A program made the translations under genes and the position numbers. Below, in pieces: positions 1 through 64,000 of a stretch of 64,000 nucleotides of DNA. Source of the stretch: Myxococcus xanthus (lineage in GTDB: Bacteria > Myxococcota > Myxococcia > Myxococcales > Myxococcaceae). Below the pieces are notes generated by a model that saw only the letters and a list, made by a program, of their open reading frames with translations, searched no databases and had not been told where the DNA came from. Where the stretch lies: NCBI RefSeq assembly GCF_900106535.1, contig NZ_FNOH01000006.1, forward strand, positions 124,001-188,000, in the 5' to 3' direction. Every line of letters starts with the position of its first letter. Within the stretch, counting starts at the first letter, position 1.

Positions 1-681
1 CTTGACGGCATAGCGCGGGTCCGTTCGCGTCATCCGCCCGTCGCTGTCGCGCCAGCGAAGCAATACCTCGGGCAGGTTGCGCAGCCCGAAGCCCCGGTCC
101 AGCAGCTCCAGCCACAGCGCGTAGTCCTCCGGGAAGTCGCCGTCCCGCCAGCCTCCCGCGGCCACCAGGGCGTCCCGGCGCAGGCAGACGGAAGGGTGGC
201 ACAGGGGGCTTTCGATGAAGCGCTCCCGGTCGAGTCGCTCTGCGGAGGTGAGCCCGCTGAGCCACATGGCATAGGCCTGGAGCGAGGGGCTCACGGGTTT
301 GTCATCCCGGAACAGCTCCACGGCCGTGCCCACGCCGGCCAACCCGGGTTCCGCCTCCAGGGCGGTGAGGCTTGCCTCCAGGCGTTTGGGAAGGGCCTCG
401 TCATCCGCGTCCATCCGGGCCACGTAGGGGGAGGTGGCTTCACGCAGCGCCAGGTTCAGCGCCGCCACCAGGCCTTGGCCCCGGCCGTCAAGGACTTCCA
501 CTCGCGAGTCGCTCGCCGCCAGGTCGGTCAGCACTTCACGCGTACCGTCCGTGGAGCCGTCGTCCACCGCGAACACGCGGAGGTCGCGGACGGTGCCCGT
601 CAAGAGGCTGCGGACGGCGCGGGCCACAGTGGCTTCGGCGTTTCGCGCGGGGAGGAGGACACTAACAGCCGGAACGGGCAT
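1..681 (-). CDS. Family 2 glycosyltransferase (3' part beyond window)
   Basis: Read leftward from ATG at 681, the frame stays open for 227 codons to the window edge, so the C-terminus is missing. It has the GT-A fold hallmarks of glycosyltransferase family 2: a start of the type VSVLLPARNAE, then VDDGSTDGT at residues 39-47 (nucleotide-sugar binding), a DxD metal-binding motif MDADDE at 90-95 and an FPEDYALWLEL acceptor/catalytic segment near 183-193. Family members transfer a sugar from an NDP-sugar onto polysaccharide, lipid or protein acceptors in the cytoplasm; the donor and acceptor cannot be read from sequence. The start lies only 24 bp from the divergent gene at 706, so their promoters must overlap or lie inside each other's coding regions. 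galU, 5 kb away, makes UDP-glucose, a common donor, but nothing links the two genes directly. Confidence 0.88.
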   Translation of the reverse strand, partial: MPVPAVSVLLPARNAEATVARAVRSLLTGTVRDLRVFAVDDGSTDGTREVLTDLAASDSRVEVLDGRGQGLVAALNLALREATSPYVARMDADDEALPKRLEASLTALEAEPGLAGVGTAVELFRDDKPVSPSLQAYAMWLSGLTSAERLDRERFIESPLCHPSVCLRRDALVAAGGWRDGDFPEDYALWLELLDRGFGLRNLPEVLLRWRDSDGRMTRTDPRYAVK

Positions 682-705
682 CGTTGTGTGTAGACTGCTG
701 CACCC

Positions 706-3700
706 ATGGGTGGCGTGAGAAACGGCAAGAGCGCCGGCACGCCGGAGCCCGCAGCGGTCCGACAGGCGGCGCTGCAGCCCGGCGCGTCCGACATCAAGCC
801 CGCGGAGGATGTCAGCGAAGTGGTGGACCGGCACTTCCGGTCCGCGGCCCGGCAGTTGCGAGAGGGCTCCGCCGCGCGTGCGTTCGGAGAGCTTGCGCGC
901 GCCAGCCGGACCTTGCCGATGACGCCGCGCCTGGCCGCCGGAATTGTGCGCATGGCGCTGCTGGCGGGCACGGAGGCGGCGGCCATCACCTTGCTGGAGG
1001 TGGCGCCTACGGTGGTCTCCAGCAGGCGCGCGGTCCGGCGTCAGCTCGCGCGGGTGCTGCGACGGGTGGACCAACTGCCGCGTGCCGCCGCCGCGCTCGA
1101 AGCCCTCCTGGTGGAATGGCCCGAGGACCGGCGTGCCCGGCGCGTGCTCCAGGTGTTGCGTGCGCGCATCGGGGGCAAGGCGGTGCCTGACGCTGGTGCG
1201 AGCGCCCCGAAGGTGGATGAGGACGAGGAGGGTGTGCTGGCGAAGCTCCCAGCGCGGAGAGAAGGCGCGCAGGCCGCGGCCTCTTGGGAGAATGACGACG
1301 CCGTCTACCTCATCGAAACGGTGGTGGGGCCGCCGCTCTCCGCGAGGGCGGTCTCGGCATCAGCTTCCACGGTCGGTGCGGTGGAGGCACGTTCGCGGTC
1401 TTCGGTGTCGCAGTTCCCAGCGGTGGGTGGAGGAGCGCCTGCGGCCGTGTCACCTGCGCGCGGCGCGGATGGGCTTCAGGCGGAAGCTCCGCCCGTCTCG
1501 GAACAACGTGGGCCTGTGTCGATTTCCGTTCCACCGCCTGGGGCTGATGTGAGCGCGACGGCTTCGTCCAAGGGGGGCGAAGCGCTGCCCGATACCGATG
1601 CGCGTCCGCCGCCCGTGAAGGCGCCACCCACTGAGTCGCTCAAGACGGTGTTGGAGATGCCGGCGGTGGAATTACCCGCGGTGACTCCGCGCGGTACCTC
1701 TGCTTCCGAAGCACCCAGGACTGTCGTGGAAATGCCGGCGGTGGTTGTTCCACCGGGGGCATCTGACTTCGAGGCGCGCAAGACGGAAGTGGAGATGCCC
1801 GCGCTAGGGGACGTCGCCATGCCCCCGTCTTCAGGTGTGGCCAAGACGTTTGTTCCGGGGCGCGCGCCACTGCCCGTGCCTTGGGCCGATGCCCCAGACG
1901 ACGACGCGGTCGCGCCTGCGCCTGTCGCTCGCTTTGACGATGCCGACGAAAGTGAAGTCACTTCGGAGGCACAGCCCTTTCTCGTCGGCGCGGATGTATC
2001 GAGTCCTCCACCGCGCCAGCAGACTCCTGCCTCTTCGAAGAGCGAGCGGCGGAAGACCCCGCCCCCGTCCGAGGCGCTGCCACCTCGAATCACGTCCAGT
2101 GCCGCACCCGAGCCGGATGCCCGCTCAGGCACCATGGAGGTGTCGTTGGCGGAGCTGGAGGCAGCGCTCGCCTCGGCTTCTGGCGATGCATCGAACAAGA
2201 AAGGCCGCGCTTCCGAGGCGAGCGCGGGGCCTCGTGAAGAAGACACCGAGGAGCTGACCCGCTCGCAGAAGGTCGAGGCTCAGCTCATCGCTCGACGGGC
2301 CTGGGCCGAGCTGGCTCAGCTCTACCTCAAGCGAGCGGACCGGGCGAAGGACGCGTCCCTGCGCGCCGATGCGTTGGCGCGCCTCGCGGAGGTGATGGAG
2401 AACGAGCTCCACGACCCCGCGGGCGCCGCTCGCATGTACCGGGAAATCGTGGAGCTGACGGGGGACCGCGCCGCGCTTCGAGATCAGGTGCGGTTGCTCG
2501 CCGCGAGAGGGGACGCATCCCTCGTCCGCCGTGCGCTGGACGAGGCCATCCGGCGCGCGCCCGCTGGCCGCGCACGTGCGGGGGCTCTGCTCACACGGGG
2601 CGAGCGCTGGCTCCACATGGGCGAGCTGAAGAAGGCTCGCGCGGACTTCGAGGCGGCGGAGTCCTCCGCGCCGGGACTGCTTCCCGTGCTCGCGGGGATG
2701 CTCCGCTGTGTGTCGGACGCGGAACGTCCGTCCATCGCGGAACGGCTCCGGGTGGCACTGGCGGCGGCACCCCGCCGTGCGCTGGACCGCGTGGAAGCGC
2801 TGCGTGTCCTGGCTCAGGTCGCGGAGGAGTCGCTGAGCGATTGGCGGCTCGCGCAGTGGGCCTGGAGCGAGGTGCTCACGGAGAGTCCCGACAGTGAGCA
2901 GGCGCGCGTGCAGCTCACGACGCTGACGCGAAAGCTCGGCGACACGACGGTGCTCAGCCGGCTTCTGCGTGCGCAGCTCGCCCGCGAATCCCGAGGGCCC
3001 GCCGCGCGTCAGGCCCGGCTGGAGCTGGTCGCCACGTTGGATGCCCAGGGCGACGCCGATGCCGCGCTCGAGGAGTTGCGTCAGGCCGTGCGCTACGAGC
3101 CGGGCCACAAGGAAGCGTGGCTGATGCTCGTGGAGCGTCTCCTCGCTCGTGACCTCCTGGGCGAGGCCGCTTGGGCCCTGGAACATGCGGCCACCGCCAT
3201 GGACGACGAGGCGGAGCGGGAGCGCACCTGGGACCGGCTCGCGCGTCTGTGGCGCGAGGTGATGGGCAATCCCGAGCGCGCGCAGGTCTACGCCCGCCGG
3301 GCGGAGGGAATCCGGCAGGCACGCGCAGAGCGTGAAGTGCCGCCCCCCGAGCCGCCGCGCTCCGCGGCTCCTCGCCGTGAGTCGAGCGGCCCCCGTGCGC
3401 CACTCATCGCGGCGCCCCCGGTGCTGACGCAATCGTCCGGAAACCTCCAGAGCCTCGCCAACGAGGATGCGTCCACCACGGACATCGGGGTTGCTCCATC
3501 CGCGTCCGAAAGCGTGGAGCCAACCCGCGATGAAGTCGGGAGAAATGCCCCGGGCGCCGCGGTGGAGCAGGGCCGCAAGGCTTCGCCGGAGCCCGTCCCT
3601 TCTTCGGGGCGGAAGGGGAGGCGGGAGGCCCGTTCCGACGCGGATGCGCCGCTTCCCAAGGGCGCGGCGCGCGCCACCGTCTCGCCAGCGCAAGGTGAAC

Positions 3701-5181
3701 CGCGTGTTCCATCGGAAGCCTTCGCCGCATCGCCTCCCAAGGCAGAAGCACGTGCAGCCGCGTCCTCCCCCAGGGGCGAGGCCCGCAACCCGCCTTCATC
3801 CCCGGGCAACACAGCCGCTCCGCCGCCACGCGCTCCCGCTGAGTCCGCGGACGCCGCCGTTGCCCCCAAGGCGCCGGCTGCTCAACGCGCCCCCGCGCCC
3901 TCGCGCGGAGACAAGGCCGCGCCACGCGCCGCCGCGTCCGGAAGCGAAGTGGAGCAAGGGCCTGCTTCTCGCGACGCGGAGGCTCGAGCCCAGCGCCCTC
4001 GGGCCACCGACCTCATCACAGGCGAGGTCATGGACCTCGGTGATGCCCCCGTCCCGGAGACCCGCGTCATCTCCTGGGAAGCGCCCCCCGGCCGGATGGA
4101 CCCGGTGCGCCGCGTTGTCCGCGCGCGCCCGGAGGGCACGGTTTCCGCCCCGGCGCCGGGCCGCACGTTCATCGCGAAGCCACCCGCGGCGCCCGAGCCT
4201 CCTCGGCCTGTCCCCGGCGTCACGGACCCGCGCGAATCACCCGCGCCCGCCTATGTGCCGTCACCGGACACCGAGCCCGATGCCTTCCGGCACATCCGCG
4301 AGCGTCCGCTCGACGCGAAGCCCTATCGACTCCTCGCCGAGTACTTCGACCAGCGAGGAGACCCGGCGCGTGCCTCGCTCATGCGCGAAATCGCCAATGC
4401 GCTCGACGGGCTCGAAACGCCCGCGCCGCGCGGCCAGCGTCCACCGCTGACCTCCGACGAACGCGCTGGCCTGCGTCACCCCGGTCTGCGCACGCCCTCG
4501 GGCGAACTGCTGGCCTGCACCGGAATCGCGCTCTGCCGCCTGTTCCCAGCGGAGGGCCGCGCCGCCGGCTCCTCGGAGCTGATGCGCGCCACCGCGGGCC
4601 CCTGCGCGCCCGCCGTGCTCGACGCGCTGCACACCGCCGCGCGGATGCTGGACGTCCACCTGCCCGAACTCGTGCTCGCAGAGGACGACGGCCCGCCCTT
4701 CACCGCCGTGCACGCGGGCCACCCGCGCCTCCTCGTGGGCCGGCTCCTGCTGCGTGAGCCCATGCCGCTCCCGGAGCTGCGCTTCCACGTGGGCCGCGCC
4801 TTGCTGTCCCTGTCGCCGGACCTGCTCGCGCTCCGGGCCCTCAAGGGGGGCCAGCTCCTCCGCGCCCTGGCGCTGCTGGCCACCGTGCTGAAGGACCCGC
4901 GTGCGTCCGGAGCCGAGGCCCGCGTGGTGCGCGAGTCCCTGTCGCCGCGCGCCCTGGAGCGCGCGATGGCCTTGCTGGAACCCGGCACCCAGAACTTCAA
5001 GGCTTCGGCGCTCGCGGATGCCGCGCGGGATTCCGCCAACCGCGCGGGCCTGGTGGCCTGCGGGAGCATTGGCCCCGCGCTGTCCGTCCTGCGGACCCGC
5101 CGGGGCAACGAGGCGGAGCTGGTGGAGCTGCTGCGCTTCGCCGCGTCGGAGCGCTACCTGCCGCTCCGGGCGCCGCGCTGA
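706..5181 (+). CDS. Large TPR-repeat protein with disordered Pro/Ala-rich linkers
   Basis: 1491 codons, no signal peptide. The N-terminal ~150 residues are helical and contain a TPR-like unit. Residues ~160-510 are low-complexity Ala/Pro/Ser/Val and carry three copies of a short motif of the form T-[VE]-x-E-M-P-A at about 314-365. Residues ~515-875 form an array of TPR-like helical pairs (for example AALEELRQAVRYEPGHKEAW). A second disordered Pro/Ala stretch follows to ~1180, and a C-terminal helical domain (~1185-1491) starts with DAFRHIRERPLDAKPYRLLA. TPR arrays are protein-protein interaction scaffolds; the partners are unknown. Proteins of this build (TPR core, proline-rich linkers, conserved C-terminal domain) are common in myxobacteria and usually uncharacterised. 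I do not recognise a specific function. The ATG at 706 is the first in frame after the short divergent intergenic region. The gene ends one base from the converging barrel gene. Confidence 0.85.
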   Translation: MGGVRNGKSAGTPEPAAVRQAALQPGASDIKPAEDVSEVVDRHFRSAARQLREGSAARAFGELARASRTLPMTPRLAAGIVRMALLAGTEAAAITLLEVAPTVVSSRRAVRRQLARVLRRVDQLPRAAAALEALLVEWPEDRRARRVLQVLRARIGGKAVPDAGASAPKVDEDEEGVLAKLPARREGAQAAASWENDDAVYLIETVVGPPLSARAVSASASTVGAVEARSRSSVSQFPAVGGGAPAAVSPARGADGLQAEAPPVSEQRGPVSISVPPPGADVSATASSKGGEALPDTDARPPPVKAPPTESLKTVLEMPAVELPAVTPRGTSASEAPRTVVEMPAVVVPPGASDFEARKTEVEMPALGDVAMPPSSGVAKTFVPGRAPLPVPWADAPDDDAVAPAPVARFDDADESEVTSEAQPFLVGADVSSPPPRQQTPASSKSERRKTPPPSEALPPRITSSAAPEPDARSGTMEVSLAELEAALASASGDASNKKGRASEASAGPREEDTEELTRSQKVEAQLIARRAWAELAQLYLKRADRAKDASLRADALARLAEVMENELHDPAGAARMYREIVELTGDRAALRDQVRLLAARGDASLVRRALDEAIRRAPAGRARAGALLTRGERWLHMGELKKARADFEAAESSAPGLLPVLAGMLRCVSDAERPSIAERLRVALAAAPRRALDRVEALRVLAQVAEESLSDWRLAQWAWSEVLTESPDSEQARVQLTTLTRKLGDTTVLSRLLRAQLARESRGPAARQARLELVATLDAQGDADAALEELRQAVRYEPGHKEAWLMLVERLLARDLLGEAAWALEHAATAMDDEAERERTWDRLARLWREVMGNPERAQVYARRAEGIRQARAEREVPPPEPPRSAAPRRESSGPRAPLIAAPPVLTQSSGNLQSLANEDASTTDIGVAPSASESVEPTRDEVGRNAPGAAVEQGRKASPEPVPSSGRKGRREARSDADAPLPKGAARATVSPAQGEPRVPSEAFAASPPKAEARAAASSPRGEARNPPSSPGNTAAPPPRAPAESADAAVAPKAPAAQRAPAPSRGDKAAPRAAASGSEVEQGPASRDAEARAQRPRATDLITGEVMDLGDAPVPETRVISWEAPPGRMDPVRRVVRARPEGTVSAPAPGRTFIAKPPAAPEPPRPVPGVTDPRESPAPAYVPSPDTEPDAFRHIRERPLDAKPYRLLAEYFDQRGDPARASLMREIANALDGLETPAPRGQRPPLTSDERAGLRHPGLRTPSGELLACTGIALCRLFPAEGRAAGSSELMRATAGPCAPAVLDALHTAARMLDVHLPELVLAEDDGPPFTAVHAGHPRLLVGRLLLREPMPLPELRFHVGRALLSLSPDLLALRALKGGQLLRALALLATVLKDPRASGAEARVVRESLSPRALERAMALLEPGTQNFKASALADAARDSANRAGLVACGSIGPALSVLRTRRGNEAELVELLRFAASERYLPLRAPR

Positions 5182-5182
5182 C

Positions 5183-6031
5183 TCAGTTCATGTTCAGCTT
5201 GATGGTGAGCGCCAGCATGCGCCCCTTGGGGCCGCCCAGGTCGTGGCGGTAGCCGAAGTCCAGGCCGCCTCCGCCCTCGGACATGAAGCCGAGCCCCGTG
5301 CTGATTTGCGACGTCCGCGTGAAGCCGTCGTAGGAGTAGCCCATGCGCACCGGGAACAGCTCGCCCAGGATGTACTCCAGACCGCCGTGGTACGTGAACG
5401 TCTTGGTGTCGTTCGTCGTGAAGTCCGCGCGCACGTCGCCTGCGAGCGTCAGCAGCCCCGTCATCACCCCGACGTGCGCCGAGTAGTAGCGCGTCAGCTC
5501 CTCATTGCCAGTGTCCACGATGTTGTGCGCGGAGAAGCCCGCCATCAGTGACGGCGACAGCCGGAGTATCAGGCCCGCGTCGCCGGTGACGGAGTTGGCG
5601 AACCGCGACTGGCCGCTCATGCGCAGATAACGCACCGTGGCGCCGAGCATGAGCGCCTGACTGATGGGCATTCCCACGCCCATCGAGCTGAGGTGGGCGC
5701 TGGCGCGCGCGCCGCCGCGCCCCACGCTCACCCAGTGGTAGTCCACGCCCATCCCCAGGCGGCTCGTGGCGGCGTCGACGACGGAGACGCCCAGCAACCC
5801 TTCCTTCCGCCGCGTATCCCACGCGCCGGTGCCTTCAACCCGGTAGGACGGGTAGAGGACCATCGCCGCTGGATTGCCCATGATGGCGTCCGTGCCCAGC
5901 CCCAGGGCACGGTAGGCGCCGCCCATGCCATAGGCGCGTGCGCTCATGACATCGCGAAGGTCCTCGGCGGGTTGCGCCAGAGCGGTAGTGGACACACAAA
6001 GGGCAATCAGCACCAAGGCGCGGAGCAACAT
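5183..6031 (-). CDS. Outer-membrane beta-barrel protein (PorV/UPF0164-like)
   Basis: 282 aa with a classical Sec signal peptide (MLLRALVLIALCVSTTALA, cleavage predicted after residue 19). The mature part begins with a segment of the style SARAYGMGGAYRALG and MGNPAAMVLYP, typical of PorV/UPF0164/FadL-like barrels. It continues with alternating hydrophobic/polar beta strands rich in Gly, Tyr and Ser, and ends in an amphipathic strand (LALTIKLNMN) compatible with BAM recognition. Expected location is the outer membrane. The role could be transport of hydrophobic compounds or structural; the sequence does not decide. It is transcribed leftward, divergent from galU (61 bp between starts) and tail-to-tail with the TPR gene. 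No neighbour indicates a pathway. Confidence 0.8.
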   Translation of the reverse strand: MLLRALVLIALCVSTTALAQPAEDLRDVMSARAYGMGGAYRALGLGTDAIMGNPAAMVLYPSYRVEGTGAWDTRRKEGLLGVSVVDAATSRLGMGVDYHWVSVGRGGARASAHLSSMGVGMPISQALMLGATVRYLRMSGQSRFANSVTGDAGLILRLSPSLMAGFSAHNIVDTGNEELTRYYSAHVGVMTGLLTLAGDVRADFTTNDTKTFTYHGGLEYILGELFPVRMGYSYDGFTRTSQISTGLGFMSEGGGGLDFGYRHDLGGPKGRMLALTIKLNMN

Positions 6032-6091
6032 GACAAGTCCATCCTATCCAGCTTGATGGGGTCAGGGGCCATCAATAGATTCCCAGCCCTC

Positions 6092-6994
6092 ATGGCCTCC
6101 AAAACCTCGAAGGTAGAGCCCCTCATCCGCAAGTGTGTCATCCCGGCAGCCGGCCTGGGCACGCGCTTCCTGCCGGCGACCAAGGCGGTTCCCAAGGAGA
6201 TGCTGCCTATCGTCGATACTCCGACGCTCCAGTACATCGTGGAAGAGGCGGTATCCGCCGGCATCGAGGATGTCGTCCTCATCAATGGCCGCGGCAAGGG
6301 CGCCATCGAGGACCACTTCGACATCGGCTTCGAACTGGAGACGACGCTGCGTGCGCGCGGCAAGGATTCCGAGGCCGACAAGCTGCGCGCCATCGCGGAC
6401 CTCGTGCGCGTCGTCAGCATCCGTCAGAAGGAGCCCAAGGGACTGGGCCACGCGGTGCTGTGCGCCAAGAGCGTCATCGGCGACGAGCCCTTCGGCGTGC
6501 TGCTGGGCGACGACATGATTGATGCCGAGGAGCCGGGAATCCGCCAGCTCGCTCGCGTGTACCGCCAGTACAACCAGGCGGTCATCGCGCTCATGGAAGT
6601 GCCGGAGAGTGAGACGCACATGTACGGCATCGCCGCGGGCACGGACCTGGGTGATGGCGTCATGCGCATCGACCGCATCGTGGAGAAGCCGAAGAAGGGC
6701 ACTGCGCCCTCCAACCTCGCCGTCATCGGCCGCTACGTGCTGCCGCCCGACATCTTCCCCATCCTGGAGAACCAGACGCCGGGTGTGGGCGGCGAAATCC
6801 AGCTCACCGACGGCCTGGCCACGCTCCAGCAGTCGAAGGGGCTGCTCGGCTACCGCTTCAAGGGTCAGCGCTATGACGCGGGCGACAAGGTGGGGTACCT
6901 GAAGGCCAACATCGCCTACGCGCTCAAGCGTCCGGACCTGCGTGCCGGGCTGCTCGAGTACATGCGTGAAGTCGTGAAGACGGAGAAGCCGTGA
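6092..6994 (+). CDS. galU: UTP--glucose-1-phosphate uridylyltransferase
   Basis: 300 aa, the usual length for bacterial GalU. The enzyme joins UTP and glucose-1-phosphate to give UDP-glucose plus pyrophosphate, feeding exopolysaccharide, LPS and trehalose synthesis in the cytoplasm. The N-terminus has the nucleotidyltransferase signature AGLGTRFLPATKAVPKEM (residues ~19-36). Further family blocks follow: IVEEAV, GLGHAVLCAK, LLGDDMID, RIVEKP, GRYVLPP, GGEIQLTDGL and KGQRYDAGDKVGYL. The frame is open further upstream, but homology begins just after ATG 6092, and the region upstream overlaps the signal-peptide end of the divergent barrel gene, so 6092 is chosen. The last codons overlap the next gene by 4 bp (GTGA), indicating translational coupling with a secreted protein of unknown role. 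Confidence 0.96.
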   Translation: MASKTSKVEPLIRKCVIPAAGLGTRFLPATKAVPKEMLPIVDTPTLQYIVEEAVSAGIEDVVLINGRGKGAIEDHFDIGFELETTLRARGKDSEADKLRAIADLVRVVSIRQKEPKGLGHAVLCAKSVIGDEPFGVLLGDDMIDAEEPGIRQLARVYRQYNQAVIALMEVPESETHMYGIAAGTDLGDGVMRIDRIVEKPKKGTAPSNLAVIGRYVLPPDIFPILENQTPGVGGEIQLTDGLATLQQSKGLLGYRFKGQRYDAGDKVGYLKANIAYALKRPDLRAGLLEYMREVVKTEKP

Positions 6995-7746
6995 AGCGCA
7001 CCGTTGCACTCCTCGCTGTCCTGGTCTCCTTCGCCGCGGCGGCCTACGTGCTGCCCGGCAGCTCCATCATCCGCCGCATGTCGGCGGAGCGCGCCGAGCT
7101 GAGGCTGTCCACGTTGCGCGTGGAAGGCTCCCTCAGCTTCGGAGGTCCGGCCGTCAAGGAGGCCGGCGCCGCGCTGGGGACGCCCACGGACCGCCCGGAG
7201 GTGCAGGGTGACGGCGTGCTGTCCATCCGCGTGCCCGGACGCTGCCGCTTCGAGGCCTCCGTGCCCGACGGCAATGCCCAGTCCTCCGTGGTCCAGTCGG
7301 GTGGCCGCCGTCGCGTGCAGGGGACCGAGATTCCCTCCATGTCGGCGCTTGTCTCGCAGGTGTGCCCGCTGCTCGCCACGGGCAGCGGCAACGTGCAGGA
7401 ACTGAAGGAGGCGGTGATTCGCCACCTCCAGGGCCTGGGCATCGACACGGGGCGCACCGGACTGGCGCGCTTCGGCGGCGAGGTGGCCTACGTCATCGGC
7501 GACATGGCCGAGGGCCGCCCGCAGTTCTGGGTCTACAAGGACTCCTTCCGCCCGGCCCGGGTGCGTTACTCGGACGCGTCGGGGACGGCCTGGGACGTCC
7601 GCTTCCTGGACTACAACTCGCCCGCCACGGGGGAGTGGCTGCCCCGCACCATCGAGGTGTGGCGCGGCGGTCAGCGCAACCTGCGCTTCACCGCCTTGAA
7701 GGGGGACAACCGGGCCAGCCTGCCCGACTCGCTCTTCACCCTGTAG
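6991..7746 (+). CDS. Putative exported protein, LolA/DUF4292-like build
   Basis: 251 aa from a GTG start that overlaps the galU stop codon (GTGA). It opens with a hydrophobic segment (MKRTVALLAVLVSFAAAAYV) that reads as a signal peptide or a single membrane anchor. The mature part alternates short beta-type segments: GVLSIRVPGRCRFEASVPDG, then RPQFWVYKDSFRPARVRYSD, RFLDYNSPATGEWLPRTIEV and RFTALKG. That pattern (substrate strand, derived strand, then a wall contributing to a half-barrel) resembles LolA/DUF4292-type periplasmic lipid-carrier folds, but this is fold-level inference only. Two cysteines (RCRF and QVCPLL) could form a disulfide. Co-transcription with galU suggests envelope glycan or lipid biology. 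Function unknown. Confidence 0.75.
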   Translation: MKRTVALLAVLVSFAAAAYVLPGSSIIRRMSAERAELRLSTLRVEGSLSFGGPAVKEAGAALGTPTDRPEVQGDGVLSIRVPGRCRFEASVPDGNAQSSVVQSGGRRRVQGTEIPSMSALVSQVCPLLATGSGNVQELKEAVIRHLQGLGIDTGRTGLARFGGEVAYVIGDMAEGRPQFWVYKDSFRPARVRYSDASGTAWDVRFLDYNSPATGEWLPRTIEVWRGGQRNLRFTALKGDNRASLPDSLFTL

Positions 7747-7813
7747 TCAATGCCGCCACTTTCCTGAATTCCTTGCGGCGCTGGCGGCGGCCATGAAGAG
7801 TCTGGCCCCGCCT

Positions 7814-7833
7814 GGCCGGGACTTTCCCCGGCC
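7814..7833 (+). terminator. GC-rich hairpin after the galU operon
   Basis: A perfect 7-bp inverted repeat, GGCCGGG (7814-7820) and CCCGGCC (7827-7833), with a 6-nt loop lies between the 6991 gene and the GST gene. There is no U-run, so it may be a Rho-assisted terminator or an RNA-stability hairpin, and it sits close upstream of the GST ribosome-binding site. Confidence 0.4.
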
Positions 7834-7854
7834 CGCCACGCAGAGGAATGTCCC

Positions 7855-8481
7855 ATGAAGGTGTACGGCCTCCCGATGAGCACTGCCACGCGTTCGGTCC
7901 TCACCACCCTGGCGGAGAAGGGCCAGGAGGCGGAACTCGTCGTCGTCGACCTCACGAAGGGGGAGCAGAAGAGCCCCGCGTACATGGAGCACCACCCCTT
8001 CGGCGTCATCCCCGCCTTCGAGGACGATGACGGCTTCAAGCTCTACGAGTCGCGCGCCATCATCCGCTATCTGGACCGCAAGCTGCCGGGGCCCTCGCTG
8101 ACGCCGTCCGACGTGCATGCGTACGCGCGCATGGAGCAGTTCATCAGCGTGGAGCAGTGTTACTTCTCGCCCTCCGCGATGAAGGTCATCTGGGAGCGCC
8201 TCTTCAAGAAGGTGATGGGCGGCGGCACGCCGGACGAGGCGCGCATCAGCGAGGGCCTGCAGGGCGTCGAGCGCGTCTTCGGCATCATCGAGCCGGTGCT
8301 GGGCAAGCAGCAGTACCTGGCGGGAGACGGCTTCTCGCTCGCCGAGGTGACGTGGATGCCCTACATGGATTTCTTCGTCGCCGCGGGCGGCGCGGAGCTC
8401 GTCGGTAAGTACCCGAACGTGGCGGCCTGGTGGGAGCGCGTCCGGAGCCGTCCTTCGTGGAAGAAGGTCACCGGGGCCTGA
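7855..8481 (+). CDS. Glutathione S-transferase
   Basis: 208 aa, normal for a cytosolic GST. The N-terminal thioredoxin-like domain has MKVYGLPMSTATRSVLTTL with the Ser/Thr glutathione-activating position of phi/theta-type enzymes. The cis-Pro glutathione-binding element is HHPFGVIPAFED and the ESRAIIRYLDRKLPG segment follows. The helical C-terminal domain contains the N-capping SLAEVTWMPYMDF block. It conjugates or reduces electrophiles with glutathione; the substrate is unknown. The start is preceded by an AGAGGAATG-type ribosome-binding site. A stable hairpin follows the stop, so it is probably monocistronic or the last gene of the galU unit. Confidence 0.92.
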   Translation: MKVYGLPMSTATRSVLTTLAEKGQEAELVVVDLTKGEQKSPAYMEHHPFGVIPAFEDDDGFKLYESRAIIRYLDRKLPGPSLTPSDVHAYARMEQFISVEQCYFSPSAMKVIWERLFKKVMGGGTPDEARISEGLQGVERVFGIIEPVLGKQQYLAGDGFSLAEVTWMPYMDFFVAAGGAELVGKYPNVAAWWERVRSRPSWKKVTGA

Positions 8482-8506
8482 GCCCCGAAGTGACCTCCTG
8501 ACACTC

Positions 8507-8532
8507 CGGGTTCCGTCCCACGGCGGGACCCG
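8507..8532 (+). terminator. Stem-loop terminator after GST gene
   Basis: An 11-bp stem (8507-8517 with 8522-8532, two G-U pairs) closes a 4-nt loop (CCAC) 25 bp after the GST stop. No U-tract follows. It also lies close upstream of priA and overlaps the region before the alternative upstream priA start. Confidence 0.5.
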
Positions 8533-8614
8533 GTGGGGAATGTCAGACCCTTCGCGCACTGTGGACCCCGGTAGCAGGACGGATGGGGCCGGGGTGGTGG
8601 TTGAAGGGAGTGTC

Positions 8615-11002
8615 ATGGAACAGCGACCCTTGTGGAGCGGGGCGGACGCGGCGCCCGCGAAGGCCCCCACGACGCGGGGTTCCAGGGCGGTGCGCACCTC
8701 CGGTGTGAAAAGCCGCCGGGAACTGTCCGAGCCCGCCGCCGCCGCTACAGTGCGCGCCGAAGTGAGCACTCCCGTCCTGGCCTCCATCGCCGTTGGCCGC
8801 CCCGTCCGGGGCGAGTTCACCTACACCCTGCCGGACGAGCTGGCGGGCCGCCTGGAGCCGGGGCAGCGCGTGCTGGTGCCCTTCGGCCGGGGCACGGCGC
8901 TGGGCTTCTACCTGGGGCCCGCGTCTCCGCCGACTGGCGAGAAGGTGCGGCTCAAGGCCGTCCAGCGCGTGCTGGAGGACTCTCCGTCCTTGCCCAAGGA
9001 CCTCATCGCGCTGCTGCGCTTCGCGGCCGTGCACTACCGCTATCCGCTGGGTGAGGTGATTCGCGGCGCGCTGCCGCCTGGCCTGTCGAAGGCTGTGGAT
9101 GAGAAGGAAGCCAGGCCGGACGTGCAGCACTTCGCGGTGGCGCTCGTCAACGAGGTGCCGCCGGAGCTGTCTCGCGCGCCCGCCCAGTCCGCCGCGCTCG
9201 CGTATCTGCTGGCCGTGGGAGGCAGCGCGCCGCTGGAAGAGGTCGCCCACGCGATTCCAGGCGCGCGCGAGACGCTGAAGAAGCTGGCCACGCGCGGCTT
9301 CGCCCGGCTGGAGGAGAAGACGGTGGAGGCCAGCGTGAAGGAGGGCCTGATTCAGGGCCGTCCGGACCACCTCACGCCGGAGCAGGACGCGGCGGGCGTG
9401 GTGCTGCGCGCGGCCCTGGACGCGGCCACCTTCCAGCCCTTCCTCCTGCACGGCGTCACCGGCAGCGGGAAGACGGAGGTGTACCTGCGCGCGGCCGAGC
9501 ATGCGCTGTCGCTGGGGAAGGGCAGCCTCATCCTGGTGCCGGAAATCGCGCTGACGCCGCAGCTGGTGGGCCGCTTCCGCAGCCGCTTCGGCGCGGAGGT
9601 GGCGGTGCTGCACTCGGCGCTGAAGGACCGGGAGCGGCTCTTCCACTGGCAGGCGCTGCGCCGCGGCGACGTGAAGATTGCCGTGGGCGTGCGCTCGGCG
9701 GTGTTCGCGCCGGTGGACAACCTGGGGCTCATCGTCGTTGACGAGGAGCACGACCCGTCCTTCAAGCAGGAGGAGAAGCTGCGCTACCAGGCGCGCGACC
9801 TGGCCGTCGTGCGCGGCAAGCAGGCCGGCGCGGTGGTGGTGCTGGGTTCGGCAACGCCCGCGCTGGAGACGCTGGAGAACGTGAAGCGCGGGCGCTACCA
9901 GCTCCTGGAGCTGAAGCACCGCGTGGATGACCGGCCCATGCCCACCATCGAGCTGGTGGACCTGCGCGTGGAGCGTCCGCGTGAGGGCGTGGTGACGGAA
10001 GAGGCGCCCATCCTCAGTCCTCCGTTGCTGGAGGCGATGGCGGAGACGATTGGCCGCGGTCAGCAGGTCATCCTCTTCCTCAACCGCCGGGGCCACAGCA
10101 CCGTCCTTCTGTGTGAGGTGTGTGGCCTGTCGCTCAAGTGCAGCGAGTGTGACGTGTGCCTCACGCACCACCGCTCGCAGAACCGGGTGGTGTGCCACTA
10201 CTGCGGCCTGGCCATGCCGGTGCCGGAGCAGTGTCTGGAGTGCACGGGCCCCATGCTCAAGCTGGGCATCGGCACCGAGCGTGTGGAGGCGGAGGTGCTG
10301 GAGCGCATCCCCACCGCGCGTGTCGCCCGGTTGGACCGGGACTCGGCCAGCAGCGCCGAGCGGCTGACGGAGATGCTGGCCTCGTTCGCGCGCCGGGAAC
10401 TGGATGTCCTGGTGGGCACGCAGATGGTGGCCAAGGGGCACGACTTTCCAGGCGTGACGCTGGTGTGTGTCGTCATGGCGGACACGTCCCTCTCCATCCC
10501 GGACTTCCGTGCCGCCGAGCGCACCTTCCATCTGCTCACCCAGGTGTCCGGCCGCGCGGGCCGGGGCAAGGACCCGGGCCGGGTGCTGGTGCAGACCTAC
10601 AATCCGGACGCGGAGCCGGTGCGGCGCGTGCTGGCCCATGACTTCGACGGCTTCGCCAATCAAGAACTGGAGTGGCGCAAGGCGCTGGCCTACCCTCCCT
10701 ATTCACGCATGGCCGCCGTCCGCCTGGAGGGGGAGCACCCCGAACAGACGGCCAGTGTGGCGCGCTCCCTGGGGAACATCGTCTCCCGGCACATGCCCCC
10801 TGCGTCCGCGGGGGTCCGCATGCTGGGGCCGGCCCTGGCGCCCATCTCCCGCATCCGTGGCAAGACGCGCTGGCAGCTCCTCTTGAAGGGGCCAACGCAT
10901 ACGGCGCTCGCCCCGCTGCTCGCCCGGCTGGAAGCGGCCCTGGTCGATGTTCCTTCCGCGGTGAAGGTCGTGATCGACGTGGATCCGGGGGCCATGCTGT
11001 AG
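8615..11002 (+). CDS. priA: Primosomal replication-restart helicase PriA
   Basis: 795 aa from the ATG at 8615. PriA recognises stalled forks and D-loops and reloads the replisome. Visible parts: a 3'-DNA-binding domain (ASIAVGRPVRGEFTYTLP), helicase Walker A GVTGSGKTEVYLRA (residue ~280), Walker B DEEH (~375), and the zinc-binding insert with eight cysteines in four CxxC-type pairs (residues ~500-550: CEVC, CSEC, CHYC, CLEC). The later helicase motifs GTQMVAKGHDF and QVSGRAGRG follow. An upstream in-frame ATG at 8540 would add 25 residues, but 8615 has a good GAAGGGAG Shine-Dalgarno four bases away while 8540 abuts GGGGA with no spacing. Even from 8615 there are ~50 extra low-complexity residues before the conserved domain. 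The next gene starts 15 bp downstream, so the two are probably cotranscribed. Confidence 0.95.
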   Translation: MEQRPLWSGADAAPAKAPTTRGSRAVRTSGVKSRRELSEPAAAATVRAEVSTPVLASIAVGRPVRGEFTYTLPDELAGRLEPGQRVLVPFGRGTALGFYLGPASPPTGEKVRLKAVQRVLEDSPSLPKDLIALLRFAAVHYRYPLGEVIRGALPPGLSKAVDEKEARPDVQHFAVALVNEVPPELSRAPAQSAALAYLLAVGGSAPLEEVAHAIPGARETLKKLATRGFARLEEKTVEASVKEGLIQGRPDHLTPEQDAAGVVLRAALDAATFQPFLLHGVTGSGKTEVYLRAAEHALSLGKGSLILVPEIALTPQLVGRFRSRFGAEVAVLHSALKDRERLFHWQALRRGDVKIAVGVRSAVFAPVDNLGLIVVDEEHDPSFKQEEKLRYQARDLAVVRGKQAGAVVVLGSATPALETLENVKRGRYQLLELKHRVDDRPMPTIELVDLRVERPREGVVTEEAPILSPPLLEAMAETIGRGQQVILFLNRRGHSTVLLCEVCGLSLKCSECDVCLTHHRSQNRVVCHYCGLAMPVPEQCLECTGPMLKLGIGTERVEAEVLERIPTARVARLDRDSASSAERLTEMLASFARRELDVLVGTQMVAKGHDFPGVTLVCVVMADTSLSIPDFRAAERTFHLLTQVSGRAGRGKDPGRVLVQTYNPDAEPVRRVLAHDFDGFANQELEWRKALAYPPYSRMAAVRLEGEHPEQTASVARSLGNIVSRHMPPASAGVRMLGPALAPISRIRGKTRWQLLLKGPTHTALAPLLARLEAALVDVPSAVKVVIDVDPGAML

Positions 11003-11017
11003 ACTCGGTGCCCCCCC

Positions 11018-14000
11018 ATGGGCGCACCGGTCCTTCTCGTCCACGACGACATCGCCAATATCGCCGCCGTGCGGCGCCTGCTCACGCGTGAAGGGTACGA
11101 GGTCATCCTCGCCACCTCCGCCGCGGATGCCCTCATTGCGTACGGGCACCACCTGCCCGTGCTGCTCGTGCTCGCGCCCGGCGTGGAGAGTGGCCGGGGC
11201 CATCTCGTGCTGGAGGAGTTGCTCCAGCACCCGGATGGCAAGTCGGCCCGGGTGCTGCTCCTGGGCGAGTCCATCCCCGGCTTCAGCGCCCCCGTGGCCC
11301 AACTGCCGCTGGAAGGGGCGGCCTTCGTCGAGCTGGTGGATTCGCTGGTCAATGCCCCCGCGGATGCGGACGCATGGCACGTGGTGGAGAACCGGGAGCT
11401 GCCTCCGTCTGGTGGTGGCTCGGCGGCCACGGGTGCGGAGACGGAGTCCTGGCACGCGACCCCACCGCCCTCGGTGGCGGGCGACTCCGCGCTGGCGAAT
11501 GCGCTCTTTGGGGACCTGGCGCCGCTGCACCAGACGGACTGGGAGCTGGCGGCCATGACGGACGCGGAGCGCTCCGCTCACGAGGCGGCGCAGAAACGCG
11601 AGCGTCAGAGCACGCGCGACCTGGACACCGCCATGGAGCGGGCCCACCTGGAGGTGGAAGCCCAGGCGATGGCCTCCATCGACTCGGCGCTTGCTCCGGA
11701 TTCTTCGGATGGATGGGGCGAGCCTTCGCAGGGGCAGGACTGGGGCTCGGCCGTGGACGCTGAGACGGCCGGAGACGACGCGCAGGGAGCGTCCGCGGGG
11801 CTTGAGGGAGAGGACGCCGCGCCGGCCGAGGATGCGCCGCCAGTGGGACAACTGGCTTGGACGGAGGAGGCTGTTTCTCAGCCTTCGATGCGCACGGCGG
11901 CCCTGGCGCCTCGGTTGGGCGATGAGGGGTTCTTCGACGTCGACACGCCGGAGGCCCCGGCGGGGGATGCCCTCTCCGCGGCGGAGGCAGAGCTGGCTGC
12001 CATGCGCGGCGGGCCTTCCTTCGACTCCGTGAGCACGGAGGGCTCGCCCTGGACGGAGCTGCCTCCGGACCCCGAGATGGAGCACGCAGGGCGCGTGGGC
12101 TCGGGGGGGGATGGTGCGGGCGATGTACCCGGTGAGGCGCCGTCCACGGAGCCCAAGCTGGCGGCGGACGCCGAGCCGCAATCACCGTCATCGGAGACTG
12201 AAGACACGTGGGGCACGGAGGCGGCGCTCGGTGAGCCCGCGGACACGCCGGAGCCGGACGCGGCGGCGGTCTCCGCGTCCAACTGGGAGTTGCTGGAGGC
12301 GGAGCTGCAATCTGCTTCAGGCCCGTCCCAGGATGACGAGGAGCCGCAGGCGTCGGGCGTGGGGGATGACTGGTTCGACGGGGAGTCCACTGAGACGCCG
12401 AAGGAGGAGCCTCGCAGCATCGGGGAGGATTGGTTCGACTCGGACGCGGAGGCGTCGAGCCCCGCGCCAGAGGCGCCGCCTGTCGTCGAGACGCCCGCCC
12501 CAGGCGCCGGAGGCTTCGCGGTTCCCGCGCTGATGGCGCAGTGGCAGGCCCAGCAGGAGGAAGCGGAGCGCCAGCTCGAGGAAGCTCACGCGCGTGTGAG
12601 CTCTGTCACCGAGGCGCTGGAGCGGGAAGCCGCGCTGCGCCGCGAACTCGAGCAGCAGGTCCAGGGGCTCCAGGAGCGGCTCGAGGCGGAAGAAGAGGAG
12701 CGCTCGCGGGAGTCCTTGCTGCGGGCGGAAGCCGAAGCGGCGCTGGAAGGGCTCCGTCAGCGGGAGTCGCCTTCGTCCAGGGGCGCCGCCAGGGCGGCCC
12801 TCGCGGGCGACGCGCAGGAGACTGGCGACCTGTCGGCGCTGCGCGAGGAGCTGGAAGCGCAAGTCCGCCTCCGCGAGGAAGCGGAGACGCTCACCGCCGA
12901 GGTGGAGGCCCAGGTCCGCCGGTTCGAGGATGCCTGCGCGGAGGCGGAGCTGCGGGCCATCGACGCAGAGGCCCGCGCGGAGGCAGAGACGCAGGCCCGT
13001 GAGGCAGCGGAGCTTCGCGCCGCGGCGAGCACGCAGGCATTGCAGGCGCTCGAAGCGCGCCTGGAGTCGGAGGCCGCGGGGCGAGTCGTTTCGGAGGCCC
13101 GCGCCGAATCGGAGTCCAAGGCGCGTCAGACCGCGGAGCGCCGGGTCGAGTCCGCCGAGGACCTGACCGCGGTGTCGGAAGCGCGCATCGACGCGGAGGC
13201 TCGTGCCCGCGAGGCCGCGGAGGCCCGCGCCGAGGTGGAGGCCCAGTCGCGGCTCGAAGCGGACACGCGTGCGCAGAGCCTGTCGCGAGCCCTTGAGGAA
13301 GTAGAGACTCGCGCGGAGCTGGCGGGGCGTGCACAGGCGGAGGCAGAGGCTCGCGCGGAGCAGGCTGCGCGTGCGTTGGCGGAGTCGGAAGCCCAATCGG
13401 AACGGATTGCTCGGGCCCTGGCTGACGCCGAGGCGCGCGTGCAGGCGGAGAACGGTGCGGACGCCCGTGTGGAGTCCGTGGCCACGGCGCTGGCCGAGGC
13501 CGAGGCTCGAGCCGAGATTGAATCCGCGGCCCGCGTGGATGCCGAAGCACGGCTGGCGTCAGCGGAGGCGGCGCTTGCCGAGGCCTCCGCGCGAGCGGAG
13601 ATTGAGGCCACGGTGCGCGCCGAAGCCGACGCCCGGGTGGAATCGGTCGCGACGGCTCTGACTGAGGCGGATGCCCGGGCGGAGATTGAGTCCGCGGCTC
13701 GCGTGGACGCCGAGGCGCGTCTGGAGTCCATCGCCACGGCGCGTGCCGAGGCCGAGGCCCGAGCAGAGATTGAAGCAGCGGCGCGTGCCGAGGCAGAAGC
13801 CCGGGCCGAGATTGAGGCAACGGCGCGCGTGGAAGCGGAGGCGCGTGCTGAAGCCGAGGCGTTGGCTCGCCAGGCGGCGGAAGCCCGAGCCGAAGCCGAG
13901 ACACGAGCACGTGAGGAAGCGGAAGCCCGCGTCACCTCCGAATCTGATGCGCGCACCGGATTGGAAGCGGAGGCCCGTGCGAACGCAGAGGCCCGCGCGA

Positions 14001-16570
14001 AGAAGGCGGAAGCTCGGGCTCAGCAAGAAGCGGAGCTACGTGCAAACGCAGAGGCCCAGGCTAGCAGCGAGGCTGCGGCCCGGGCGGAGGCCGAAGCCCG
14101 AGCGGAGCAAGGCGCCGCTGTACGCCTTGAAGCCGAAGCCCACGCTGAGCGCACGACAGCTGCGCTGAAAGAAGCCGAGGCCCGAGCTGAGAGCGCAGTA
14201 GCCGCATTGCAAGAAGCCGAAGCCCGAGCTGAGAGCGCAGTAGCCGCATTGCAAGAAGCCGAAGCCCGAGCTGAGAGCGCGGCTGCCGCATTGAAGGACG
14301 ACGGTGCTCGAGCTGAGATTTCGGCCGTCGCGCTGAAAGCCGCGGAGGCTCGAGCCGAGAGCGAAGCAGCAGCACGGCAAGCCGCGGAGGCCCGAGCTGA
14401 AAGCGAGGCCGTCGCGCGACGCGAAGCCGAAGCCCGCGCGGAAATCGCGGCCGAGGCGCGAGCCGCAGCCGATGCCCGCGCCGAAGCAGAGGTCGCCGCA
14501 CGGTCCGAAATAGAGGCCCGCGCCGAGCGCGAGGCGAAGTTGCGTGCGGCAATCGAGGTCCGTGCGGAGAGCGAGGCGTCCTCGCGAACCGACGCAGACA
14601 CGCGTGCTTCTCGTGAGTCCGAGGCCCGAGCCGCAGCCGAGGCCCGCGCCGAGCACGAGGCCACGTTGCGCGCCGAAGCCGAGGTGCTCGCGAAGGCGGA
14701 GGCCCAGGCTCGCGAGAAGGCGGAAGCACAGGCTACCGCGGAGGCGGAGCGCCGCGCGGAAGCCGAAGCCCGAGCCGAACGTGAAGCGCAGGCCCGCGCC
14801 GAAGCCGAAGCCCGCGCCGAGCGCGAAGCGCAGGCCCGTGCTGAAGCGGAATCTCGCGCCGAGCAGGAGGCCCAGCAGCGCGCCGAAGCAGAAGCACAGG
14901 CAAGGCGAGAAGGAGAGTCCCTCGCCGCCGAGAAGGCACGTGCCCGAACGGAAGAAGAACACCGCGTCACCGCCGCCGCCCAGGCTGAATCCGAGGCCCA
15001 GGCACGGCACGAAGCGGAAGCCCGCGCCGAAGCCGCCCTGAAGTCCGCCGAGGAGGCGGAAGCCCGAGCCGAAGCCGAGGCGAAGCGCCGTGCCGAGGCC
15101 GAAGCTCGCGTCCAGCAATCCGCCCAGGCCGAAGCCGAAGCGACCGCCCGCGCGAAGGCCGAAGGCCGCCACCGAACGGCCCTCGAAGTCCGCCTGGACG
15201 CGGAGGCAACGCAGCGAGCGACGCTGGAATCCCGGCTCGAAGAAGAGTCCCGCGCCCGCAGCGAGTCCGAGTCCCGGCTCCTCGCGGAGAACACCCGAAT
15301 CTCCGAGGAACTCGCCGAGCTCCGCCTGGAGCACCAGCAGTCCCGAGAGAACTTGGCGAAAGAGCGTGAAGCACGCGAGTCCCTCGAACAATCCCTGGAG
15401 GCACTGCGCACCGAGTCCGCCGAACAGCGAGCCCGCTCCGAGCGCGAACGCCTGGAGCTGGAGGAGCGCGCGCTCCGAGACGCGGAGGAAGCCGCTGCCC
15501 AGGCCCGAGCATCCATGCTGCCCCTGGAAGCACCTCCCGGCAGACCCGAGCTGGCCGTGGCCCGCAGTGGCAGCGTCACCCAGGATGGCCTGACGAAGCT
15601 GGTGCTCCGGCTCTGTGAGGCCCGCATGGAGATGCGGTTGGAGCTGAAGGTGATGAACGCCCTGCGCGTCCTCTGGCTGCGGGACGGGGCGCTGGTGGGG
15701 GCCGTCTCCTCCGCGCAAGGGGAGACGTTGGTCGACCGGGCCCGCGCGGACGGGCTCATCGACGCGCGGCAGGAAGGCGAGCTGCGGCTGGTGCGCAGCG
15801 CCACCACGGCCGCGCTGCTGGACGCACTGCGGGGCCGGGGCTACCTGCGGGAGTCCGAAGCCGTGCCCCTGGTCCAGCGCTACACCGAGCAGGTCTTCCT
15901 GGACGCGCTGGCGGAGCCCTCGACGCTCTACCGCCTGGTATCGGAGCCGGCGCCGCACGAGGTGGCGCTTGCCGCCGCCACGCGTCCGCCGCTGCACCTG
16001 TTGGCCGAGGCCCTGCGCAACACCCTCACCTCCGAATCCCTGCTGGAGGCCGCCGGGAGCCTGCGCGCGCGCGTCACCCGCGGCGACATCCACCTGGCCC
16101 CGGATGACTTCGGCCTGCCTTCGCGGGACCTCCAACTCCTGTCCCAGGTGGACGGAGAGCACACGCTGGAGGCGCTGCTCCTGGGCGCGGGGCTGCCGCA
16201 GGACTCGGCATTGAAGTCGCTCGCGGTGGCGCGGACGCTGGGGCTCGTCTCGCTGGAGCCCGCGACGGATGAAGACGCGGGCGACCTGCCGCCGGAGCTG
16301 GACGTCCGGCGCCTGGAAGCCAAGTTCGAGGAGATCCAGGACGCGGACTACTTCGCGGTGCTGGGGTTGGCCCGCTCGGCGGGGGGCGAGGAGGTCAAAC
16401 GCGCCTACGAGCTGTTGGCCGCCGAGTTCCACCCGCTGCGCTTCGCGGGGCATCCCGACCCGGCGCTCCAGCACCGTGCGCAGCAGATCCGCACCGTGCT
16501 CGCCGAGGCCGCCCAGGCCCTGGGAGACGACCGGCTGCGCTCGGAGTACGCCCGAAGCCTGCTCGACTGA
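11018..16570 (+). CDS. Giant pseudo-receiver / coiled-coil / DUF4388-like / J-like protein
   Basis: 1850 aa. Residues 1-115 resemble a response-regulator receiver (VLLVHDD at 5-11), but no Asp is present at the expected phospho-acceptor position ([14 protein letters not shown]), so it is a pseudo-receiver. Residues ~120-505 are acidic and disordered, with repeated DDWFD/EDWFD motifs. Residues ~510-1510 form an almost uninterrupted Ala/Glu/Arg coiled coil with a 14-residue (two-heptad) repeat of the form RAEIEAxARxEAEA. Residues ~1525-1760 resemble the DUF4388/PATAN-type domain common in myxobacterial regulators. The last ~90 residues are a DnaJ-like helical hairpin ([20 protein letters not shown]), with HPL where Hsp70-activating J-domains have HPD. 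A pseudo-receiver followed by a long coiled coil recalls the M. xanthus polarity/motility proteins AglZ and FrzS, but the J-like end is different and I cannot equate it with either. Probably in an operon with priA. Confidence 0.85.
14181..14280 (+). repeat. Perfect 42-bp tandem repeat in the coiled-coil region
   Basis: Two identical 42-bp units (14181-14222 and 14223-14264) are followed by the first 16 bp of a third before divergence. Each unit encodes 14 residues (for example [14 protein letters not shown]), matching the two-heptad period of the surrounding coiled coil. Many neighbouring units are degenerate versions of the same repeat, so the whole rod appears to have grown by unit duplication. 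Confidence 0.9.
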
Positions 16571-16659
16571 CGCCCGTCGGACGGACGGCCTCCCGGGAGT
16601 GCAGGGCGGCCCACCCGGGGCGGTTGCCCGTCCGCTCCGGGGAGATTAAGACGGCGTCC

Positions 16660-17193
16660 ATGGTCCGTGAGATCCTCATCTGGCCCGACCCTGTCCTGAA
16701 ACAGAAGGCCAAGCCGGTGGCGAAGGTGGATGACTCCACCCGCACGCTGGTGAAGGACATGTTCGAAACGATGTACTCCGCTGAAGGCGTGGGCCTGGCC
16801 GCCCCGCAAATCGGCGTGCTCCAGCGCGTCATCGTGCTGGACACCACGCACAGCCAGCCGGAGCTGAAGCCCGTTGCGATGATCAATCCGGAGATCATCG
16901 CCATGGAAGGCGACACGACCTACAACGAGGGCTGCCTGTCCATCCCTGGTGAGGCCGCGGATGTCGACCGGGCCGCCGTGGTCACCGTGAAGTTCCTGGA
17001 CCCGGACGGTCAGGAGCAGACGCTGCGCTGTGACGGGCTGCTGTCCATCGCGGTGCAGCACGAGACGGACCACCTCAACGGCACCGTCTTCGTGGACCAC
17101 ATTTCGTCCCTGAAGCGCGAGTTCATCCGCAAGCGGATGAAGCGCCTCAAGACTTCGCGCGAGCGCGAGGCGAGCGCGCCGGCGTCTCCGTAG
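16660..17193 (+). CDS. def: Peptide deformylase
   Basis: 177 aa. Removes the N-formyl group from nascent proteins. All three catalytic motifs are intact: motif 1 GVGLAAPQIG (residues ~44-53), motif 2 EGCLSIPGE (~90-98, Cys metal ligand) and motif 3 QHETDHLNG (133-141, the two His ligands and catalytic Glu). The ATG at 16660 places IWPDPVLKQKAKPV at the N-terminus as in the family; a longer in-frame reading from 16624 has no homology. There is a GGGGAG element upstream but further away than usual. The 3' end overlaps the converging nth gene by 47 bp. It is not followed by fmt here, unlike in many genomes. Confidence 0.96.
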   Translation: MVREILIWPDPVLKQKAKPVAKVDDSTRTLVKDMFETMYSAEGVGLAAPQIGVLQRVIVLDTTHSQPELKPVAMINPEIIAMEGDTTYNEGCLSIPGEAADVDRAAVVTVKFLDPDGQEQTLRCDGLLSIAVQHETDHLNGTVFVDHISSLKREFIRKRMKRLKTSREREASAPASP

Positions 17194-17902
17194 CGCCGGC
17201 GTCCTTCTGGACCTTCACGCCCTTCTTCGGGCACAGGTCCGCGACGACGCAGCGCTCACACGCGGGCGAGCGGGCAAAGCAGGTCCGCCGCCCGTGCCAC
17301 ACCAGGAGCTGGTGGCCCAGGGCCCACCGCTCCGACGGCAGCACGGCCTGCATATCGGCTTCCACCTTGTCCGGGTCCGCCTTCGTGGTGAACCCGAGCC
17401 GGTAGGCGAGCCGCTTCACGTGCGTGTCCACGGGGAAGGCCACGTCGCCTCCCAGGTGGATGCACACCACGCCCGCCGTCTTTCGGCCCACGCCTGGCAG
17501 CTTCTCCAGCGCGTCCCGCTTCAAGGGAACCTGCCCGGCGTGCTCCTGCACCAGCGACCGGGCGGCCGCGACGATGTTCTTCGCCTTGGCGCGGTACAAG
17601 CCGCAGGTGCGGATGAAGGGCTCCACGTCCGACGGTTCTGCTTCCGCATAGGCCTGGGCGTCGGAGAAGCGCTGGAAGAGGGCCGGCGTCACCATGTTGA
17701 CGCGCTTGTCCGTGCACTGCGCGGAGAGGATGACGGCCACCAGCAGCTCCAGGGGCGTCCGATAGTCCAGCTCGATGCGGGCATCCGGCATGTCCGCGGC
17801 CAGCCGGTCCATCACCAGCAACGCGCGCTTTCGCTTCTCCGCGACCGTCTCACGTCCAGGCACGGCGCCGTTGTATGTCACACCGGCTGCGAGCCCAAGC
17901 AC
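17147..17902 (-). CDS. nth: Endonuclease III (DNA glycosylase/AP lyase)
   Basis: 251 aa. Base-excision repair glycosylase for oxidised pyrimidines. The helix-hairpin-helix [10 protein letters not shown] carries catalytic Lys141, and PVDTHVKRL carries Asp159; these correspond to Lys120 and Asp138 of E. coli Nth with a constant offset of 21. The [4Fe-4S] cysteines are Cys208, 215, 218 and 224 (C-x6-C-x2-C-x5-C). The first ~20 residues extend beyond the E. coli protein and the true start could be a GTG at 17863; no convincing ribosome-binding site separates the options. The C-terminal ~25 residues are a basic tail, encoded where the gene overlaps def on the other strand. It is divergent from the threonine aldolase gene by 29 bp. 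Confidence 0.95.
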
Positions 17903-17931
17903 CGGTTGGACGCACCCATTCGGGGAGATTC

Positions 17932-18957
17932 ATGAAGCGCATCGACTTCCGTTCCGACACCGTCACCCAGCCCACGGCCGCCATGCGGCGCGCCATCGCC
18001 GAAGCCGAAGTAGGGGATGACGTTTATGGCGAAGACCCCACCGTGCTCCGTCTGGAGGCACGGGTGGCCGAGCGGCTCGGCCTGGAGGCCGCCGTCTTCG
18101 TGCCCTCGGGGACGCAGGCCAACCAGTTGGCCATCGGCGCGCATTGCCGGGCGGGCGACGAGGTGCTCACCGAAGCAGGCAGCCACATCCTCCACTACGA
18201 AGGGGGCGCGGTGCCCGCCTTGTGGGGCGTGCAGCCGCAGCCACTGCCAGGGCAGCGCGGTCTGCTGTCGCCGGAGGATGTGAGCGCGGCCGTGCGCGAG
18301 GACAACATCCACAACCCGCGCACGCGCCTGCTGTCGCTGGAGAACACGCACAACCGGGGTGGTGGTTCGGTATGGCCGGTGGAGCGCTTCCGGGCCGTCG
18401 TGGAAGCGGCGCGCAAGGCGGGGTTGGCCGTCCACCTGGATGGAGCCAGGCTCTTCAACGCCGGTGTCGCCCTGGGCGTGCCGGTGTCCGCCTGGGCCGC
18501 GCTGACGGACACGACGTCCGTGTGTTTCTCGAAGGGCCTGGGCGCTCCGGTGGGCTCGGCCCTGGCGGGGCGCGCGGACGTCATTCGCGAGGCGCGCCGG
18601 CTGCGCAAGCGGCTGGGCGGTGGCATGCGGCAGGCAGGCATCCTGGCGGCGGCCGCGCTGCATGCACTGGAGCACCATGTAGAGCGGCTGGCGGATGACC
18701 ATGCGAACGCCCGCAGGCTGGCCGCGGGGCTGGCGGAGCTGCCCGGCGTGGAGGTGGACGCTTCGCGGGTGGAGACCAACATGGTCTTCGCGGAGTTCTC
18801 CCGGTCCGCTCTGGAGATGGTGGCACGACTGGAGCAGCACGGGGTCCTGACGAACCCCGCGGGTGCTCCTCGGACGCTGCGCCTCGTCACCCACCTGGAT
18901 GTGTCCGCTGCCGACATCGACGAAGCCCTGCAGCGCATCCGCCGCGCCGTGGGCTGA
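17932..18957 (+). CDS. ltaE: Low-specificity L-threonine aldolase
   Basis: 341 aa, the normal size. A fold-type I PLP enzyme that cleaves threonine/allo-threonine to glycine and acetaldehyde. The N-terminus [18 protein letters not shown] is diagnostic. Other conserved parts are [12 protein letters not shown], the [10 protein letters not shown] block, [10 protein letters not shown] with Asp170 and Arg173, and the PLP-binding Lys201 in [11 protein letters not shown]. The ATG at 17932 follows a GGGGAG ribosome-binding site with suitable spacing; an upstream extension into the nth promoter region has no homology. Stereospecificity (L, allo or both) cannot be read from the sequence. Confidence 0.93.
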
Positions 18958-19058
18958 GCACAGCCTTGGAGTGAAACGCGCGTCCGTGGACATCCCTGGG
19001 CGCGCACACGGGGCGGGGAAGGAGCGCTTCGGGCGGGCCATGGTAGGCTCGCACCGCC

Positions 19059-20021
19059 GTGCGCCGCCTCAGCATCCTCGCCTTCGTTTCAGCTTGTGCC
19101 TGCGCTACCCGTGGCGCGGAGCCGAAGATGAGTTTCGAGGAGCTCTACGCCACCTCGGCTTCACAGTCACGCGCGCCAGATGCAGCGCCAGCGCCCCGCC
19201 GAGTGCGACCGCCCGCGCCGGAGACTGCTCCGGAGCTGCATGCCGTGCTCGCCGCCTTCGCGTCGCGAGCACAAGGCCTCCGTCAACAGGTGGCGCGAGG
19301 CGGGACGATGCCCGCCGCCCAGGTGGAGAATTGGGAGCAGGTGACCTTCGCATTGGACGGCTTCCTGTCGCGTCCCGCGGCGCCGCGCGTCGGCTCGGGT
19401 GATTTGCTGCAGGCCCAGAGCGTCCTGGAGGCCGAGCTGGAGCGGGACGGCTTCACCTATGGCGACATGCCGGCCCCGCTGGCCGAGGCGGTGGTGTTGC
19501 GCGTGGGCCGACTGGCGCTGCGCACCGCCGAGCTGCGCCGCCTGGAGCAGCCGCCCGAGCCGGCCGAGGATGCGCTTCCGCGCTTCTCCTGGCCGGTGGA
19601 TCCGGTGTCCGTCACCAGCCTCTTCGGCTACCGCTGGCACCCCGTGACAGGCGTGCACCGGCGCCACCTGGGCGTCGACCTGGCCGCGACGCAGGGCCAG
19701 CCCATCTACACGGCGGACAAGGGCGTGGTGCTGCGTGCGGGCCACAATGGCGACCATGGCCTCCAGGTGGAGGTCCAGCATGAGGGGCGCTGGGTGACGC
19801 GCTACAGCCACCTGTCCCGCGTGCTGGTGGACCCTGGCGAGGTGCTGGAGCGAGGCAACGCGGTGGGGCTGGCCGGGGAGACAGGGCTGGCCACCGGCGT
19901 CCACCTCCACTTCGAGCTGTGGCGTGACGGCCAGCCCATGGACCCACTGGAGGCGCTGGGTGACGCGGAGCCGCCTCCGGAGCCCATGCCGTCAGTGGCC
20001 CGTGGGCCCGTAAGCCGCTAG
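19059..20021 (+). CDS. M23-family peptidoglycan endopeptidase, probable lipoprotein
   Basis: 320 aa from a GTG start. The signal sequence ends in a lipobox-like VSAC (Cys13), so the mature protein is probably lipid-anchored in the periplasm. A helical Ala/Arg-rich segment (~45-170) precedes the LytM/M23 domain. Conserved M23 elements: FGYRWHPVTG, the HLGVDLA zinc motif (His ~204, Asp ~208), YSHLS and HLHFELW with the terminal catalytic His pair. It should cut peptide cross-links in peptidoglycan or, if inactive, regulate an amidase; the zinc ligands look complete, favouring an active enzyme. Its terminator hairpin is shared with the converging HU gene. Confidence 0.9.
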   Translation: MRRLSILAFVSACACATRGAEPKMSFEELYATSASQSRAPDAAPAPRRVRPPAPETAPELHAVLAAFASRAQGLRQQVARGGTMPAAQVENWEQVTFALDGFLSRPAAPRVGSGDLLQAQSVLEAELERDGFTYGDMPAPLAEAVVLRVGRLALRTAELRRLEQPPEPAEDALPRFSWPVDPVSVTSLFGYRWHPVTGVHRRHLGVDLAATQGQPIYTADKGVVLRAGHNGDHGLQVEVQHEGRWVTRYSHLSRVLVDPGEVLERGNAVGLAGETGLATGVHLHFELWRDGQPMDPLEALGDAEPPPEPMPSVARGPVSR

Positions 20022-20033
20022 CCCGCAATGCAA

Positions 20034-20065
20034 CAGGGGCGCCCCCTTTCGGGTGAGCGCCCCTG
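20034..20065. terminator. Bidirectional terminator between M23 gene and HU gene
   Basis: A 9-bp perfect stem (CAGGGGCGC at 20034-20042 and GCGCCCCTG at 20057-20065) closes a 14-nt loop that contains a further CCC/GGG pairing. It sits 12 bp after the M23 stop and 22 bp beyond the HU stop, on converging genes. Confidence 0.65.
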
Positions 20066-20087
20066 CGCGAAGTCCCTCGGCGATGGC

Positions 20088-20357
20088 CTAGAGGGAGTTC
20101 TTCAGCTCCTTGGCGGGCCGGAAGCCGATCGTCTTCGACGCCTTGAGCTTCATCATCTCGTTGGTCTGGGGGTTGCGAATCTTGCGAGCCTTGCGCGACC
20201 GAACCGACCAGGTTCCAAAGCCGGGATAGCTGAAGCGGGCGTCCTTCTTCACCGCCTTACCGATATTGGTGAAGACGATGTCGAGGATCTGCGCCGCCGA
20301 CTTCTTGGTGAGACGTGTCTGCGCCGCCACCACCTCGACGAGTTCTGCCTTGGTCAT
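20088..20357 (-). CDS. HU-family DNA-binding protein
   Basis: 89 aa, a typical HU/IHF subunit. It bends and compacts DNA as a dimer. Features: N-terminal MTKAELVEVVAAQTRLTKKSA helices, the dimer core FTNIGKAVKKDARFSYPGFGTW, the DNA-minor-groove arm IRNPQTNEMMKLKASK (in place of the usual GRNPxTGE), and the C-terminal GFRPAKELKNSL. The arm lacks the usual Gly at its tip and has Asn-Glu-Met-Met. A strong GGAGGGG ribosome-binding site and a promoter with a consensus TTGACA lie upstream, consistent with high expression. Myxobacteria carry several HU paralogues; which one this is cannot be told here. Confidence 0.93.
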   Translation of the reverse strand: MTKAELVEVVAAQTRLTKKSAAQILDIVFTNIGKAVKKDARFSYPGFGTWSVRSRKARKIRNPQTNEMMKLKASKTIGFRPAKELKNSL

Positions 20358-20671
20358 TACGCCCCTCCGTCCGTTGTCTGGCCTTGAAGTGCTTTAACCC
20401 GGCTGGTGGTAACAAATCGCTCTTTTCCCTGTCAATGCCGGCTGCGGTTTGGAGCCGGAAAATCGGCCTCCAGACGAAAAGTTGGCCCTCTGAAACACCG
20501 GGCGTAGGAAGGGTGTGGAGCGTCGCTTCCGATACATCATCGCGACCCATCCGTGGTGAATTGGAAAATAGCTGTGTTGTGATCGTGTTTTGAGGAAAGT
20601 CTTTGGAATATTGATCACTTGCGGAGAGGGGCTGATCGCGGTCGCGTGAGCCCTGGCGGGAAGGCACTAGG
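20358..20671. other. Divergent intergenic region between HU gene and lipoprotein gene
   Basis: 314 bp without a convincing gene and noticeably more AT-rich than its surroundings, especially 20540-20620. The HU-side half holds the promoter listed separately. The other half holds a short inverted repeat GTGATC (20579-20584)/GATCAC (20613-20618) and AT-rich stretches that could provide the promoter of the rightward lipoprotein gene, but no consensus pair stands out there. Confidence 0.5.
20406..20435 (-). promoter_or_regulatory. Sigma-70-type promoter of the HU gene
   Basis: On the minus strand a consensus -35 TTGACA (20435-20430) is followed after 18 bp by TACCAC (20411-20406) as a weak -10. 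Transcription would start about 40 bp upstream of the HU start codon, which has a GGAGG ribosome-binding site. Confidence 0.5.
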
Positions 20672-22300
20672 ATGCTTGCTTGCGTGCGTTTTCGAACCTT
20701 CCTGATCTTGATCCTGCTGCTCGCCAGCGCCTGTCGGAGCCCTTCGCATCGCGAGGCGCAACCAGCCGCGTCGTCCCCGGCCCCCAGCACCCTCTGGGTG
20801 GACGCGGCTGGCGCGGAGCCTGGCGACGGCTCGCGTGAGCGCCCGCTGCGCCAGCTCGGCGAGGCACTGGCGCGGCCCGGAGCCCTGACCGTGCGGGTAG
20901 CCCCGGGGCGTTACACAGGGCCGTTCCTGATCCCACCCGGAGTTCGGGTGGAGGGGCAGGGGCCGGGGGTGGTGCTGCAAGCGGAGGGCGCTGCTCGCAC
21001 GGTCATTCAGGTGGGTGAAGATGCGGAGTTGTCGGATTTTGTCGTCCAGGGTGGGCTCTGGGGGGTGGAGAGCATGGGCGGCGGCCATGTCCGGCTGGCG
21101 CGAGTGGGCTTCAGGGGGCAGGTGACGGGAGCGGTGCGCGTGGAGGCCGGGCGGCTGGATGTGGAGGACAGCCGGTTCGAGGCGGCGCCAGCGGCCATGG
21201 TGGGGGTGTTGCTGGAAAGCGGACGGGCCCCGTCTCCGGAGAGTGGCGAGCAATCGGCACCGCGCGACGCCTCGCCCAAGCCCGAGGTGCTGTCGAACAC
21301 GGACGGATCCATGCACTCGCCTCAGGACAGCGAGGCCGCCACGGGCGCTGGAGCGCAGCAGGAAGACCCGAGACATGCCGGAGCCATCGTGGAAGCCCAC
21401 ATCCGCGGGAGCACCTTCACCGGCCCCTACCGTCGAGCCGTGCGGCTGCGCGGCGCGGACGTGCGGGCCACGTTGGAGGACCTCCAGTTCACGGGGGCCG
21501 CGACAGCGGTCGGCGTGGACGGTGCGTACGCCGAGGTGCGGCGCTCCACCGCGGAAGGTGGGCAGGCGGCGGCTTTCTCGGTGATGGACGGCACCCTCAT
21601 CCTGGATGAGGTCTCCGTGACGGGGCACGAGTACGGCGTGTCCTCCATGCAAGCACGCAGGCTCGACGTGCACCGCTTCACGTCGGTGCGGGCCATTCGG
21701 GCCGGCATGGGACTGCTGATGTCATGCGTCCGGCTCCGGGACATCGTGGTGCGGGACAGCGGCGCCTATGGCGGGCTTCAGTTCTCGGGCGGGGACCTGG
21801 ACGTCCAGGGCGTTCGAGTGGACGGCGCCGCCGAGTACGGGGTGATGGCGCTGCGTGGGAAGCTGCGGCTTCGTGACGTGGACATCCGCCGGGTGCGCAC
21901 GGCGGACGGTGTCACCGGGGATGGCCTGCACCTGCGTCAGGTCGAAGCGGACGTGGAGGGCGTCGTGGTGCGCGATGCACAGGGGGCGTGTGTCCTCGCG
22001 GCGCAGAATGCCCGCGTGTCACTGCGGGGCGCGAAGCTGGAGACCTGCGGGTACGTCGGCCTGCTGACGGACACCCTGGCGCGCATGAACGCCGTCAACG
22101 TGGACATTCAAGGGGCGGCGACGGCGCTGGGCGCTCTGGGAAACGGCGAGTTGCGTGTGGAATCCCTCTCCGCGAGTGGCCTGGAGACGGGGTTCGTCCA
22201 TGCGGAGTGCGAGGGCGCCACGCAGGTGCACCTGAAGGAATTCCGCTCCGAGGACACGCGAGGCCTGTCGGCGCGCTGTGTCCACGCCAGTCCGAAGTGA
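20672..22300 (+). CDS. Lipoprotein with right-handed parallel beta-helix
   Basis: 542 aa. The signal sequence with LLLASAC gives a probable lipid-modified Cys near residue 21. Next comes a DUF1565-like opening (LWVDAAGAEPGDGSRERPLRQL then RVAPGRYTGPFLIPPGVRVEG), the usual lead into a pectate-lyase-like beta-helix. From ~100 to the end there are about 15-17 rungs of ~20-25 residues with V/L-R-x-x-x-[VF] strands and Gly turns. One disordered Ser/Pro/Glu-rich loop (~187-235) interrupts the helix. Such proteins bind or cleave polysaccharides, or serve as surface structures; no catalytic set can be assigned. ATG 20672 has a GGCGGGAAGG element upstream. Confidence 0.8.
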   Translation: MLACVRFRTFLILILLLASACRSPSHREAQPAASSPAPSTLWVDAAGAEPGDGSRERPLRQLGEALARPGALTVRVAPGRYTGPFLIPPGVRVEGQGPGVVLQAEGAARTVIQVGEDAELSDFVVQGGLWGVESMGGGHVRLARVGFRGQVTGAVRVEAGRLDVEDSRFEAAPAAMVGVLLESGRAPSPESGEQSAPRDASPKPEVLSNTDGSMHSPQDSEAATGAGAQQEDPRHAGAIVEAHIRGSTFTGPYRRAVRLRGADVRATLEDLQFTGAATAVGVDGAYAEVRRSTAEGGQAAAFSVMDGTLILDEVSVTGHEYGVSSMQARRLDVHRFTSVRAIRAGMGLLMSCVRLRDIVVRDSGAYGGLQFSGGDLDVQGVRVDGAAEYGVMALRGKLRLRDVDIRRVRTADGVTGDGLHLRQVEADVEGVVVRDAQGACVLAAQNARVSLRGAKLETCGYVGLLTDTLARMNAVNVDIQGAATALGALGNGELRVESLSASGLETGFVHAECEGATQVHLKEFRSEDTRGLSARCVHASPK

Positions 22301-22340
22301 ACCGGCACGACAGCAACGGTTGCTCCATCCCGCTGGATGC

Positions 22341-23504
22341 TCATGGGACGGAGCGCTCCGGCTCGCGAGGCTCCTCTTCCACTGGGGCGGGAGCGGGGTC
22401 GGTGATGGCGGCGGGCAGGGCGGAGGCATGTCGCTCCAGCCACTCGCGGATGACGGGATAGACCTCCGACGGGGCGCCGGTGCCGAAGATGAGGTCCCCG
22501 TGCCCGTAGTTCATCTTGTCGCCATGGTCCGTGCCGAAGATATGCAGCGTGCGGTCGGGCGCGGTGGCGAGCGCGAACTGCGACTCCACGTTGCCCGGCG
22601 TGGCCAGCCGGTCCGAACTGCCGCCCATGACGAGCAGCGGAAGCTGGAGCTGTGCGATGCCAGCGCGCCAGTCCTTCGTGCGGTCAAAGGAGCGGAACAT
22701 GTCGTGCTCAATCCAGTCCTGGAACTGAAGCAGCACCTTGCGGCTCATCGACGACATCATGTTCGCGTAGACCTGCCGCTGGATGCGCGGGGGGATGTGC
22801 TCGGGGTTCACCAGCAGGTCGGACAGGGGCAGGGTGATGTAGCCCAGGAACGGCGCGAGGCTGGCGCTCATCCACTCCTGCCGGAAGCGTGCGGGCCAGG
22901 CGGCACGGACGCCCATGGAGATGAGCGTGCGCAGGAAGGGCTCCGACTTGAAGTGCACGGGAGCGCCCAGCGCGAGCAACCCCGCAAGCTTCTCCCCGTG
23001 CGGGCCTTGCGCGACGCCGTAGCCCACCAGCCCGCCCAGGGAATGGCCGAGCCAGAATGCGCATTTCGCACCCGTCTCCTTCAACGCCAGCTCCAACAGC
23101 GCGGGTCCATCCTGGAGGATGTGGTCGTCGATGGTGAAGTCCGTGTACCTCCGTCCTCGGGGCGGCCGGCGCGAGTGCCCGGTGCCGCGCCACTCGACGC
23201 TGAAGCAGTCGAAACCCGCTTCGGTCAGGTAGTGCGCGACGGAGTAGGGGGGCTCGAAGTCGAAGGTGAACCGGTTCGCCGCGAGCCCGTGGCACAGCAG
23301 CACGGGCTCCTCGAATCGGCGCACGGCCGCGCGCCGCGCGTGAATCACCAGCTCCCATCCGTCCTCGCAGCGGGCGCGGAGGACCTGGGGCAGCTCCGCC
23401 CTGGGGCGGTACCATCGTCGCACGGCCACGACCCAAAGGACGTTCCACAGAACGAGTGCGACCCCGGCGACCAGTACCCACACCACCCACCGCGAAGCAT
23501 CCAT
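22341..23504 (-). CDS. Membrane-anchored alpha/beta hydrolase
   Basis: 387 aa. One N-terminal transmembrane anchor (residues ~6-27) is followed by an alpha/beta-hydrolase fold of the lipase/acyltransferase type. The oxyanion segment is VLLCHGLAANRFTFD, the nucleophile elbow GHSLGG carries Ser155, and the acid and His are probably in GGSSDRLATP and NYGHGDL. A conserved EWRGTGHSRRP strand follows the pattern of the PhaC/Ytp-type esterases. The C-terminus is a Pro/Glu tail. It could act on lipids or esters near the inner membrane; the substrate is unknown. The ATG is preceded by an almost perfect AAAGGAGGATGC ribosome-binding site. It is divergent from pssA (93 bp between starts). Confidence 0.87.
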   Translation of the reverse strand: MDASRWVVWVLVAGVALVLWNVLWVVAVRRWYRPRAELPQVLRARCEDGWELVIHARRAAVRRFEEPVLLCHGLAANRFTFDFEPPYSVAHYLTEAGFDCFSVEWRGTGHSRRPPRGRRYTDFTIDDHILQDGPALLELALKETGAKCAFWLGHSLGGLVGYGVAQGPHGEKLAGLLALGAPVHFKSEPFLRTLISMGVRAAWPARFRQEWMSASLAPFLGYITLPLSDLLVNPEHIPPRIQRQVYANMMSSMSRKVLLQFQDWIEHDMFRSFDRTKDWRAGIAQLQLPLLVMGGSSDRLATPGNVESQFALATAPDRTLHIFGTDHGDKMNYGHGDLIFGTGAPSEVYPVIREWLERHASALPAAITDPAPAPVEEEPREPERSVP

Positions 23505-23597
23505 GCATCCTCCTTTTCAAAAATAAAACCCTGCTAAGGTCGGTTCACCCGCCGTCCTGCCGCCGGGAAGTCACGGTCATCAGAGGAAGTCGAGGGA

Positions 23598-24464
23598 ATG
23601 ATGAAGTTGCGGAAACTGATGTTCGTGCTGCCGAATCTCTTCACCGTCACGTCCATTTTCTGCGGCTTCTACGCCATCACCTTGTGCACGGGGGACGCCG
23701 AACCGGTGCAGCTGTACCAGGCGGCCCTGGCCATCTTCTTCGCCATGTTCTTCGACGGCTTCGATGGCCGGGTGGCCCGGTTGACGAAGACTCAGAGCGA
23801 CTTCGGCGTGCAGCTCGACAGTCTGGCGGATGTCATCTCCTTCGGAGCGGCGCCCTCTCTCCTGGTGTACAAGTGGGCGCTCGAGCCCCTGGGGTTCATG
23901 GGGCTGTTCATCGCGTTCTCCTTCGCGGCCTGTGGTGCATTGCGTCTGGCGCGCTTCAACGTGCTGGCGGCGCGCAACCCGCACGGAGGCGGTGGCAGTT
24001 TCTTCGTGGGCCTGCCCATCCCCGTGGCGGCCGGAATGCTGGTCTCCGTCATCATCTCCCACCATGCGGCGACGCAGGGGCAGCCCCTGGCCGAGAGCGC
24101 CGTGGTGCCCATGGCGGTGGCGGTGGCCGGCCTGGCGCTGCTGATGGTGTCGACGGTGCGCTATCGCACCTTCAAGGACACGCGGCCCAACCGGAAGAGC
24201 GCGCTGGCTTTCATGCTCGTGGTGGTGGGCGGCACGGTGATCGCCACGCAGTTGCACCCGGCCTGGGTGCTGGTGGCGTGCTGCGGCGCCTACCTCGCGC
24301 TGGGGCTGGTGGAGTCGGCGGTGCTGGTCCGCAGTCGGCTGGTCGCTCGCAAGGGGGCGGCCCCCTGCGCGGTGGCCGCGGTCGCGGTGGCCACGGTCAT
24401 CGACGACGAGGAAGAAGAGGACGCGGAGTCCAACCAGGGCAACGACGGGCCCGCGTACCTCTGA
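23598..24464 (+). CDS. pssA: CDP-diacylglycerol--serine O-phosphatidyltransferase
   Basis: 288 aa integral membrane enzyme that makes phosphatidylserine, the precursor of phosphatidylethanolamine. The CDP-alcohol phosphotransferase signature is complete: D56-G-x2-A-R-x8-G70-x3-D74-x3-D78. It starts with the family pattern LPNLFTVTSIFCGFYAI and has about eight hydrophobic segments, and SFGAAPSLLVY and ACGALRLARFNV are typical of type II PssA. The last ~35 residues form an acidic cytoplasmic tail with EEEEDAES, which is not part of the catalytic core. No psd gene is adjacent. Confidence 0.93.
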   Translation: MMKLRKLMFVLPNLFTVTSIFCGFYAITLCTGDAEPVQLYQAALAIFFAMFFDGFDGRVARLTKTQSDFGVQLDSLADVISFGAAPSLLVYKWALEPLGFMGLFIAFSFAACGALRLARFNVLAARNPHGGGGSFFVGLPIPVAAGMLVSVIISHHAATQGQPLAESAVVPMAVAVAGLALLMVSTVRYRTFKDTRPNRKSALAFMLVVVGGTVIATQLHPAWVLVACCGAYLALGLVESAVLVRSRLVARKGAAPCAVAAVAVATVIDDEEEEDAESNQGNDGPAYL

Positions 24465-24489
24465 CCTGGAGGACGCTGTTTCCCGCTCG

Positions 24490-24511
24490 GCCCCCTTCCA
24501 GACCAGGGGGC
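24490..24511 (+). terminator. Hairpin after pssA
   Basis: A 6-bp perfect stem (GCCCCC at 24490-24495 and GGGGGC at 24506-24511) with a 10-nt loop, 25 bp after the pssA stop. Only scattered T residues follow, so it would be an imperfect intrinsic terminator. Confidence 0.4.
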
Positions 24512-24575
24512 GTTGCTGCTTGAGTGCGCTTCGGTCCGTGCCCAGCCGTCCGGCTGCCGCTAGGATGCGCGGCCC

Positions 24576-25841
24576 ATGCGCGTCGAGCTGCTGTGCACCG
24601 GTGACGAGCTCGTCACCGGCCTCATTACGGATACGAACAGCACGTACCTGGAGGCCCGCCTCTTCGACCTTGGCGTCAAGGTGGAGCGCGTGGTCCTGGT
24701 GGGTGACGTGCGGCCGGACATCATCCAGTCGCTGAAGGAAGCCGCGTCGCGCGCGGATGTGGTGGTGGTGTCGGGGGGCCTGGGGCCCACGGCGGACGAC
24801 TTCACCCTCGAATGCGCCGCGGAGGCCGCGGGCGTGCCGCTGGAGGAGGATGCCCAGGTCCTCGACTGGCTGCACCAGCGCTACGCCGCGCGAGGCCTGT
24901 CGCCCAACCCGAGCGCCCTGCGCATGGCCCGCGTCCCCCAGGGCTCGGAGCCCGTGAAGAACCCCGAGGGCTCCGCGCCGCTCGTCGTGATGAAGCTGGG
25001 TGGCGCCCAGTTGTTCTTCCTTCCGGGGGTGCCCCGTGAGTTCAAGGCGCTCCTGGAAGGCGAGGTGCTGCCGCGGATCCGCGCGACGCTGGACGCCCGC
25101 CCCGAGCGCACCTACCGGGCCTTCCGGCTGCTGCGCACGGTGGGCATCCCGGAGTCGGAGCTCGACATTGCGGTTGCTCCCATGGGCCCCCGGCATCCCC
25201 GCATCGTGTTCGGCTTCCGCACCCACGCCCCCGAAAACCACCTGAAGCTGATGGCGGAGGCCCCCTCCCAATCGGAAGCGGATGCCGCGCTCGCCGCCGT
25301 GGAGGTGGAGTGCCGCCAGATGCTGGGCACGAAGCTCTTCGGTGTGGACTCGGAAGCGTACGCCGCGGTGGTCCTCGAAACGCTTCGTCGGGCGGGCGCC
25401 ACGCTGGCGGTGGCGGAGAGCTGCACCGGCGGCCTCATCGCCCAGCAGCTCACGGCCGTGCCGGGCTCCAGCGAGGTCTTCATCGGCGGCGCGGTGGTGT
25501 ACTCGGAGAAGATGAAATCCGCATGGGTGGGCGTTCCTCCCGACGTGCTCGCACGGCACACGGCTGTCTCGCGGGAGACGGCCGAGGCCATGGCGGAGGG
25601 CGTGCGCGATGCCTGTGGCACGACCTACGGCCTGTCGGTGACGGGATACGCGGGCCCTGGCGGTGGCACGCCGGAGGACCCCGTTGGCACCGTGTACTGC
25701 GCGCTGTCGGCGCCTGGCGTGCCCACCCGCTGTGAGCGCATCTCTGTCACCGGCGACCGCGACCGCGTGCGCCTGTTCGCCGCTTCCCACACGCTTGAAA
25801 TGCTGCGGCAGCACCTGCTCGCCGCGCCCGCTACCCCATGA
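24576..25841 (+). CDS. cinA: CinA-family protein (nicotinamide-nucleotide amidase)
   Basis: 421 aa, the full two-domain CinA. The N-terminal MoeA/MogA-like COG1058 domain has GDELVTGLITDTNSTYL and VVVSGGLGPTADD. The C-terminal amidase domain (PncC type, from ~residue 265) has LAVAESCTGGLIAQQLT with the Ser-Cys-Thr active-site region, SVTGYAGPGGGTPEDPVGTVY and a terminal RLFAASHTLEMLR block. The protein hydrolyses nicotinamide mononucleotide and, via its N-domain, ADP-ribose, and so recycles pyridine nucleotides. It was named from competence genes in Gram-positives, often beside recA. Here recA lies only 2 kb downstream but on the other strand. The stop overlaps the next gene by 4 bp (ATGA). 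Confidence 0.94.
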   Translation: MRVELLCTGDELVTGLITDTNSTYLEARLFDLGVKVERVVLVGDVRPDIIQSLKEAASRADVVVVSGGLGPTADDFTLECAAEAAGVPLEEDAQVLDWLHQRYAARGLSPNPSALRMARVPQGSEPVKNPEGSAPLVVMKLGGAQLFFLPGVPREFKALLEGEVLPRIRATLDARPERTYRAFRLLRTVGIPESELDIAVAPMGPRHPRIVFGFRTHAPENHLKLMAEAPSQSEADAALAAVEVECRQMLGTKLFGVDSEAYAAVVLETLRRAGATLAVAESCTGGLIAQQLTAVPGSSEVFIGGAVVYSEKMKSAWVGVPPDVLARHTAVSRETAEAMAEGVRDACGTTYGLSVTGYAGPGGGTPEDPVGTVYCALSAPGVPTRCERISVTGDRDRVRLFAASHTLEMLRQHLLAAPATP

Positions 25842-27370
25842 GCCGTTCCAAGTCCAAGCGCCCCCGTCCGCCCTCCTCCGAGCCGGGAGCTTCCGAACCA
25901 GCCGCGTCAGGAGCGTCCGCTGTCGCGCCCGTCGCTCCGCACCAGGATGCGGGGCCCGCAGCCGCCAGCGCGCCAGTCCCTTCCGCCGAACCCGAAGCCG
26001 CCCCGCCTTCGGTGCCACCGCCCGCGTCCTCACCGGGCACCCCCGTGTCGGGAGGCCTGCCGTTGAACGTCGCGCGTGTGTGGCTGTCCGCCTACCGCGT
26101 GGAGGTGGTGCTGTTCGTGGTCGCCTTCGTGGTGCTCGCCAGCTTCAGCTCCCAGCGCTTCCTGCGCCAGAGCGCCGCGCCTCACTTCGTCTATCAGGCC
26201 CAGGCGTGGATGGAGGGGCGGCTGGACGTGGACCCGCAGGTGCTGCCCAACATGGAGGACTGGGCCTGCGTCCGCATGGTGAACGGCGACAAGGTCCGTT
26301 GCACCGGACGCCCGCTCCCAACGGACCGCTGGTTCGTGAGCTTCCCGTCCTTCCCCGCGGTGGCGATGTTGCCCTTCGTCGCACTGCACGGCTACCAGTT
26401 CAACGACACCTCGTTTGGTGTCATCGTCGGTGCGCTGGCGGTGGCGCTCTTCTTCTCGCTGCTGCGCTTCCTGGCGAAGGAAGGGGAGACGGAGCGCAAC
26501 CGCAACGAGAACGTGGCCCTGGCGCTCATCCTCGCCTTCGGCACCCTGTTCTTCTACTGCGCCATCCGGGGAGAGGTCTGGTTCAGCGCCGAGGTGATGG
26601 GCGTGGCGCTCACCTGTCTCTACGTACGCAACGCCGTCCGGGCGCATCGTCCGCTGCTCGCGGGCCTGTTCTTCTCCATGGCGACGCTCACGCGGACGCC
26701 CTTGCTCTTCACGGGGCTCTTCTTCGTGCTGGAGGCGCTGTGTCCCGGGCCGGAGCCTCGCCTGGCGCAGCTCAAGGCCCTGGCGCAGAACTGGACGCCC
26801 GCCGCGAAGAAGCTGGGCCTCTTCACGTTGGGCGCCGCGCCGCTGGCGGGGCTCGCAGCCGCATACAACGTCTACCGCTACGGCCGGCTGAGCGAGTTCG
26901 GGCACGCGTACCTCTTCAACAACCGCGTCAACGCGGACATCGACCGCACGGGGCTCTTCAATTGGGAGTACCTGCCACGAAACCTGGAGGCGGCCTTCTT
27001 CAAGCTGCCCTCGGTGTCCTTGTCTCCGCTGAAGCTGGGATATGACCCGCACGGGCTGACGCTGCTGCTGACGCTGCCGCTGCTCGTCTTCCTGTTGGTG
27101 CCGAAGACGCGCCCGCGCCTGCATTGGCCGGTGTGGCTCACCGTGGCGGTGTGCGCGCTGCCCGGGCTCTTCTATCAGAACACCGGTTACATGCAGTTCG
27201 GCTTCCGGTTCAGCCTCGACTACACGCCTTATCTCCTCCTGCTCTTCGCATTGGGGGGGTGGTCCCTGCGGAATCGGGCGGTGATGGCCGCGGTGGCGCT
27301 TGGGGTGCTGGTGAACTTCTGGGGAGCGGTGGCTTTCCGCGGCTACACGGAACTTGTCCGGAACTGGTAG
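25838..27370 (+). CDS. Polytopic membrane protein, GT-C glycosyltransferase-like
   Basis: 510 aa. The first ~70 residues are a disordered Pro/Ala/Ser-rich cytoplasmic stretch, followed by about 9-10 hydrophobic helices. The first extracytoplasmic loop contains HFVYQAQAWMEGRLDVDP and a Cys pair (WACVRM and VRCTGR). FYCAIRGEVWFSAEVMGVAL, LFFSMATLTRTPLLF, and GFRFSLDYTPYLLLLFA resemble PMT/GT39-like membrane glycosyltransferases that use lipid-linked sugars, but there is no clear acidic catalytic motif in the first loop, so the enzymatic assignment is tentative. Translationally coupled to cinA by an ATGA overlap, which is more likely economy than shared function. Confidence 0.72.
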   Translation: MSRSKSKRPRPPSSEPGASEPAASGASAVAPVAPHQDAGPAAASAPVPSAEPEAAPPSVPPPASSPGTPVSGGLPLNVARVWLSAYRVEVVLFVVAFVVLASFSSQRFLRQSAAPHFVYQAQAWMEGRLDVDPQVLPNMEDWACVRMVNGDKVRCTGRPLPTDRWFVSFPSFPAVAMLPFVALHGYQFNDTSFGVIVGALAVALFFSLLRFLAKEGETERNRNENVALALILAFGTLFFYCAIRGEVWFSAEVMGVALTCLYVRNAVRAHRPLLAGLFFSMATLTRTPLLFTGLFFVLEALCPGPEPRLAQLKALAQNWTPAAKKLGLFTLGAAPLAGLAAAYNVYRYGRLSEFGHAYLFNNRVNADIDRTGLFNWEYLPRNLEAAFFKLPSVSLSPLKLGYDPHGLTLLLTLPLLVFLLVPKTRPRLHWPVWLTVAVCALPGLFYQNTGYMQFGFRFSLDYTPYLLLLFALGGWSLRNRAVMAAVALGVLVNFWGAVAFRGYTELVRNW

Positions 27371-27415
27371 CGCCCCACGTTTCATGGGCTTGAATCCTTC
27401 GCGCTTCACGCGCAG

Positions 27416-27937
27416 ATGAGAGACGTCATGCAACCACCCACTGGACAGCCGCCTCCCGGCAAGCGCTGGCACACCCGTGAGGACAGCGGCATCCGCCTCG
27501 ACGCCAGGATGCGCTGGTGGCACGACGACGAGCCCATCCTCCATCCCAAGATCATCGAGCTCTTCAACGCCTCGCTCGTGCTGGATGACGCGGACCGCTA
27601 CCAGCTCCGCATTGGCAACGACTGGTGCTTCATCCAGGTTGAAGGCGCCGCCTACGAGGTCCGGACAGTGGACGTCACCCCCGACGAGCGGGTGTCCGTG
27701 CGCCTGAGCGACCGCACCGCCGAGGCGCTGGACGTCGCCAGCCTGCATCTGGACGCGGACGGCGTGTTGTCCTGCCGAGTGAAGCAGGGGCGGGCCCAGG
27801 CGCGCCTCTCGCGCGACGCGCAGTACCAGCTCGGACAGCTCCTGGAAGAAGGGCCCGACGGCGGGCTCGTGCTGAATGTCGGTCAGCGCAAGCTCGCCGT
27901 CCCGGTCAAGCTGGACGTGTTGGCGTCCTCCGTCTAG
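27416..27937 (+). CDS. DUF1285-like protein
   Basis: 173 aa soluble protein. The central part ([17 protein letters not shown], then [20 protein letters not shown]) matches the layout of DUF1285: a WFhxGxPI...L strand-helix followed by an RVEVEDAPF-like strand. DUF1285 proteins are small beta-rich proteins of unknown role. A second in-frame ATG at 27428 is an equally good start candidate. The stop codon overlaps that of the converging recA gene (27934-27937), with no terminator hairpin between them. Confidence 0.75.
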
Positions 27938-28962
27938 GCCGCGACCTCCACCGGCGCGGGCGAGGAGGGCAGGGCGGAAGTCCCCGTAATCTCCTTGCCC
28001 AGCGCTTCCAGCACGTCGGGATGTTCGCGCAGCCACTCGGCGGCGCGCTCCCGGCCCTGGCCGATGCGCTCTCCGCGCAGGCTGAAGTAGCTCCCCGACT
28101 TCTCGATGAGGCCCGTGGCCACGCCGAGGTCGAGCACTTCCCCCACGCGGTGGATGCCGCTGCCGTACATGAGGTCGAACTCCGCTTCCTGGAAGGGCGG
28201 GGCGACCTTGTTCTTCACCACCTTCACGCGCGCCTTCGAGCCCACGACGGCATCACCGTCCTTGATGTTGCCCGTGCGGCGAATCTCCATCCGCACGGAT
28301 GCGTAGAACTTCAGCGCATTGCCACCCGTGGTGGTTTCCGGATTGCCGAACATCACGCCAATCTTCATCCGAATCTGGTTGATGAAGATGATGCACGTGC
28401 CCGAGCGGCTCACCGCGCCCGTCAGCTTGCGCAGCGCCTGACTCATCAGCCTCGCCTGGACGCCCATGTGCGCGTCCCCCATCTCGCCCTCGATTTCGGC
28501 CCGTGGCACCAGGGCCGCCACCGAGTCGACGACGATGAGGTCCACCGCGCCGGAGCGCACCAGGTGCTCCGTGATTTCCAGCGCCTGTTCGCCGGTGTCG
28601 GGTTGCGACACGAGCAACTCCTCCACACGGACGCCCAGCTTGCGCGCGTAGGACACATCCAGCGCGTGCTCCGCGTCGATGAAGGCCGCTACGCCACCCG
28701 CCGCCTGCACCTGTGCAATCGCATGCAGGGTGAGCGTCGTCTTGCCCGAGGACTCGTTCCCGAAGACCTCCACCACACGGCCCCGGGGATAGCCGCCCAC
28801 GCCCAGCGCGCGGTCCACCCCCACCGAGCCGGAGGGGATGACGGCGACCTTCTGTTCGCGTGCTTCCCCGCCCAACGTCATCACCGAGCCTCGTCCGAAC
28901 TGCTTCTCGATGCTCGCTACCGCCGCCGCCACTGCCTTCAGCTTCTCCGCCAGCTTGCTCAT
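27934..28962 (-). CDS. recA: Recombinase A
   Basis: 342 aa, matching the length I recall for M. xanthus RecA1 (the species has two recA genes). RecA forms the ATP-dependent strand-exchange filament and triggers LexA autocleavage. Seen: the start [20 protein letters not shown], Walker [10 protein letters not shown] (residues 68-76; most RecAs have GPESSGKTT), Walker [11 protein letters not shown], loop L1 around [13 protein letters not shown], and loop L2 with [18 protein letters not shown]. The C-terminus is short, ending in an Ala/Pro tail without the strongly acidic tail of E. coli RecA. ATG 28962 is preferred over upstream options because homology starts there and GAGGGAG lies upstream. 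No E. coli-type or M. xanthus-type LexA box was found in its leader. Confidence 0.96.
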
Positions 28963-29047
28963 CGCGTCTGTCACTCCCTCGCCGCCCTTGCTGTGTTGGA
29001 TGCCGCCTCTAGGGACGCCGTCATGGCGCCGCCAGCGCGGCGGGCAG

Positions 29048-29066
29048 ACAGGTGAGCAACACCTGT
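29048..29066. promoter_or_regulatory. Perfect dyad in the recA upstream region
   Basis: ACAGGTG-N5-CACCTGT, a perfect 7-bp inverted repeat about 90 bp upstream of the recA start. The half-site ACAGGTG recurs at 29099-29105. It could be an operator for a dimeric regulator or a leader hairpin; the regulator is unknown. Confidence 0.4.
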
Positions 29067-29256
29067 GCCGCCCGCTCCTCCCCCTGAGAGATGGGAGTAC
29101 AGGTGTCCGGGTACGTGGCTGTGTGTCCAAGAGTGCGGAGTGTGCGCGTGCCACTCCGGCAGTCGGATGAGAAACAAGCATGGGAGCCCACGCTTGGCGG
29201 CATGGTGATTGGCGCTTTGCGTTGAAGATGGGCTGGGCAGATATGACCTTCCCTGC

Positions 29257-30642
29257 GTGAGCCCGAAATCAAAGCGCGAAGACCTGCCCCACGTGGTCAT
29301 CCTCGGCGGTGGTTTTGCCGGCCTCTACGCCGCCCGTCATCTCTACAGGGCACCCGTGCGCGTCACGATGGTGGACCGGCAGAATCACCACCTGTTCCAG
29401 CCTCTGCTCTACCAGGTCGCCACGGCGACGCTGAGTCCCAGCGAGATTGCGGCGCCGCTCCGGGCGGTGCTGGGGCACCACCAGGTGGCGGTGGTGCTGG
29501 CGGAAGTGACGGGTGTGGATACGGCTGGCAAGCGCGTGCTGCTCTCCGACGGAGAGCTGAACTACGACTACCTCGTCATCGCTACAGGGGCCACACACTC
29601 CTACTTCGGCAATGACGCCTGGGCTCAGTTCGCTCCCGGCCTGAAGTCCATCGAGGACGCGCTGGCGATTCGCCGGCGGATCCTGGTGGCCTTCGAACTG
29701 GCGGAGCGGGAGACGGACCCGGAGATCCGCCGCTCGCTCCTCAACTTCGTCATCATCGGCGCCGGACCCACGGGGGTGGAACTCGCGGGCTCGTTGGCGG
29801 AAATCAGCCGGCATTCGCTTCATGGCGACTTCAGGAACTTCGATCCGCGGGACGCGCGCATCATCCTCATCGAGGGCATGGACAAGGTCCTGCCCGTCTA
29901 TCCGGATGACCTGTCACAGAAGGCCTGCCGCACACTCGAGAAGCTGGGGGTGGAGGTCCGTACGGGGGCTCGGGTCACCAACATCACCGAGCAAGGGGTC
30001 TTCATCGGCCAGGAGTTCATCCCCGCGAGGACGGTATTGTGGGCCGCGGGCGTGGCGGCATCGCCGGTGGCGAAGTCGCTGGGCGTCGAACTCGACCGGT
30101 CCGGGCGCGTGCTCGTCACTCCTGAGCTGACCATACCGGGCCACGACGATGTCTTCGTCGTCGGTGACCTGTCCTTGCTCAAGGATGCGGAGGGCAAGCC
30201 GGTGCCAGGCCTTGCTCCCGTGGCCATGCAGGAAGGCAAGCACGCCGCCCACAACATCCGCCGCCAGTTGCAGGGCAAGCCGATGGTGCCCTTCTCGTAC
30301 TGGGACCGCGGCTCCTACGCGGTGATTGGCCGAGGCCACGCGGTGGGCATTGCCTTCCGCCGCTTCAAGCAGGCGGGCTTCGGTGCCTGGATGGCCTGGC
30401 TGCTCATCCACATCACCTTCCTCATCGGCTTCCGTAGCAGGCTGGCGGTGCTGCTCAACTGGGCCTTCTCGTACCTGACGTTTGGCAAGTCGGCGCGCAT
30501 CATCACCGGCCCTTCGCCTCGCCTGGACCGGCTCCAGCCCACCCACGCCTTGCCGGAGGGTGGGCAGACCCCGTCCATCGCAGAGCCCCGCTTCCAGACG
30601 ACGACGTCTCACGCGGAGTCCGCGACGACCGGGACGCACTGA
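29257..30642 (+). CDS. ndh: Type II NADH dehydrogenase (FAD-dependent oxidoreductase)
   Basis: About 461 aa from GTG 29257. A single-subunit, non-proton-pumping NADH:quinone oxidoreductase. The FAD-binding Rossmann motif [17 protein letters not shown] is near the N-terminus, and [19 protein letters not shown] is the NDH-2 signature. The NAD-binding motif is [18 protein letters not shown], the second FAD contact is [10 protein letters not shown], and [12 protein letters not shown] lies in the quinone-site region. An amphipathic/hydrophobic C-terminal segment ([18 protein letters not shown]) should bind the inner membrane. A longer frame begins with TTG at 29209, but that start lacks homology. 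It converges with comM, 15 bp between stops. Confidence 0.9.
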
Positions 30643-30657
30643 CGCGCGCGGCAGCCC

Positions 30658-32301
30658 TCAACCATCCAGGTCCTCCAGCGGGCTGGCCCTGCCGGAGGGC
30701 CCGGTGTTCCGCCAAGCGGCGTCCTCGGGCGGAGGGGCAGGGCGGGCTCCGTGAAGCTTGCCTTGCATCGCCCCTCGCCGGTCCAGCATGCGGCAGTTGA
30801 TGGCGAGCTGCATGTCGGTCTGCTCGATGCGGTCGCGTCCCTCGAGGTCTGCCCGTGTGAGCGCCAGTTTCATGATGCGGTCATGGGCTCGCGCGGACAG
30901 GCCGAACATCCGCACCGCTTGCTGCAGCATGTGCTCGGCCCGTTCGCTCATGGCGCAGTACCGGCGCAGCAGGTGCGCGGGAAGCTGCGCGTTGCAGTGG
31001 ATTCCCGGCTCATCGCGATAGCGGGCGCGTTGACGCTCGCGCGCGACCTGGGCCCGCTCGCGGTAGTAGCGGCTCGAGGGCTCTTGGACCGTCGAGCGGG
31101 CCATGTGGTGATACTCCACCGGGCGCGTCTGCAGGCTGATGTCGATGCGGTCCAACAGGGGCCCGCTCACGCGCGTCATGTAGTCGAAGACGCGCTGCTC
31201 GCCGCAAGTGCAGGAGCGGCTGGGGACGTTGTAGTAACCGCAGGGACAGGGGTTCATCGCGGCCACCAACATGACCCGGCAGGGATAGGTGATGTTCTGG
31301 TTGGCGCGTGCCAGGTGGATGACGCCTTCCTCCATGGGCTGGCGCAGAACCTCCAGCACGTTCCTCCGGAACTCCGGAAGCTCGTCGAGGAAGAGCACGC
31401 CATTGTGCGCCAACGAGAGTTCGCCAGGCCTCGCCGAGAGGCCGCCGCCAACCAGGCCCGCGTCGGAGAGGGTGTGGTGGGGCGCGCGGAACGGGCGCTC
31501 GCGCATCAATGCGTGGCCTTCGCCCAGCAAGCCCAGCACCGAGTAGACCTTCGTCACCTCCATGGCCTCGGTGAACGTCATCTCCGGAAGGATGCCGGGC
31601 AGGCGCCGCGCCAGCATCGTCTTCCCCGAGCCCGGTGGCCCGGACATCAAGACGTTGTGGCCCCCCGCCGCGGCGATTTCGAGGGCGAGCTTCAGGTCGG
31701 CCTGCCCGCGGACATCGGACATGTCAGGCGCCTGTCCCGTGGGCGCCAGAAGACGGGGTTCCCGCTGCCGCGTGTACGGCGGGATGCTGCGGGCCCCCGT
31801 CAGGTGGTCCACCGCCTCCCGCAGGGTCTTCACGGGAATGACGCGCAGTTCTTCGACGAGCGCTGCCTCCGCGGCATTGGCCCAAGGCACCATGACACCT
31901 TCGAAGCCGCCGTTGAGCGCCGCCACCGCCAACGGAAGCACTCCTTTGATGGGGCGGAGTGTGCCGTCCAGGGACAGCTCGCCTCCGAAGAGAAGCCGTT
32001 CCAGCGGGGCTTCATCCATCAACTTCGCCGCCGCTAGGACGCCCAATGCAATCGGCAGTTCGAACGCCGCGCCTTCCTTCTTCAAATCCGCGGGCGCCAG
32101 ATTCACGGTGATTCGCTTCTGGGGAAGCTCGAAGCCCGTGTTCTTCAGCGCGGAGATGACGCGGACTTTCGATTCCCGGACCGCGCCCTCCGCCTGCCCC
32201 ACGACGTTGAAGTAGGGGAGGCCGAGCGCCATGTCGACCTCACACTCCACCACCACCACGTCGATACCCATCAACGCCCCCGACCGCACCCTCGCCAACA
32301 T
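30658..32301 (-). CDS. comM: ComM/YifB-family Mg-chelatase-like AAA+ ATPase
   Basis: 547 aa from ATG 32301, preceded by GAGAGGACGGG. The N-terminal Lon-protease-like ribosomal S5 fold has the opening VRSGALMGIDVVVVECEVD and GLPYFNVVGQ. The central AAA+ Mg-chelatase domain has Walker A GPPGSGKTMLARRLPGILP (~220-238), Walker B NGVLFLDELPEF and sensor region MNPCPCGY with a Cys-rich zinc-like cluster (CPCGYYN to CTCGEQ). The C-terminal domain has the conserved SARAHDRIMKLALTRADLEG. In Vibrio the homologue is a branch-migration helicase that promotes integration of incoming DNA. It was often called YifB elsewhere and its role here is inferred. The C-terminus has ~30 extra unconserved residues. 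Confidence 0.93.
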   Translation of the reverse strand: MLARVRSGALMGIDVVVVECEVDMALGLPYFNVVGQAEGAVRESKVRVISALKNTGFELPQKRITVNLAPADLKKEGAAFELPIALGVLAAAKLMDEAPLERLLFGGELSLDGTLRPIKGVLPLAVAALNGGFEGVMVPWANAAEAALVEELRVIPVKTLREAVDHLTGARSIPPYTRQREPRLLAPTGQAPDMSDVRGQADLKLALEIAAAGGHNVLMSGPPGSGKTMLARRLPGILPEMTFTEAMEVTKVYSVLGLLGEGHALMRERPFRAPHHTLSDAGLVGGGLSARPGELSLAHNGVLFLDELPEFRRNVLEVLRQPMEEGVIHLARANQNITYPCRVMLVAAMNPCPCGYYNVPSRSCTCGEQRVFDYMTRVSGPLLDRIDISLQTRPVEYHHMARSTVQEPSSRYYRERAQVARERQRARYRDEPGIHCNAQLPAHLLRRYCAMSERAEHMLQQAVRMFGLSARAHDRIMKLALTRADLEGRDRIEQTDMQLAINCRMLDRRGAMQGKLHGARPAPPPEDAAWRNTGPSGRASPLEDLDG

Positions 32302-32510
32302 GTCCCGTCCTCTCGCCGTGCCGCCCGAAGTCCTTGAGCAATGCACGTACCGGGGCCCACCCCAGGCGTAGGCCCGCGCTCGCCAATCCGCGCCGGCGGA
32401 TGCCCATCCCAGCCTCGGGAGCTTGAATTTCAGCCCCGTGGTATTTGTGAAGCCAGGGCTAGCCATGCCCTGACGAGTCCGGTAGCGTTTCACCCACCTT
32501 GGGGGACGCT

Positions 32511-33173
32511 ATGGGAGCAGAGGCCGCAGTGGAATCGGGGGACGTTCGTCAGCGCCGGCAGGTTCGTATCCGCAGGGCGGACATCAAGCGGGGCCAACGG
32601 ATGAAGGTGGCGTTCGCCGTGTTCCGCTTCTGCCTCTACGGCATGGTGGGGCTCAGCGCCGAAATCTTCTTCTACAACCTGGTGCGCATCGCCCAGCACG
32701 TGCCGTTGCTGGAGGCGCTCTTCCGCTTTCAATGGCGCGTGGACGACCGGTTGGGGCTCAACGCCATCTGGGATACGCCCATCTCCACGGCGTATGGACA
32801 GTGCTCGCTGTGGATGTTCGTCATCTACGGTGTGGCGTGCTTCTTCTTCATCGAGCCGCTCTACCGCTGGATGCTGTACCAGCACACGGGCCTGCGAGCC
32901 GCTGTGTACGGCGTGGTCATCCTGCTCTTTGAAGGCTTCTCCGGTGTCATGCTGGAGCGGCTCACGGGATACCGCATCTGGTACTATGCGGATGCCGGCG
33001 CCATTCTCTGGCAGATGACCTCGCTCTACATCCTGCCCATCTGGATGGTGACGGGCCTGCTGGCGGAGTTCATCTACAGGGAGCTGATGGACCCTGACCT
33101 CCTGGCGGCCTTGGAGTCTCCGCTGCCCGCCACGCCGGAAGAGACCGAGGCCTCGTTCCAGTTGATTCGGTAG
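32511..33173 (+). CDS. Polytopic membrane protein, CmpB/ABC-permease-like
   Basis: 220 aa from ATG 32511 with a GGGGG ribosome-binding element 6 bp upstream; a TTG start 4 codons earlier is possible. After a basic cytoplasmic leader (RQRRQVRIRRADIKRGQRMK) there are about 4-5 hydrophobic helices. The block FEGFSGVMLERLTGYRIWYY resembles the signature of putative ABC-transporter type IV permeases (CmpB/DUF1113-like), which have E-x2-TG...W-x-Y in a re-entrant region. This is pattern-level similarity only. The 3' end overlaps the converging DUF2378 gene by 100 bp. The function is unknown. Confidence 0.7.
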   Translation: MGAEAAVESGDVRQRRQVRIRRADIKRGQRMKVAFAVFRFCLYGMVGLSAEIFFYNLVRIAQHVPLLEALFRFQWRVDDRLGLNAIWDTPISTAYGQCSLWMFVIYGVACFFFIEPLYRWMLYQHTGLRAAVYGVVILLFEGFSGVMLERLTGYRIWYYADAGAILWQMTSLYILPIWMVTGLLAEFIYRELMDPDLLAALESPLPATPEETEASFQLIR

Positions 33174-33697
33174 ACGCAGGCGTGGCCGTCGTAGCCGGAC
33201 ATCTCGATGACGATGTCCTGCGCACCGGCCACCCGCAGCCCCGCGTGGATGATGCCCGCGGTGAAGGCAGGGTAGGGGCCTACCTCGTTCATCCAGAGCT
33301 CGAACTGGGTGGGCCCCAGCTCACGCAGCTTGGATTCCGTGTAGTTGTTGCCAGCCCGGAAGTTCTGTGTGGCCCGCATCAGCGTCCTGCGGGGCCCCAG
33401 CACGCGAAGCAATGAGAGGACGGCGCGTCCCAGCATCGTCTCACGGAAGCCTTCGATATAGGCCTCACCCAGCTTCCAGGTGCCCTGCTCGAGCGGGAGT
33501 TGGGGAAAGAGCTCCTCCGACGTGATGCGAAGGAACGTCATCCACGCGTCGAAGGTGTAGGCTGGCCGGAGCTTCTGATCCACATCGAGCCCTGCCTGCC
33601 GCAGGCGTGCCTTGCACTCAGGCGTCAGGCGCCCGTGCAGTGCCCGCAGGAACAGGGCTTCGATGGTCTGCTCAAAAATGAGAAGCTCGTCGGCCAT
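33074..33697 (-). CDS. DUF2378 (TIGR02265) myxobacterial protein
   Basis: 207 aa. Matches the TIGR02265 family: FEQTIEALFLRALHGRL at the N-terminus, YTFDAWMTFLRITSEELFP in the middle, LGEAYIEGFRETMLGRAVL, and a C-terminal alpha/beta part of the type FTAGIIHAGLRVAGAQDIVIE. The family occurs in many copies in myxobacteria. Its alpha/beta layout resembles heme/ligand-sensing HNOB-like or V4R-like folds, but no ligand is established. The last ~33 codons overlap the converging membrane-protein gene; the conserved domain ends near CVYRINW, so the overlapping tail is probably unstructured. Confidence 0.82.
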   Translation of the reverse strand: MADELLIFEQTIEALFLRALHGRLTPECKARLRQAGLDVDQKLRPAYTFDAWMTFLRITSEELFPQLPLEQGTWKLGEAYIEGFRETMLGRAVLSLLRVLGPRRTLMRATQNFRAGNNYTESKLRELGPTQFELWMNEVGPYPAFTAGIIHAGLRVAGAQDIVIEMSGYDGHACVYRINWNEASVSSGVAGSGDSKAARRSGSISSL

Positions 33698-33775
33698 GAG
33701 GAGTGAACTCTAGCCGACGAGCTTCTCGATGTGAACCACGTACCCACCCGGAGCGTAGGCTCCGGAAGAGGAGTT

Positions 33776-34276
33776 TCAGGGCGTGGGTGCGGGGGGCGGG
33801 GTCGGCGTATCGACCGAAGTGCCCTGGATGATGGCGTTCTGCGGCAGCTCCGTGGCCATGCCCAGCACTTTCGCACCAGCGGTCTTCGCGCCGTCCAGCG
33901 CAGTGATGAGCCGCCCGTAGTTGGTGGCGTCATCCGCCATGAAGAAGACGACTTTGTCGTCCGCCTTCTTGGCCGCCAGCATGCGCTTGAGCCGCGTCAC
34001 GTAGTCGGCGGGGGCAATCTTCTCCGTGTTGATGGAGTAGCCACCGTCCTTGTCGAGCTGGACCACCAACTGCTGGTCGTTCGGGTCGGGAGGCGTCGGC
34101 TCCTGGTCGACCTCGGTGTCCGGCACGCGCACCACGATGTCCTTCTCGAGGAGCGGCGTGACGACCATGAAGATGATGAGGAGCACCAGCACCACGTCAA
34201 CCAGCGGCGTGACGTTGATCTCCGAGTTCGGCTGCGCCTGGGGCTTGACCCACTGTCGTTGCTTGCGGCCGGCCAT
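33776..34276 (-). CDS. exbD: ExbD/TolR-type biopolymer transport protein (second copy)
   Basis: 166 aa. One transmembrane helix with the key Asp in INVTPLVDVVLVLLIIFMVV (residues ~20-39; the Asp is proton-conducting), followed by a periplasmic domain that ends in a Pro/Thr-rich tail. The start overlaps the stop of the preceding exbD (TAATG), so translation is coupled. It is last in the tonB-exbB-exbD-exbD operon. With ExbB it should form the proton-driven stator that energises TonB for the outer-membrane transporter Oar encoded divergently. The periplasmic domain differs from the first copy, so the two may form mixed dimers or serve different states. Confidence 0.92.
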   Translation of the reverse strand: MAGRKQRQWVKPQAQPNSEINVTPLVDVVLVLLIIFMVVTPLLEKDIVVRVPDTEVDQEPTPPDPNDQQLVVQLDKDGGYSINTEKIAPADYVTRLKRMLAAKKADDKVVFFMADDATNYGRLITALDGAKTAGAKVLGMATELPQNAIIQGTSVDTPTPPPAPTP

Positions 34277-34692
34277 TACTTCTTCTCCTCGACGCCCAGG
34301 GAGATCTGCTTGGCCTTGGACTTGCGGGCCACGTCCAGCACCTTGCGCACGTCACCAACGCTGAGCGCGTTATCACCCTTGAGCAGGATCTTCTTGCCTG
34401 GATCCTTCTCGATTTCCGCGGTGAGCTTCTCCTGGAGCCCTTTCTCATCCACCTGGTCGTTCTCCACGAACACCTTCTTGTCCGGGGTGATGGAGAGGAT
34501 GAGCGGGTCGGCTTCCTTCCCTTTTCCTTCCTTCTCGATCTCGGTGGCCTTCGGGAGCTCCACGGACTTGCCACGCTGGAGCATCGGGGTGACGACCATG
34601 AAGATGATGAGGAGTACCAGCACCACGTCGACCAGCGGCGTGACGTTGATGTCGCTCTTGACGCTCCCCTTGGGGCCTGCTGACATTCCCAT
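34276..34692 (-). CDS. exbD: ExbD/TolR-type biopolymer transport protein (first copy)
   Basis: 138 aa. N-terminal DINVTPLVDVVLVLLIIFMV with the functional Asp, then a periplasmic domain with ILSITPDKKVFVENDQV and KKILLKGDNALSVGDVRKVL, as in ExbD/TolR. The ATG at 34692 has an AGGTAAAG element nearby; a second ATG follows two codons later. It is separated from exbB by 125 bp containing a hairpin, and joined to the second exbD by TAATG. In M. xanthus the corresponding cluster sits beside oar, and proton-motive-force coupling is needed for Oar-dependent secretion. Confidence 0.92.
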   Translation of the reverse strand: MGMSAGPKGSVKSDINVTPLVDVVLVLLIIFMVVTPMLQRGKSVELPKATEIEKEGKGKEADPLILSITPDKKVFVENDQVDEKGLQEKLTAEIEKDPGKKILLKGDNALSVGDVRKVLDVARKSKAKQISLGVEEKK

Positions 34693-34720
34693 GTCTTTAC
34701 CTGTTTCCTGGTAAGGAGGT

Positions 34721-34739
34721 GCCCGCCTTCACGGTGGGC
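34721..34739 (-). promoter_or_regulatory. Hairpin in the exbB-exbD spacer
   Basis: A 7-bp stem (GCCCGCC at 34721-34727, GGTGGGC at 34733-34739, one G-U pair in the RNA) with a 5-nt loop lies in the 125-bp gap between exbB and the first exbD. It is a candidate for partial termination or for a processing/stability element that sets ExbB:ExbD ratios. Confidence 0.4.
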
Positions 34740-34817
34740 CTCCAGCGCCCCGAAGAAGAGCTGGAGACAGGGTCACCGTGAAGGGCATCGGGTCGTCCCC
34801 GACTCGCCCGGGACGGC

Positions 34818-35501
34818 TCAGGCGGCGTTCGAGGACTGCGCGCCACCACCCAGGTGGCGGGCAACCACGTCCAGGAACTCGTTGGACGACTCGGAGATGT
34901 CCACCGAGCGCGCGTCCACCCAGCCCTGCAGGAAGTTGTACGCCATCACCGCGGGGATGGCCACGAGCAGACCGAAGGCCGTGGTGATGAGCGCCTCGGC
35001 GATACCGGCGGAGATCGTGCCGAGACCACCGGAGCCCGCCTGCGCCATCAGCTGGAAGGCGTTGACGATACCCATCGTGGTGCCGAGCAGACCGACGAAC
35101 GGCGCCGTGGAGCCGACCGTGGCCAGCAGGCCCAGACCGCGCTTCATGCTCTGGACCTCACGCTGCGCCTGACGCTCCAGCGCGCGCGCCACCGACTCCA
35201 CCGCCACGTCCTTGTTGTTCGGGCTGATCCGGTACGCCGTCAGTCCGGAGTTGATCACCCGGCCCAGGTGGCCCACATCCTTGCCCAGGTTGGTGTTGGC
35301 GGCCGTGTTCAGGTCGCCTTTGGCCAGGATGGCACCCATCTTCGCGGCGAAGTTGCGGCTGTCAGACCGCGTCTTGCGGAAGACGATCATGCGCTCCGCC
35401 AACACGACCAGCGAGGCGATGGACATGATGCCCAGGGTGAAGATGATCATACGGGCGAAGAGGCCCGTGTGATCCCAGATTTCTGCGAGAGTGAATTGCA
35501 T
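34818..35501 (-). CDS. exbB: ExbB/TolQ/MotA-type proton channel protein
   Basis: 227 aa with three transmembrane helices: residues ~16-37 (MIIFTLGIMSIASLVVLAER), ~125-150 (LATVGSTAPFVGLLGTTMGI, the family signature) and ~165-190 (AEALITTAFGLLVAIPAVMAYN, with the conserved Thr of the proton path). ExbB forms the pentameric inner-membrane channel around ExbD and powers TonB. A GGAGGAGC element precedes the ATG. Position: second gene of the tonB operon. Confidence 0.95.
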   Translation of the reverse strand: MQFTLAEIWDHTGLFARMIIFTLGIMSIASLVVLAERMIVFRKTRSDSRNFAAKMGAILAKGDLNTAANTNLGKDVGHLGRVINSGLTAYRISPNNKDVAVESVARALERQAQREVQSMKRGLGLLATVGSTAPFVGLLGTTMGIVNAFQLMAQAGSGGLGTISAGIAEALITTAFGLLVAIPAVMAYNFLQGWVDARSVDISESSNEFLDVVARHLGGGAQSSNAA

Positions 35502-35572
35502 GGTTGGGTTGAGCGCTCCTCCTCACGAGCGCGGGGTAGTCAGCAATACGCCTCTAGACGACGCGCCCGGAC

Positions 35573-36325
35573 TCAGCGCGGCAGCTTGAAGTTCAGGGTG
35601 AAGGTGTAGTCCACCTGCACAGGACGGCCCTGGAACGTGACCGGCTTGTAGCGCGACGACGCCAGCGCGTCCAGGACGGCCCGGTCCATGTGGGGCAGGG
35701 GCTTGATGATCCGGCAGTTCTCCACTCGACCTTCCACGGTGACGATGCACTTCACGATCATCGTTCCCTGGACGCGAGCCTCGAGCGCCTCACGAGAGTA
35801 CTCGGGCTGAGGACCGGACAACTTCTCCGGCCGCGTCATGCCCGCACCGAACGGAAGCACGTCGGTTCCCGTCCCGCCAAGCTGGCCGCCGACCACGCCG
35901 CCAATCACACCACCGACCACGCCACCGACGACGCCGCCGACCACGCCACCTTCCACGCCGCCCTCGACGACTTCTTCGCTCGCCTCTTCTTCAGCGGGAG
36001 GCTCTTCGGAGGGCTCCACTTCCTTCGGGACCTCCTTCGGAATCTCCTTCGGCTGGACGATGGCGTCCGGCTTCTTGGGCTTCTTCGGCTGCGTCTTCGG
36101 CTTGCTCGAAGAGGCAGGAGGCGGTGGAGGAGGAGGGGGCGGCGGAGGCGGTGCCATGGTCGCCTTCAGCGTGACCTCAATCTCCTTCTCCTCCTCGACG
36201 GGCGGTCGCGTCGACAGCCAGATGGAGAGGCCGAACAGCGCCACATGGAGGATAACCGAGACAGTAGCCCCGACGCCGAATCGCGACTTGGGCCCCTGAC
36301 CACGGTCAAGGACTGAATCGAACAT
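35573..36325 (-). CDS. tonB: Energy transducer TonB with Gly-Val repeat linker
   Basis: 250 aa. One N-terminal transmembrane anchor (VGATVSVILHVALFGLSIWL, residues ~17-37) with the His/Ser face typical of TonB is followed by EVTLKA, a polyproline run of 12, a KPKKP/EVPKEVEP Lys-Pro/Glu-Pro region, then about eight Gly-Gly tetrapeptide repeats (~125-157). The C-terminal TonB domain has PEYSREALEARVQGTMIVKC, VEGRVENCRIIKPLPHMD and KPVTFQGRPVQVDYTFTLNF. It spans the periplasm and pulls on the TonB box of outer-membrane transporters. First gene of its operon, divergent from oar; a promoter is visible upstream. Confidence 0.95.
   Translation of the reverse strand: MFDSVLDRGQGPKSRFGVGATVSVILHVALFGLSIWLSTRPPVEEEKEIEVTLKATMAPPPPPPPPPPPPASSSKPKTQPKKPKKPDAIVQPKEIPKEVPKEVEPSEEPPAEEEASEEVVEGGVEGGVVGGVVGGVVGGVIGGVVGGQLGGTGTDVLPFGAGMTRPEKLSGPQPEYSREALEARVQGTMIVKCIVTVEGRVENCRIIKPLPHMDRAVLDALASSRYKPVTFQGRPVQVDYTFTLNFKLPR
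35875..35965 (-). repeat. Tandem 12-bp repeats encoding Gly-Gly tetrapeptides in TonB
   Basis: About eight imperfect 12-bp units, each encoding x-x-Gly-Gly (mostly Val-Val-Gly-Gly, with Val-Glu, Val-Ile and Gln-Leu variants). They separate the Pro/Lys/Glu-rich extension from the globular C-terminal domain. Confidence 0.85.
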
Positions 36326-36391
36326 GCACTAGACTCCTCTTCACCAGTGGACACCCATTGGCGACGCTCCGCCCGGATGAAAGGGCGCGCT

Positions 36392-36419
36392 ACCATACAG
36401 AAACGCGTTCCAGGTTCAA
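36392..36419 (-). promoter_or_regulatory. Candidate sigma-70 promoter of tonB-exbBDD
   Basis: Minus strand: TTGAAC (36419-36414), a 16-bp spacer, then TATGGT (36397-36392). The start point would be ~60 bp upstream of the tonB ATG. It does not overlap the oar promoter, which is ~90 bp away on the other strand. Confidence 0.5.
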
Positions 36420-36488
36420 GCAAGCACGGTCGACGGACGGGGCGTGATCGCGCAATTGCCCCACTGGTTACCAAAAAGCAACGGTCTA

Positions 36489-36516
36489 TTGACAACTGCT
36501 CGACCTCGGATATTTT
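36489..36516 (+). promoter_or_regulatory. Candidate sigma-70 promoter of oar
   Basis: A perfect -35 TTGACA (36489-36494), a 16-bp spacer and a -10 TATTTT (36511-36516). Transcription would begin ~37 bp before the oar ATG, which has a GGAGGGG ribosome-binding site. The strong elements agree with the high abundance expected of Oar. Confidence 0.6.
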
Positions 36517-36559
36517 CCCGGGTCATTTTCACTTGCAGCCCACCTTGGAGGGGTCTGGT

Positions 36560-39500
36560 ATGCACTTGAACCGAGTGCTCCGGGAAACCGGAGTTGTTGT
36601 CGCCGCAGGTCTGCTGTACGGATCCGCGGCTTTCGCGCAGTCGAGCACGATCATCGGTACGGTGATCGACGCTCAGAGTCGGCAGCCTGCCGCTGACGTC
36701 GTTGTGACCGCCACCTCGCCCAACCTTCAGGGTGAGCAGACGGTCGTCACCGACGCGCAGGGTAACTACCGCATCCCCCAGTTGCCCCCCGGCGACTACA
36801 CCCTGCGGTTCGAGAAGGAGCAGTTCAAGCCGTACGCTCGTTCGGCCATCCAGCTGCGTCTCAACCGCACCATCCGCGTCAACGTGGAGCTGCTCCCCGA
36901 GGCGCTCGGTGAGGTGGTTGAGATCGTCGGCGCGCCCCCGACCATCGACGTGGGTTCCACGACGATGGGCGTGAACGTCGATCAGGAGTTCATCAAGCGC
37001 ATCGCCGTTGCGCGTCCGGGTGGCAAGGGCGGCGCGACCCGCTCCTTCGAGTCCCTGGCCGAGCTCGCGCCTGGCGCCCAGAACGACAACTACGGCGTGT
37101 CCATCAACGGCTCGACCTCGCCTGAGAACGGCTACGTGGTGGACGGCCTGTCCACGAACGACCCGGCCTTCGGCGTGAACGCCAGCCCGTTGAGCATCGA
37201 GTTCGTGCAGGACGTGAACATCATCACCGGCGGTTACATGCCGGAGTTCGGCCGGTCCACCGGCGGCGTCATCAACGCGGTCACCCGGTCGGGCTCCAAC
37301 GAGTTCCACGGCTCCGTGTTCGCGAACTGGACGCCGGGCACCCTCGAGGGTACCCGCAAGCAGATTCGTGAAGAGGGCACGGTCATCACCGGCCAGAACC
37401 AGCTGCAGAACCTGGGCGACTTCGGCGCCACCCTCGGTGGTCCGATCCTCAAGGACAAGCTGTGGTTCTTCGCCGGCTTCGCGCCGTCGTTCACCCGCTA
37501 CCAGCACACCCGCACGCTCAATGCGCTGCGCGTCGATGACGAAGGCAACACGATCAAGGACGAGACCGACTTCACGGTCGCGGACGCGATCCCCGGTTCC
37601 GCCAGGAAGTACTACGCCGACTCCCGTACCATTCAGTACATGGGTAAGTTGACGTACCTCATCAACCAGGACCACAACGTGTCGTTCGCCCTGAACGGTA
37701 CGCCGACCTCGACGGGTGGCCTTGGGAAGCTGAGCGTCAATCCCCAGTCGGGAGGCCTGCCGGGCGTGCTGGCTACCCGTCCGGGTGACTTCGGTCTTAC
37801 GGAGACGAAGGCCAACACGACGTCTCTGGCCCTGAAGTACGCCGGTGCCTTCGCGGACAAGAAGGTCCTCGTTGATGCGAACCTCGGCTGGTTCCACCAG
37901 ACCGCGTCCACCCTGCCGGGTGACGGCAGCAACCTGGGCGATCGCACGGGCCTGGCTGGCTACTCGCGGATGGTGTACACCACCCCGCGCGCGCTGACCC
38001 TGTTCGAAGCCCTGCCCGAAGGGCAGGAGGGTGCCTGCGGCAGCACGCCGGAAGAGCAACTGCTCCGCTGCCCGGTGACGGGCTACGGGGTGGGTGGCCC
38101 TGGCTTCATGAGCGACCAGACGCTGGATCGCTACCAGGCCAACGCGAAGGCCACCTACCTGCTGAACGCGCTGGGCACCCACGTGTTCAAGGCAGGCGTG
38201 GACGTCGAGTTGCTGTCGTTCGACCAGGTGAAGGCGTACGGCGGCGGCGTGTTCTTCCAGGAGGGTTCGAACTACGGGGTTGCTGGCCAGGGCCCCGCCG
38301 TGCACGATGCGCGTCGCTACGGGTATCAGACCGGTCCTGACTCTGCGGTGACGCAGTTCACCCAGGTTGCCAAGACGACCAGCACCACGGTCGGTGGCTT
38401 CCTCCAGGACTCCTGGTCCATCGCGAACCGGGTGACTCTGAACCTGGGCGTCCGCTACGACGTGCAGGCGCTCTACGGCGGCAATGGCGACCTCTCGCTG
38501 CTGCTCGGCAATCAGTGGTCGCCGCGTATCGGCGCCATCGTCGACCCGTTCGCCAACGGCCGCGCGAAGGTGTTCGTGAACTTCGCTCGTTACTACGAGC
38601 AGGTCCCGCTCAACCTGATGGACCGCGCGTTCCCGGGTGAGAACCGCATCTCCGCGCGTCGCTCCCTCGCGGAGCCGGGCCAGGGCACGGCGACCTCGTG
38701 CGACCCGTCCAGCTTCGAGAGCCAGCAGGCTACGTGCAACACCGACTCGAACCTGCTTGCCATTCCGGAGAGCAGCCGCAACGTGAACCGCTTCTACACG
38801 GGCGGCACGGTTGGCGGGACGCCGGTCGACCCGGACATCAAGGCCCAGTCCTCTGACGAAATCGTGGTCGGCGCCGAGTACGAAGTGCTGGCGAACACCC
38901 GCCTGGGTGCGAGCTACACGCACAAGGACATGAACTCGGTCATCGAGGACATGAGCCGCGACGACGGCAACACGTACTTCCTCGGTAACCCCGGCAGCGG
39001 CTTCGCCGGTGAGTTCCCGACGCCGGTTCGTAACTACGACAACGTCACCGTCTACCTGAACCGTACGTTCGCCGACGGCTGGCTCGCCCAGGCCAACTAC
39101 ACCTGGTCGCGCCTGTACGGTAACTATCCTGGTCTGTTCCGTCCTGAGACGGGCCAGCTCGACCCGAACATCCTCTCGGACTTCGACCTCATCGAGCTCC
39201 TGGAGAACCGCACGGGTCTGCTGCCGTTCGACCGCACGCACCAGATCAAGGTCTTCGGTGCGAAGGAGTTCAACATCTCGAACGCCCTGTCGGCGAGCGT
39301 GGGTGTCTCCTACCGCGGTAGCTCTGGTACGCCGATCAACTACTGGGGTAGCCACTGGGCCTACCTCCAGGACGAGTCCTTCGTCCTCCCCCGTGGCGCT
39401 GGCGGCCGTACGCCGTGGATCAACACCATCGACTCCAACATTGGCGTGAACTACCGCGTCAGCAAGGACAGCGTGGTGTCGTTCACCCTGGACGTGTTCA

Positions 39501-39745
39501 ACCTCTTCAACTTCCAGGGCGTGAACACGGTCGACCAGACGTACACCCTGCGCGACATCAAGCCCATCCCGGGTGGCACGCCTGCGGACCTGGAGAACCT
39601 CCCGGGCCGCGTGGAGTTCCAGGACCAGGCGCCGCGTGACGAGCCCTTCGGCAGTGTCGACGGCGACGTGAACAAGAACTTCAAGAACCCGCTCTCGTAC
39701 CAGGCGCCCCGTCAGGTCCGCTTCGGCATCCGGTACACGTTCTAA
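36560..39745 (+). CDS. oar: Oar-type TonB-dependent outer-membrane transporter
   Basis: 1061 aa, the length I recall for M. xanthus Oar. Signal peptide 1-26 (cleavage after AFA). Residues ~30-100 form a carboxypeptidase-regulatory-like beta-sandwich (GTVIDAQSRQPAADVVVTAT and GNYRIPQLPPGDYTLRFEK). Residues ~125-265 form the plug (GYVVDGLSTNDPAFGVNAS and GGVINAVTRSGSNEFHGS). The remainder is a 22-strand-type barrel ending FGIRYTF with the terminal Phe of BAM substrates. Oar was first described as a ~115-kDa outer-membrane protein needed for development and was later shown to be required for secretion of the protease PopC, an export role for a transporter class normally used for import. Strong promoter and ribosome-binding site. 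A lipoprotein gene follows 36 bp later; the cognate tonB-exbBDD is divergent. Confidence 0.95.
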   Translation: MHLNRVLRETGVVVAAGLLYGSAAFAQSSTIIGTVIDAQSRQPAADVVVTATSPNLQGEQTVVTDAQGNYRIPQLPPGDYTLRFEKEQFKPYARSAIQLRLNRTIRVNVELLPEALGEVVEIVGAPPTIDVGSTTMGVNVDQEFIKRIAVARPGGKGGATRSFESLAELAPGAQNDNYGVSINGSTSPENGYVVDGLSTNDPAFGVNASPLSIEFVQDVNIITGGYMPEFGRSTGGVINAVTRSGSNEFHGSVFANWTPGTLEGTRKQIREEGTVITGQNQLQNLGDFGATLGGPILKDKLWFFAGFAPSFTRYQHTRTLNALRVDDEGNTIKDETDFTVADAIPGSARKYYADSRTIQYMGKLTYLINQDHNVSFALNGTPTSTGGLGKLSVNPQSGGLPGVLATRPGDFGLTETKANTTSLALKYAGAFADKKVLVDANLGWFHQTASTLPGDGSNLGDRTGLAGYSRMVYTTPRALTLFEALPEGQEGACGSTPEEQLLRCPVTGYGVGGPGFMSDQTLDRYQANAKATYLLNALGTHVFKAGVDVELLSFDQVKAYGGGVFFQEGSNYGVAGQGPAVHDARRYGYQTGPDSAVTQFTQVAKTTSTTVGGFLQDSWSIANRVTLNLGVRYDVQALYGGNGDLSLLLGNQWSPRIGAIVDPFANGRAKVFVNFARYYEQVPLNLMDRAFPGENRISARRSLAEPGQGTATSCDPSSFESQQATCNTDSNLLAIPESSRNVNRFYTGGTVGGTPVDPDIKAQSSDEIVVGAEYEVLANTRLGASYTHKDMNSVIEDMSRDDGNTYFLGNPGSGFAGEFPTPVRNYDNVTVYLNRTFADGWLAQANYTWSRLYGNYPGLFRPETGQLDPNILSDFDLIELLENRTGLLPFDRTHQIKVFGAKEFNISNALSASVGVSYRGSSGTPINYWGSHWAYLQDESFVLPRGAGGRTPWINTIDSNIGVNYRVSKDSVVSFTLDVFNLFNFQGVNTVDQTYTLRDIKPIPGGTPADLENLPGRVEFQDQAPRDEPFGSVDGDVNKNFKNPLSYQAPRQVRFGIRYTF

Positions 39746-39781
39746 TCCCAGGCCCAGTCACGGAATCGGAACATCAGTCAC

Positions 39782-40492
39782 ATGACCAAGAACATCGTCA
39801 ATACTGCGTTGGTTCTCGTGGGCGCGGGAAGCCTGCTGACGGGCTGCAACTTCGAACAACCTGAGACCAACTGCTTCGTGCAGGAGTCGCCCAGCTGGGC
39901 GGTGAAGTACGACGTCGTGGATTCCCCCAAGGACGCGAATGGCGACGAGTGCACCACGACTGCGCCGCTCGTGGAGTTGATGGGTGTCTACAAGTACGTG
40001 AACCCGGAGACGGGGGCCGCGCAGCTCGCACTTCGTCCCGCGACTCTGGCGAGCCGCGCGATTGCTGACACGACGACCACGTCGGCGGATCAGACTTCGC
40101 TCGGTTCTCTGGACACCGAACCCAAGGACCATGGCTTCTGCCACGCGAACGACTTCGCTCCTGCGTTCGTCAACGTGGCGGCCTCGGATACTGCGGCGGC
40201 GAACACCATCCGCTACGAGTTCACTAATGTTCGCGTGTACTCGGCGGCTGTGGCGCCGGGAACCCAGTTCACGGGCGAGCTCAAGTACACCAGCAATGGT
40301 TGCACTTCGTCCTACGTGATGCGCGCTGTGTGGCCGCCCGCACCGTGCGATACCGCCTCGACGGAGCCCGCAGAGAACTGCGGTGTGGGGTCCGGCCTGA
40401 ACCCGGAATTCGCCGTGGTGTGCCAGCCGACCAGCGCGACTGGAACCACGGGCTACTGCGTGCCGGCGGGTGACATCCCGTCGTTCAAGTAG
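39782..40492 (+). CDS. Cys-rich outer-membrane or periplasmic lipoprotein linked to oar
   Basis: 236 aa. A clear lipobox LLTGC gives lipidation at Cys22, followed by Asn-Phe, not Asp, so outer-membrane sorting is plausible. The mature part has eight further cysteines (TNCFV, DECTT, GFCHA, NGCTS, APCDT, ENCGV, VVCQP and GYCVP), probably four disulfides, and a beta-rich profile. It is 36 bp downstream of oar on the same strand with no terminator between, and a strong hairpin follows it, so oar and this gene probably form one transcript. By analogy with surface lipoproteins that partner TonB-dependent transporters (SusD, TbpB), it could cap Oar or present its substrate; there is no sequence similarity to those families. 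Confidence 0.85.
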   Translation: MTKNIVNTALVLVGAGSLLTGCNFEQPETNCFVQESPSWAVKYDVVDSPKDANGDECTTTAPLVELMGVYKYVNPETGAAQLALRPATLASRAIADTTTTSADQTSLGSLDTEPKDHGFCHANDFAPAFVNVAASDTAAANTIRYEFTNVRVYSAAVAPGTQFTGELKYTSNGCTSSYVMRAVWPPAPCDTASTEPAENCGVGSGLNPEFAVVCQPTSATGTTGYCVPAGDIPSFK

Positions 40493-40515
40493 TCGAACAA
40501 GTCGTCTGCTGAACC

Positions 40516-40538
40516 GCGCCACCCCACCTGGGTGGCGC
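40516..40538 (+). terminator. Strong hairpin after the oar operon
   Basis: A perfect 9-bp stem, GCGCCACCC (40516-40524) with GGGTGGCGC (40530-40538), closes a 5-nt loop (CACCT), 23 bp after the lipoprotein stop. No U-tract follows, so it would be Rho-assisted or act as an RNA 3'-end stabiliser. Confidence 0.6.
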
Positions 40539-40542
40539 ACCT

Positions 40543-40588
40543 CGGCCCCGGCGGTCTCTCCCCACATGGGAGTGGCTGACCGGGGCCG
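40543..40588 (+). promoter_or_regulatory. Second inverted repeat upstream of the radical SAM gene
   Basis: CGGCCCCGG (40543-40551) pairs with CCGGGGCCG (40580-40588). Inside are GGTC/GACC and the palindrome CCCACATGGG, so a complex nested fold is possible. It lies between the oar-operon hairpin and the next start and could be a tandem terminator or a leader element of the radical SAM gene. Confidence 0.45.
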
Positions 40589-40623
40589 CGGTGTTTAAAA
40601 GGCTGGACCTGTACTGGAGACAC

Positions 40624-42168
40624 ATGGAGGGCCGTTACTCACTCATCGAGCGCGTTCGCAGCTTGCTAGCGGACGAACAGGGCACGCTGCACAAGGCGGC
40701 GCCCTACCGGGTGGCCCTCTGCTACCCCAGCCCCTACCACGTGGGCATGAGCTCGCTCGGCTACCAGGCCATCTACCGTGAAATCCACGAGCATCCTGGC
40801 GCGACGGCCGAGCGCGTCTTCCTTCCGGATGACGTGGACGCCTTCAAGCGCACCCGGACGCCGCTCTTCACCTGGGAGTCCCAGGTCCCTGTCGCCGACT
40901 TCGACATGCTGGCCTTCTCCGTGGCCTATGAGCTGGAGCTGACGGGGCTCTTCTCCATGTTGGAGCTGACGGGCATCCCGCTCCTGGCGGAGGAGCGCCA
41001 GGATGGCCGCTATCCGCTCGTGGTGGGCGGCGGGCCGTTGACGTTCTCCAACCCGGATCCGCTGGAGCCCTTCGTGGACGTGCTCGTCCAGGGCGAGGCG
41101 GAGGATTTGATCCACCTGCTGGTGGAGGCCGCGGCGACCATGGAGCGCGAGGCCCTCCTGGCGCACCTGGCGCGCATCCCGGGCTTCCGCGTGCCCGGGC
41201 GGGGCGGAGCGCGGTACCACGTGGCCAAGGCCACGGATTCACGGCTGCCTGCTCGGTCGCAAATCGTGACACCGAACACCGAGCTGCGCTCGATGTTCCT
41301 CATCGAGCCGGAGCGGGGCTGCTCCCGGGGCTGCCATTACTGCGTCATGCGGCGCACCACGAACGGGGGCATGCGCACGGTGCCGCCGGAGCGGATCCTG
41401 TCCCTGATTCCGGAGCATGCCCGCCGGGTGGGGCTGGTGGGCGCGGCGGTGACGGACCATCCGCGCATCGTCGAGTTGCTCCGGACGATTGTGGAGTCCG
41501 GCCGTGAGGTGGGGGTGTCCTCCCTGCGCGCGGACCGGCTGACCCAGGAGCTGGTGGATCAGCTCCGGCGCGGAGGGGCCACCAACCTCACGGTGGCGGC
41601 GGACGGTCCGTCACAGCGCCTGCGGGACATGGTGGACCGGAAGCACTCGGAGGAACAGATTGTCCGGGCCGCGACCTTCGCTCGTACGGCGGGGATGAAG
41701 CAGCTCAAGGTGTACAACGTCGTGGGTCTGCCGACCGAAGAGGACGCGGACATCGACGAGCTCATCCGCTTCACCAGCGAGCTGTCCCGCATCCTACCGG
41801 TGGCGCTGGGCGTGGCGCCTTTCGTGGCCAAGCGCAACACGCCGTTGGATGGCGCTCCCTTCATGGGCATTCGCGAGGTGGAGGGGCGGCTGGAGCGACT
41901 GCGCAAGGGGCTCCGGGGGCGCGCCGAGGTGCGCCCGACGTCCGCGCGTTGGGCCTGGGTGGAGTACATGCTGGCCCAGTGCGGTCCGGAGGCGGGGCTG
42001 GCGGCCATGGATGCCTGGAAGGCCGGAGGGAACTTCGCGGCCTGGAAGCGGGCCTTCGACGCCCGGGAGTGTGAGCCGTACCTGGCCCGGCGGGTGGAGG
42101 ACGGTCGGCGCAACCCCGTCCTGTGGCCCACCGTGCCGAGGACCGCGCCCCCGGCGTCCGCCGCCTGA
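40624..42168 (+). CDS. Radical SAM protein (TIGR03960-like, B12-binding-type)
   Basis: 514 aa from ATG 40624, which has a well-placed GGAG; a GTG at 40591 would add 11 residues. The N-terminal half resembles a cobalamin-binding-type Rossmann domain (VALCYPSPYHVGMSSLGYQA and LVVGGGPLTFSNPDPLEPF, then DVLVQGEAED). The radical SAM core starts FLIEPERGCSRGCHYC, with the CxxxCxxC cluster motif for the [4Fe-4S] that cleaves S-adenosylmethionine. KVYNVVGLPTEED is the typical later strand. The canonical cobalamin DxHxxG motif is not obvious, so B12 binding is uncertain. The layout matches TIGR03960-type proteins, often paired with a TIGR03936 protein (absent here). Substrate unknown. Confidence 0.88.
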   Translation: MEGRYSLIERVRSLLADEQGTLHKAAPYRVALCYPSPYHVGMSSLGYQAIYREIHEHPGATAERVFLPDDVDAFKRTRTPLFTWESQVPVADFDMLAFSVAYELELTGLFSMLELTGIPLLAEERQDGRYPLVVGGGPLTFSNPDPLEPFVDVLVQGEAEDLIHLLVEAAATMEREALLAHLARIPGFRVPGRGGARYHVAKATDSRLPARSQIVTPNTELRSMFLIEPERGCSRGCHYCVMRRTTNGGMRTVPPERILSLIPEHARRVGLVGAAVTDHPRIVELLRTIVESGREVGVSSLRADRLTQELVDQLRRGGATNLTVAADGPSQRLRDMVDRKHSEEQIVRAATFARTAGMKQLKVYNVVGLPTEEDADIDELIRFTSELSRILPVALGVAPFVAKRNTPLDGAPFMGIREVEGRLERLRKGLRGRAEVRPTSARWAWVEYMLAQCGPEAGLAAMDAWKAGGNFAAWKRAFDARECEPYLARRVEDGRRNPVLWPTVPRTAPPASAA

Positions 42169-42264
42169 CGTGGGATTGCACGTGGTGGTGCACGTCCGCC
42201 CCGGCTTCCGCTAGAAGGCCGCTTGGCGCGCCGATGGCCGGCGTCCAGGGCAGCGGAGATCCAG

Positions 42265-43176
42265 GTGAGCACGCAGCGAGTGGACAAGTCGTGGCAGCAG
42301 AAGGGCCTGAAGGAGTACTCGACGGAGGCCCTGCTCGGGACGCTCGGCCATTACGGCATTGCCGTGGGCGAGGACGACTTCCGCAAGCTGGCGGAGACGG
42401 CCTTCCCGCTGGGCATTGCCCAGCAGTGGCGGCCGCAGTGGAAGGGCACCGGCCCCTTCAAGGACTTCGCTGTGGCGGCGGCAGTGGAGCTGTGGAGCCG
42501 CTGGCTGCCGGACCGCGTGGCGCCCATGGAGATGGCCGACACGCTGGCGAACCTGATGCAGCAACTGTCGTTCCTGTTGGGTGGGCGGCAGGACGCGGCG
42601 GTGGACGCCGCCTTCGAGAAGATGAACGCGGTGCGCGCGAAGATGCCGCTCGACGAGAAGGGTGCGCCGCAGGAGCGCTTCATGCGCGAGGCGCTGGCGC
42701 CCTTCACGGAGAAGCAGGCCGAAATCTTCGACAGCCTCGCGGAGGCGCTGGCGTCGTCGGGCCACGTGGGCCACGCGGAGTCTTTCGCGGACCTGGAGGA
42801 GTTCCTCCTGCCGGACCGCCGTGGAATCTCGCGGGCCATCGTCCGCGCGGCGAAGGGCGAGCTGCAGCCCGCCACCGAGGACATGGTGAAGCTCACCGAG
42901 GACACCGAGCGCTCCCCCATCGCACGCCTGCTGGCGGTGGACGGCCTCATCCACATCAAGGCGCACGGTCAGGCGGCGGCCGCGGCCCGCACGCTGCTCG
43001 CGGCGGCGGAGAATGGCGGTGACCTGCACCTCGCGCTGGACCTCGTCCCCCGCCTGGAGCACGTCTACAAGGCGCAGAACGACCGCGAGTCGCTGCTGGA
43101 GCTGATGGGCATCTCCGAGCGCCTGGAGGCGGCCCACGACAAGATTCACCCCGGCCACCGCCGTCACCGTCACTGA
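42265..43176 (+). CDS. Uncharacterised helical protein
   Basis: 303 aa from GTG 42265 (GGAG upstream; a longer frame starts at 42223). No signal peptide or membrane helix. The profile is all-helical, with stretches such as EALLGTLGHYGIAVGEDDF, ADTLANLMQQLSFLLGGRQD and RLLAVDGLIHIKAHGQAAAA that suggest a repeat-type helical scaffold (HEAT/TPR-like). It ends in a His-rich cluster (HPGHRRHRH) that could bind metal. I recognise no family. A very strong hairpin follows the stop. Confidence 0.75.
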   Translation: MSTQRVDKSWQQKGLKEYSTEALLGTLGHYGIAVGEDDFRKLAETAFPLGIAQQWRPQWKGTGPFKDFAVAAAVELWSRWLPDRVAPMEMADTLANLMQQLSFLLGGRQDAAVDAAFEKMNAVRAKMPLDEKGAPQERFMREALAPFTEKQAEIFDSLAEALASSGHVGHAESFADLEEFLLPDRRGISRAIVRAAKGELQPATEDMVKLTEDTERSPIARLLAVDGLIHIKAHGQAAAAARTLLAAAENGGDLHLALDLVPRLEHVYKAQNDRESLLELMGISERLEAAHDKIHPGHRRHRH

Positions 43177-43185
43177 GGCACGCGC

Positions 43186-43216
43186 GTGACAGGGGGCCTG
43201 CGTGGCCTCCTGTCAC
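43186..43216. terminator. 13-bp hairpin between converging genes
   Basis: 5' arm 43186-43198 and 3' arm 43204-43216 pair over 13 bp (one G-U), with a TGCGT loop. It starts 10 bp after the stop of the 42265 gene. This is the most stable stem seen in the window and can serve both converging transcripts. Confidence 0.7.
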
Positions 43217-43240
43217 AGCCCGTGGGAAGAGGGGCCCGTC

Positions 43241-43281
43241 CGCGGCTCCGCGCCCAGGAAAGAGGGTGCCAGGGAGCCGCG
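43241..43281. terminator. Second hairpin between converging genes
   Basis: CGCGGCTCC (43241-43249) pairs with GGAGCCGCG (43273-43281) across a 23-nt loop, just beyond the stop of the leftward gene at 43298. It is a probable terminator of that gene. Confidence 0.5.
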
Positions 43282-43297
43282 CTTCCACCCCTTCGTC

Positions 43298-43879
43298 CTA
43301 GCCGTTCGACTCCTGTCCCTGAGGAGATTCGGAGGTGGGCGGCACCTCTTCCTCCACGTCCTTCGCGCCACCCCGGCGCTTCAGCGGAACGCGAAGCACG
43401 CCGGGGACACCTTCCGCCACGTCTCGCACGGAAACCACGGCGCCCACGGTGGTGTAGCGGATGGCGCCCGTCTGCGTGAAGGCGTGCTTGAGCGGGTACT
43501 CCTTCGCCCGGGGAAGGAACCACTCGCGCGCCGCCTTCATGGGCACGACGTGCAGCTCTCCCTGCGAGAGGAAGACGTACACCAGCAGGTCCGCACCGCT
43601 GTAGAGGAAGCAGCCCGGGGTGTCCTTCTCCAGGTTGGACACCAACTCGAAGAAGTAGCGGCGGCGGGTGGCGTTGCGGTCGCCCTTCACCTCGATGCCG
43701 CGCACCTCTCCCGAGGGGAGCTCCCAGAGCAGGTCCACACCCCGGTGCTGGAAGCGCGGGTCCAACTGCACGTCATGCACGCGCGAGCCCGGCTCCGTCT
43801 CCAACATCCATGCGCGGGCGTGCTGCACGGCGCGGTCCGCCGCGCTCTGCACGCCGCGCATGCTGAAGCTTCGTGCCAT
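43298..43879 (-). CDS. Uncharacterised protein with PD-(D/E)XK nuclease-like core
   Basis: 193 aa. After an N-terminal helix (AADRAVQHARAWMLE), the segment GVDLLWELPSGEVRGIEVKG has Asp49 followed by Glu63-x-Lys65, spaced as in the PD-(D/E)XK restriction-endonuclease-like superfamily (compare the YraN/Mrr pattern of an Asp-strand, then a turn and ExK strand). Then come helix RRRYFFELVSN, a strand GCFLYSGADLLVYVFL, and a C-terminal part (YPLKHAFTQTGAIRYTT) ending in an acidic disordered tail. The fold assignment is by pattern only. It could be a nuclease or a non-enzymatic relative. The gene is 6 bp downstream of the DUF4920 gene in the same direction. Confidence 0.7.
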   Translation of the reverse strand: MARSFSMRGVQSAADRAVQHARAWMLETEPGSRVHDVQLDPRFQHRGVDLLWELPSGEVRGIEVKGDRNATRRRYFFELVSNLEKDTPGCFLYSGADLLVYVFLSQGELHVVPMKAAREWFLPRAKEYPLKHAFTQTGAIRYTTVGAVVSVRDVAEGVPGVLRVPLKRRGGAKDVEEEVPPTSESPQGQESNG

Positions 43880-43885
43880 GTCGTC

Positions 43886-44446
43886 TCAGCGGCGCAGTTC
43901 GACGCCCGTGGCCACCAACTGCACCTCACGCGGCTTGCCATCGGCGCCGCGGGGGACGATGGCGCCCTCCGACTCGTAGTGCTGGGCGCGGCTGTCGGTC
44001 AGCTCGGCCACCTTCAGCACGCCTTCCACACGCGCCTGCGCGCCCGCGGAGTCCAGGGGGACGAAGAAGCCGTAGTCCTTGAACGTCACGCGCACGCCCG
44101 GGCCCTTGTCCTGGCCGTTCGCCGCCAGCTCCATCCAGCAGCCCTTGCGCTCACACGCCTTGCGCACCTGCCCCTCGAGCAGCACCGTCTTGCCGTCATG
44201 AGCCTGCGGCTTGGCCAGCACGTCCGCGAGCTTCACCGCCTTGGCGCCCTTGAGGGGCTCGCCGCGGGTGAGCTTCCAGCCATCGGGCGCGCCTTCGGCC
44301 TTGGGCGCGGTCTGCGCCTGCGGAGCGGGCGGGTGGTGGCAGTCGGCCTCGGCGGCCTTGCCCGCCTTGGCGGACGACTTGTCACCCGCAGCGGCAACCA
44401 GGGGAACGGCGACCAGCAGCATCAGGGACGTGCGGAGCGTGTTCAT
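43886..44446 (-). CDS. DUF4920-type exported protein
   Basis: 186 aa from ATG 44446 with GGGG just before it. N-terminal signal peptide (MNTLRTSLMLLVAVPLVAAA), a short Ala/Pro/His linker, then a DUF4920-like domain: LADVLAKPQAHDGKTVLLEG, VRKACERKGCWMEL (conserved C-x4-C) and VRVTFKDYGFFVPLDSAG. It ends with VEGVLKVAELTDSRAQHY. The domain is an OB-fold-like periplasmic module found with metal- or redox-linked proteins; the paired Cys could bind metal or form a disulfide. Function unknown. Confidence 0.8.
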   Translation of the reverse strand: MNTLRTSLMLLVAVPLVAAAGDKSSAKAGKAAEADCHHPPAPQAQTAPKAEGAPDGWKLTRGEPLKGAKAVKLADVLAKPQAHDGKTVLLEGQVRKACERKGCWMELAANGQDKGPGVRVTFKDYGFFVPLDSAGAQARVEGVLKVAELTDSRAQHYESEGAIVPRGADGKPREVQLVATGVELRR

Positions 44447-44534
44447 ACCCCGTCCGCTTAGCCAAAAGTCTTTGCTCCGGCAAGGCGACCCCCGTACTAA
44501 AGTCCATCCATTCGCACACGCTGAGGAGGTGCGC

Positions 44535-44966
44535 TTGAAGGTCGTCATCCCTCCCCGCAACCGCCGTTTCAGCACCGTGGACGCCATGGGGCTCGCCGGC
44601 GTGGTGGGGCTGCTCGTGGCGCGCTACATCCCGGTGGCCCGCATCATCCCCTTCTGGGGCTGTGTGCTCAGGGAGCAGACCGGGTGGCCCTGCCTCGGCT
44701 GCGGTCTGACGCGCGTGGCCGACCGGGTGTCCCACCTCAACTTCGCCGGCGCCTGGGAGGCCAACCCCCTGGGAACGGTGGCGGCCATCGTGTTCGCGCT
44801 GGCGGCGGTGGTCATGGTGCTGCACCTGGTGTTCGCGATGCCCATCCCCCAGGTGGAACTCTCCCCCCGCGAGTGGAGCGTCCTGGGCGTCGTGACGCCC
44901 ATCATCATCCTGGTCAATTACGCCTACGTGGTGGTGAAGACGCGCTTCCCCCACCTGCTGCTGTAG
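44535..44966 (+). CDS. DUF2752 membrane protein
   Basis: 143 aa starting at TTG 44535, five bases after a strong GAGGAGG ribosome-binding site; no ATG/GTG is better placed. It has three membrane helices and the DUF2752 motif WPCLGCGLTRV (CPLCGLTR in the family), which places two cysteines at a membrane face. DUF2752 proteins are small membrane proteins of unknown function. The stop lies 10 bp before plsY, so the two are probably an operon. Confidence 0.85.
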   Translation: MKVVIPPRNRRFSTVDAMGLAGVVGLLVARYIPVARIIPFWGCVLREQTGWPCLGCGLTRVADRVSHLNFAGAWEANPLGTVAAIVFALAAVVMVLHLVFAMPIPQVELSPREWSVLGVVTPIIILVNYAYVVVKTRFPHLLL

Positions 44967-44976
44967 CCTCTGCGTC

Positions 44977-45555
44977 GTGACTTCCGCGCTCGTCCTGCTG
45001 GGCTACCTCGCCGGCTCCATTCCCTTCGGTGTGTTGCTGACGCGGTGGCTGCGCGGGGTGGACGTGCGCACCGGCGGTAGCGGGAACATCGGCGCCACCA
45101 ACGTCACGCGCGTGGCGGGCAAGAAGCTGGGCGCGGTGGTGTTGCTGCTGGATGCCATCAAGGGCGCGCTGCCCGTGGTCCTGGCGGTGCGCCTGTTGCC
45201 GGATGCGCCCACCGTGCATGTGGCGGTGGGGCTGGCCGCGGTGCTGGGCCACATCTACCCGGTGTGGCTCAAGCTCCAGGGCGGCAAGGGCGTGGCCACG
45301 GCGCTGGGCGTGCTGCTGGTGCTGGTGCCCCAGGCCGCGCTGGCGGCCGCGCTGGTGTACGTCGCCGTCTTCGCCGTGTCGCGCGTGAGCTCGCTGGGCT
45401 CGCTGGCGGCGGGGGCCACGGCGGTGGGCACGTCGGCGCTCACCGCGCGGGCCGTGGAGTACGCGGGACTCTCAGCCCTCCTCTTCGCCCTCATGCTGTG
45501 GACGCACCGGGGCAACATCCTCCGGCTGGCGCGGCGCACCGAGCGGCGCTTCTGA
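44977..45555 (+). CDS. plsY: Glycerol-3-phosphate acyltransferase (acyl-phosphate dependent)
   Basis: 192 aa integral membrane enzyme from a GTG start. It transfers an acyl chain from acyl-phosphate to glycerol-3-phosphate, the first step of phospholipid synthesis. Conserved PlsY motifs: LAGSIPFGVLLTRW, GSGNIGATNVTR (residues ~33-44), AVLGHIYPVWLKLQGGKGVAT and the terminal LMLWTHRGNILRL. The 3' end overlaps the converging rlmL-like gene by 84 bp, so its last ~28 codons are antisense to that gene's C-terminal tail. Confidence 0.95.
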   Translation: MTSALVLLGYLAGSIPFGVLLTRWLRGVDVRTGGSGNIGATNVTRVAGKKLGAVVLLLDAIKGALPVVLAVRLLPDAPTVHVAVGLAAVLGHIYPVWLKLQGGKGVATALGVLLVLVPQAALAAALVYVAVFAVSRVSSLGSLAAGATAVGTSALTARAVEYAGLSALLFALMLWTHRGNILRLARRTERRF

Positions 45556-46728
45556 GCCGTTCCCGGTGTCACCCCGAGCGCTGCCGCCGTCTGGAGGACG
45601 GTAGCCCAGCAGCGAGCAGGCGATGGGGCCGTTCCAGAGGTCCCGCTTCGCGGAGGGGCGCGCGTGGAAGGCGCTCTCGAAGGCGGGGTTGCCGCAGATG
45701 ACCCACACGCGCCAGCCCGGCACGCGCAGCGACTCGCCCAGCTTGAAGTAGAAGCTCTTCATGCCCTTCTGGCCGCCCGTGCCGAGCCGGTCGCCGTAGG
45801 GCGGGTTGGTGACGATCAATCCGCCTGTCTCCGGCAGCGGCGGCAGCCGGGTCGCGTCACCCTCGGCCAGCTGGATTTCCTCCGTCAGTCGCGCGGCGCG
45901 CACGTTGCGGCTGGCGGCCTCCAGCGCCTCCGGGTCCTTGTCGAAGCCGAGCAGCGGTACTTCCACCTTCCGCTCGTTGCGGCGGGCATCCGCGCGCATG
46001 TCCGCGAGCAGCTCGCGGGCCCGGGTGCCCAGCTCCGGCCAGCGCTCCACCGCGAAGTCCCGGTTGAGCCCGGGCGCGCGCCGGCGGGCGATGAGGCCTG
46101 CCTCGATGAGCAACGTGCCGGAGCCGCACATCGGGTCCACCAGGCCCTCCGTCCCCGTGTAGTTCGCCGCGCGAAGCACCGCCGCGGCCAGCGTCTCCTT
46201 CAGCGGGGCGGGCGTGGGGCGCACGCGGTAGCCCCGGCGGTGCAGCGGCTCGCCGCACAAATCCAGGGACAGGGACAGCGTTTCACGGGCGAGGTGCGCC
46301 ACCACGCGGATGTCCGGGTCCCTCGTATTCACGTCCGGCCGGGCGCCCTTCGTGTCGCGCATCCGGTCGACGATGGCGTCTTTCACCTTGAGGGCCACGA
46401 AGCCGGAGTGGCTGTGCTCGCTGTCCTTCAGCGTGGCATCCACCGCGAAGGTGTGTTCGGGGGTGAGGTGCTCCTCCCAGGGGATGCTGGCGGCGGCTTC
46501 GTACAGGCCTTCCGCGCCCCGGGCCTCGAAGGCGCCCAGCGGGTAGAGCACGCGCATGGCGATGCGGGACCAGAGCGCCACCATGAGCGCCTCGTCGAGC
46601 GTGGCCATGAAGCGGACACCGCCGCGGTCCTGGCGGATGCGGCGGGCGCCGAGCTCCTTCAGCTCGTCGGCCAGGAGGTCCTCGGTGCCGCGAGCGGCGG
46701 TGGCGAAAAGGGCAATGCGTTCAGCCAT
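45472..46728 (-). CDS. THUMP-domain RNA methyltransferase (RlmL-like)
   Basis: 418 aa from ATG 46728 (homology starts there; a longer frame to 46773 is open). N-terminal ferredoxin-like/THUMP domain (MAERIALFATAARGTEDLLADEL and RGGVRFMA), then a class I SAM methyltransferase: GLVDPMCGSGTLLIEAGLIA (motif I), LGFDKDPEALEAASRN, and the amino-methyltransferase motif IVTNPPYGDRLG. This matches the N-terminal half of RlmL (m2G2445 of 23S rRNA) as a stand-alone enzyme, without the RlmK half fused in E. coli. The last ~35 residues are unconserved and overlap plsY. Confidence 0.9.
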   Translation of the reverse strand: MAERIALFATAARGTEDLLADELKELGARRIRQDRGGVRFMATLDEALMVALWSRIAMRVLYPLGAFEARGAEGLYEAAASIPWEEHLTPEHTFAVDATLKDSEHSHSGFVALKVKDAIVDRMRDTKGARPDVNTRDPDIRVVAHLARETLSLSLDLCGEPLHRRGYRVRPTPAPLKETLAAAVLRAANYTGTEGLVDPMCGSGTLLIEAGLIARRRAPGLNRDFAVERWPELGTRARELLADMRADARRNERKVEVPLLGFDKDPEALEAASRNVRAARLTEEIQLAEGDATRLPPLPETGGLIVTNPPYGDRLGTGGQKGMKSFYFKLGESLRVPGWRVWVICGNPAFESAFHARPSAKRDLWNGPIACSLLGYRPPDGGSARGDTGNGSEAPLGAPRQPEDVAPVRPQHEGEEEG

Positions 46729-46779
46729 GGGATTCCGCCCATAGACGACACCGGGCCGCTTGGGAACCGGCATCGCGTT

Positions 46780-47070
46780 TCATGTGCCCACCGCCTCGTA
46801 GAGGGCGAAGGTGGCGTCCTCCTGCTGGGCGCTCGCCTCCCGCGCCCGCTGGAAGTCCTCGGACTGAAAGTAGGCCCGCATGGAGGCCTTGTCCCGCCAG
46901 CGCGTCACCAGCATCAGCTCCGGCGGCCGTTCGAAGGAGCGCAGCTCCTCCAGCCCCAGGAAGCCCGGGTATCCGTCCACCGCCCGCGTGCGCGCCTGGA
47001 AGCGGGCGACCAGGCGGTCCGCTTCCTCGGGGGCTGGCCGGAAGCGGGCGATGGCGACAATCATGGGCAC
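46780..47070 (-). CDS. Antibiotic biosynthesis monooxygenase (ABM)-like protein
   Basis: 96 aa, the single ABM ferredoxin-like fold: IVAIARFRPAPEEADRLVAR, GYPGFLGLEELRSFERPPE, MLVTRWRDKASMRAYFQSEDFQRA and a C-terminal TFALYEAV strand. ABM proteins are dimeric, cofactor-free oxygenases or heme-degradation (IsdG-like) enzymes or general quinol-modifying proteins; the residues that would separate these cannot be read with confidence. A second in-frame ATG at 47064 is possible. It lies between ftsK and the rlmL-like gene on the same strand, with gaps of 113 and 51 bp. Confidence 0.87.
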   Translation of the reverse strand: MPMIVAIARFRPAPEEADRLVARFQARTRAVDGYPGFLGLEELRSFERPPELMLVTRWRDKASMRAYFQSEDFQRAREASAQQEDATFALYEAVGT

Positions 47071-47183
47071 GCCCCGGTGGAAAACAGCGAGGGCGTCCGG
47101 GCCGAGCCAGGACGCCCCCGTGAAGTGGAACCGCCAGGGCCACCGCCTCCCATCCCATCCGGGAGACGGCGGCCACGTGGGCC

Positions 47184-50100
47184 TTACATGGCCCCGGCGC
47201 CGGGCATGTCGCCCAGGCCCCGGATGAGCACCTCGCGGGGCTTGGCGCCGTCCGCCGCGCCCACCACCCCGTCGCGCTCCATCCGCTCAATCATGCGGGC
47301 CGCGCGGTTGTAGCCGATGCGCATCTTGCGCTGGAGCATGGAGATGGAGACGGCCCGCATCTCGCTGACCGTCGCGAGCGCCTGGTCGTACAGCTCGTCG
47401 GACAGCTCGTCCTCCTCGCCGCCACCTTCCACGTCCTCGTCGCGCGGCTTGAGGATGGAGTCGTCGTAGACGGGCTTGCCCTGGGCCTTGAGGTGGTCCA
47501 CCGCCTTCTTGATTTCGTTCTCCGACACGAAGGCGCCGTGCACGCGCTGCAGGTGCGCGCTGGTGGGCGGCATGATGAGCATGTCGCCCATGCCCAGCAG
47601 GGCCTCCGCACCGACCGTGCCCAGAATCGTCATCGAGTCCGGCTTCGAGCGCAGCATGAAGCTGACGCGCGTGGGGAAGTTGGCCTTGATGACGCCGGTG
47701 ACGACGTCCGTGGACGGGCGCTGCGTGGCGACCATCAGGTGGATGCCGGCCGCGCGGGCCATCTGCGCCAGGCGAGCGACGTAGGTCTCCACCTCGCGGC
47801 TGGCCACCATCATCAGGTCGGCGAGCTCGTCGATGATGACCACGATGTAGGGCAGCTTCTTGAGCTGCTTCTTCTCCGGCTCGGTGGACTCGCTGGCCTC
47901 CATCGCCTCGGTGTCCTCGGACTCGTCCTCCAGCTCCGGAGCCTCGGCTTCCTCGGGCGCCTGCGCGTCGAGCATGTCGTCCTCGTCGTCCCGGGGTGCG
48001 GCGACGCCCAGGCTCTCACCGCCCGCGGGCATGGAGGACTTGGGGCTCTCGCCATCGAGCACGAGCACGTTCTTCGGCTTCGCCTTCTTCTTCGGCGCGG
48101 ACTCGGTGGTCGTCTTCACCTCCACCGCGGTGCTCTCCACCAGCTTGTTGAAGCCGGCGATGTTGCGCACGCCCGCCTCGGACAGCATCTGGTAGCGGCG
48201 CTCCATCTCCTCCACGGCCCAGCGCAGCGCGAGCGCCGCCTTCTTCGGGTCCGTCACCACCGGCAGCAGCAGGTGGGGGATGCCCTCGTAGACGGAGAGC
48301 TCCAGCATCTTCGGGTCCACCATGATGAAGCGGACCTCCTCGGGCGTGGCCTTGAGGAGGATGCTCATGATCATGGAGTTCACCGCCACCGACTTACCGG
48401 ACCCGGTGGTGCCGGCGATGAGCAGGTGGGGCGCCTTGGCCAGGTCGAGGACGTACGGCATGCCCTCGATGTCCTTGCCCACGCACATGGTCAGCTTGCT
48501 GGCGCCCTTGTTGAAGGCGTCCTGCTCGGCAATCTCCTTGAGGTAGACGGTTTCACGGTCCCTGTTCGGCACCTCGATGCCCACCACGCCCTTGCCGGGG
48601 ATGGGGGCGACGATGCGCACGCGCATGGCCTCCATGGCCATGGCGAGGTCGTCCGCGAGCGCGGCAATCTTGCTCACCTTGATGCCGGGGCCCGGGAGGA
48701 ACTCGTACATGGTGACGACGGGGCCGGGGCGAATCTCCACCACCTCGCCGACGATGCCGAAGTCCGCCAGCTTCGCGCGCAGCTTCTCCGCCGTGGACAG
48801 GTACACGTCCTTGTCCAGCGCGGAGCGCTCCGTCTTGTCGTACTCGAGCACGTCGAGCGGCGGCAGCGAGAAGCTCTTGCGGTCGCCGACGAACTCGAAC
48901 TGGTCCTGGCTCTTCTTGACGGTGGGCTTGGGCGGGGCCTTGGGCTCCACGATGAGCGGCATGCGCGCCAGCGCGGCCGGCGGCGCGGGGACGATGTCGG
49001 CCGGGGCGGCGGGGGCGGGCGGCACCGGCGCGATGGGGGCGGCGGCGACGGGCGCGACAGGCTCGGCCTCCATGTCAGCCATGGGGACCGGCGCCGGGCC
49101 GGTGACGATGTTCGGCCTGCGGCGGGCGCGCGGCGTTTCGGTGGCGTCGGCGCCGTCGGCGGGAATGATGAGGTTGGGCGAGGGCGGCAGGAAGGACGCG
49201 GCCCAGGCCGGGTCGGCACCGAGGGCCGGGCGTTTCTCCGCCTTCGCCGGCGCTTTCTCCGGAAGGGCCAGCACGGGCGCGGGGGCAGGGGGCAGCGAAT
49301 CGGCCTCGCGGGTCGGCGGGAGCAGCTTCTTCTCCAGCTTCTCCGCCTTCTCGCGCTCGCGGGACTCCTTGAGCGCCAGCTTCGCGGCGATGGCCTGCTC
49401 CTTCTCCTGCTGCTTCGACAGCCGGAAGGCCTCCTCCGCCATCGCTTCGGCCTCGGCGGCCTCTGCCTCTTCGGCCAGGCGCTCGGCTTCGGCGAGCTCT
49501 TCCTCGTCGGCCTCGAGCTGCGCGAGGAAGGCGGCCTCCTCGAGCTTCTCCTCGGCGGCGCGTTCCTGGCGCTCCTGGTAGGCCACCTTCTGAGCCTCCC
49601 AGAACACGCTGGCGGACTCCTGGACGCGGCGGCCCACCACGCAGAGCCCGGCCCACGCCAGCGAGCACAGCTTGAGGAAGGTGTACTGGGTGCCCACGAT
49701 GAGGGCGGCCGCGCTGATGGCTGTCACCAGGATGACGGTGCCCACCGTGGAGAACAGGCCGGACATGATGCCGCCCAGGCTGGCGCCCAGCGCGCCACCC
49801 GGTGGGTGCGCCCAGCCCTTGTCACCGGCGAACATCAACTGCGCCAGCACGGACACGCTGACCGTCAGCAGCGCCAGGCTGATGATTTGCGGTCCTCGCT
49901 TCCGGTCGCGGCTGCCCACGAAGAGCACCATGGCCGTGTAGATGCCACCCGCCGGGATGAGGTAGGCGCACACGCCCAGCAAGCCGCGCAGGGACTCCGC
50001 GATGAGGTGCCCCATGGGGCCCACCGCGTTGTTGAAGCCCGGGCCCACCCGGTCCTTCGCGTCGAAAGTGGCCACCGCCAGCAGGGCAATCAACGACGCC

Positions 50101-50249
50101 GCCAGCAGGAACACGCCGGTGATGGCTCGGGTGGTGACGTCACCGCCCTTGCCGGCCTTCATCCGCTTGTCCGCCAGCGCCCTGCGGCGCGTCGCGATTT
50201 CCTGCCGGGACAAGACCGCCTTCTCCGCCCGACCCTTCTTCGCCGTCAT
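47184..50249 (-). CDS. ftsK: FtsK/SpoIIIE-type DNA translocase with motor insertion
   Basis: 1021 aa from ATG 50249 (GAGGGAAG upstream). Four transmembrane helices (~40-190) anchor it at the division septum. A charged/Pro-rich linker (~215-490) leads to the motor: alpha domain around YEFLPGPGIKVSKIAAL, Walker A GTTGSGKSVAVN (~611-622) and Walker B VIIDELADLMM (~800-810). The C-terminal gamma winged-helix domain, which reads KOPS-like sequences, starts ELYDQALATVSEMRAVSI. It pumps chromosomal DNA during division and assists dimer resolution. Between Walker A and B there is an insertion (~705-795) rich in Glu, Asp and Ser, longer than in E. coli by about 50-60 residues. A consensus-like promoter is visible upstream. 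Confidence 0.95.
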   Translation of the reverse strand: MTAKKGRAEKAVLSRQEIATRRRALADKRMKAGKGGDVTTRAITGVFLLAASLIALLAVATFDAKDRVGPGFNNAVGPMGHLIAESLRGLLGVCAYLIPAGGIYTAMVLFVGSRDRKRGPQIISLALLTVSVSVLAQLMFAGDKGWAHPPGGALGASLGGIMSGLFSTVGTVILVTAISAAALIVGTQYTFLKLCSLAWAGLCVVGRRVQESASVFWEAQKVAYQERQERAAEEKLEEAAFLAQLEADEEELAEAERLAEEAEAAEAEAMAEEAFRLSKQQEKEQAIAAKLALKESREREKAEKLEKKLLPPTREADSLPPAPAPVLALPEKAPAKAEKRPALGADPAWAASFLPPSPNLIIPADGADATETPRARRRPNIVTGPAPVPMADMEAEPVAPVAAAPIAPVPPAPAAPADIVPAPPAALARMPLIVEPKAPPKPTVKKSQDQFEFVGDRKSFSLPPLDVLEYDKTERSALDKDVYLSTAEKLRAKLADFGIVGEVVEIRPGPVVTMYEFLPGPGIKVSKIAALADDLAMAMEAMRVRIVAPIPGKGVVGIEVPNRDRETVYLKEIAEQDAFNKGASKLTMCVGKDIEGMPYVLDLAKAPHLLIAGTTGSGKSVAVNSMIMSILLKATPEEVRFIMVDPKMLELSVYEGIPHLLLPVVTDPKKAALALRWAVEEMERRYQMLSEAGVRNIAGFNKLVESTAVEVKTTTESAPKKKAKPKNVLVLDGESPKSSMPAGGESLGVAAPRDDEDDMLDAQAPEEAEAPELEDESEDTEAMEASESTEPEKKQLKKLPYIVVIIDELADLMMVASREVETYVARLAQMARAAGIHLMVATQRPSTDVVTGVIKANFPTRVSFMLRSKPDSMTILGTVGAEALLGMGDMLIMPPTSAHLQRVHGAFVSENEIKKAVDHLKAQGKPVYDDSILKPRDEDVEGGGEEDELSDELYDQALATVSEMRAVSISMLQRKMRIGYNRAARMIERMERDGVVGAADGAKPREVLIRGLGDMPGAGAM

Positions 50250-50307
50250 GTCCGTCTTCCCTCTGCGCGTCTCAGCCGCGTAGCGGGCTGTAGCAATGCC
50301 CGCAGCG

Positions 50308-50335
50308 AGTGTAGGGAGGGCGGGGGACCGGTCAA
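50308..50335 (-). promoter_or_regulatory. Sigma-70-type promoter of ftsK
   Basis: Minus strand: TTGACC (50335-50330), a 16-bp spacer, TACACT (50313-50308). The predicted start is ~50 bp upstream of the ftsK ATG. It lies in the 214-bp divergent spacer facing the zinc-ribbon/gat operon. Confidence 0.6.
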
Positions 50336-50463
50336 TTTTCCAGCTCAGGACGGGGAACCTACATTTCGGCTGCACCCCTCCCCAGAGGGGGTATGGTGCC
50401 GCCCAACATCGCCGCCCGGGCGCGCATGCCGCGCGGCGGCGGGACTTCGTGGAGGAACATCAC

Positions 50464-50799
50464 ATGGCCGACGCCCGTACCGACAAGCCGTCATCCACCG
50501 AGGAGGAGTACTTCGCCCGGGAGGAGATTGAGAAGAAGCGCAAGCTGGCTCTGGAGCAGGCCGCGGCGAGCGCGGCGCAGCAGCGCGAGGAGCTCAAGAA
50601 GCTCCACTGGATGAAGTGCCCCAAGTGCGGCATGGACCTCCAGACGCTGAAGCAGGGGAATGTCGAAATCGAGACCTGCTTCAACTGCCACGGCATCTTC
50701 CTGGACGCCGGGGAGCTGGACCAGCTGGTCGCCCAGCACGGCCACGAGGGCAGTGGCAAGGTGATGGGGGCCATCCTCAACCTCTTCAAGAAGAAGTAG
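50464..50799 (+). CDS. Zinc-ribbon (TFIIB-type) small protein
   Basis: 111 aa. An N-terminal charged helix (EEEYFAREEIEKKRKLALEQ) is followed by a zinc ribbon with two cysteine pairs, MKCPKCGMDLQTL and ETCFNCHGIFLDAGELDQLV, characteristic of zf-TFIIB (PF13453-like) bacterial proteins. GGAGG lies upstream of ATG 50464. The stop is 6 bp before gatC, so it is the first gene of the gatCAB transcription unit. The role is unknown; the ribbon could bind nucleic acid or protein. A link to tRNA-dependent amidation is only implied by position. Confidence 0.85.
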   Translation: MADARTDKPSSTEEEYFAREEIEKKRKLALEQAAASAAQQREELKKLHWMKCPKCGMDLQTLKQGNVEIETCFNCHGIFLDAGELDQLVAQHGHEGSGKVMGAILNLFKKK

Positions 50800-50805
50800 G
50801 CCGCC

Positions 50806-51093
50806 GTGGCGCTCACGCTCGAGCAGGTGCGCCATGTGGCCACACTGGCGCGGCTGTCGCTGACTCCGGAAGAGGAGCAGCGCTTCACCACCCAGCTGTC
50901 CGCGGTGCTGGACGCGGTGGAGCAGCTCCAGTCGCTCGACGTGGAGGCCGTGGAGCCCACTTCCCACGCCACGCTCACGTCCTCACGGTTGCGTGAGGAC
51001 GTGACGCGGCCGTCCCTGCCGCCAGAGAAGTCCCTGGCCAACGCGCCGGCGAAGTCGGACACGTCCTTCGCCGTGCCGAAAATCATCGAGTAG
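50806..51093 (+). CDS. gatC: Asp/Glu-tRNA amidotransferase subunit C
   Basis: 95 aa from a GTG start 6 bp after the zinc-ribbon gene. GatC stabilises the GatA-GatB complex that converts mischarged Glu-tRNA(Gln) and Asp-tRNA(Asn) to Gln-/Asn-tRNA. The N-terminal LEQVRHVATLARLSLTPEEE helix and the C-terminal LREDVTRPSLPPEK and FAVPKIIE blocks are diagnostic. Normal length. Followed by gatA after 18 bp. Confidence 0.96.
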   Translation: MALTLEQVRHVATLARLSLTPEEEQRFTTQLSAVLDAVEQLQSLDVEAVEPTSHATLTSSRLREDVTRPSLPPEKSLANAPAKSDTSFAVPKIIE

Positions 51094-51111
51094 CCCCGGA
51101 GGTTCCACGCC

Positions 51112-52572
51112 ATGCAGCTCACGGACCTCACGATGCTGGAGCTGGCCGCGAAGCTGGCCGCGGGAGAGGCCTCCTCCGAGGAGGCCACCCGCGCGAGCCT
51201 GGCGCGCATCCAGCAGGTGGACCCGAAGGTGCGCGCCTTCTTGCGCGTGGATGAAGCCGGTGCCCTGGCCGCCGCTCGCGCCAGTGACGCGCGCCGCAAG
51301 TCGGGCAGTCCCGCCAGCGCCCTGGACGGCGTGCCGTTGGGGCTCAAGGACATCTTCCTCACCGAGGGCGTGGAGACCACCGCCGGCTCGCGCATCCTGG
51401 AGGGCTTCGTTCCGCCCTATGACGCCACGGTGGTGCGCCTGCTGAAGGAGGCGGGCCTGCCGCTGGTGGGCAAGCTGAACATGGATGAGTTCGCGATGGG
51501 CTCATCCAACGAATCCAGCGCCTTCTTCCCCAGCCACAACCCGTGGGATGTGTCGCGCACGCCGGGCGGCTCGTCTGGTGGCTCGGCGGCGGCGGTGGCC
51601 GCGCGCGAGGTGTTCGGCGCGCTGGGAACGGACACGGGCGGCTCCATCCGCCAGCCCGCGGCGCTCACCAACACCGTGGGGCTGAAGCCCACCTACGGCC
51701 GGGTGTCGCGCTTTGGCGTCATCGCCTTCGCCTCGTCGCTGGACCAGCCGGGCCCCATGACGCGCACGGTGGCGGACGCGGCGGCGCTGCTCCAGGTGAT
51801 TGCGCGGCCGGACGCGCAGGACGCCACGTCCGCGGACGCGCCCGTGCCGGATTATTCGGCGGACCTGGAGGCCGGCGTGCGGGGCCTGAAGCTGGGCGTT
51901 CCGCGCGAGTACTTCACCGAGGGCATGGACCCGGAGGTGGAGGCCGCGGTGCGCGAGGCCCTGCGCGAGTACGAGCGTCTGGGCGCGACGCTGGTGGACG
52001 TGTCGCTGCCCCACACGAAGTACGCGCTGGCGACGTACTACCTCATCGCGCCCGCGGAGGCGTCCAGCAACCTGGCTCGCTACGATGGCGTGCGCTTCGG
52101 CCTGCGGGCGAAGGACGCGCGCAGCCTGCGGGACGTGTACGCGCTGACGCGGGAGCAGGGCTTCGGCGCGGAGGTGAAGCGCCGCATCATGCTGGGGACC
52201 TTCGCGCTGTCCTCCGGCTACTACGACGCCCACTACCTGCGTGCGCAGAAGGTTCGCACGCTCATCCGCGAGGACTTCACGCGGGCCTTCCAGCAGGTGG
52301 ACGCGCTGCTGTCGCCCACCTCGCCGGTGCCGGCCTTCAAGCTGGGTGAGAAGGTCGAGGACCCGCTGTCCATGTACCTCATGGACATCTACACGCTGCC
52401 TTGCAACCTGGCGGGCCTGCCCGGCCTGTCGGTGCCCTGCGGCTTCACGAAGGCGGGCTTGCCCGTGGGCCTGCAGATTCTGGGGCGGCCCTTCGACGAG
52501 GCTGGCCTGCTGCGCATTGCCCGCGCCTACGAGCGCGAGCACGACTTCTTCCGCCGCTCCGCGCCCCTGTAG
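51112..52572 (+). CDS. gatA: Asp/Glu-tRNA amidotransferase subunit A
   Basis: 486 aa. The amidase-signature subunit that hydrolyses glutamine and channels ammonia to GatB. Catalytic Ser-cis-Ser-Lys triad elements are present: Lys in [10 protein letters not shown], cis-Ser and nucleophile in [14 protein letters not shown] and [33 protein letters not shown] and [14 protein letters not shown] follow as in the family. The ribosome-binding site is CCGGAGG. Second of the three gat genes. Confidence 0.97.
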
Positions 52573-52604
52573 GGCCCTCGAGCGTCCGCCCTGGTGACAC
52601 CGCC

Positions 52605-54040
<1,436 letters not shown>

Positions 54041-54044
<4 letters not shown>

Positions 54045-55075
54045 GGCGTGCCGTGTGCCGCGGTGGGGACGATGGCGTGCACCACGTCCTCCTCCTGCGT
54101 CGTCTGGGCCTGGGCGAGCACGCGCACGTCGCCGGAGGCCGTGCGCTCCAGGATGTGTGAGGCGGCTTCGAAGGTGCCGCCGAGCAGACTGCCCACCTGC
54201 TGCGCGCTCACCACGTAGCGCACGTTCCGGAGCGTGCGGAGCTGCGCGGGCAGGCCTTCGTGTCGCCAGCGCTCGCCTTGGGCAGAGCGTGCCCATGGCC
54301 CGGCGTGGATGGCGGGATGGGCGAGGACATCCACTCGCATGGCGTCGAGGTATTGCGCGCAGGGGGCGAACCAGGGCTCGTCGCGGGTATGCGGCTGGGC
54401 GAAGCCGTCATAACCGATGAGGGTCGCCAGCTTTCCGAAGGGCGTCTGGAGCACGGCCAGGTCCTCCGGGCGGCCAGGGCTCAGGTGCAGCCCGTCTTCC
54501 CAGGAGGGCACCAGGTTGGCCTTGCGCGCAGCCGCGACGCAGTTGCCTTCGGGCGAGAAGGTGTAGCTGGTGTTGTAGGTGCGCGCGCTGAAGGGCTCGA
54601 AGTCCGGCGAGCCCTCCCCCCGGCGGCCGGCGGGCAGCAGCGCACTGCCCGCCACCACCCACAGGCCGAAATCCCGCGCGATGCCAGAGAAGGTGTTCCA
54701 CAGCGTCCGGTGCACGAGGGGCGCTCGCGCGGCGTAGATGCACTCCGTCAGCGACGGTGGCCGGAAGTCGCTCCAGGCATTCCACACCCCCCAGGCCTCG
54801 GAGAGGCGCACGCGTTTCAGTGCACCCTGGAGTGAGGTGCTTTGCCGCACGCGGTGCATGTGGCCCAGGAACAGCAACGGCGCCCCCACCGACTCCGGCC
54901 ACACGGCGAGCGCTGGATAGCGCGGCTGGCCTGACGCATCCCGGGCGCGCAGGGCATCCACCTTCGCGGCCAGCGCACGGTGTCGCGCGGCGAAGGCCGC
55001 CGGAGAGGCGTAGTCCTCCAGCGAGACGCGGGGCTGGAGGGCGAACAGTTCGACGAGGTCGGTGGCCGTGTCCAC
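54041..55075 (-). CDS. Nitrilase-superfamily protein lacking the catalytic Cys
   Basis: 344 aa with the carbon-nitrogen hydrolase layout. The catalytic Glu is in ALAVWPES (Glu61), and the catalytic Lys in [12 protein letters not shown] (Lys185). The nucleophile strand, normally of the type I-C-Y-D, reads [13 protein letters not shown] here: Gly221 stands where Cys is expected. The rest of the fold ([16 protein letters not shown] strand, LGLHLS-like loop and the dimer helix region) appears intact, so this is a non-catalytic or altered-chemistry relative rather than a broken gene. It is 6 bp downstream of the oxygenase gene on the same strand, implying an operon, and its stop overlaps gatB. Confidence 0.85.
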
Positions 55076-55081
55076 GGTGCG

Positions 55082-56044
55082 TTACTTCAGCAAGCCATTC
55101 TCGCGCAGCCGCTGCTTGAGGAAGGCATCCGCGGTGATGGGCGCGTGGCGCGCCGGGGTGTCCGCCGTCTGGGTGCAGGGCAGCGCCTGGAGCACGCAGT
55201 CCGCGTAGGGATGGACGAAGAAGGGCATCGAGTAGCGCACCGTGTCCTCTTCCTTGCTGCGCGGGTTCACCACCCGGTGCGTAGTGGCGGGGATGATTTC
55301 GTTCGTCACGCGGCTGAGCATGTCGCCCGAGTCGACGACAATCTGTCCGCGCAGTGTGTCCACCGGCAGCCACTCCCCGTCGCGGGTGAGCAGCTCCAGG
55401 CCGGACGCCGTGCCCTCGCAGAGGAGGGTGATGAGGTTGATGTCCTCATGCTCGGCGGCGCGCACGCCCCCGGGGATGAAGCGCTCCTTCAGCGGCGGGT
55501 AGTGGATGAGCCGCAGCACGGAGTTGCCGTCCGTGGCCATGCCGCTGAAGGTGTCGCGCGCCACGCCGAAGTACTCGGCCAGCGCCTGGAGCATGACGCC
55601 CGCCGCGCCATCCAGCGCGTTGAAGAGCGACAGCGTGTGCTCGCGGAAGGTGGACACCTCGGTGGGCCACACGTTGGGGCCATAGAGCGCGTGGTACTTG
55701 TGGTCAGGTGGGAGCTCGCGGCCCACGTGCCAGAACTCCTTCAGGTCTCCCACCTGGCGGTTCTTCGCGTGCTCCTGACCGTAGCCGATGTAGCCGCGCT
55801 GGCCGCCGTGCCCCGCCTGGGCGTACTGGGCCTTGGTGGCCTCGGGCAGGGCGAAGAAGCGCTCCACGTCCGTGTACGTGCGCCGGATGAGGCCGTCGTC
55901 GATGCCGTGGCCTTCCACCGTGACGAAGCCGAACTCCTTGATGCCGTCGCCGAACACCTGCACGAAGCGGGCGCGCTCCTGGGGTGTGCCCGTGCGGTAA
56001 TGGGACAGGTTGACGACGGGGATGCGGCGCTGGGTTGGCGACAT
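55082..56044 (-). CDS. 2-oxoglutarate/Fe(II)-dependent oxygenase (isopenicillin N synthase family)
   Basis: 320 aa from ATG 56044. The N-terminal DIOX_N-like domain (RIPVVNLSHYRTGTPQE and EFGFVTVEGHGIDDGLI) precedes the double-stranded beta-helix core. The iron triad is complete: His199-x-Asp201 in AAEHEDINLITLL and His256 in ATTHRVVNP. The Arg270-x-Ser272 pair in RYSMPFF binds 2-oxoglutarate's carboxylate. HYPP and GYIGYGQEH are further family landmarks. It probably hydroxylates or desaturates a small molecule; the substrate is unknown. A nitrilase-like gene follows 6 bp downstream, and a Ser/Thr kinase gene is divergent. Confidence 0.93.
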   Translation of the reverse strand: MSPTQRRIPVVNLSHYRTGTPQERARFVQVFGDGIKEFGFVTVEGHGIDDGLIRRTYTDVERFFALPEATKAQYAQAGHGGQRGYIGYGQEHAKNRQVGDLKEFWHVGRELPPDHKYHALYGPNVWPTEVSTFREHTLSLFNALDGAAGVMLQALAEYFGVARDTFSGMATDGNSVLRLIHYPPLKERFIPGGVRAAEHEDINLITLLCEGTASGLELLTRDGEWLPVDTLRGQIVVDSGDMLSRVTNEIIPATTHRVVNPRSKEEDTVRYSMPFFVHPYADCVLQALPCTQTADTPARHAPITADAFLKQRLRENGLLK

Positions 56045-56217
56045 GGCGCCGCACTTTAACCACCGTGATGGATTGTCGGCACGCACAGCGTCCGCCAGAG
56101 GACCCTGTTCTGCGACCATGGCTTCGAGGGTGCGGCACCAGCGGACATCTGCCCTCATCCCCCGTGGAAGTCAGTGCTCCCGGAGTCCATGTTGGTGGGC
56201 AGGTTGGGGGGAGGCGG

Positions 56218-58299
56218 ATGCCCGAGGTGAGCAGCGGTGGTGGGTGTGGGGCGTGTGGCCGGCGGCATGGGGCGGATGCCTCGTGTCCGACGCTGGTGCG
56301 CGCGGACGTGCGGGCCGGGGGAACGGCGCATCCCAGGTGTGCCCCCGTGGTCGAGGCGCAGGACCCTCTGGTGGGCGTCCGGTGCGGCAGCTTCCGGCTG
56401 GTGCGGCGCCTGGGCCGGGGCGGCATGGGGGCCGTCTACCTGGGAGAGCACGTCTCCATTGGCAGCCGGGTCGCGGTGAAGGTGCTGCACGCGCACCTGA
56501 CGATGTACCCGGAGCTGGTCCAGCGCTTCCATGCGGAGGCGCGGGCGGTGAACCTCATCGGCCACGAGAACATCGTCAGCATCTTCGACATGGATGCCAC
56601 GCCGCCGCGCCCCTACCTCATCATGGAGTTCCTGGATGGGGCTCCGTTGTCCGCGTGGGTGGGGACGCCCCTGGCCGCGGGCGCGGTCGTCTCGGTGCTG
56701 TCGCAGGTGTGCGACGCGCTCCAGGCCGCGCATGCGCGAGGCATCGTCCACCGCGACCTGAAGCCGGACAACATCTTCCTGGTCCGGCGCAAGCGCAACG
56801 CGCCCTTCGTCAAGGTGCTGGACTTCGGCATCGCCAAGCTGGCGGACGCGCACATGCCCCAGACGCACGCGGGCATCATCGTGGGGACGCCCGAGTACAT
56901 GGCCCCCGAGCAGTCCCTGGGGCGCGGCGTGGATGGCCGCGCGGACCTGTATGCGCTGGGCGTCATCGCCTACCAGCTCCTCACTGGCCGGCTTCCCTTC
57001 AACGATGAGGGACTGGCCGCGCAACTGGTGGCCCATCAGCTGAGGCCACCGCCGCCCCCCAGTTCGGTGTACCCGGCCGTGTCCGCCGCGTTGGAGCACG
57101 TCATCCTGCGCGCCCTGGCCAAGAAGCCCGAGGACCGATACGCCTCCATCGCGGCGTTCCGGAACGCGTTGCAGGTGGCGCTCGCCGAGCACGTGCGCGT
57201 GTCGGCGCGGAAGACGCGTCCCGGAGGACTCGCGGTGCTCGAGCGGGCGCCCGTCGCGCCAGACATGCCCACCGAAGGCCAGTCGCGGGGGCGGCTTGGC
57301 GTGGACGCGCGGGCGGGGCATGTGCCTTCATCGCTCGCGAGCACGTCCCAGCGGCGTCTTGCCCCCGCCGCTCCGGCGGTGCCCCGGGCCTCCCTCGTGG
57401 AAGTGCCGGTGCAGGTCGTGCTGCGGCCAGGGGAAAGCCCTGTGCGGCTCAGGGGCAGTGGCCTCTCCCGGGGCGGCTTGTTCCTTCACGGTGGGCGCGT
57501 ACTGCCGCCGTTGTGTTCGCGGCTGCCCGTGGTGCTGGAGCTGGCGTCCGGGCCCCTGTCGGTCATGTGTGAAGTGGTGCGGGTCGTTCCGCCCGCGCAA
57601 GCGCGCGTCTGGGGGATGCCCACCGGCTTCGGCGTCCAGTTCGTCGAGGCCACCGCCGTGCTCAAGGCCGCCGTGGATGCGCTCCTCCAGGGCGAGCCGG
57701 TACGTGCCGTCCCGCAAGTGCCGCTCACGGAAGACCCGGCCGTGGCGCGCTTGCTGGAGGCCTGGCGTCAGCGCTCGGCGGGGGACGCGTATGCGGTGCT
57801 GGCGCTGGAGCCTGACTCGGACATGGGCACGGTGCGCCTGCGGACCCGCGAGGCCTGGCGCTCGCTGGAGTCCCTGGAGCAGCACTCGCTGACGCCTCCC
57901 CAACGCGCGCAGGTGGATGCGTTGCGCGTCCGCGTCCGCGAGGCGGCCGAGGCCTTGGGCGCCACGGTGCAGCGGGCCCTCTACGATGCCTGGCGCGGCA
58001 ATCATCGCGGGGTGGCGAAGTGCCTGGAGGCAGGGCTCACGGCCGAGCAGTTGGAGTCCCTGCGGCGCGAGTTCCTGGCGCGCAGGCCCCAGGCCATGGG
58101 CACGGCGCGGAGCCACTTCCAGTCTGGTGGCGCGCTGGAGCGCGACGGCCAGCTCTCCCAGGCGCTGGATCAGTACGAACGAGGGCTGAAGCTCGCGCCG
58201 CTGGAGGTGGACATGCTCCAGCGCTACCGCAGGCTCCGCCGGGTGCTGGGCGGGCGGGCGACGGCGCCGACCGGACATGACAGGGCCCGGTCACCTTGA
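56218..58299 (+). CDS. Ser/Thr protein kinase with PilZ-like and J-like C-terminal parts
   Basis: 693 aa from ATG 56218 (GGGGGAGG nearby); a longer frame from 56035 runs into the divergent gene and lacks homology. The N-terminus has a small Cys-rich leader (CGACGRRHGADASC) often seen in myxobacterial kinases. The Hanks-type kinase domain (~60-330) is complete: LGRGGMGAVY, Lys88 in VAVKVL, HRDLKPDN at 178-185, DFG at 202-204 and GTPEYMAPEQ. No transmembrane segment is seen after it. Residues ~395-490 resemble a PilZ domain (LRGSGLSRGGLFLHGG), then a J-like helical region (~520-600, DAYAVLALEPDSD) without HPD, then a TPR-like end. Intact catalytic residues predict an active cytoplasmic kinase; the extra modules suggest sensing or scaffolding. 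Confidence 0.9.
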   Translation: MPEVSSGGGCGACGRRHGADASCPTLVRADVRAGGTAHPRCAPVVEAQDPLVGVRCGSFRLVRRLGRGGMGAVYLGEHVSIGSRVAVKVLHAHLTMYPELVQRFHAEARAVNLIGHENIVSIFDMDATPPRPYLIMEFLDGAPLSAWVGTPLAAGAVVSVLSQVCDALQAAHARGIVHRDLKPDNIFLVRRKRNAPFVKVLDFGIAKLADAHMPQTHAGIIVGTPEYMAPEQSLGRGVDGRADLYALGVIAYQLLTGRLPFNDEGLAAQLVAHQLRPPPPPSSVYPAVSAALEHVILRALAKKPEDRYASIAAFRNALQVALAEHVRVSARKTRPGGLAVLERAPVAPDMPTEGQSRGRLGVDARAGHVPSSLASTSQRRLAPAAPAVPRASLVEVPVQVVLRPGESPVRLRGSGLSRGGLFLHGGRVLPPLCSRLPVVLELASGPLSVMCEVVRVVPPAQARVWGMPTGFGVQFVEATAVLKAAVDALLQGEPVRAVPQVPLTEDPAVARLLEAWRQRSAGDAYAVLALEPDSDMGTVRLRTREAWRSLESLEQHSLTPPQRAQVDALRVRVREAAEALGATVQRALYDAWRGNHRGVAKCLEAGLTAEQLESLRREFLARRPQAMGTARSHFQSGGALERDGQLSQALDQYERGLKLAPLEVDMLQRYRRLRRVLGGRATAPTGHDRARSP

Positions 58300-58315
58300 A
58301 GAAGGCGCCGGGCCC
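58283..58315 (+). terminator. Hairpin spanning the kinase stop codon
   Basis: GGGCCCGG (58283-58290) pairs with CCGGGCCC (58308-58315) across a 17-nt loop that contains the kinase stop codon. It lies between converging genes and may terminate either. Confidence 0.4.
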
Positions 58316-58348
58316 AGGAGCACTTCCTGGATGGAAGGCCACTTGAAA

Positions 58349-58738
58349 TTACGGCTCTTCGTCCAGGTCCTCCAGGGAAACAGCGGTCCGGCAGGCCTGG
58401 CTGAGCCCGTAGACTTGTGCCGCGCAGCCGAACAGCTCACCAAAGTACTGCATCTCGTTGCCCTCGGAGCAGGTGTTGACCCTGTCCAGGCACTTGATGG
58501 CTCCCTCTATCTTTTCCTTGTCGCTATCGGTGCACTTATCGAGGCCGCGCTTGCATTGCTGGATGGCGGCGTCCAGCTCATTGTCCGATAGCCCAGTAAC
58601 TCCACAGGCACGGCCCTTTTTGTCGACCTCGTTGCTGCTGTTGTGCAGGTCTTCGCAAAGGTCATCATCGCCACCGCCACAGCCGGTGCCGAAGGCAAGG
58701 GCGCTGCTGGCGATGAGGCCGATCAGGAGCTTCTTCAT
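58349..58738 (-). CDS. Small Cys-rich lipoprotein
   Basis: 129 aa. A textbook lipoprotein signal, KLLIGLIASSALAFGTGC, gives lipidation at Cys20. The next residues GGGDDD contain Asp only from position +4, so outer-membrane sorting is plausible. The mature chain is helical and acidic with eight further Cys, including two C-x6-C spacings (CKRGLDKC and CLDRVNTC), suggesting a helical bundle held by up to four disulfides. No family recognised. It is a single gene, transcribed away from rplU, and converges with the kinase. Confidence 0.82.
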   Translation of the reverse strand: MKKLLIGLIASSALAFGTGCGGGDDDLCEDLHNSSNEVDKKGRACGVTGLSDNELDAAIQQCKRGLDKCTDSDKEKIEGAIKCLDRVNTCSEGNEMQYFGELFGCAAQVYGLSQACRTAVSLEDLDEEP

Positions 58739-58869
58739 GGTAGTCCCCCTTTGGACGAGGTTGTCGGGCTGGCGCGCGAAAGGGCGGCCGAAAGCCCGGG
58801 TGCTGAGTTAGCATTGACCCAGGGGGTGGGTAAACAGCCGGGGAGTGGCCGTCTGATCCTTCAACCACC

Positions 58870-58898
58870 TTGACTCCCCAGGGTATCTCCCGTAAATC
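58870..58898 (+). promoter_or_regulatory. Candidate sigma-70 promoter of rplU-rpmA
   Basis: TTGACT (58870-58875), a 17-bp spacer, TAAATC (58893-58898). This gives a ~90-nt leader before the rplU start, which contains a short perfect hairpin. Confidence 0.5.
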
Positions 58899-58955
58899 CC
58901 GCCGCCTTTGGCGCGATTGGATGGTCCACCCGTCCGAAATGCGCGGTCGATTCCA

Positions 58956-58972
58956 CGGGTTGACCCAACCCG
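58956..58972 (+). promoter_or_regulatory. Leader hairpin upstream of rplU
   Basis: CGGGTTG-ACC-CAACCCG, a perfect 7-bp stem with a 3-nt loop, ending 21 nt before the rplU start and next to its AGGGG ribosome-binding site. It could take part in autoregulation by L21 or simply stabilise the leader. Confidence 0.4.
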
Positions 58973-58993
58973 ACAGATGACAGGGGTTTGACG

Positions 58994-59302
58994 ATGTACG
59001 CAGTGATTCGCACGGGCGGGAAGCAGTACCGCGTCGCCGAGGGCGATGTGGTCCGGATCGAGAAGATCGCGGGCGACGTCGGGGCCGAAGTGACCTTCAC
59101 GGAGATTCTGCTGGTCGGTGGTTCGGAGAGCCCGAAGGTGGGCCAGCCGACCGTCGCTGGCGCGAAGGTCGTGGGCAAGGTCCTGGCGCAGGACAAGCAC
59201 CGCCGCGTCCTCCACTTCCGGAAGGAGAAGGAGGGCTGGACCCGCCGCCGCGGTCACCGTCAGCCGTACACCGAGGTGAAGGTCACCTCCATCGCCGGCT
59301 AG
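58994..59302 (+). CDS. rplU: 50S ribosomal protein L21
   Basis: 102 aa, normal for L21. [20 protein letters not shown] is the family's N-terminus, and the C-terminal [16 protein letters not shown] segment includes the L21 signature. Binds 23S rRNA in the large subunit. ATG 58994 is chosen over an in-frame TTG two codons earlier. First gene of the conserved rplU-rpmA-obgE order; rpmA follows after 39 bp. Confidence 0.97.
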
Positions 59303-59341
59303 TCCGGGCGGTTTTACCTCAAACTTCAGGAGCACGGTGTC

Positions 59342-59617
59342 ATGGCTCATAAAAAAGGACAGGGTTCTTCGCGCAACGGTCGCGATTCCAACCCGCAGTA
59401 TCGTGGCGTGAAGGTGTACGGCGGTGAGACGGTGTCGGCGGGCAGCATCCTCGTTCGCCAGGTGGGCACGGTCATCCACGCCGGCGCCAACGTGAAGCTC
59501 GGCCGCGACTTCACCCTCTACTCGGTGGTGGACGGCGTGGTGAAGTACGAGCGCCTGGGCCGCGACCGGAAGAAGGTTTCGGTCTACCCGGCCGCCGCTG
59601 AGCAGGCGAGCGCCTGA
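59342..59617 (+). CDS. rpmA: 50S ribosomal protein L27
   Basis: 91 aa. [22 protein letters not shown] is the conserved N-terminus; the tail reaches the peptidyl-transferase centre in the assembled ribosome. It begins directly with Ala-His-Lys-Lys, so there is no cleaved extension as in Firmicutes. [21 protein letters not shown] and [14 protein letters not shown] complete the family match. Two hairpins, the second with a T-run, follow before obgE. Confidence 0.97.
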
Positions 59618-59623
59618 CGGCTG

Positions 59624-61201
<1,578 letters not shown>

Positions 61202-61205
61202 GTCC

Positions 61206-61883
61206 ATGTCGGGTGGTGGTGCGCGCTACGAGCGCTATGAGCGGGAGCAGTTCGAGCCGGAGCAGTTCCTGCTCGACGTGCGCAAGGAGAAGATTGATCG
61301 CGTCGTCAGTCACCGGACGCGCAACTTCACGGTGGTCCTGGACCGGCTGGAGGACAGCTTCAACATGGCCGCGGTGCTGCGCACCTGCGAGTCCATGGGC
61401 GTTCAGGAAGTCCACATCATCATCAACCCGGAAGCGCCCTTCGTCCCCAACTCGAGGGTGGCCCAGGGCTGCGACAAGTGGCTGGACGTGAAGCTGTACA
61501 GGACGTTCGCCGAGTGCCGCGAGCACCTGAAGTCCCGTGGCTTCTCGCTGTATGCCTCCGCCATTCAGGAGGGGGCCACCAGCCTCTACACCCTGCGCTT
61601 CGACGGGAAGATGGCGCTGGTGTTCGGCAACGAGCGGCGCGGCGTGAGCGAGGACGTGCTGGCCGGCGTGGACGGCACGTTCTGGGTCCCCATGAAGGGT
61701 TTCAGCCAGAGCCTGAACATCTCCGCCGCGGCGTCCGCCTGCATCAGCCGGGCGATTGCCTGGCGGGACGAGCACCTGGGCCAGTCGGGGGACCTGTCTC
61801 CCGAGGATGCCCAGGCCCTGCGCGAGCGCTTCTACGTGCTGGCCATCAAACAGAGGAAGCGCCTGTTCAAGAAGGCCCCGTGA
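61206..61883 (+). CDS. trmH: SpoU/TrmH-type 2'-O-ribose methyltransferase
   Basis: 225 aa. SPOUT-fold methyltransferase acting on tRNA, most like tRNA (Gm18) TrmH. Motif 1 is in VVLDRLEDSFNMAAVLRTCE (Asn and Arg), motif 2 ALVFGNERRGVSED and motif 3 VPMKGFSQSLNISAAASA, which forms the deep-trefoil-knot SAM site. The N-terminal ~25 residues are charged and poorly conserved. The gene begins 4 bp after the obgE stop, so it is probably cotranscribed. TrmH and TrmL cannot be fully separated without an alignment. Confidence 0.92.
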   Translation: MSGGGARYERYEREQFEPEQFLLDVRKEKIDRVVSHRTRNFTVVLDRLEDSFNMAAVLRTCESMGVQEVHIIINPEAPFVPNSRVAQGCDKWLDVKLYRTFAECREHLKSRGFSLYASAIQEGATSLYTLRFDGKMALVFGNERRGVSEDVLAGVDGTFWVPMKGFSQSLNISAAASACISRAIAWRDEHLGQSGDLSPEDAQALRERFYVLAIKQRKRLFKKAP

Positions 61884-61930
61884 ATGCTGGGGCTCAGGCC
61901 CCGTCGGGATGGTTTAGATGGAGGTACGCC

Positions 61931-62653
61931 ATGTTCTTCGAAGCCCTGCTCGCTACGCTCCTGTCCGCCCCTGCCACCCCTGCCGCCACCCCGGTGAAGC
62001 CCGCGCCGACGGTCCAGGCCGCCGCGCCCGCGGCCCCCGCCGCCGCGAAGCCCATGACGCCGGAAGTGAAGTCCCTGGTGGACCGGATGCAGGCCTTCTA
62101 CGAGAAGACCGGTGACTTCCGCGCGGGCTTCCGCCAGGACTACAAGTACAAGACCTTCCGGCGCACGCAGACGTCCGAAGGCACCGTCACGTACAAGAAG
62201 CCCGGCCTGATGCGTTGGGAGTACCTGAAGCCCTCGCCGCGCACCTTCGTGCTGGCGGGCAACAAGGTGTACGCGTACGACCCGGCGGCCCAGAGCCTCA
62301 CCGTGGCCAACGTGGACACCAGCCAGCTCTCCGCGTCGGTGACGTTCCTCTTCGGCCAGGGAAAGCTCGCGGACGAGTTCAACATCACCAAGGGCGCCTG
62401 CAAGGACTGCAAGGGCACGCTGCTGGTGTTGGATCCGCTGAAGAACGAGCCGCGCTTCCGCCAGGTGCGCCTGGAGGTGGATCCATCCACGGCCCAGGTG
62501 CTCAAGAGCACGGTGGTGGACCCGGACGGCAGCGAGAACACCATCTCCTTCCTCAACCTGAAGACGAACGTGGGCCTCGACGCGGACAGCTTCAAGCTGG
62601 ATGTGCCGGACGACACTCGCGTGGATGACTTCACGAAGGCGAAGAAGCAGTAA
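61931..62653 (+). CDS. LolA-like outer-membrane lipoprotein carrier
   Basis: 240 aa from ATG 61931 (GGAGG upstream). A short N-terminal hydrophobic segment (MFFEALLATLLSAPATPAA) is probably a signal peptide. After an Ala/Pro linker comes a LolA-like half-barrel: LVDRMQAFYEKTGDFRAGF, then YKTFRRTQTSEGTVTYKKPG, LMRWEYLKPSPRTFVLAGN and KVYAYDPAAQSLTV, and a C-terminal TISFLNLKTNVGLDADSF strand-turn. LolA shuttles lipoproteins across the periplasm; the fold also occurs in other lipid carriers. A Cys pair (GACKDCKG) is unusual for LolA. A probable lipoprotein gene follows 10 bp later. Confidence 0.87.
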   Translation: MFFEALLATLLSAPATPAATPVKPAPTVQAAAPAAPAAAKPMTPEVKSLVDRMQAFYEKTGDFRAGFRQDYKYKTFRRTQTSEGTVTYKKPGLMRWEYLKPSPRTFVLAGNKVYAYDPAAQSLTVANVDTSQLSASVTFLFGQGKLADEFNITKGACKDCKGTLLVLDPLKNEPRFRQVRLEVDPSTAQVLKSTVVDPDGSENTISFLNLKTNVGLDADSFKLDVPDDTRVDDFTKAKKQ

Positions 62654-62663
62654 CCTGCGAAGC

Positions 62664-64000
62664 GTGCGTCGCGCGTTTCTGCTGATGGGGTGGATGGGGC
62701 TGGTCGGGACCGGGTGCCATCGGGAACCGGCCGCCAGCGCCGAGCGTCCGCAAGGCTTCCACGGTCAGACGCTGCCGCTGCTGGCATCACCCGCGCTGCG
62801 GCTCACCGTGGCGGGCAAACTGGGGACGCGGCCCGTGCCGGTGGTGTTGGACGTGGCTCGGCCACTCTCGCTCGTGTCGCGAGGCTGCTTCGACGGAGCG
62901 CTTCCCGCCCCCGAAGGCACCATCCGCGCGCCCGAGCCCGCGGGAGGTTTCCGCTCCTGGCCCGTGGTGCCTTTGCCCGCCTTCTCGGTGGGTCCGGTGC
63001 GGTCGCCTGTGCGCACCGCGGGTTTGTCCGGTGAGAAGGTCTGCGCCGTGACGCTGGGCGCGGATGTCCTGGAGTTCTATGCGCTCACCGTGGACCCACT
63101 GCGGCGGGAAGTGACCTTCACCACCTCTCGCCCGCGCGCGGACTACGTCGTGGAAGCGGCGGCCACGGAGGCCTCGCGTGAGGTGCACGTGGTGGAGCTC
63201 AGCCGCGAGCCGCTGGGCGATTGGCCCTTGCTGGCCGCGCGGATGACGCAGGGCGGAGCGGAGCTCACGGGGCCCTTCGTCCTTGGCTCGCGCGAGCCCT
63301 TCTCGCGGGTGTCCGTGCGGCTCGCCGAGGCACAGGGGCTTCAGCCGCTCGAAACGGCGGCCAACCTGCCGCCGCGAACCTTCGTGCTGGACGCAGTGGA
63401 GGTGGCCGAGGGACTGGGTGTCCACCCGCTGGTGGTGGAGGCCGCTGGGCGTTGGGATTCGCCGAGCAGCCTGGGCCGCCTGGGGCCGGATGTCTGGGGC
63501 CGCTTCACTGCGACGCTGGACGCAAAGGGCGGGGTCCTGGTGCTGCGGCGCCCCCGCGTCCGGCCGTCAGAAGGCTCCGCCACCAGCCATTGCGCCGCGC
63601 CCGATGGCTCCTTCCGTGAGGAGGCTTGCTACGGCCTGCATGTGCGGCGCGAGCCGGATGGCAGCGTCTCGATCAGCGGCGCCGTGTACCGGGACCTGCC
63701 AGAAGGAGGGCGGCTTCACCTGGAGCCGCTGGGGCCGGACGGGCAGAAGCTGGTGAGCGGCTGTGGCGTGGGGCTGAGCTTCCCCTCCACCAGCAGGGGC
63801 CTGACGACGCAGCACCGCGTGCCCTGGCGCTCCCTGGCGCAGGCGCTGCCTGCCTGCCATGCGGCGCTGTCCACCGCGCGAGACTTCACGCTGAGCCTGT
63901 TCGAGGAAGGCCGCCAGCCCGAGTGCCCCACGGCCTGTGCCTTCGTCACGGAGACCGCCTCTCGCCGCACCGTGTGTGAGTGCCAGCCCACGCCGCTGGG
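62664..64000 (+). CDS. Lipoprotein, degenerate retropepsin-like (3' end beyond window)
   Basis: From GTG 62664, 10 bp after the LolA-like gene, the frame is open for 445 codons to the window edge, so the C-terminus is missing. Signal with GTGC (Cys18) predicts lipidation. Residues ~45-160 follow the retropepsin-like pattern: a strand VPVVLDVARPLSLVS where active enzymes have D-[TS]-G-[AS], and later VTLGADVLEFYALTVDPLRREVTF, matching the closing strand-helix. With DVAR in place of DTGA, the catalytic loop looks lost. Six or more Cys occur in the last ~130 visible residues. Function unknown; the fold call is by pattern and needs structure prediction. Confidence 0.72.
   Translation, partial: MRRAFLLMGWMGLVGTGCHREPAASAERPQGFHGQTLPLLASPALRLTVAGKLGTRPVPVVLDVARPLSLVSRGCFDGALPAPEGTIRAPEPAGGFRSWPVVPLPAFSVGPVRSPVRTAGLSGEKVCAVTLGADVLEFYALTVDPLRREVTFTTSRPRADYVVEAAATEASREVHVVELSREPLGDWPLLAARMTQGGAELTGPFVLGSREPFSRVSVRLAEAQGLQPLETAANLPPRTFVLDAVEVAEGLGVHPLVVEAAGRWDSPSSLGRLGPDVWGRFTATLDAKGGVLVLRRPRVRPSEGSATSHCAAPDGSFREEACYGLHVRREPDGSVSISGAVYRDLPEGGRLHLEPLGPDGQKLVSGCGVGLSFPSTSRGLTTQHRVPWRSLAQALPACHAALSTARDFTLSLFEEGRQPECPTACAFVTETASRRTVCECQPTPL

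Follow-up and report, generated by a model that had tools for sequence, protein, structure and literature searches.

A variable lipoprotein gene is paired with oar at the myxobacterial ton-oar locus

In the SusC-SusD and TbpA-TbpB systems, the gene of a TonB-dependent transporter (TBDT) is paired with the gene of an outer-membrane lipoprotein. Oar of Myxococcus xanthus is a published example of a TBDT serving secretion. Secretion of the protease PopC requires Oar, a TonB-dependent outer-membrane transporter, in M. xanthus (PMC6434023), and in E. coli it requires Oar together with TonB, ExbB and ExbD. The idea that Oar exports is already published, including ton deletions in 2019 (PMC6434023). 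Ton components also serve the entry of colicins and SitA toxins, as with Cir and with ExbB1 for SitA5; full toxicity of SitA5-Mf1 in M. xanthus needs ExbB1 (MXAN_1448), whose mutant resists the toxin, and SitA5 is delivered by outer-membrane exchange (PMC8546572).

The locus described here runs from a tonB-exbB-exbD-exbD operon to a lipoprotein gene within a 64-kb stretch of DNA (the window). All six genes named in a previous sequence-only reading, the four ton genes head-to-head with oar and the lipoprotein gene 3′ of it, were found in place. On the reverse strand lie exbD2 (33776..34276, 166 aa; Pfam ExbD 3.3e-22) and exbD1 (34276..34692, 138 aa; Pfam ExbD 2.5e-25), both taken from the open reading frame list, sharing one base and each 99% identical to its counterpart in M. 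xanthus AM003. They are joined on that strand by exbB (34818..35501, 227 aa; Pfam MotA_ExbB 3.4e-34) and the tonB1 orthologue tonB (35573..36325, 250 aa; Pfam TonB_C 1.9e-16), whose product has a proline-rich part and then a linker of Gly/Val repeats; TonB, ExbB and ExbD are encoded together beside oar, as judged by the frame list and Pfam. A divergent intergenic region of 234 bp (36326..36559) separates tonB from oar and carries on the forward strand a candidate promoter, TTGACA-16-TATTTT (36489-36516), recognized by consensus match only. Two forward genes complete the locus, the TBDT gene oar (36560..39745, ATG start, 1061 aa) and an mlpA-like lipoprotein gene (39782..40492, 236 aa; lipobox LTGC, Cys22).

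Gene order is identical to that of the M. xanthus Ton-Oar system (MXAN_1450, tonB1, exbB1, exbD1, exbD2; PMC6434023), and sequence and gene order identify the locus as orthologous to the ton-oar/oar/mlpA locus of that species, with its exbB, by position, the orthologue of ExbB1 (MXAN_1448). Compared with M. xanthus AM003, Oar is 96% and the four Ton proteins are 96-99% identical, whereas the downstream lipoprotein is just 57-59% identical. While the ton-oar locus has been described before, what is new is the pairing of the lipoprotein with oar and the variability of the lipoprotein. All four ton genes diverge from oar at 28 of 78 named Oar loci, and with ExbB searched at E 1e-70, a divergent ExbB lies within 3.5 kb of oar in at least 62 of the best 150 Oar matches from 155 Myxococcota genomes, one per genome.

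The identity of Oar was confirmed by alignment, since residues 1-1061 align to the AM003 protein (L031; 1062 aa against 1061 in the window) at 96% and the tree agrees, which rules out a paralogue distinct from Oar; for the deep ton-linked Oars, that tree does not settle the base. The neighbourhood around oar is also the same in the window and AM003. The protein begins with a signal-peptide-like segment, followed by a CarboxypepD_reg domain (PF13620, residues 30-111, 1.6e-18), a weak Plug match below its cut-off (PF07715, 7.7e-4, 20.4 bits against 23.9) and a barrel (TonB_dep_Rec, PF00593, 43.7 bits against a cut-off of 27). Its AlphaFold model has 22 predicted barrel strands, with pLDDT below 50 at residues 115-246. 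Variation is mainly in the predicted extracellular loops, the outward-facing loops being assigned by assumption from loop length: mean entropy is 1.35 in L2, 0.92 in L4, 1.00 in L5, 0.80 in L7 and 0.79 in L11, against 0.11 in the plug and 0.28 in the strands. The window's genome encodes additional, shorter Oar-like proteins, yet has a single lipoprotein match.

Close Oar homologues are almost always accompanied by the lipoprotein gene. It stands directly 3′ of oar on the same strand in 145 of the best 150 Oar matches (median gap 34 bp), and conversely a listed Oar lies upstream in 145 of the best 150 lipoprotein matches; the Oar matches were drawn from 155 Myxococcota genomes with at most five candidates scored per genome, and the pairing counts cover these best matches. 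The pairing has exceptions: among the matches listed, a lipoprotein accompanies 72 of the 98 genomes with Oar at E 1e-150, the other 26 all lying outside the window's family, and it also accompanies some Oar copies without adjacent ton genes. The suggestion that the downstream lipoprotein is part of the locus is strongly supported at the level of gene pairing in close homologues of Oar. Its M. xanthus counterpart MXAN_1451 (MlpA), with which we equate the window's lipoprotein by its position adjoining MXAN_1450, was detected in the outer membrane by mass spectrometry with 4 peptides, Oar with 40; in the papers searched we found it named in one proteome table, and no functional test.

Searches of the lipoprotein against Pfam, NCBIfam, PHROG and PDB-sequence families gave nothing above chance. 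A decayed gene is ruled out, since the reading frame is uninterrupted both in the window and in each of the 26 genus genomes inspected at this locus. The structure model has a mean pLDDT of 88, and its fold matches are led by PagL (Z 9.2) and Cap15 (Z 8.8), followed at Z 6-8 by PsbO, streptavidin, OmpA, BT2262 (6.9) and fHbp (6.4), values below 8 possibly reflecting a mere common arrangement; a SusD-like fold was not among the matches listed. The locus resembles SusC-SusD and TbpA-TbpB in pairing a TBDT gene with a lipoprotein gene and differs in a lipoprotein without detectable sequence relation to solved structures, with BT2262 and fHbp below Z 8.

Divergence of the lipoprotein was followed in G023, picked as the closest relative found with another lipoprotein allele. 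Its lipoprotein is 54.4% identical to that of the window, the lowest of 252 collinear genes over 400 kb (median 98.0%), retained from 265 simple GC3-filter calls, some of them likely antisense frames, of which 256 were matched. When the 64-kb window is divided into 214 bins of 300 bp, two fall below 90%, and both lie within the lipoprotein gene. Such variability is not general to lipoproteins, as the 30 least identical of the 252 genes include four others with a lipobox, recognized by eye, at 91-95%. The two nearest relatives, G013 and G024, have the same allele at 98-99% identity, indicating that change is episodic. Measured against M. xanthus AM003, dS is 0.61 for the lipoprotein and 0.01-0.12 for nine neighbouring genes; the dN/dS of 0.22-0.56 does not demonstrate positive selection at sites. 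In AU tests, with groups named after the identity matrix had been inspected, each gene's data reject the grouping of the other, with p 7e-5 for the Oar grouping on the lipoprotein data and p 0.013 for the lipoprotein grouping on the Oar data. Judged from these sequences, the alleles of the window's lineage and of the G023 species are of different ancestry, and since the lipoprotein tree conflicts with the Oar tree, the allele was probably swapped by recombination.

The sequence-only reading had taken the locus for a dedicated export machine, in which the adjacent Ton system would drive PopC, and perhaps other proteins, out through Oar with the lipoprotein as an accessory. Its premise that Oar is needed for PopC secretion agrees with the published M. 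xanthus work, and its inclusion of both exbD genes is borne out by mutants of exbD1 and exbD2, which each have developmental defects and, like the exbB1 mutant, secrete less PopC (PMC6434023). These single mutants favour export powered by this Ton system. The quadruple ton-oar mutant, however, secretes PopC at the wild-type level, still dependent on Oar, so secretion does not require this Ton system as its motor; that mutant loses polar Oar and does not make p17, and the adjacent Ton genes are needed for polar Oar placement and influence secretion (PMC6434023). Normal PopC secretion by ton mutants, which the same reading had named as speaking against it, is thus true of the quadruple mutant, secretion being reduced in the single ones. 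Its description of PopC as secreted folded is not supported: the authors of the M. xanthus work rate PopC most likely unfolded and emphasize that passage through the Oar barrel is undemonstrated. The distribution of PopC also points both ways. It is present in 55 of the 155 genomes, all 55 with an Oar match, as expected of an export machine, but a PopC match at E 1e-40 is absent from 10 of the 62 genomes carrying divergent ExbB-oar; at that threshold, the ExbB-oar module occurs without a close PopC. In a comparison covering 29 of the 78 loci, the 15 genomes without PopC have, among the matches listed, partial subtilase matches at most 46% identical, or none. Full-length PopC was not found in four Polyangiaceae genomes, and a published survey, which gives PopC homologues in Polyangiales bins, may conflict with this (PMC11821767). 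Conversely, G022, G139 and G178 have PopC with ton-oar unlisted, their oar lying within 430 bases of the contig start. The window's genome encodes a putative PopC, a 475-aa subtilase-family protein followed by a popD-like frame, identified by mass (50,840 Da against the published 50.8 kDa) and context rather than by a reference sequence, with no signal peptide evident by eye at its N-terminus. PopC is 100% identical in G023 and 99% in G025, species with the other lipoprotein allele, and together with the ten PopC-less ExbB-oar genomes this indicates that PopC does not explain the lipoprotein's variation. On this balance, the sequence-only reading is right in part, and we consider a dedicated export machine unlikely.

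Oar and the lipoprotein might instead form primarily a SusCD/TbpAB-like importer, whose barrel was secondarily co-opted for PopC secretion in Myxococcaceae. This would suit the TBDT fold, whose best Foldseek matches are FusA at the top (1.5e-20) and the receptors PirA and PfeA, as well as the paired lipoprotein gene, the occurrence of the module without PopC, and the presence, among the matches listed, of at least five Oar copies in each of six genomes. Its ligand, however, is not known, the lipoprotein sequence matches neither a solved structure nor a Pfam family, and loss of oar leaves the growth rate of M. xanthus at the wild-type level; we hold primary import to be a real possibility, though short of an even chance. 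The lipoprotein could also be a mere passenger, carried passively on the oar transcript under weak constraint and diverging because selection is relaxed, as its lack of a known domain and the entropy of its mature part (1.26, topped only by Oar loop L2) would allow. Against this, all 27 genus members compared keep its nine Cys residues (the lipidated Cys22 and eight others), dS and dN are both raised, a sign that a distant allele has taken its place, and the pairing is kept at Oar copies lacking ton genes. We regard this passenger role as very improbable.

The interpretation towards which we lean, if only slightly, is that of a TBDT-lipoprotein pair with its outer face under attack, in which the lipoprotein, lying over the variable Oar loops, would gate or shield a general transport route and would have been diversified from outside. 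It would occupy the outer face of Oar, against the variable outer loops, in the manner of SusD or TbpB, although its position may be periplasmic. PopC secretion would then be a lineage-specific use of the route. The variation suggests an external driver of change in the lipoprotein, as opposed to the secreted protease; toxins, phages or competitors using the Oar-ExbB1 route would be candidates, and we count the resistance of the ExbB1 mutant to SitA5-Mf1, which ties the locus to toxin entry, as a sign of such external pressure. From these comparisons Oar gains a little-studied, closely linked outer-membrane partner whose evolution PopC does not explain. If the lipoprotein gates Oar, the cause of secretion by a TBDT could be approached through one small gene, and fruiting-body signalling would be connected with inter-strain warfare. 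More speculatively, and in our judgement doubtfully, the lipoprotein might be a swappable, strain-specific gatekeeper whose recombining alleles select which toxins (SitA5), phages or competitors' proteins use Oar-ExbB1, in which case a developmental secretion pathway would double as a kin-discrimination and immunity locus.

The placement against the loops can be set beside their covariation. With the Oar core allowed for, distance between lipoproteins still tracks that of loops L2-L5 and L7 (partial Mantel, partial r 0.50, p 0.0005), and the comparison set L8-L11, which includes the variable L11, gives r 0.22 with the same p of 0.0005; the correlation is no more than suggestive and may be partly explained by shared ancestry. 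The paralogue pair L147/L148 shows the opposite relation, with the lipoprotein 98% and Oar 95% identical.

The locus is almost certainly the M. xanthus ton-oar/oar/mlpA locus. Its source genome, 9.26 Mb in size, finds its best matches in Myxococcus, and by alignment its Oar is 99% identical to that of Myxococcus sp. CA023 and 96% identical, over the full length, to that of M. xanthus AM003. The neighbourhoods around oar agree gene for gene with the matched Myxococcus loci, so the identification as Oar made in the sequence-only reading holds. The gene calls in the window place oar (1061 aa, 36560-39745) on the plus strand, with tonB (35573-36325), exbB (34818-35501), exbD1 (34276-34692) and exbD2 (33776-34276) on the minus strand; a lipoprotein gene (39782-40492, plus strand) begins 36 bp after oar and is followed by a radical-SAM gene. 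The TonB linker contains a poly-proline run and then a Gly/Val repeat (GGVVGGVVGGVV...). The next gene after exbD2, in the same orientation, encodes a DUF2378/TIGR02265 protein (33074-33697). It occupies this position in the Myxococcus and Pyxidicoccus loci and in two from Archangium; the Corallococcus loci compared gave no match to it.

The central idea of the sequence-only reading, Ton-powered export via Oar, is already published. Oar is described as a TBDT required for PopC release, with the Ton genes putting it at the pole, and in E. coli Oar, TonB, ExbB and ExbD are all required for this release (PMC6434023). Every ton-oar gene has been deleted in M. xanthus: PopC secretion was reduced in the exbB1, exbD1 and exbD2 mutants and essentially blocked in the tonB1 mutant, which the authors attribute to lost oar expression, while the quadruple mutant secreted PopC at wild-type level, made no p17 and lost polar Oar (PMC6434023). 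Because of these results, the claim that the adjacent Ton system powers PopC export stands for the single mutants, which secrete less, and fails for the quadruple mutant, which shows the normal secretion that the reading had named as counter-evidence. Its view of PopC as folded cargo does not agree with that of the authors, who regard the protein as most likely unfolded and its passage through the Oar barrel as undemonstrated (PMC6434023).

The distribution of PopC suggests a broader role for the module. PopC of the window's genome was identified by its mass (50,840 Da), a start without evident signal peptide, a subtilase domain and the popD-like ORF next to it; M. xanthus PopC is 50.8 kDa (PMC6434023). 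It is 100% identical in G023, a close species, and 99% in G025, another comparison genome. Among 29 Oar-bearing genomes searched (29 of 78 named loci), 14 have full-length PopC (74-99%), namely Myxococcus, Pyxidicoccus, Corallococcus, Citreicoccus, a Myxococcaceae MAG, two isolates of Archangium and a record under the name Comamonas. Full-length PopC was absent among the matches listed for the other 15, which include Sorangium, three Polyangium, several MAGs and three Geothrix; in seven of these 15, the full set of four ton genes adjoins oar (L055, L056, L058, L059, L060, L062, L064). Across 155 Myxococcota genomes, PopC occurs in 55, all within one family, and a divergent ExbB-oar arrangement occurs in at least 62, 52 with PopC and 10 without (no match at E 1e-40). 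According to a published survey (PMC11821767), Polyangiales bins contain homologues of PopC. Since the module occurs in genomes without a PopC match, the simplest reading is that it is older than PopC or has other cargo. Two record names deserve caution: BNCN01000002.1, titled Comamonas sp. KCTC 72670, has a Myxococcus-like Oar locus with the same gene order (Oar 93% identity, 9.0-Mb genome) and looks wrongly named, and CALQBK020000025.1, a MAG labelled Bifidobacterium breve, contains an Oar-like TBDT, so its label or binning is probably wrong.

The overlooked part of the locus is the lipoprotein. It carries a lipobox (LTGC, Cys22), and profile searches including Pfam found no family match. 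By position we equate it with MXAN_1451/MlpA, detected by mass spectrometry in the M. xanthus outer membrane with 4 peptides, against 40 for Oar (PMC3222651). In the open-access literature, outside preprints and most subscription papers, both MXAN_1451 and mlpA with Myxococcus and lipoprotein led to PMC3222651 only, and no account of the Oar-lipoprotein pairing and its variability was found.

This gene pairing is strongly supported. The lipoprotein gene follows oar immediately, in the same orientation, at 145 of the best 150 Oar matches (median gap 34 bp), at least 62 of which have a divergent ExbB, and a listed Oar is upstream in 145 of the best 150 lipoprotein matches. The Oar profile matches 98 of the 155 genomes at E 1e-150 and the lipoprotein profile 72. 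All 70 genomes with an Oar match in the window's family also have the lipoprotein, against 2 of 28 outside it; the pairing is therefore a property of one Oar group, not of every distant relative. The complete set of four ton genes is found at 28 of the 78 named loci and a lipoprotein match at 36; four of the latter have no ton match over at least 3.2 kb of upstream sequence. Two of the 28 have no lipoprotein match: L060, with a lipobox ORF directly 3' of oar, and L072, which is cut off. Nor was a match found at L063, though a lipobox ORF is present, at L082 and L087, which have shorter Oar-like proteins, or at any of the 78 loci with Oar identity of 40% or less.

Several lines of evidence argue strongly that the lipoprotein allele has been replaced. 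Against G023, which among the relatives found is the nearest to carry a different allele, median identity is 98% over 214 bins of 300 bp in the window, and the only two bins below 90% lie inside the lipoprotein gene. In a 400-kb control (median 98.0%), the lipoprotein is the lowest of 252 collinear genes at 54.4%, followed by a SUKH-1 (SMI1_KNR4) protein at 76% (L234:8720-9268; C6 382720-383268); the SUKH-1 family includes proteins that confer immunity to polymorphic toxins. Identity to the lipoproteins of the nearest relatives, G013 and G024, is 98-99%, which points to an event, not steady drift. Against AM003 its dS is 0.61, compared with 0.01-0.12 for nine neighbouring genes, the pattern that substitution of the old allele by a distant one would produce. 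The window's group joins loci L126/L127 in the lipoprotein tree and L122 and L123 in the Oar tree; the lipoprotein data reject the Oar grouping (AU p 7e-5) and the Oar data the lipoprotein grouping (AU p 0.013). Lipoprotein distance exceeds Oar distance in 349 of 351 genus pairs (median ratio 2.6). One paralogue pair shows the reverse, with the lipoprotein more conserved. All 27 of 27 genus members retain the same nine cysteines, one of them lipidated. A further divergent gene of the window, at 91.5% in G023, encodes an 1850-aa protein (11018-16570) whose only Pfam match at E 1e-5 is a C-terminal DnaJ domain.

The Oar model (mean pLDDT 72, below 50 across most of the plug) has 22 barrel strands; its closest structural counterparts are TonB-dependent receptors, with the ferredoxin receptor FusA first. 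Mean entropy peaks in the long loops, taken as extracellular (L2 1.35, L5 1.00, L4 0.92, L7 0.80, L11 0.79), and is low in the plug (0.11), strands (0.28) and L9 (0.15); four cysteines of L4 and L7 (493, 504, 714 and 726) do not vary. A mutant in MXAN_1448, the ExbB1 of this operon, is fully resistant to SitA5-Mf1 and partially resistant to SitA5-Mf2, two toxins that cells transfer to one another by outer-membrane exchange; the excerpted text of PMC8546572, which reports this, has no mention of MlpA. We lean slightly towards a picture in which Oar is a TBDT placed by its Ton genes and capped or shielded by MlpA on its outer face, external agents on the Oar-ExbB1 route would select for both mlpA allele exchange and change in the Oar loops, and PopC export would be one use among others of a broader transporter. 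Within it, the surface contact between MlpA and Oar and the agent selecting among mlpA alleles are conjectural. Several other proteins listed as M. xanthus outer-membrane barrels have a listed outer-membrane lipoprotein at an adjoining locus number (MXAN4746/4747, 2659/2660 and 5685/5684; PMC3222651 Tables 3 and 4), and therefore such barrel-lipoprotein gene pairs may be common.
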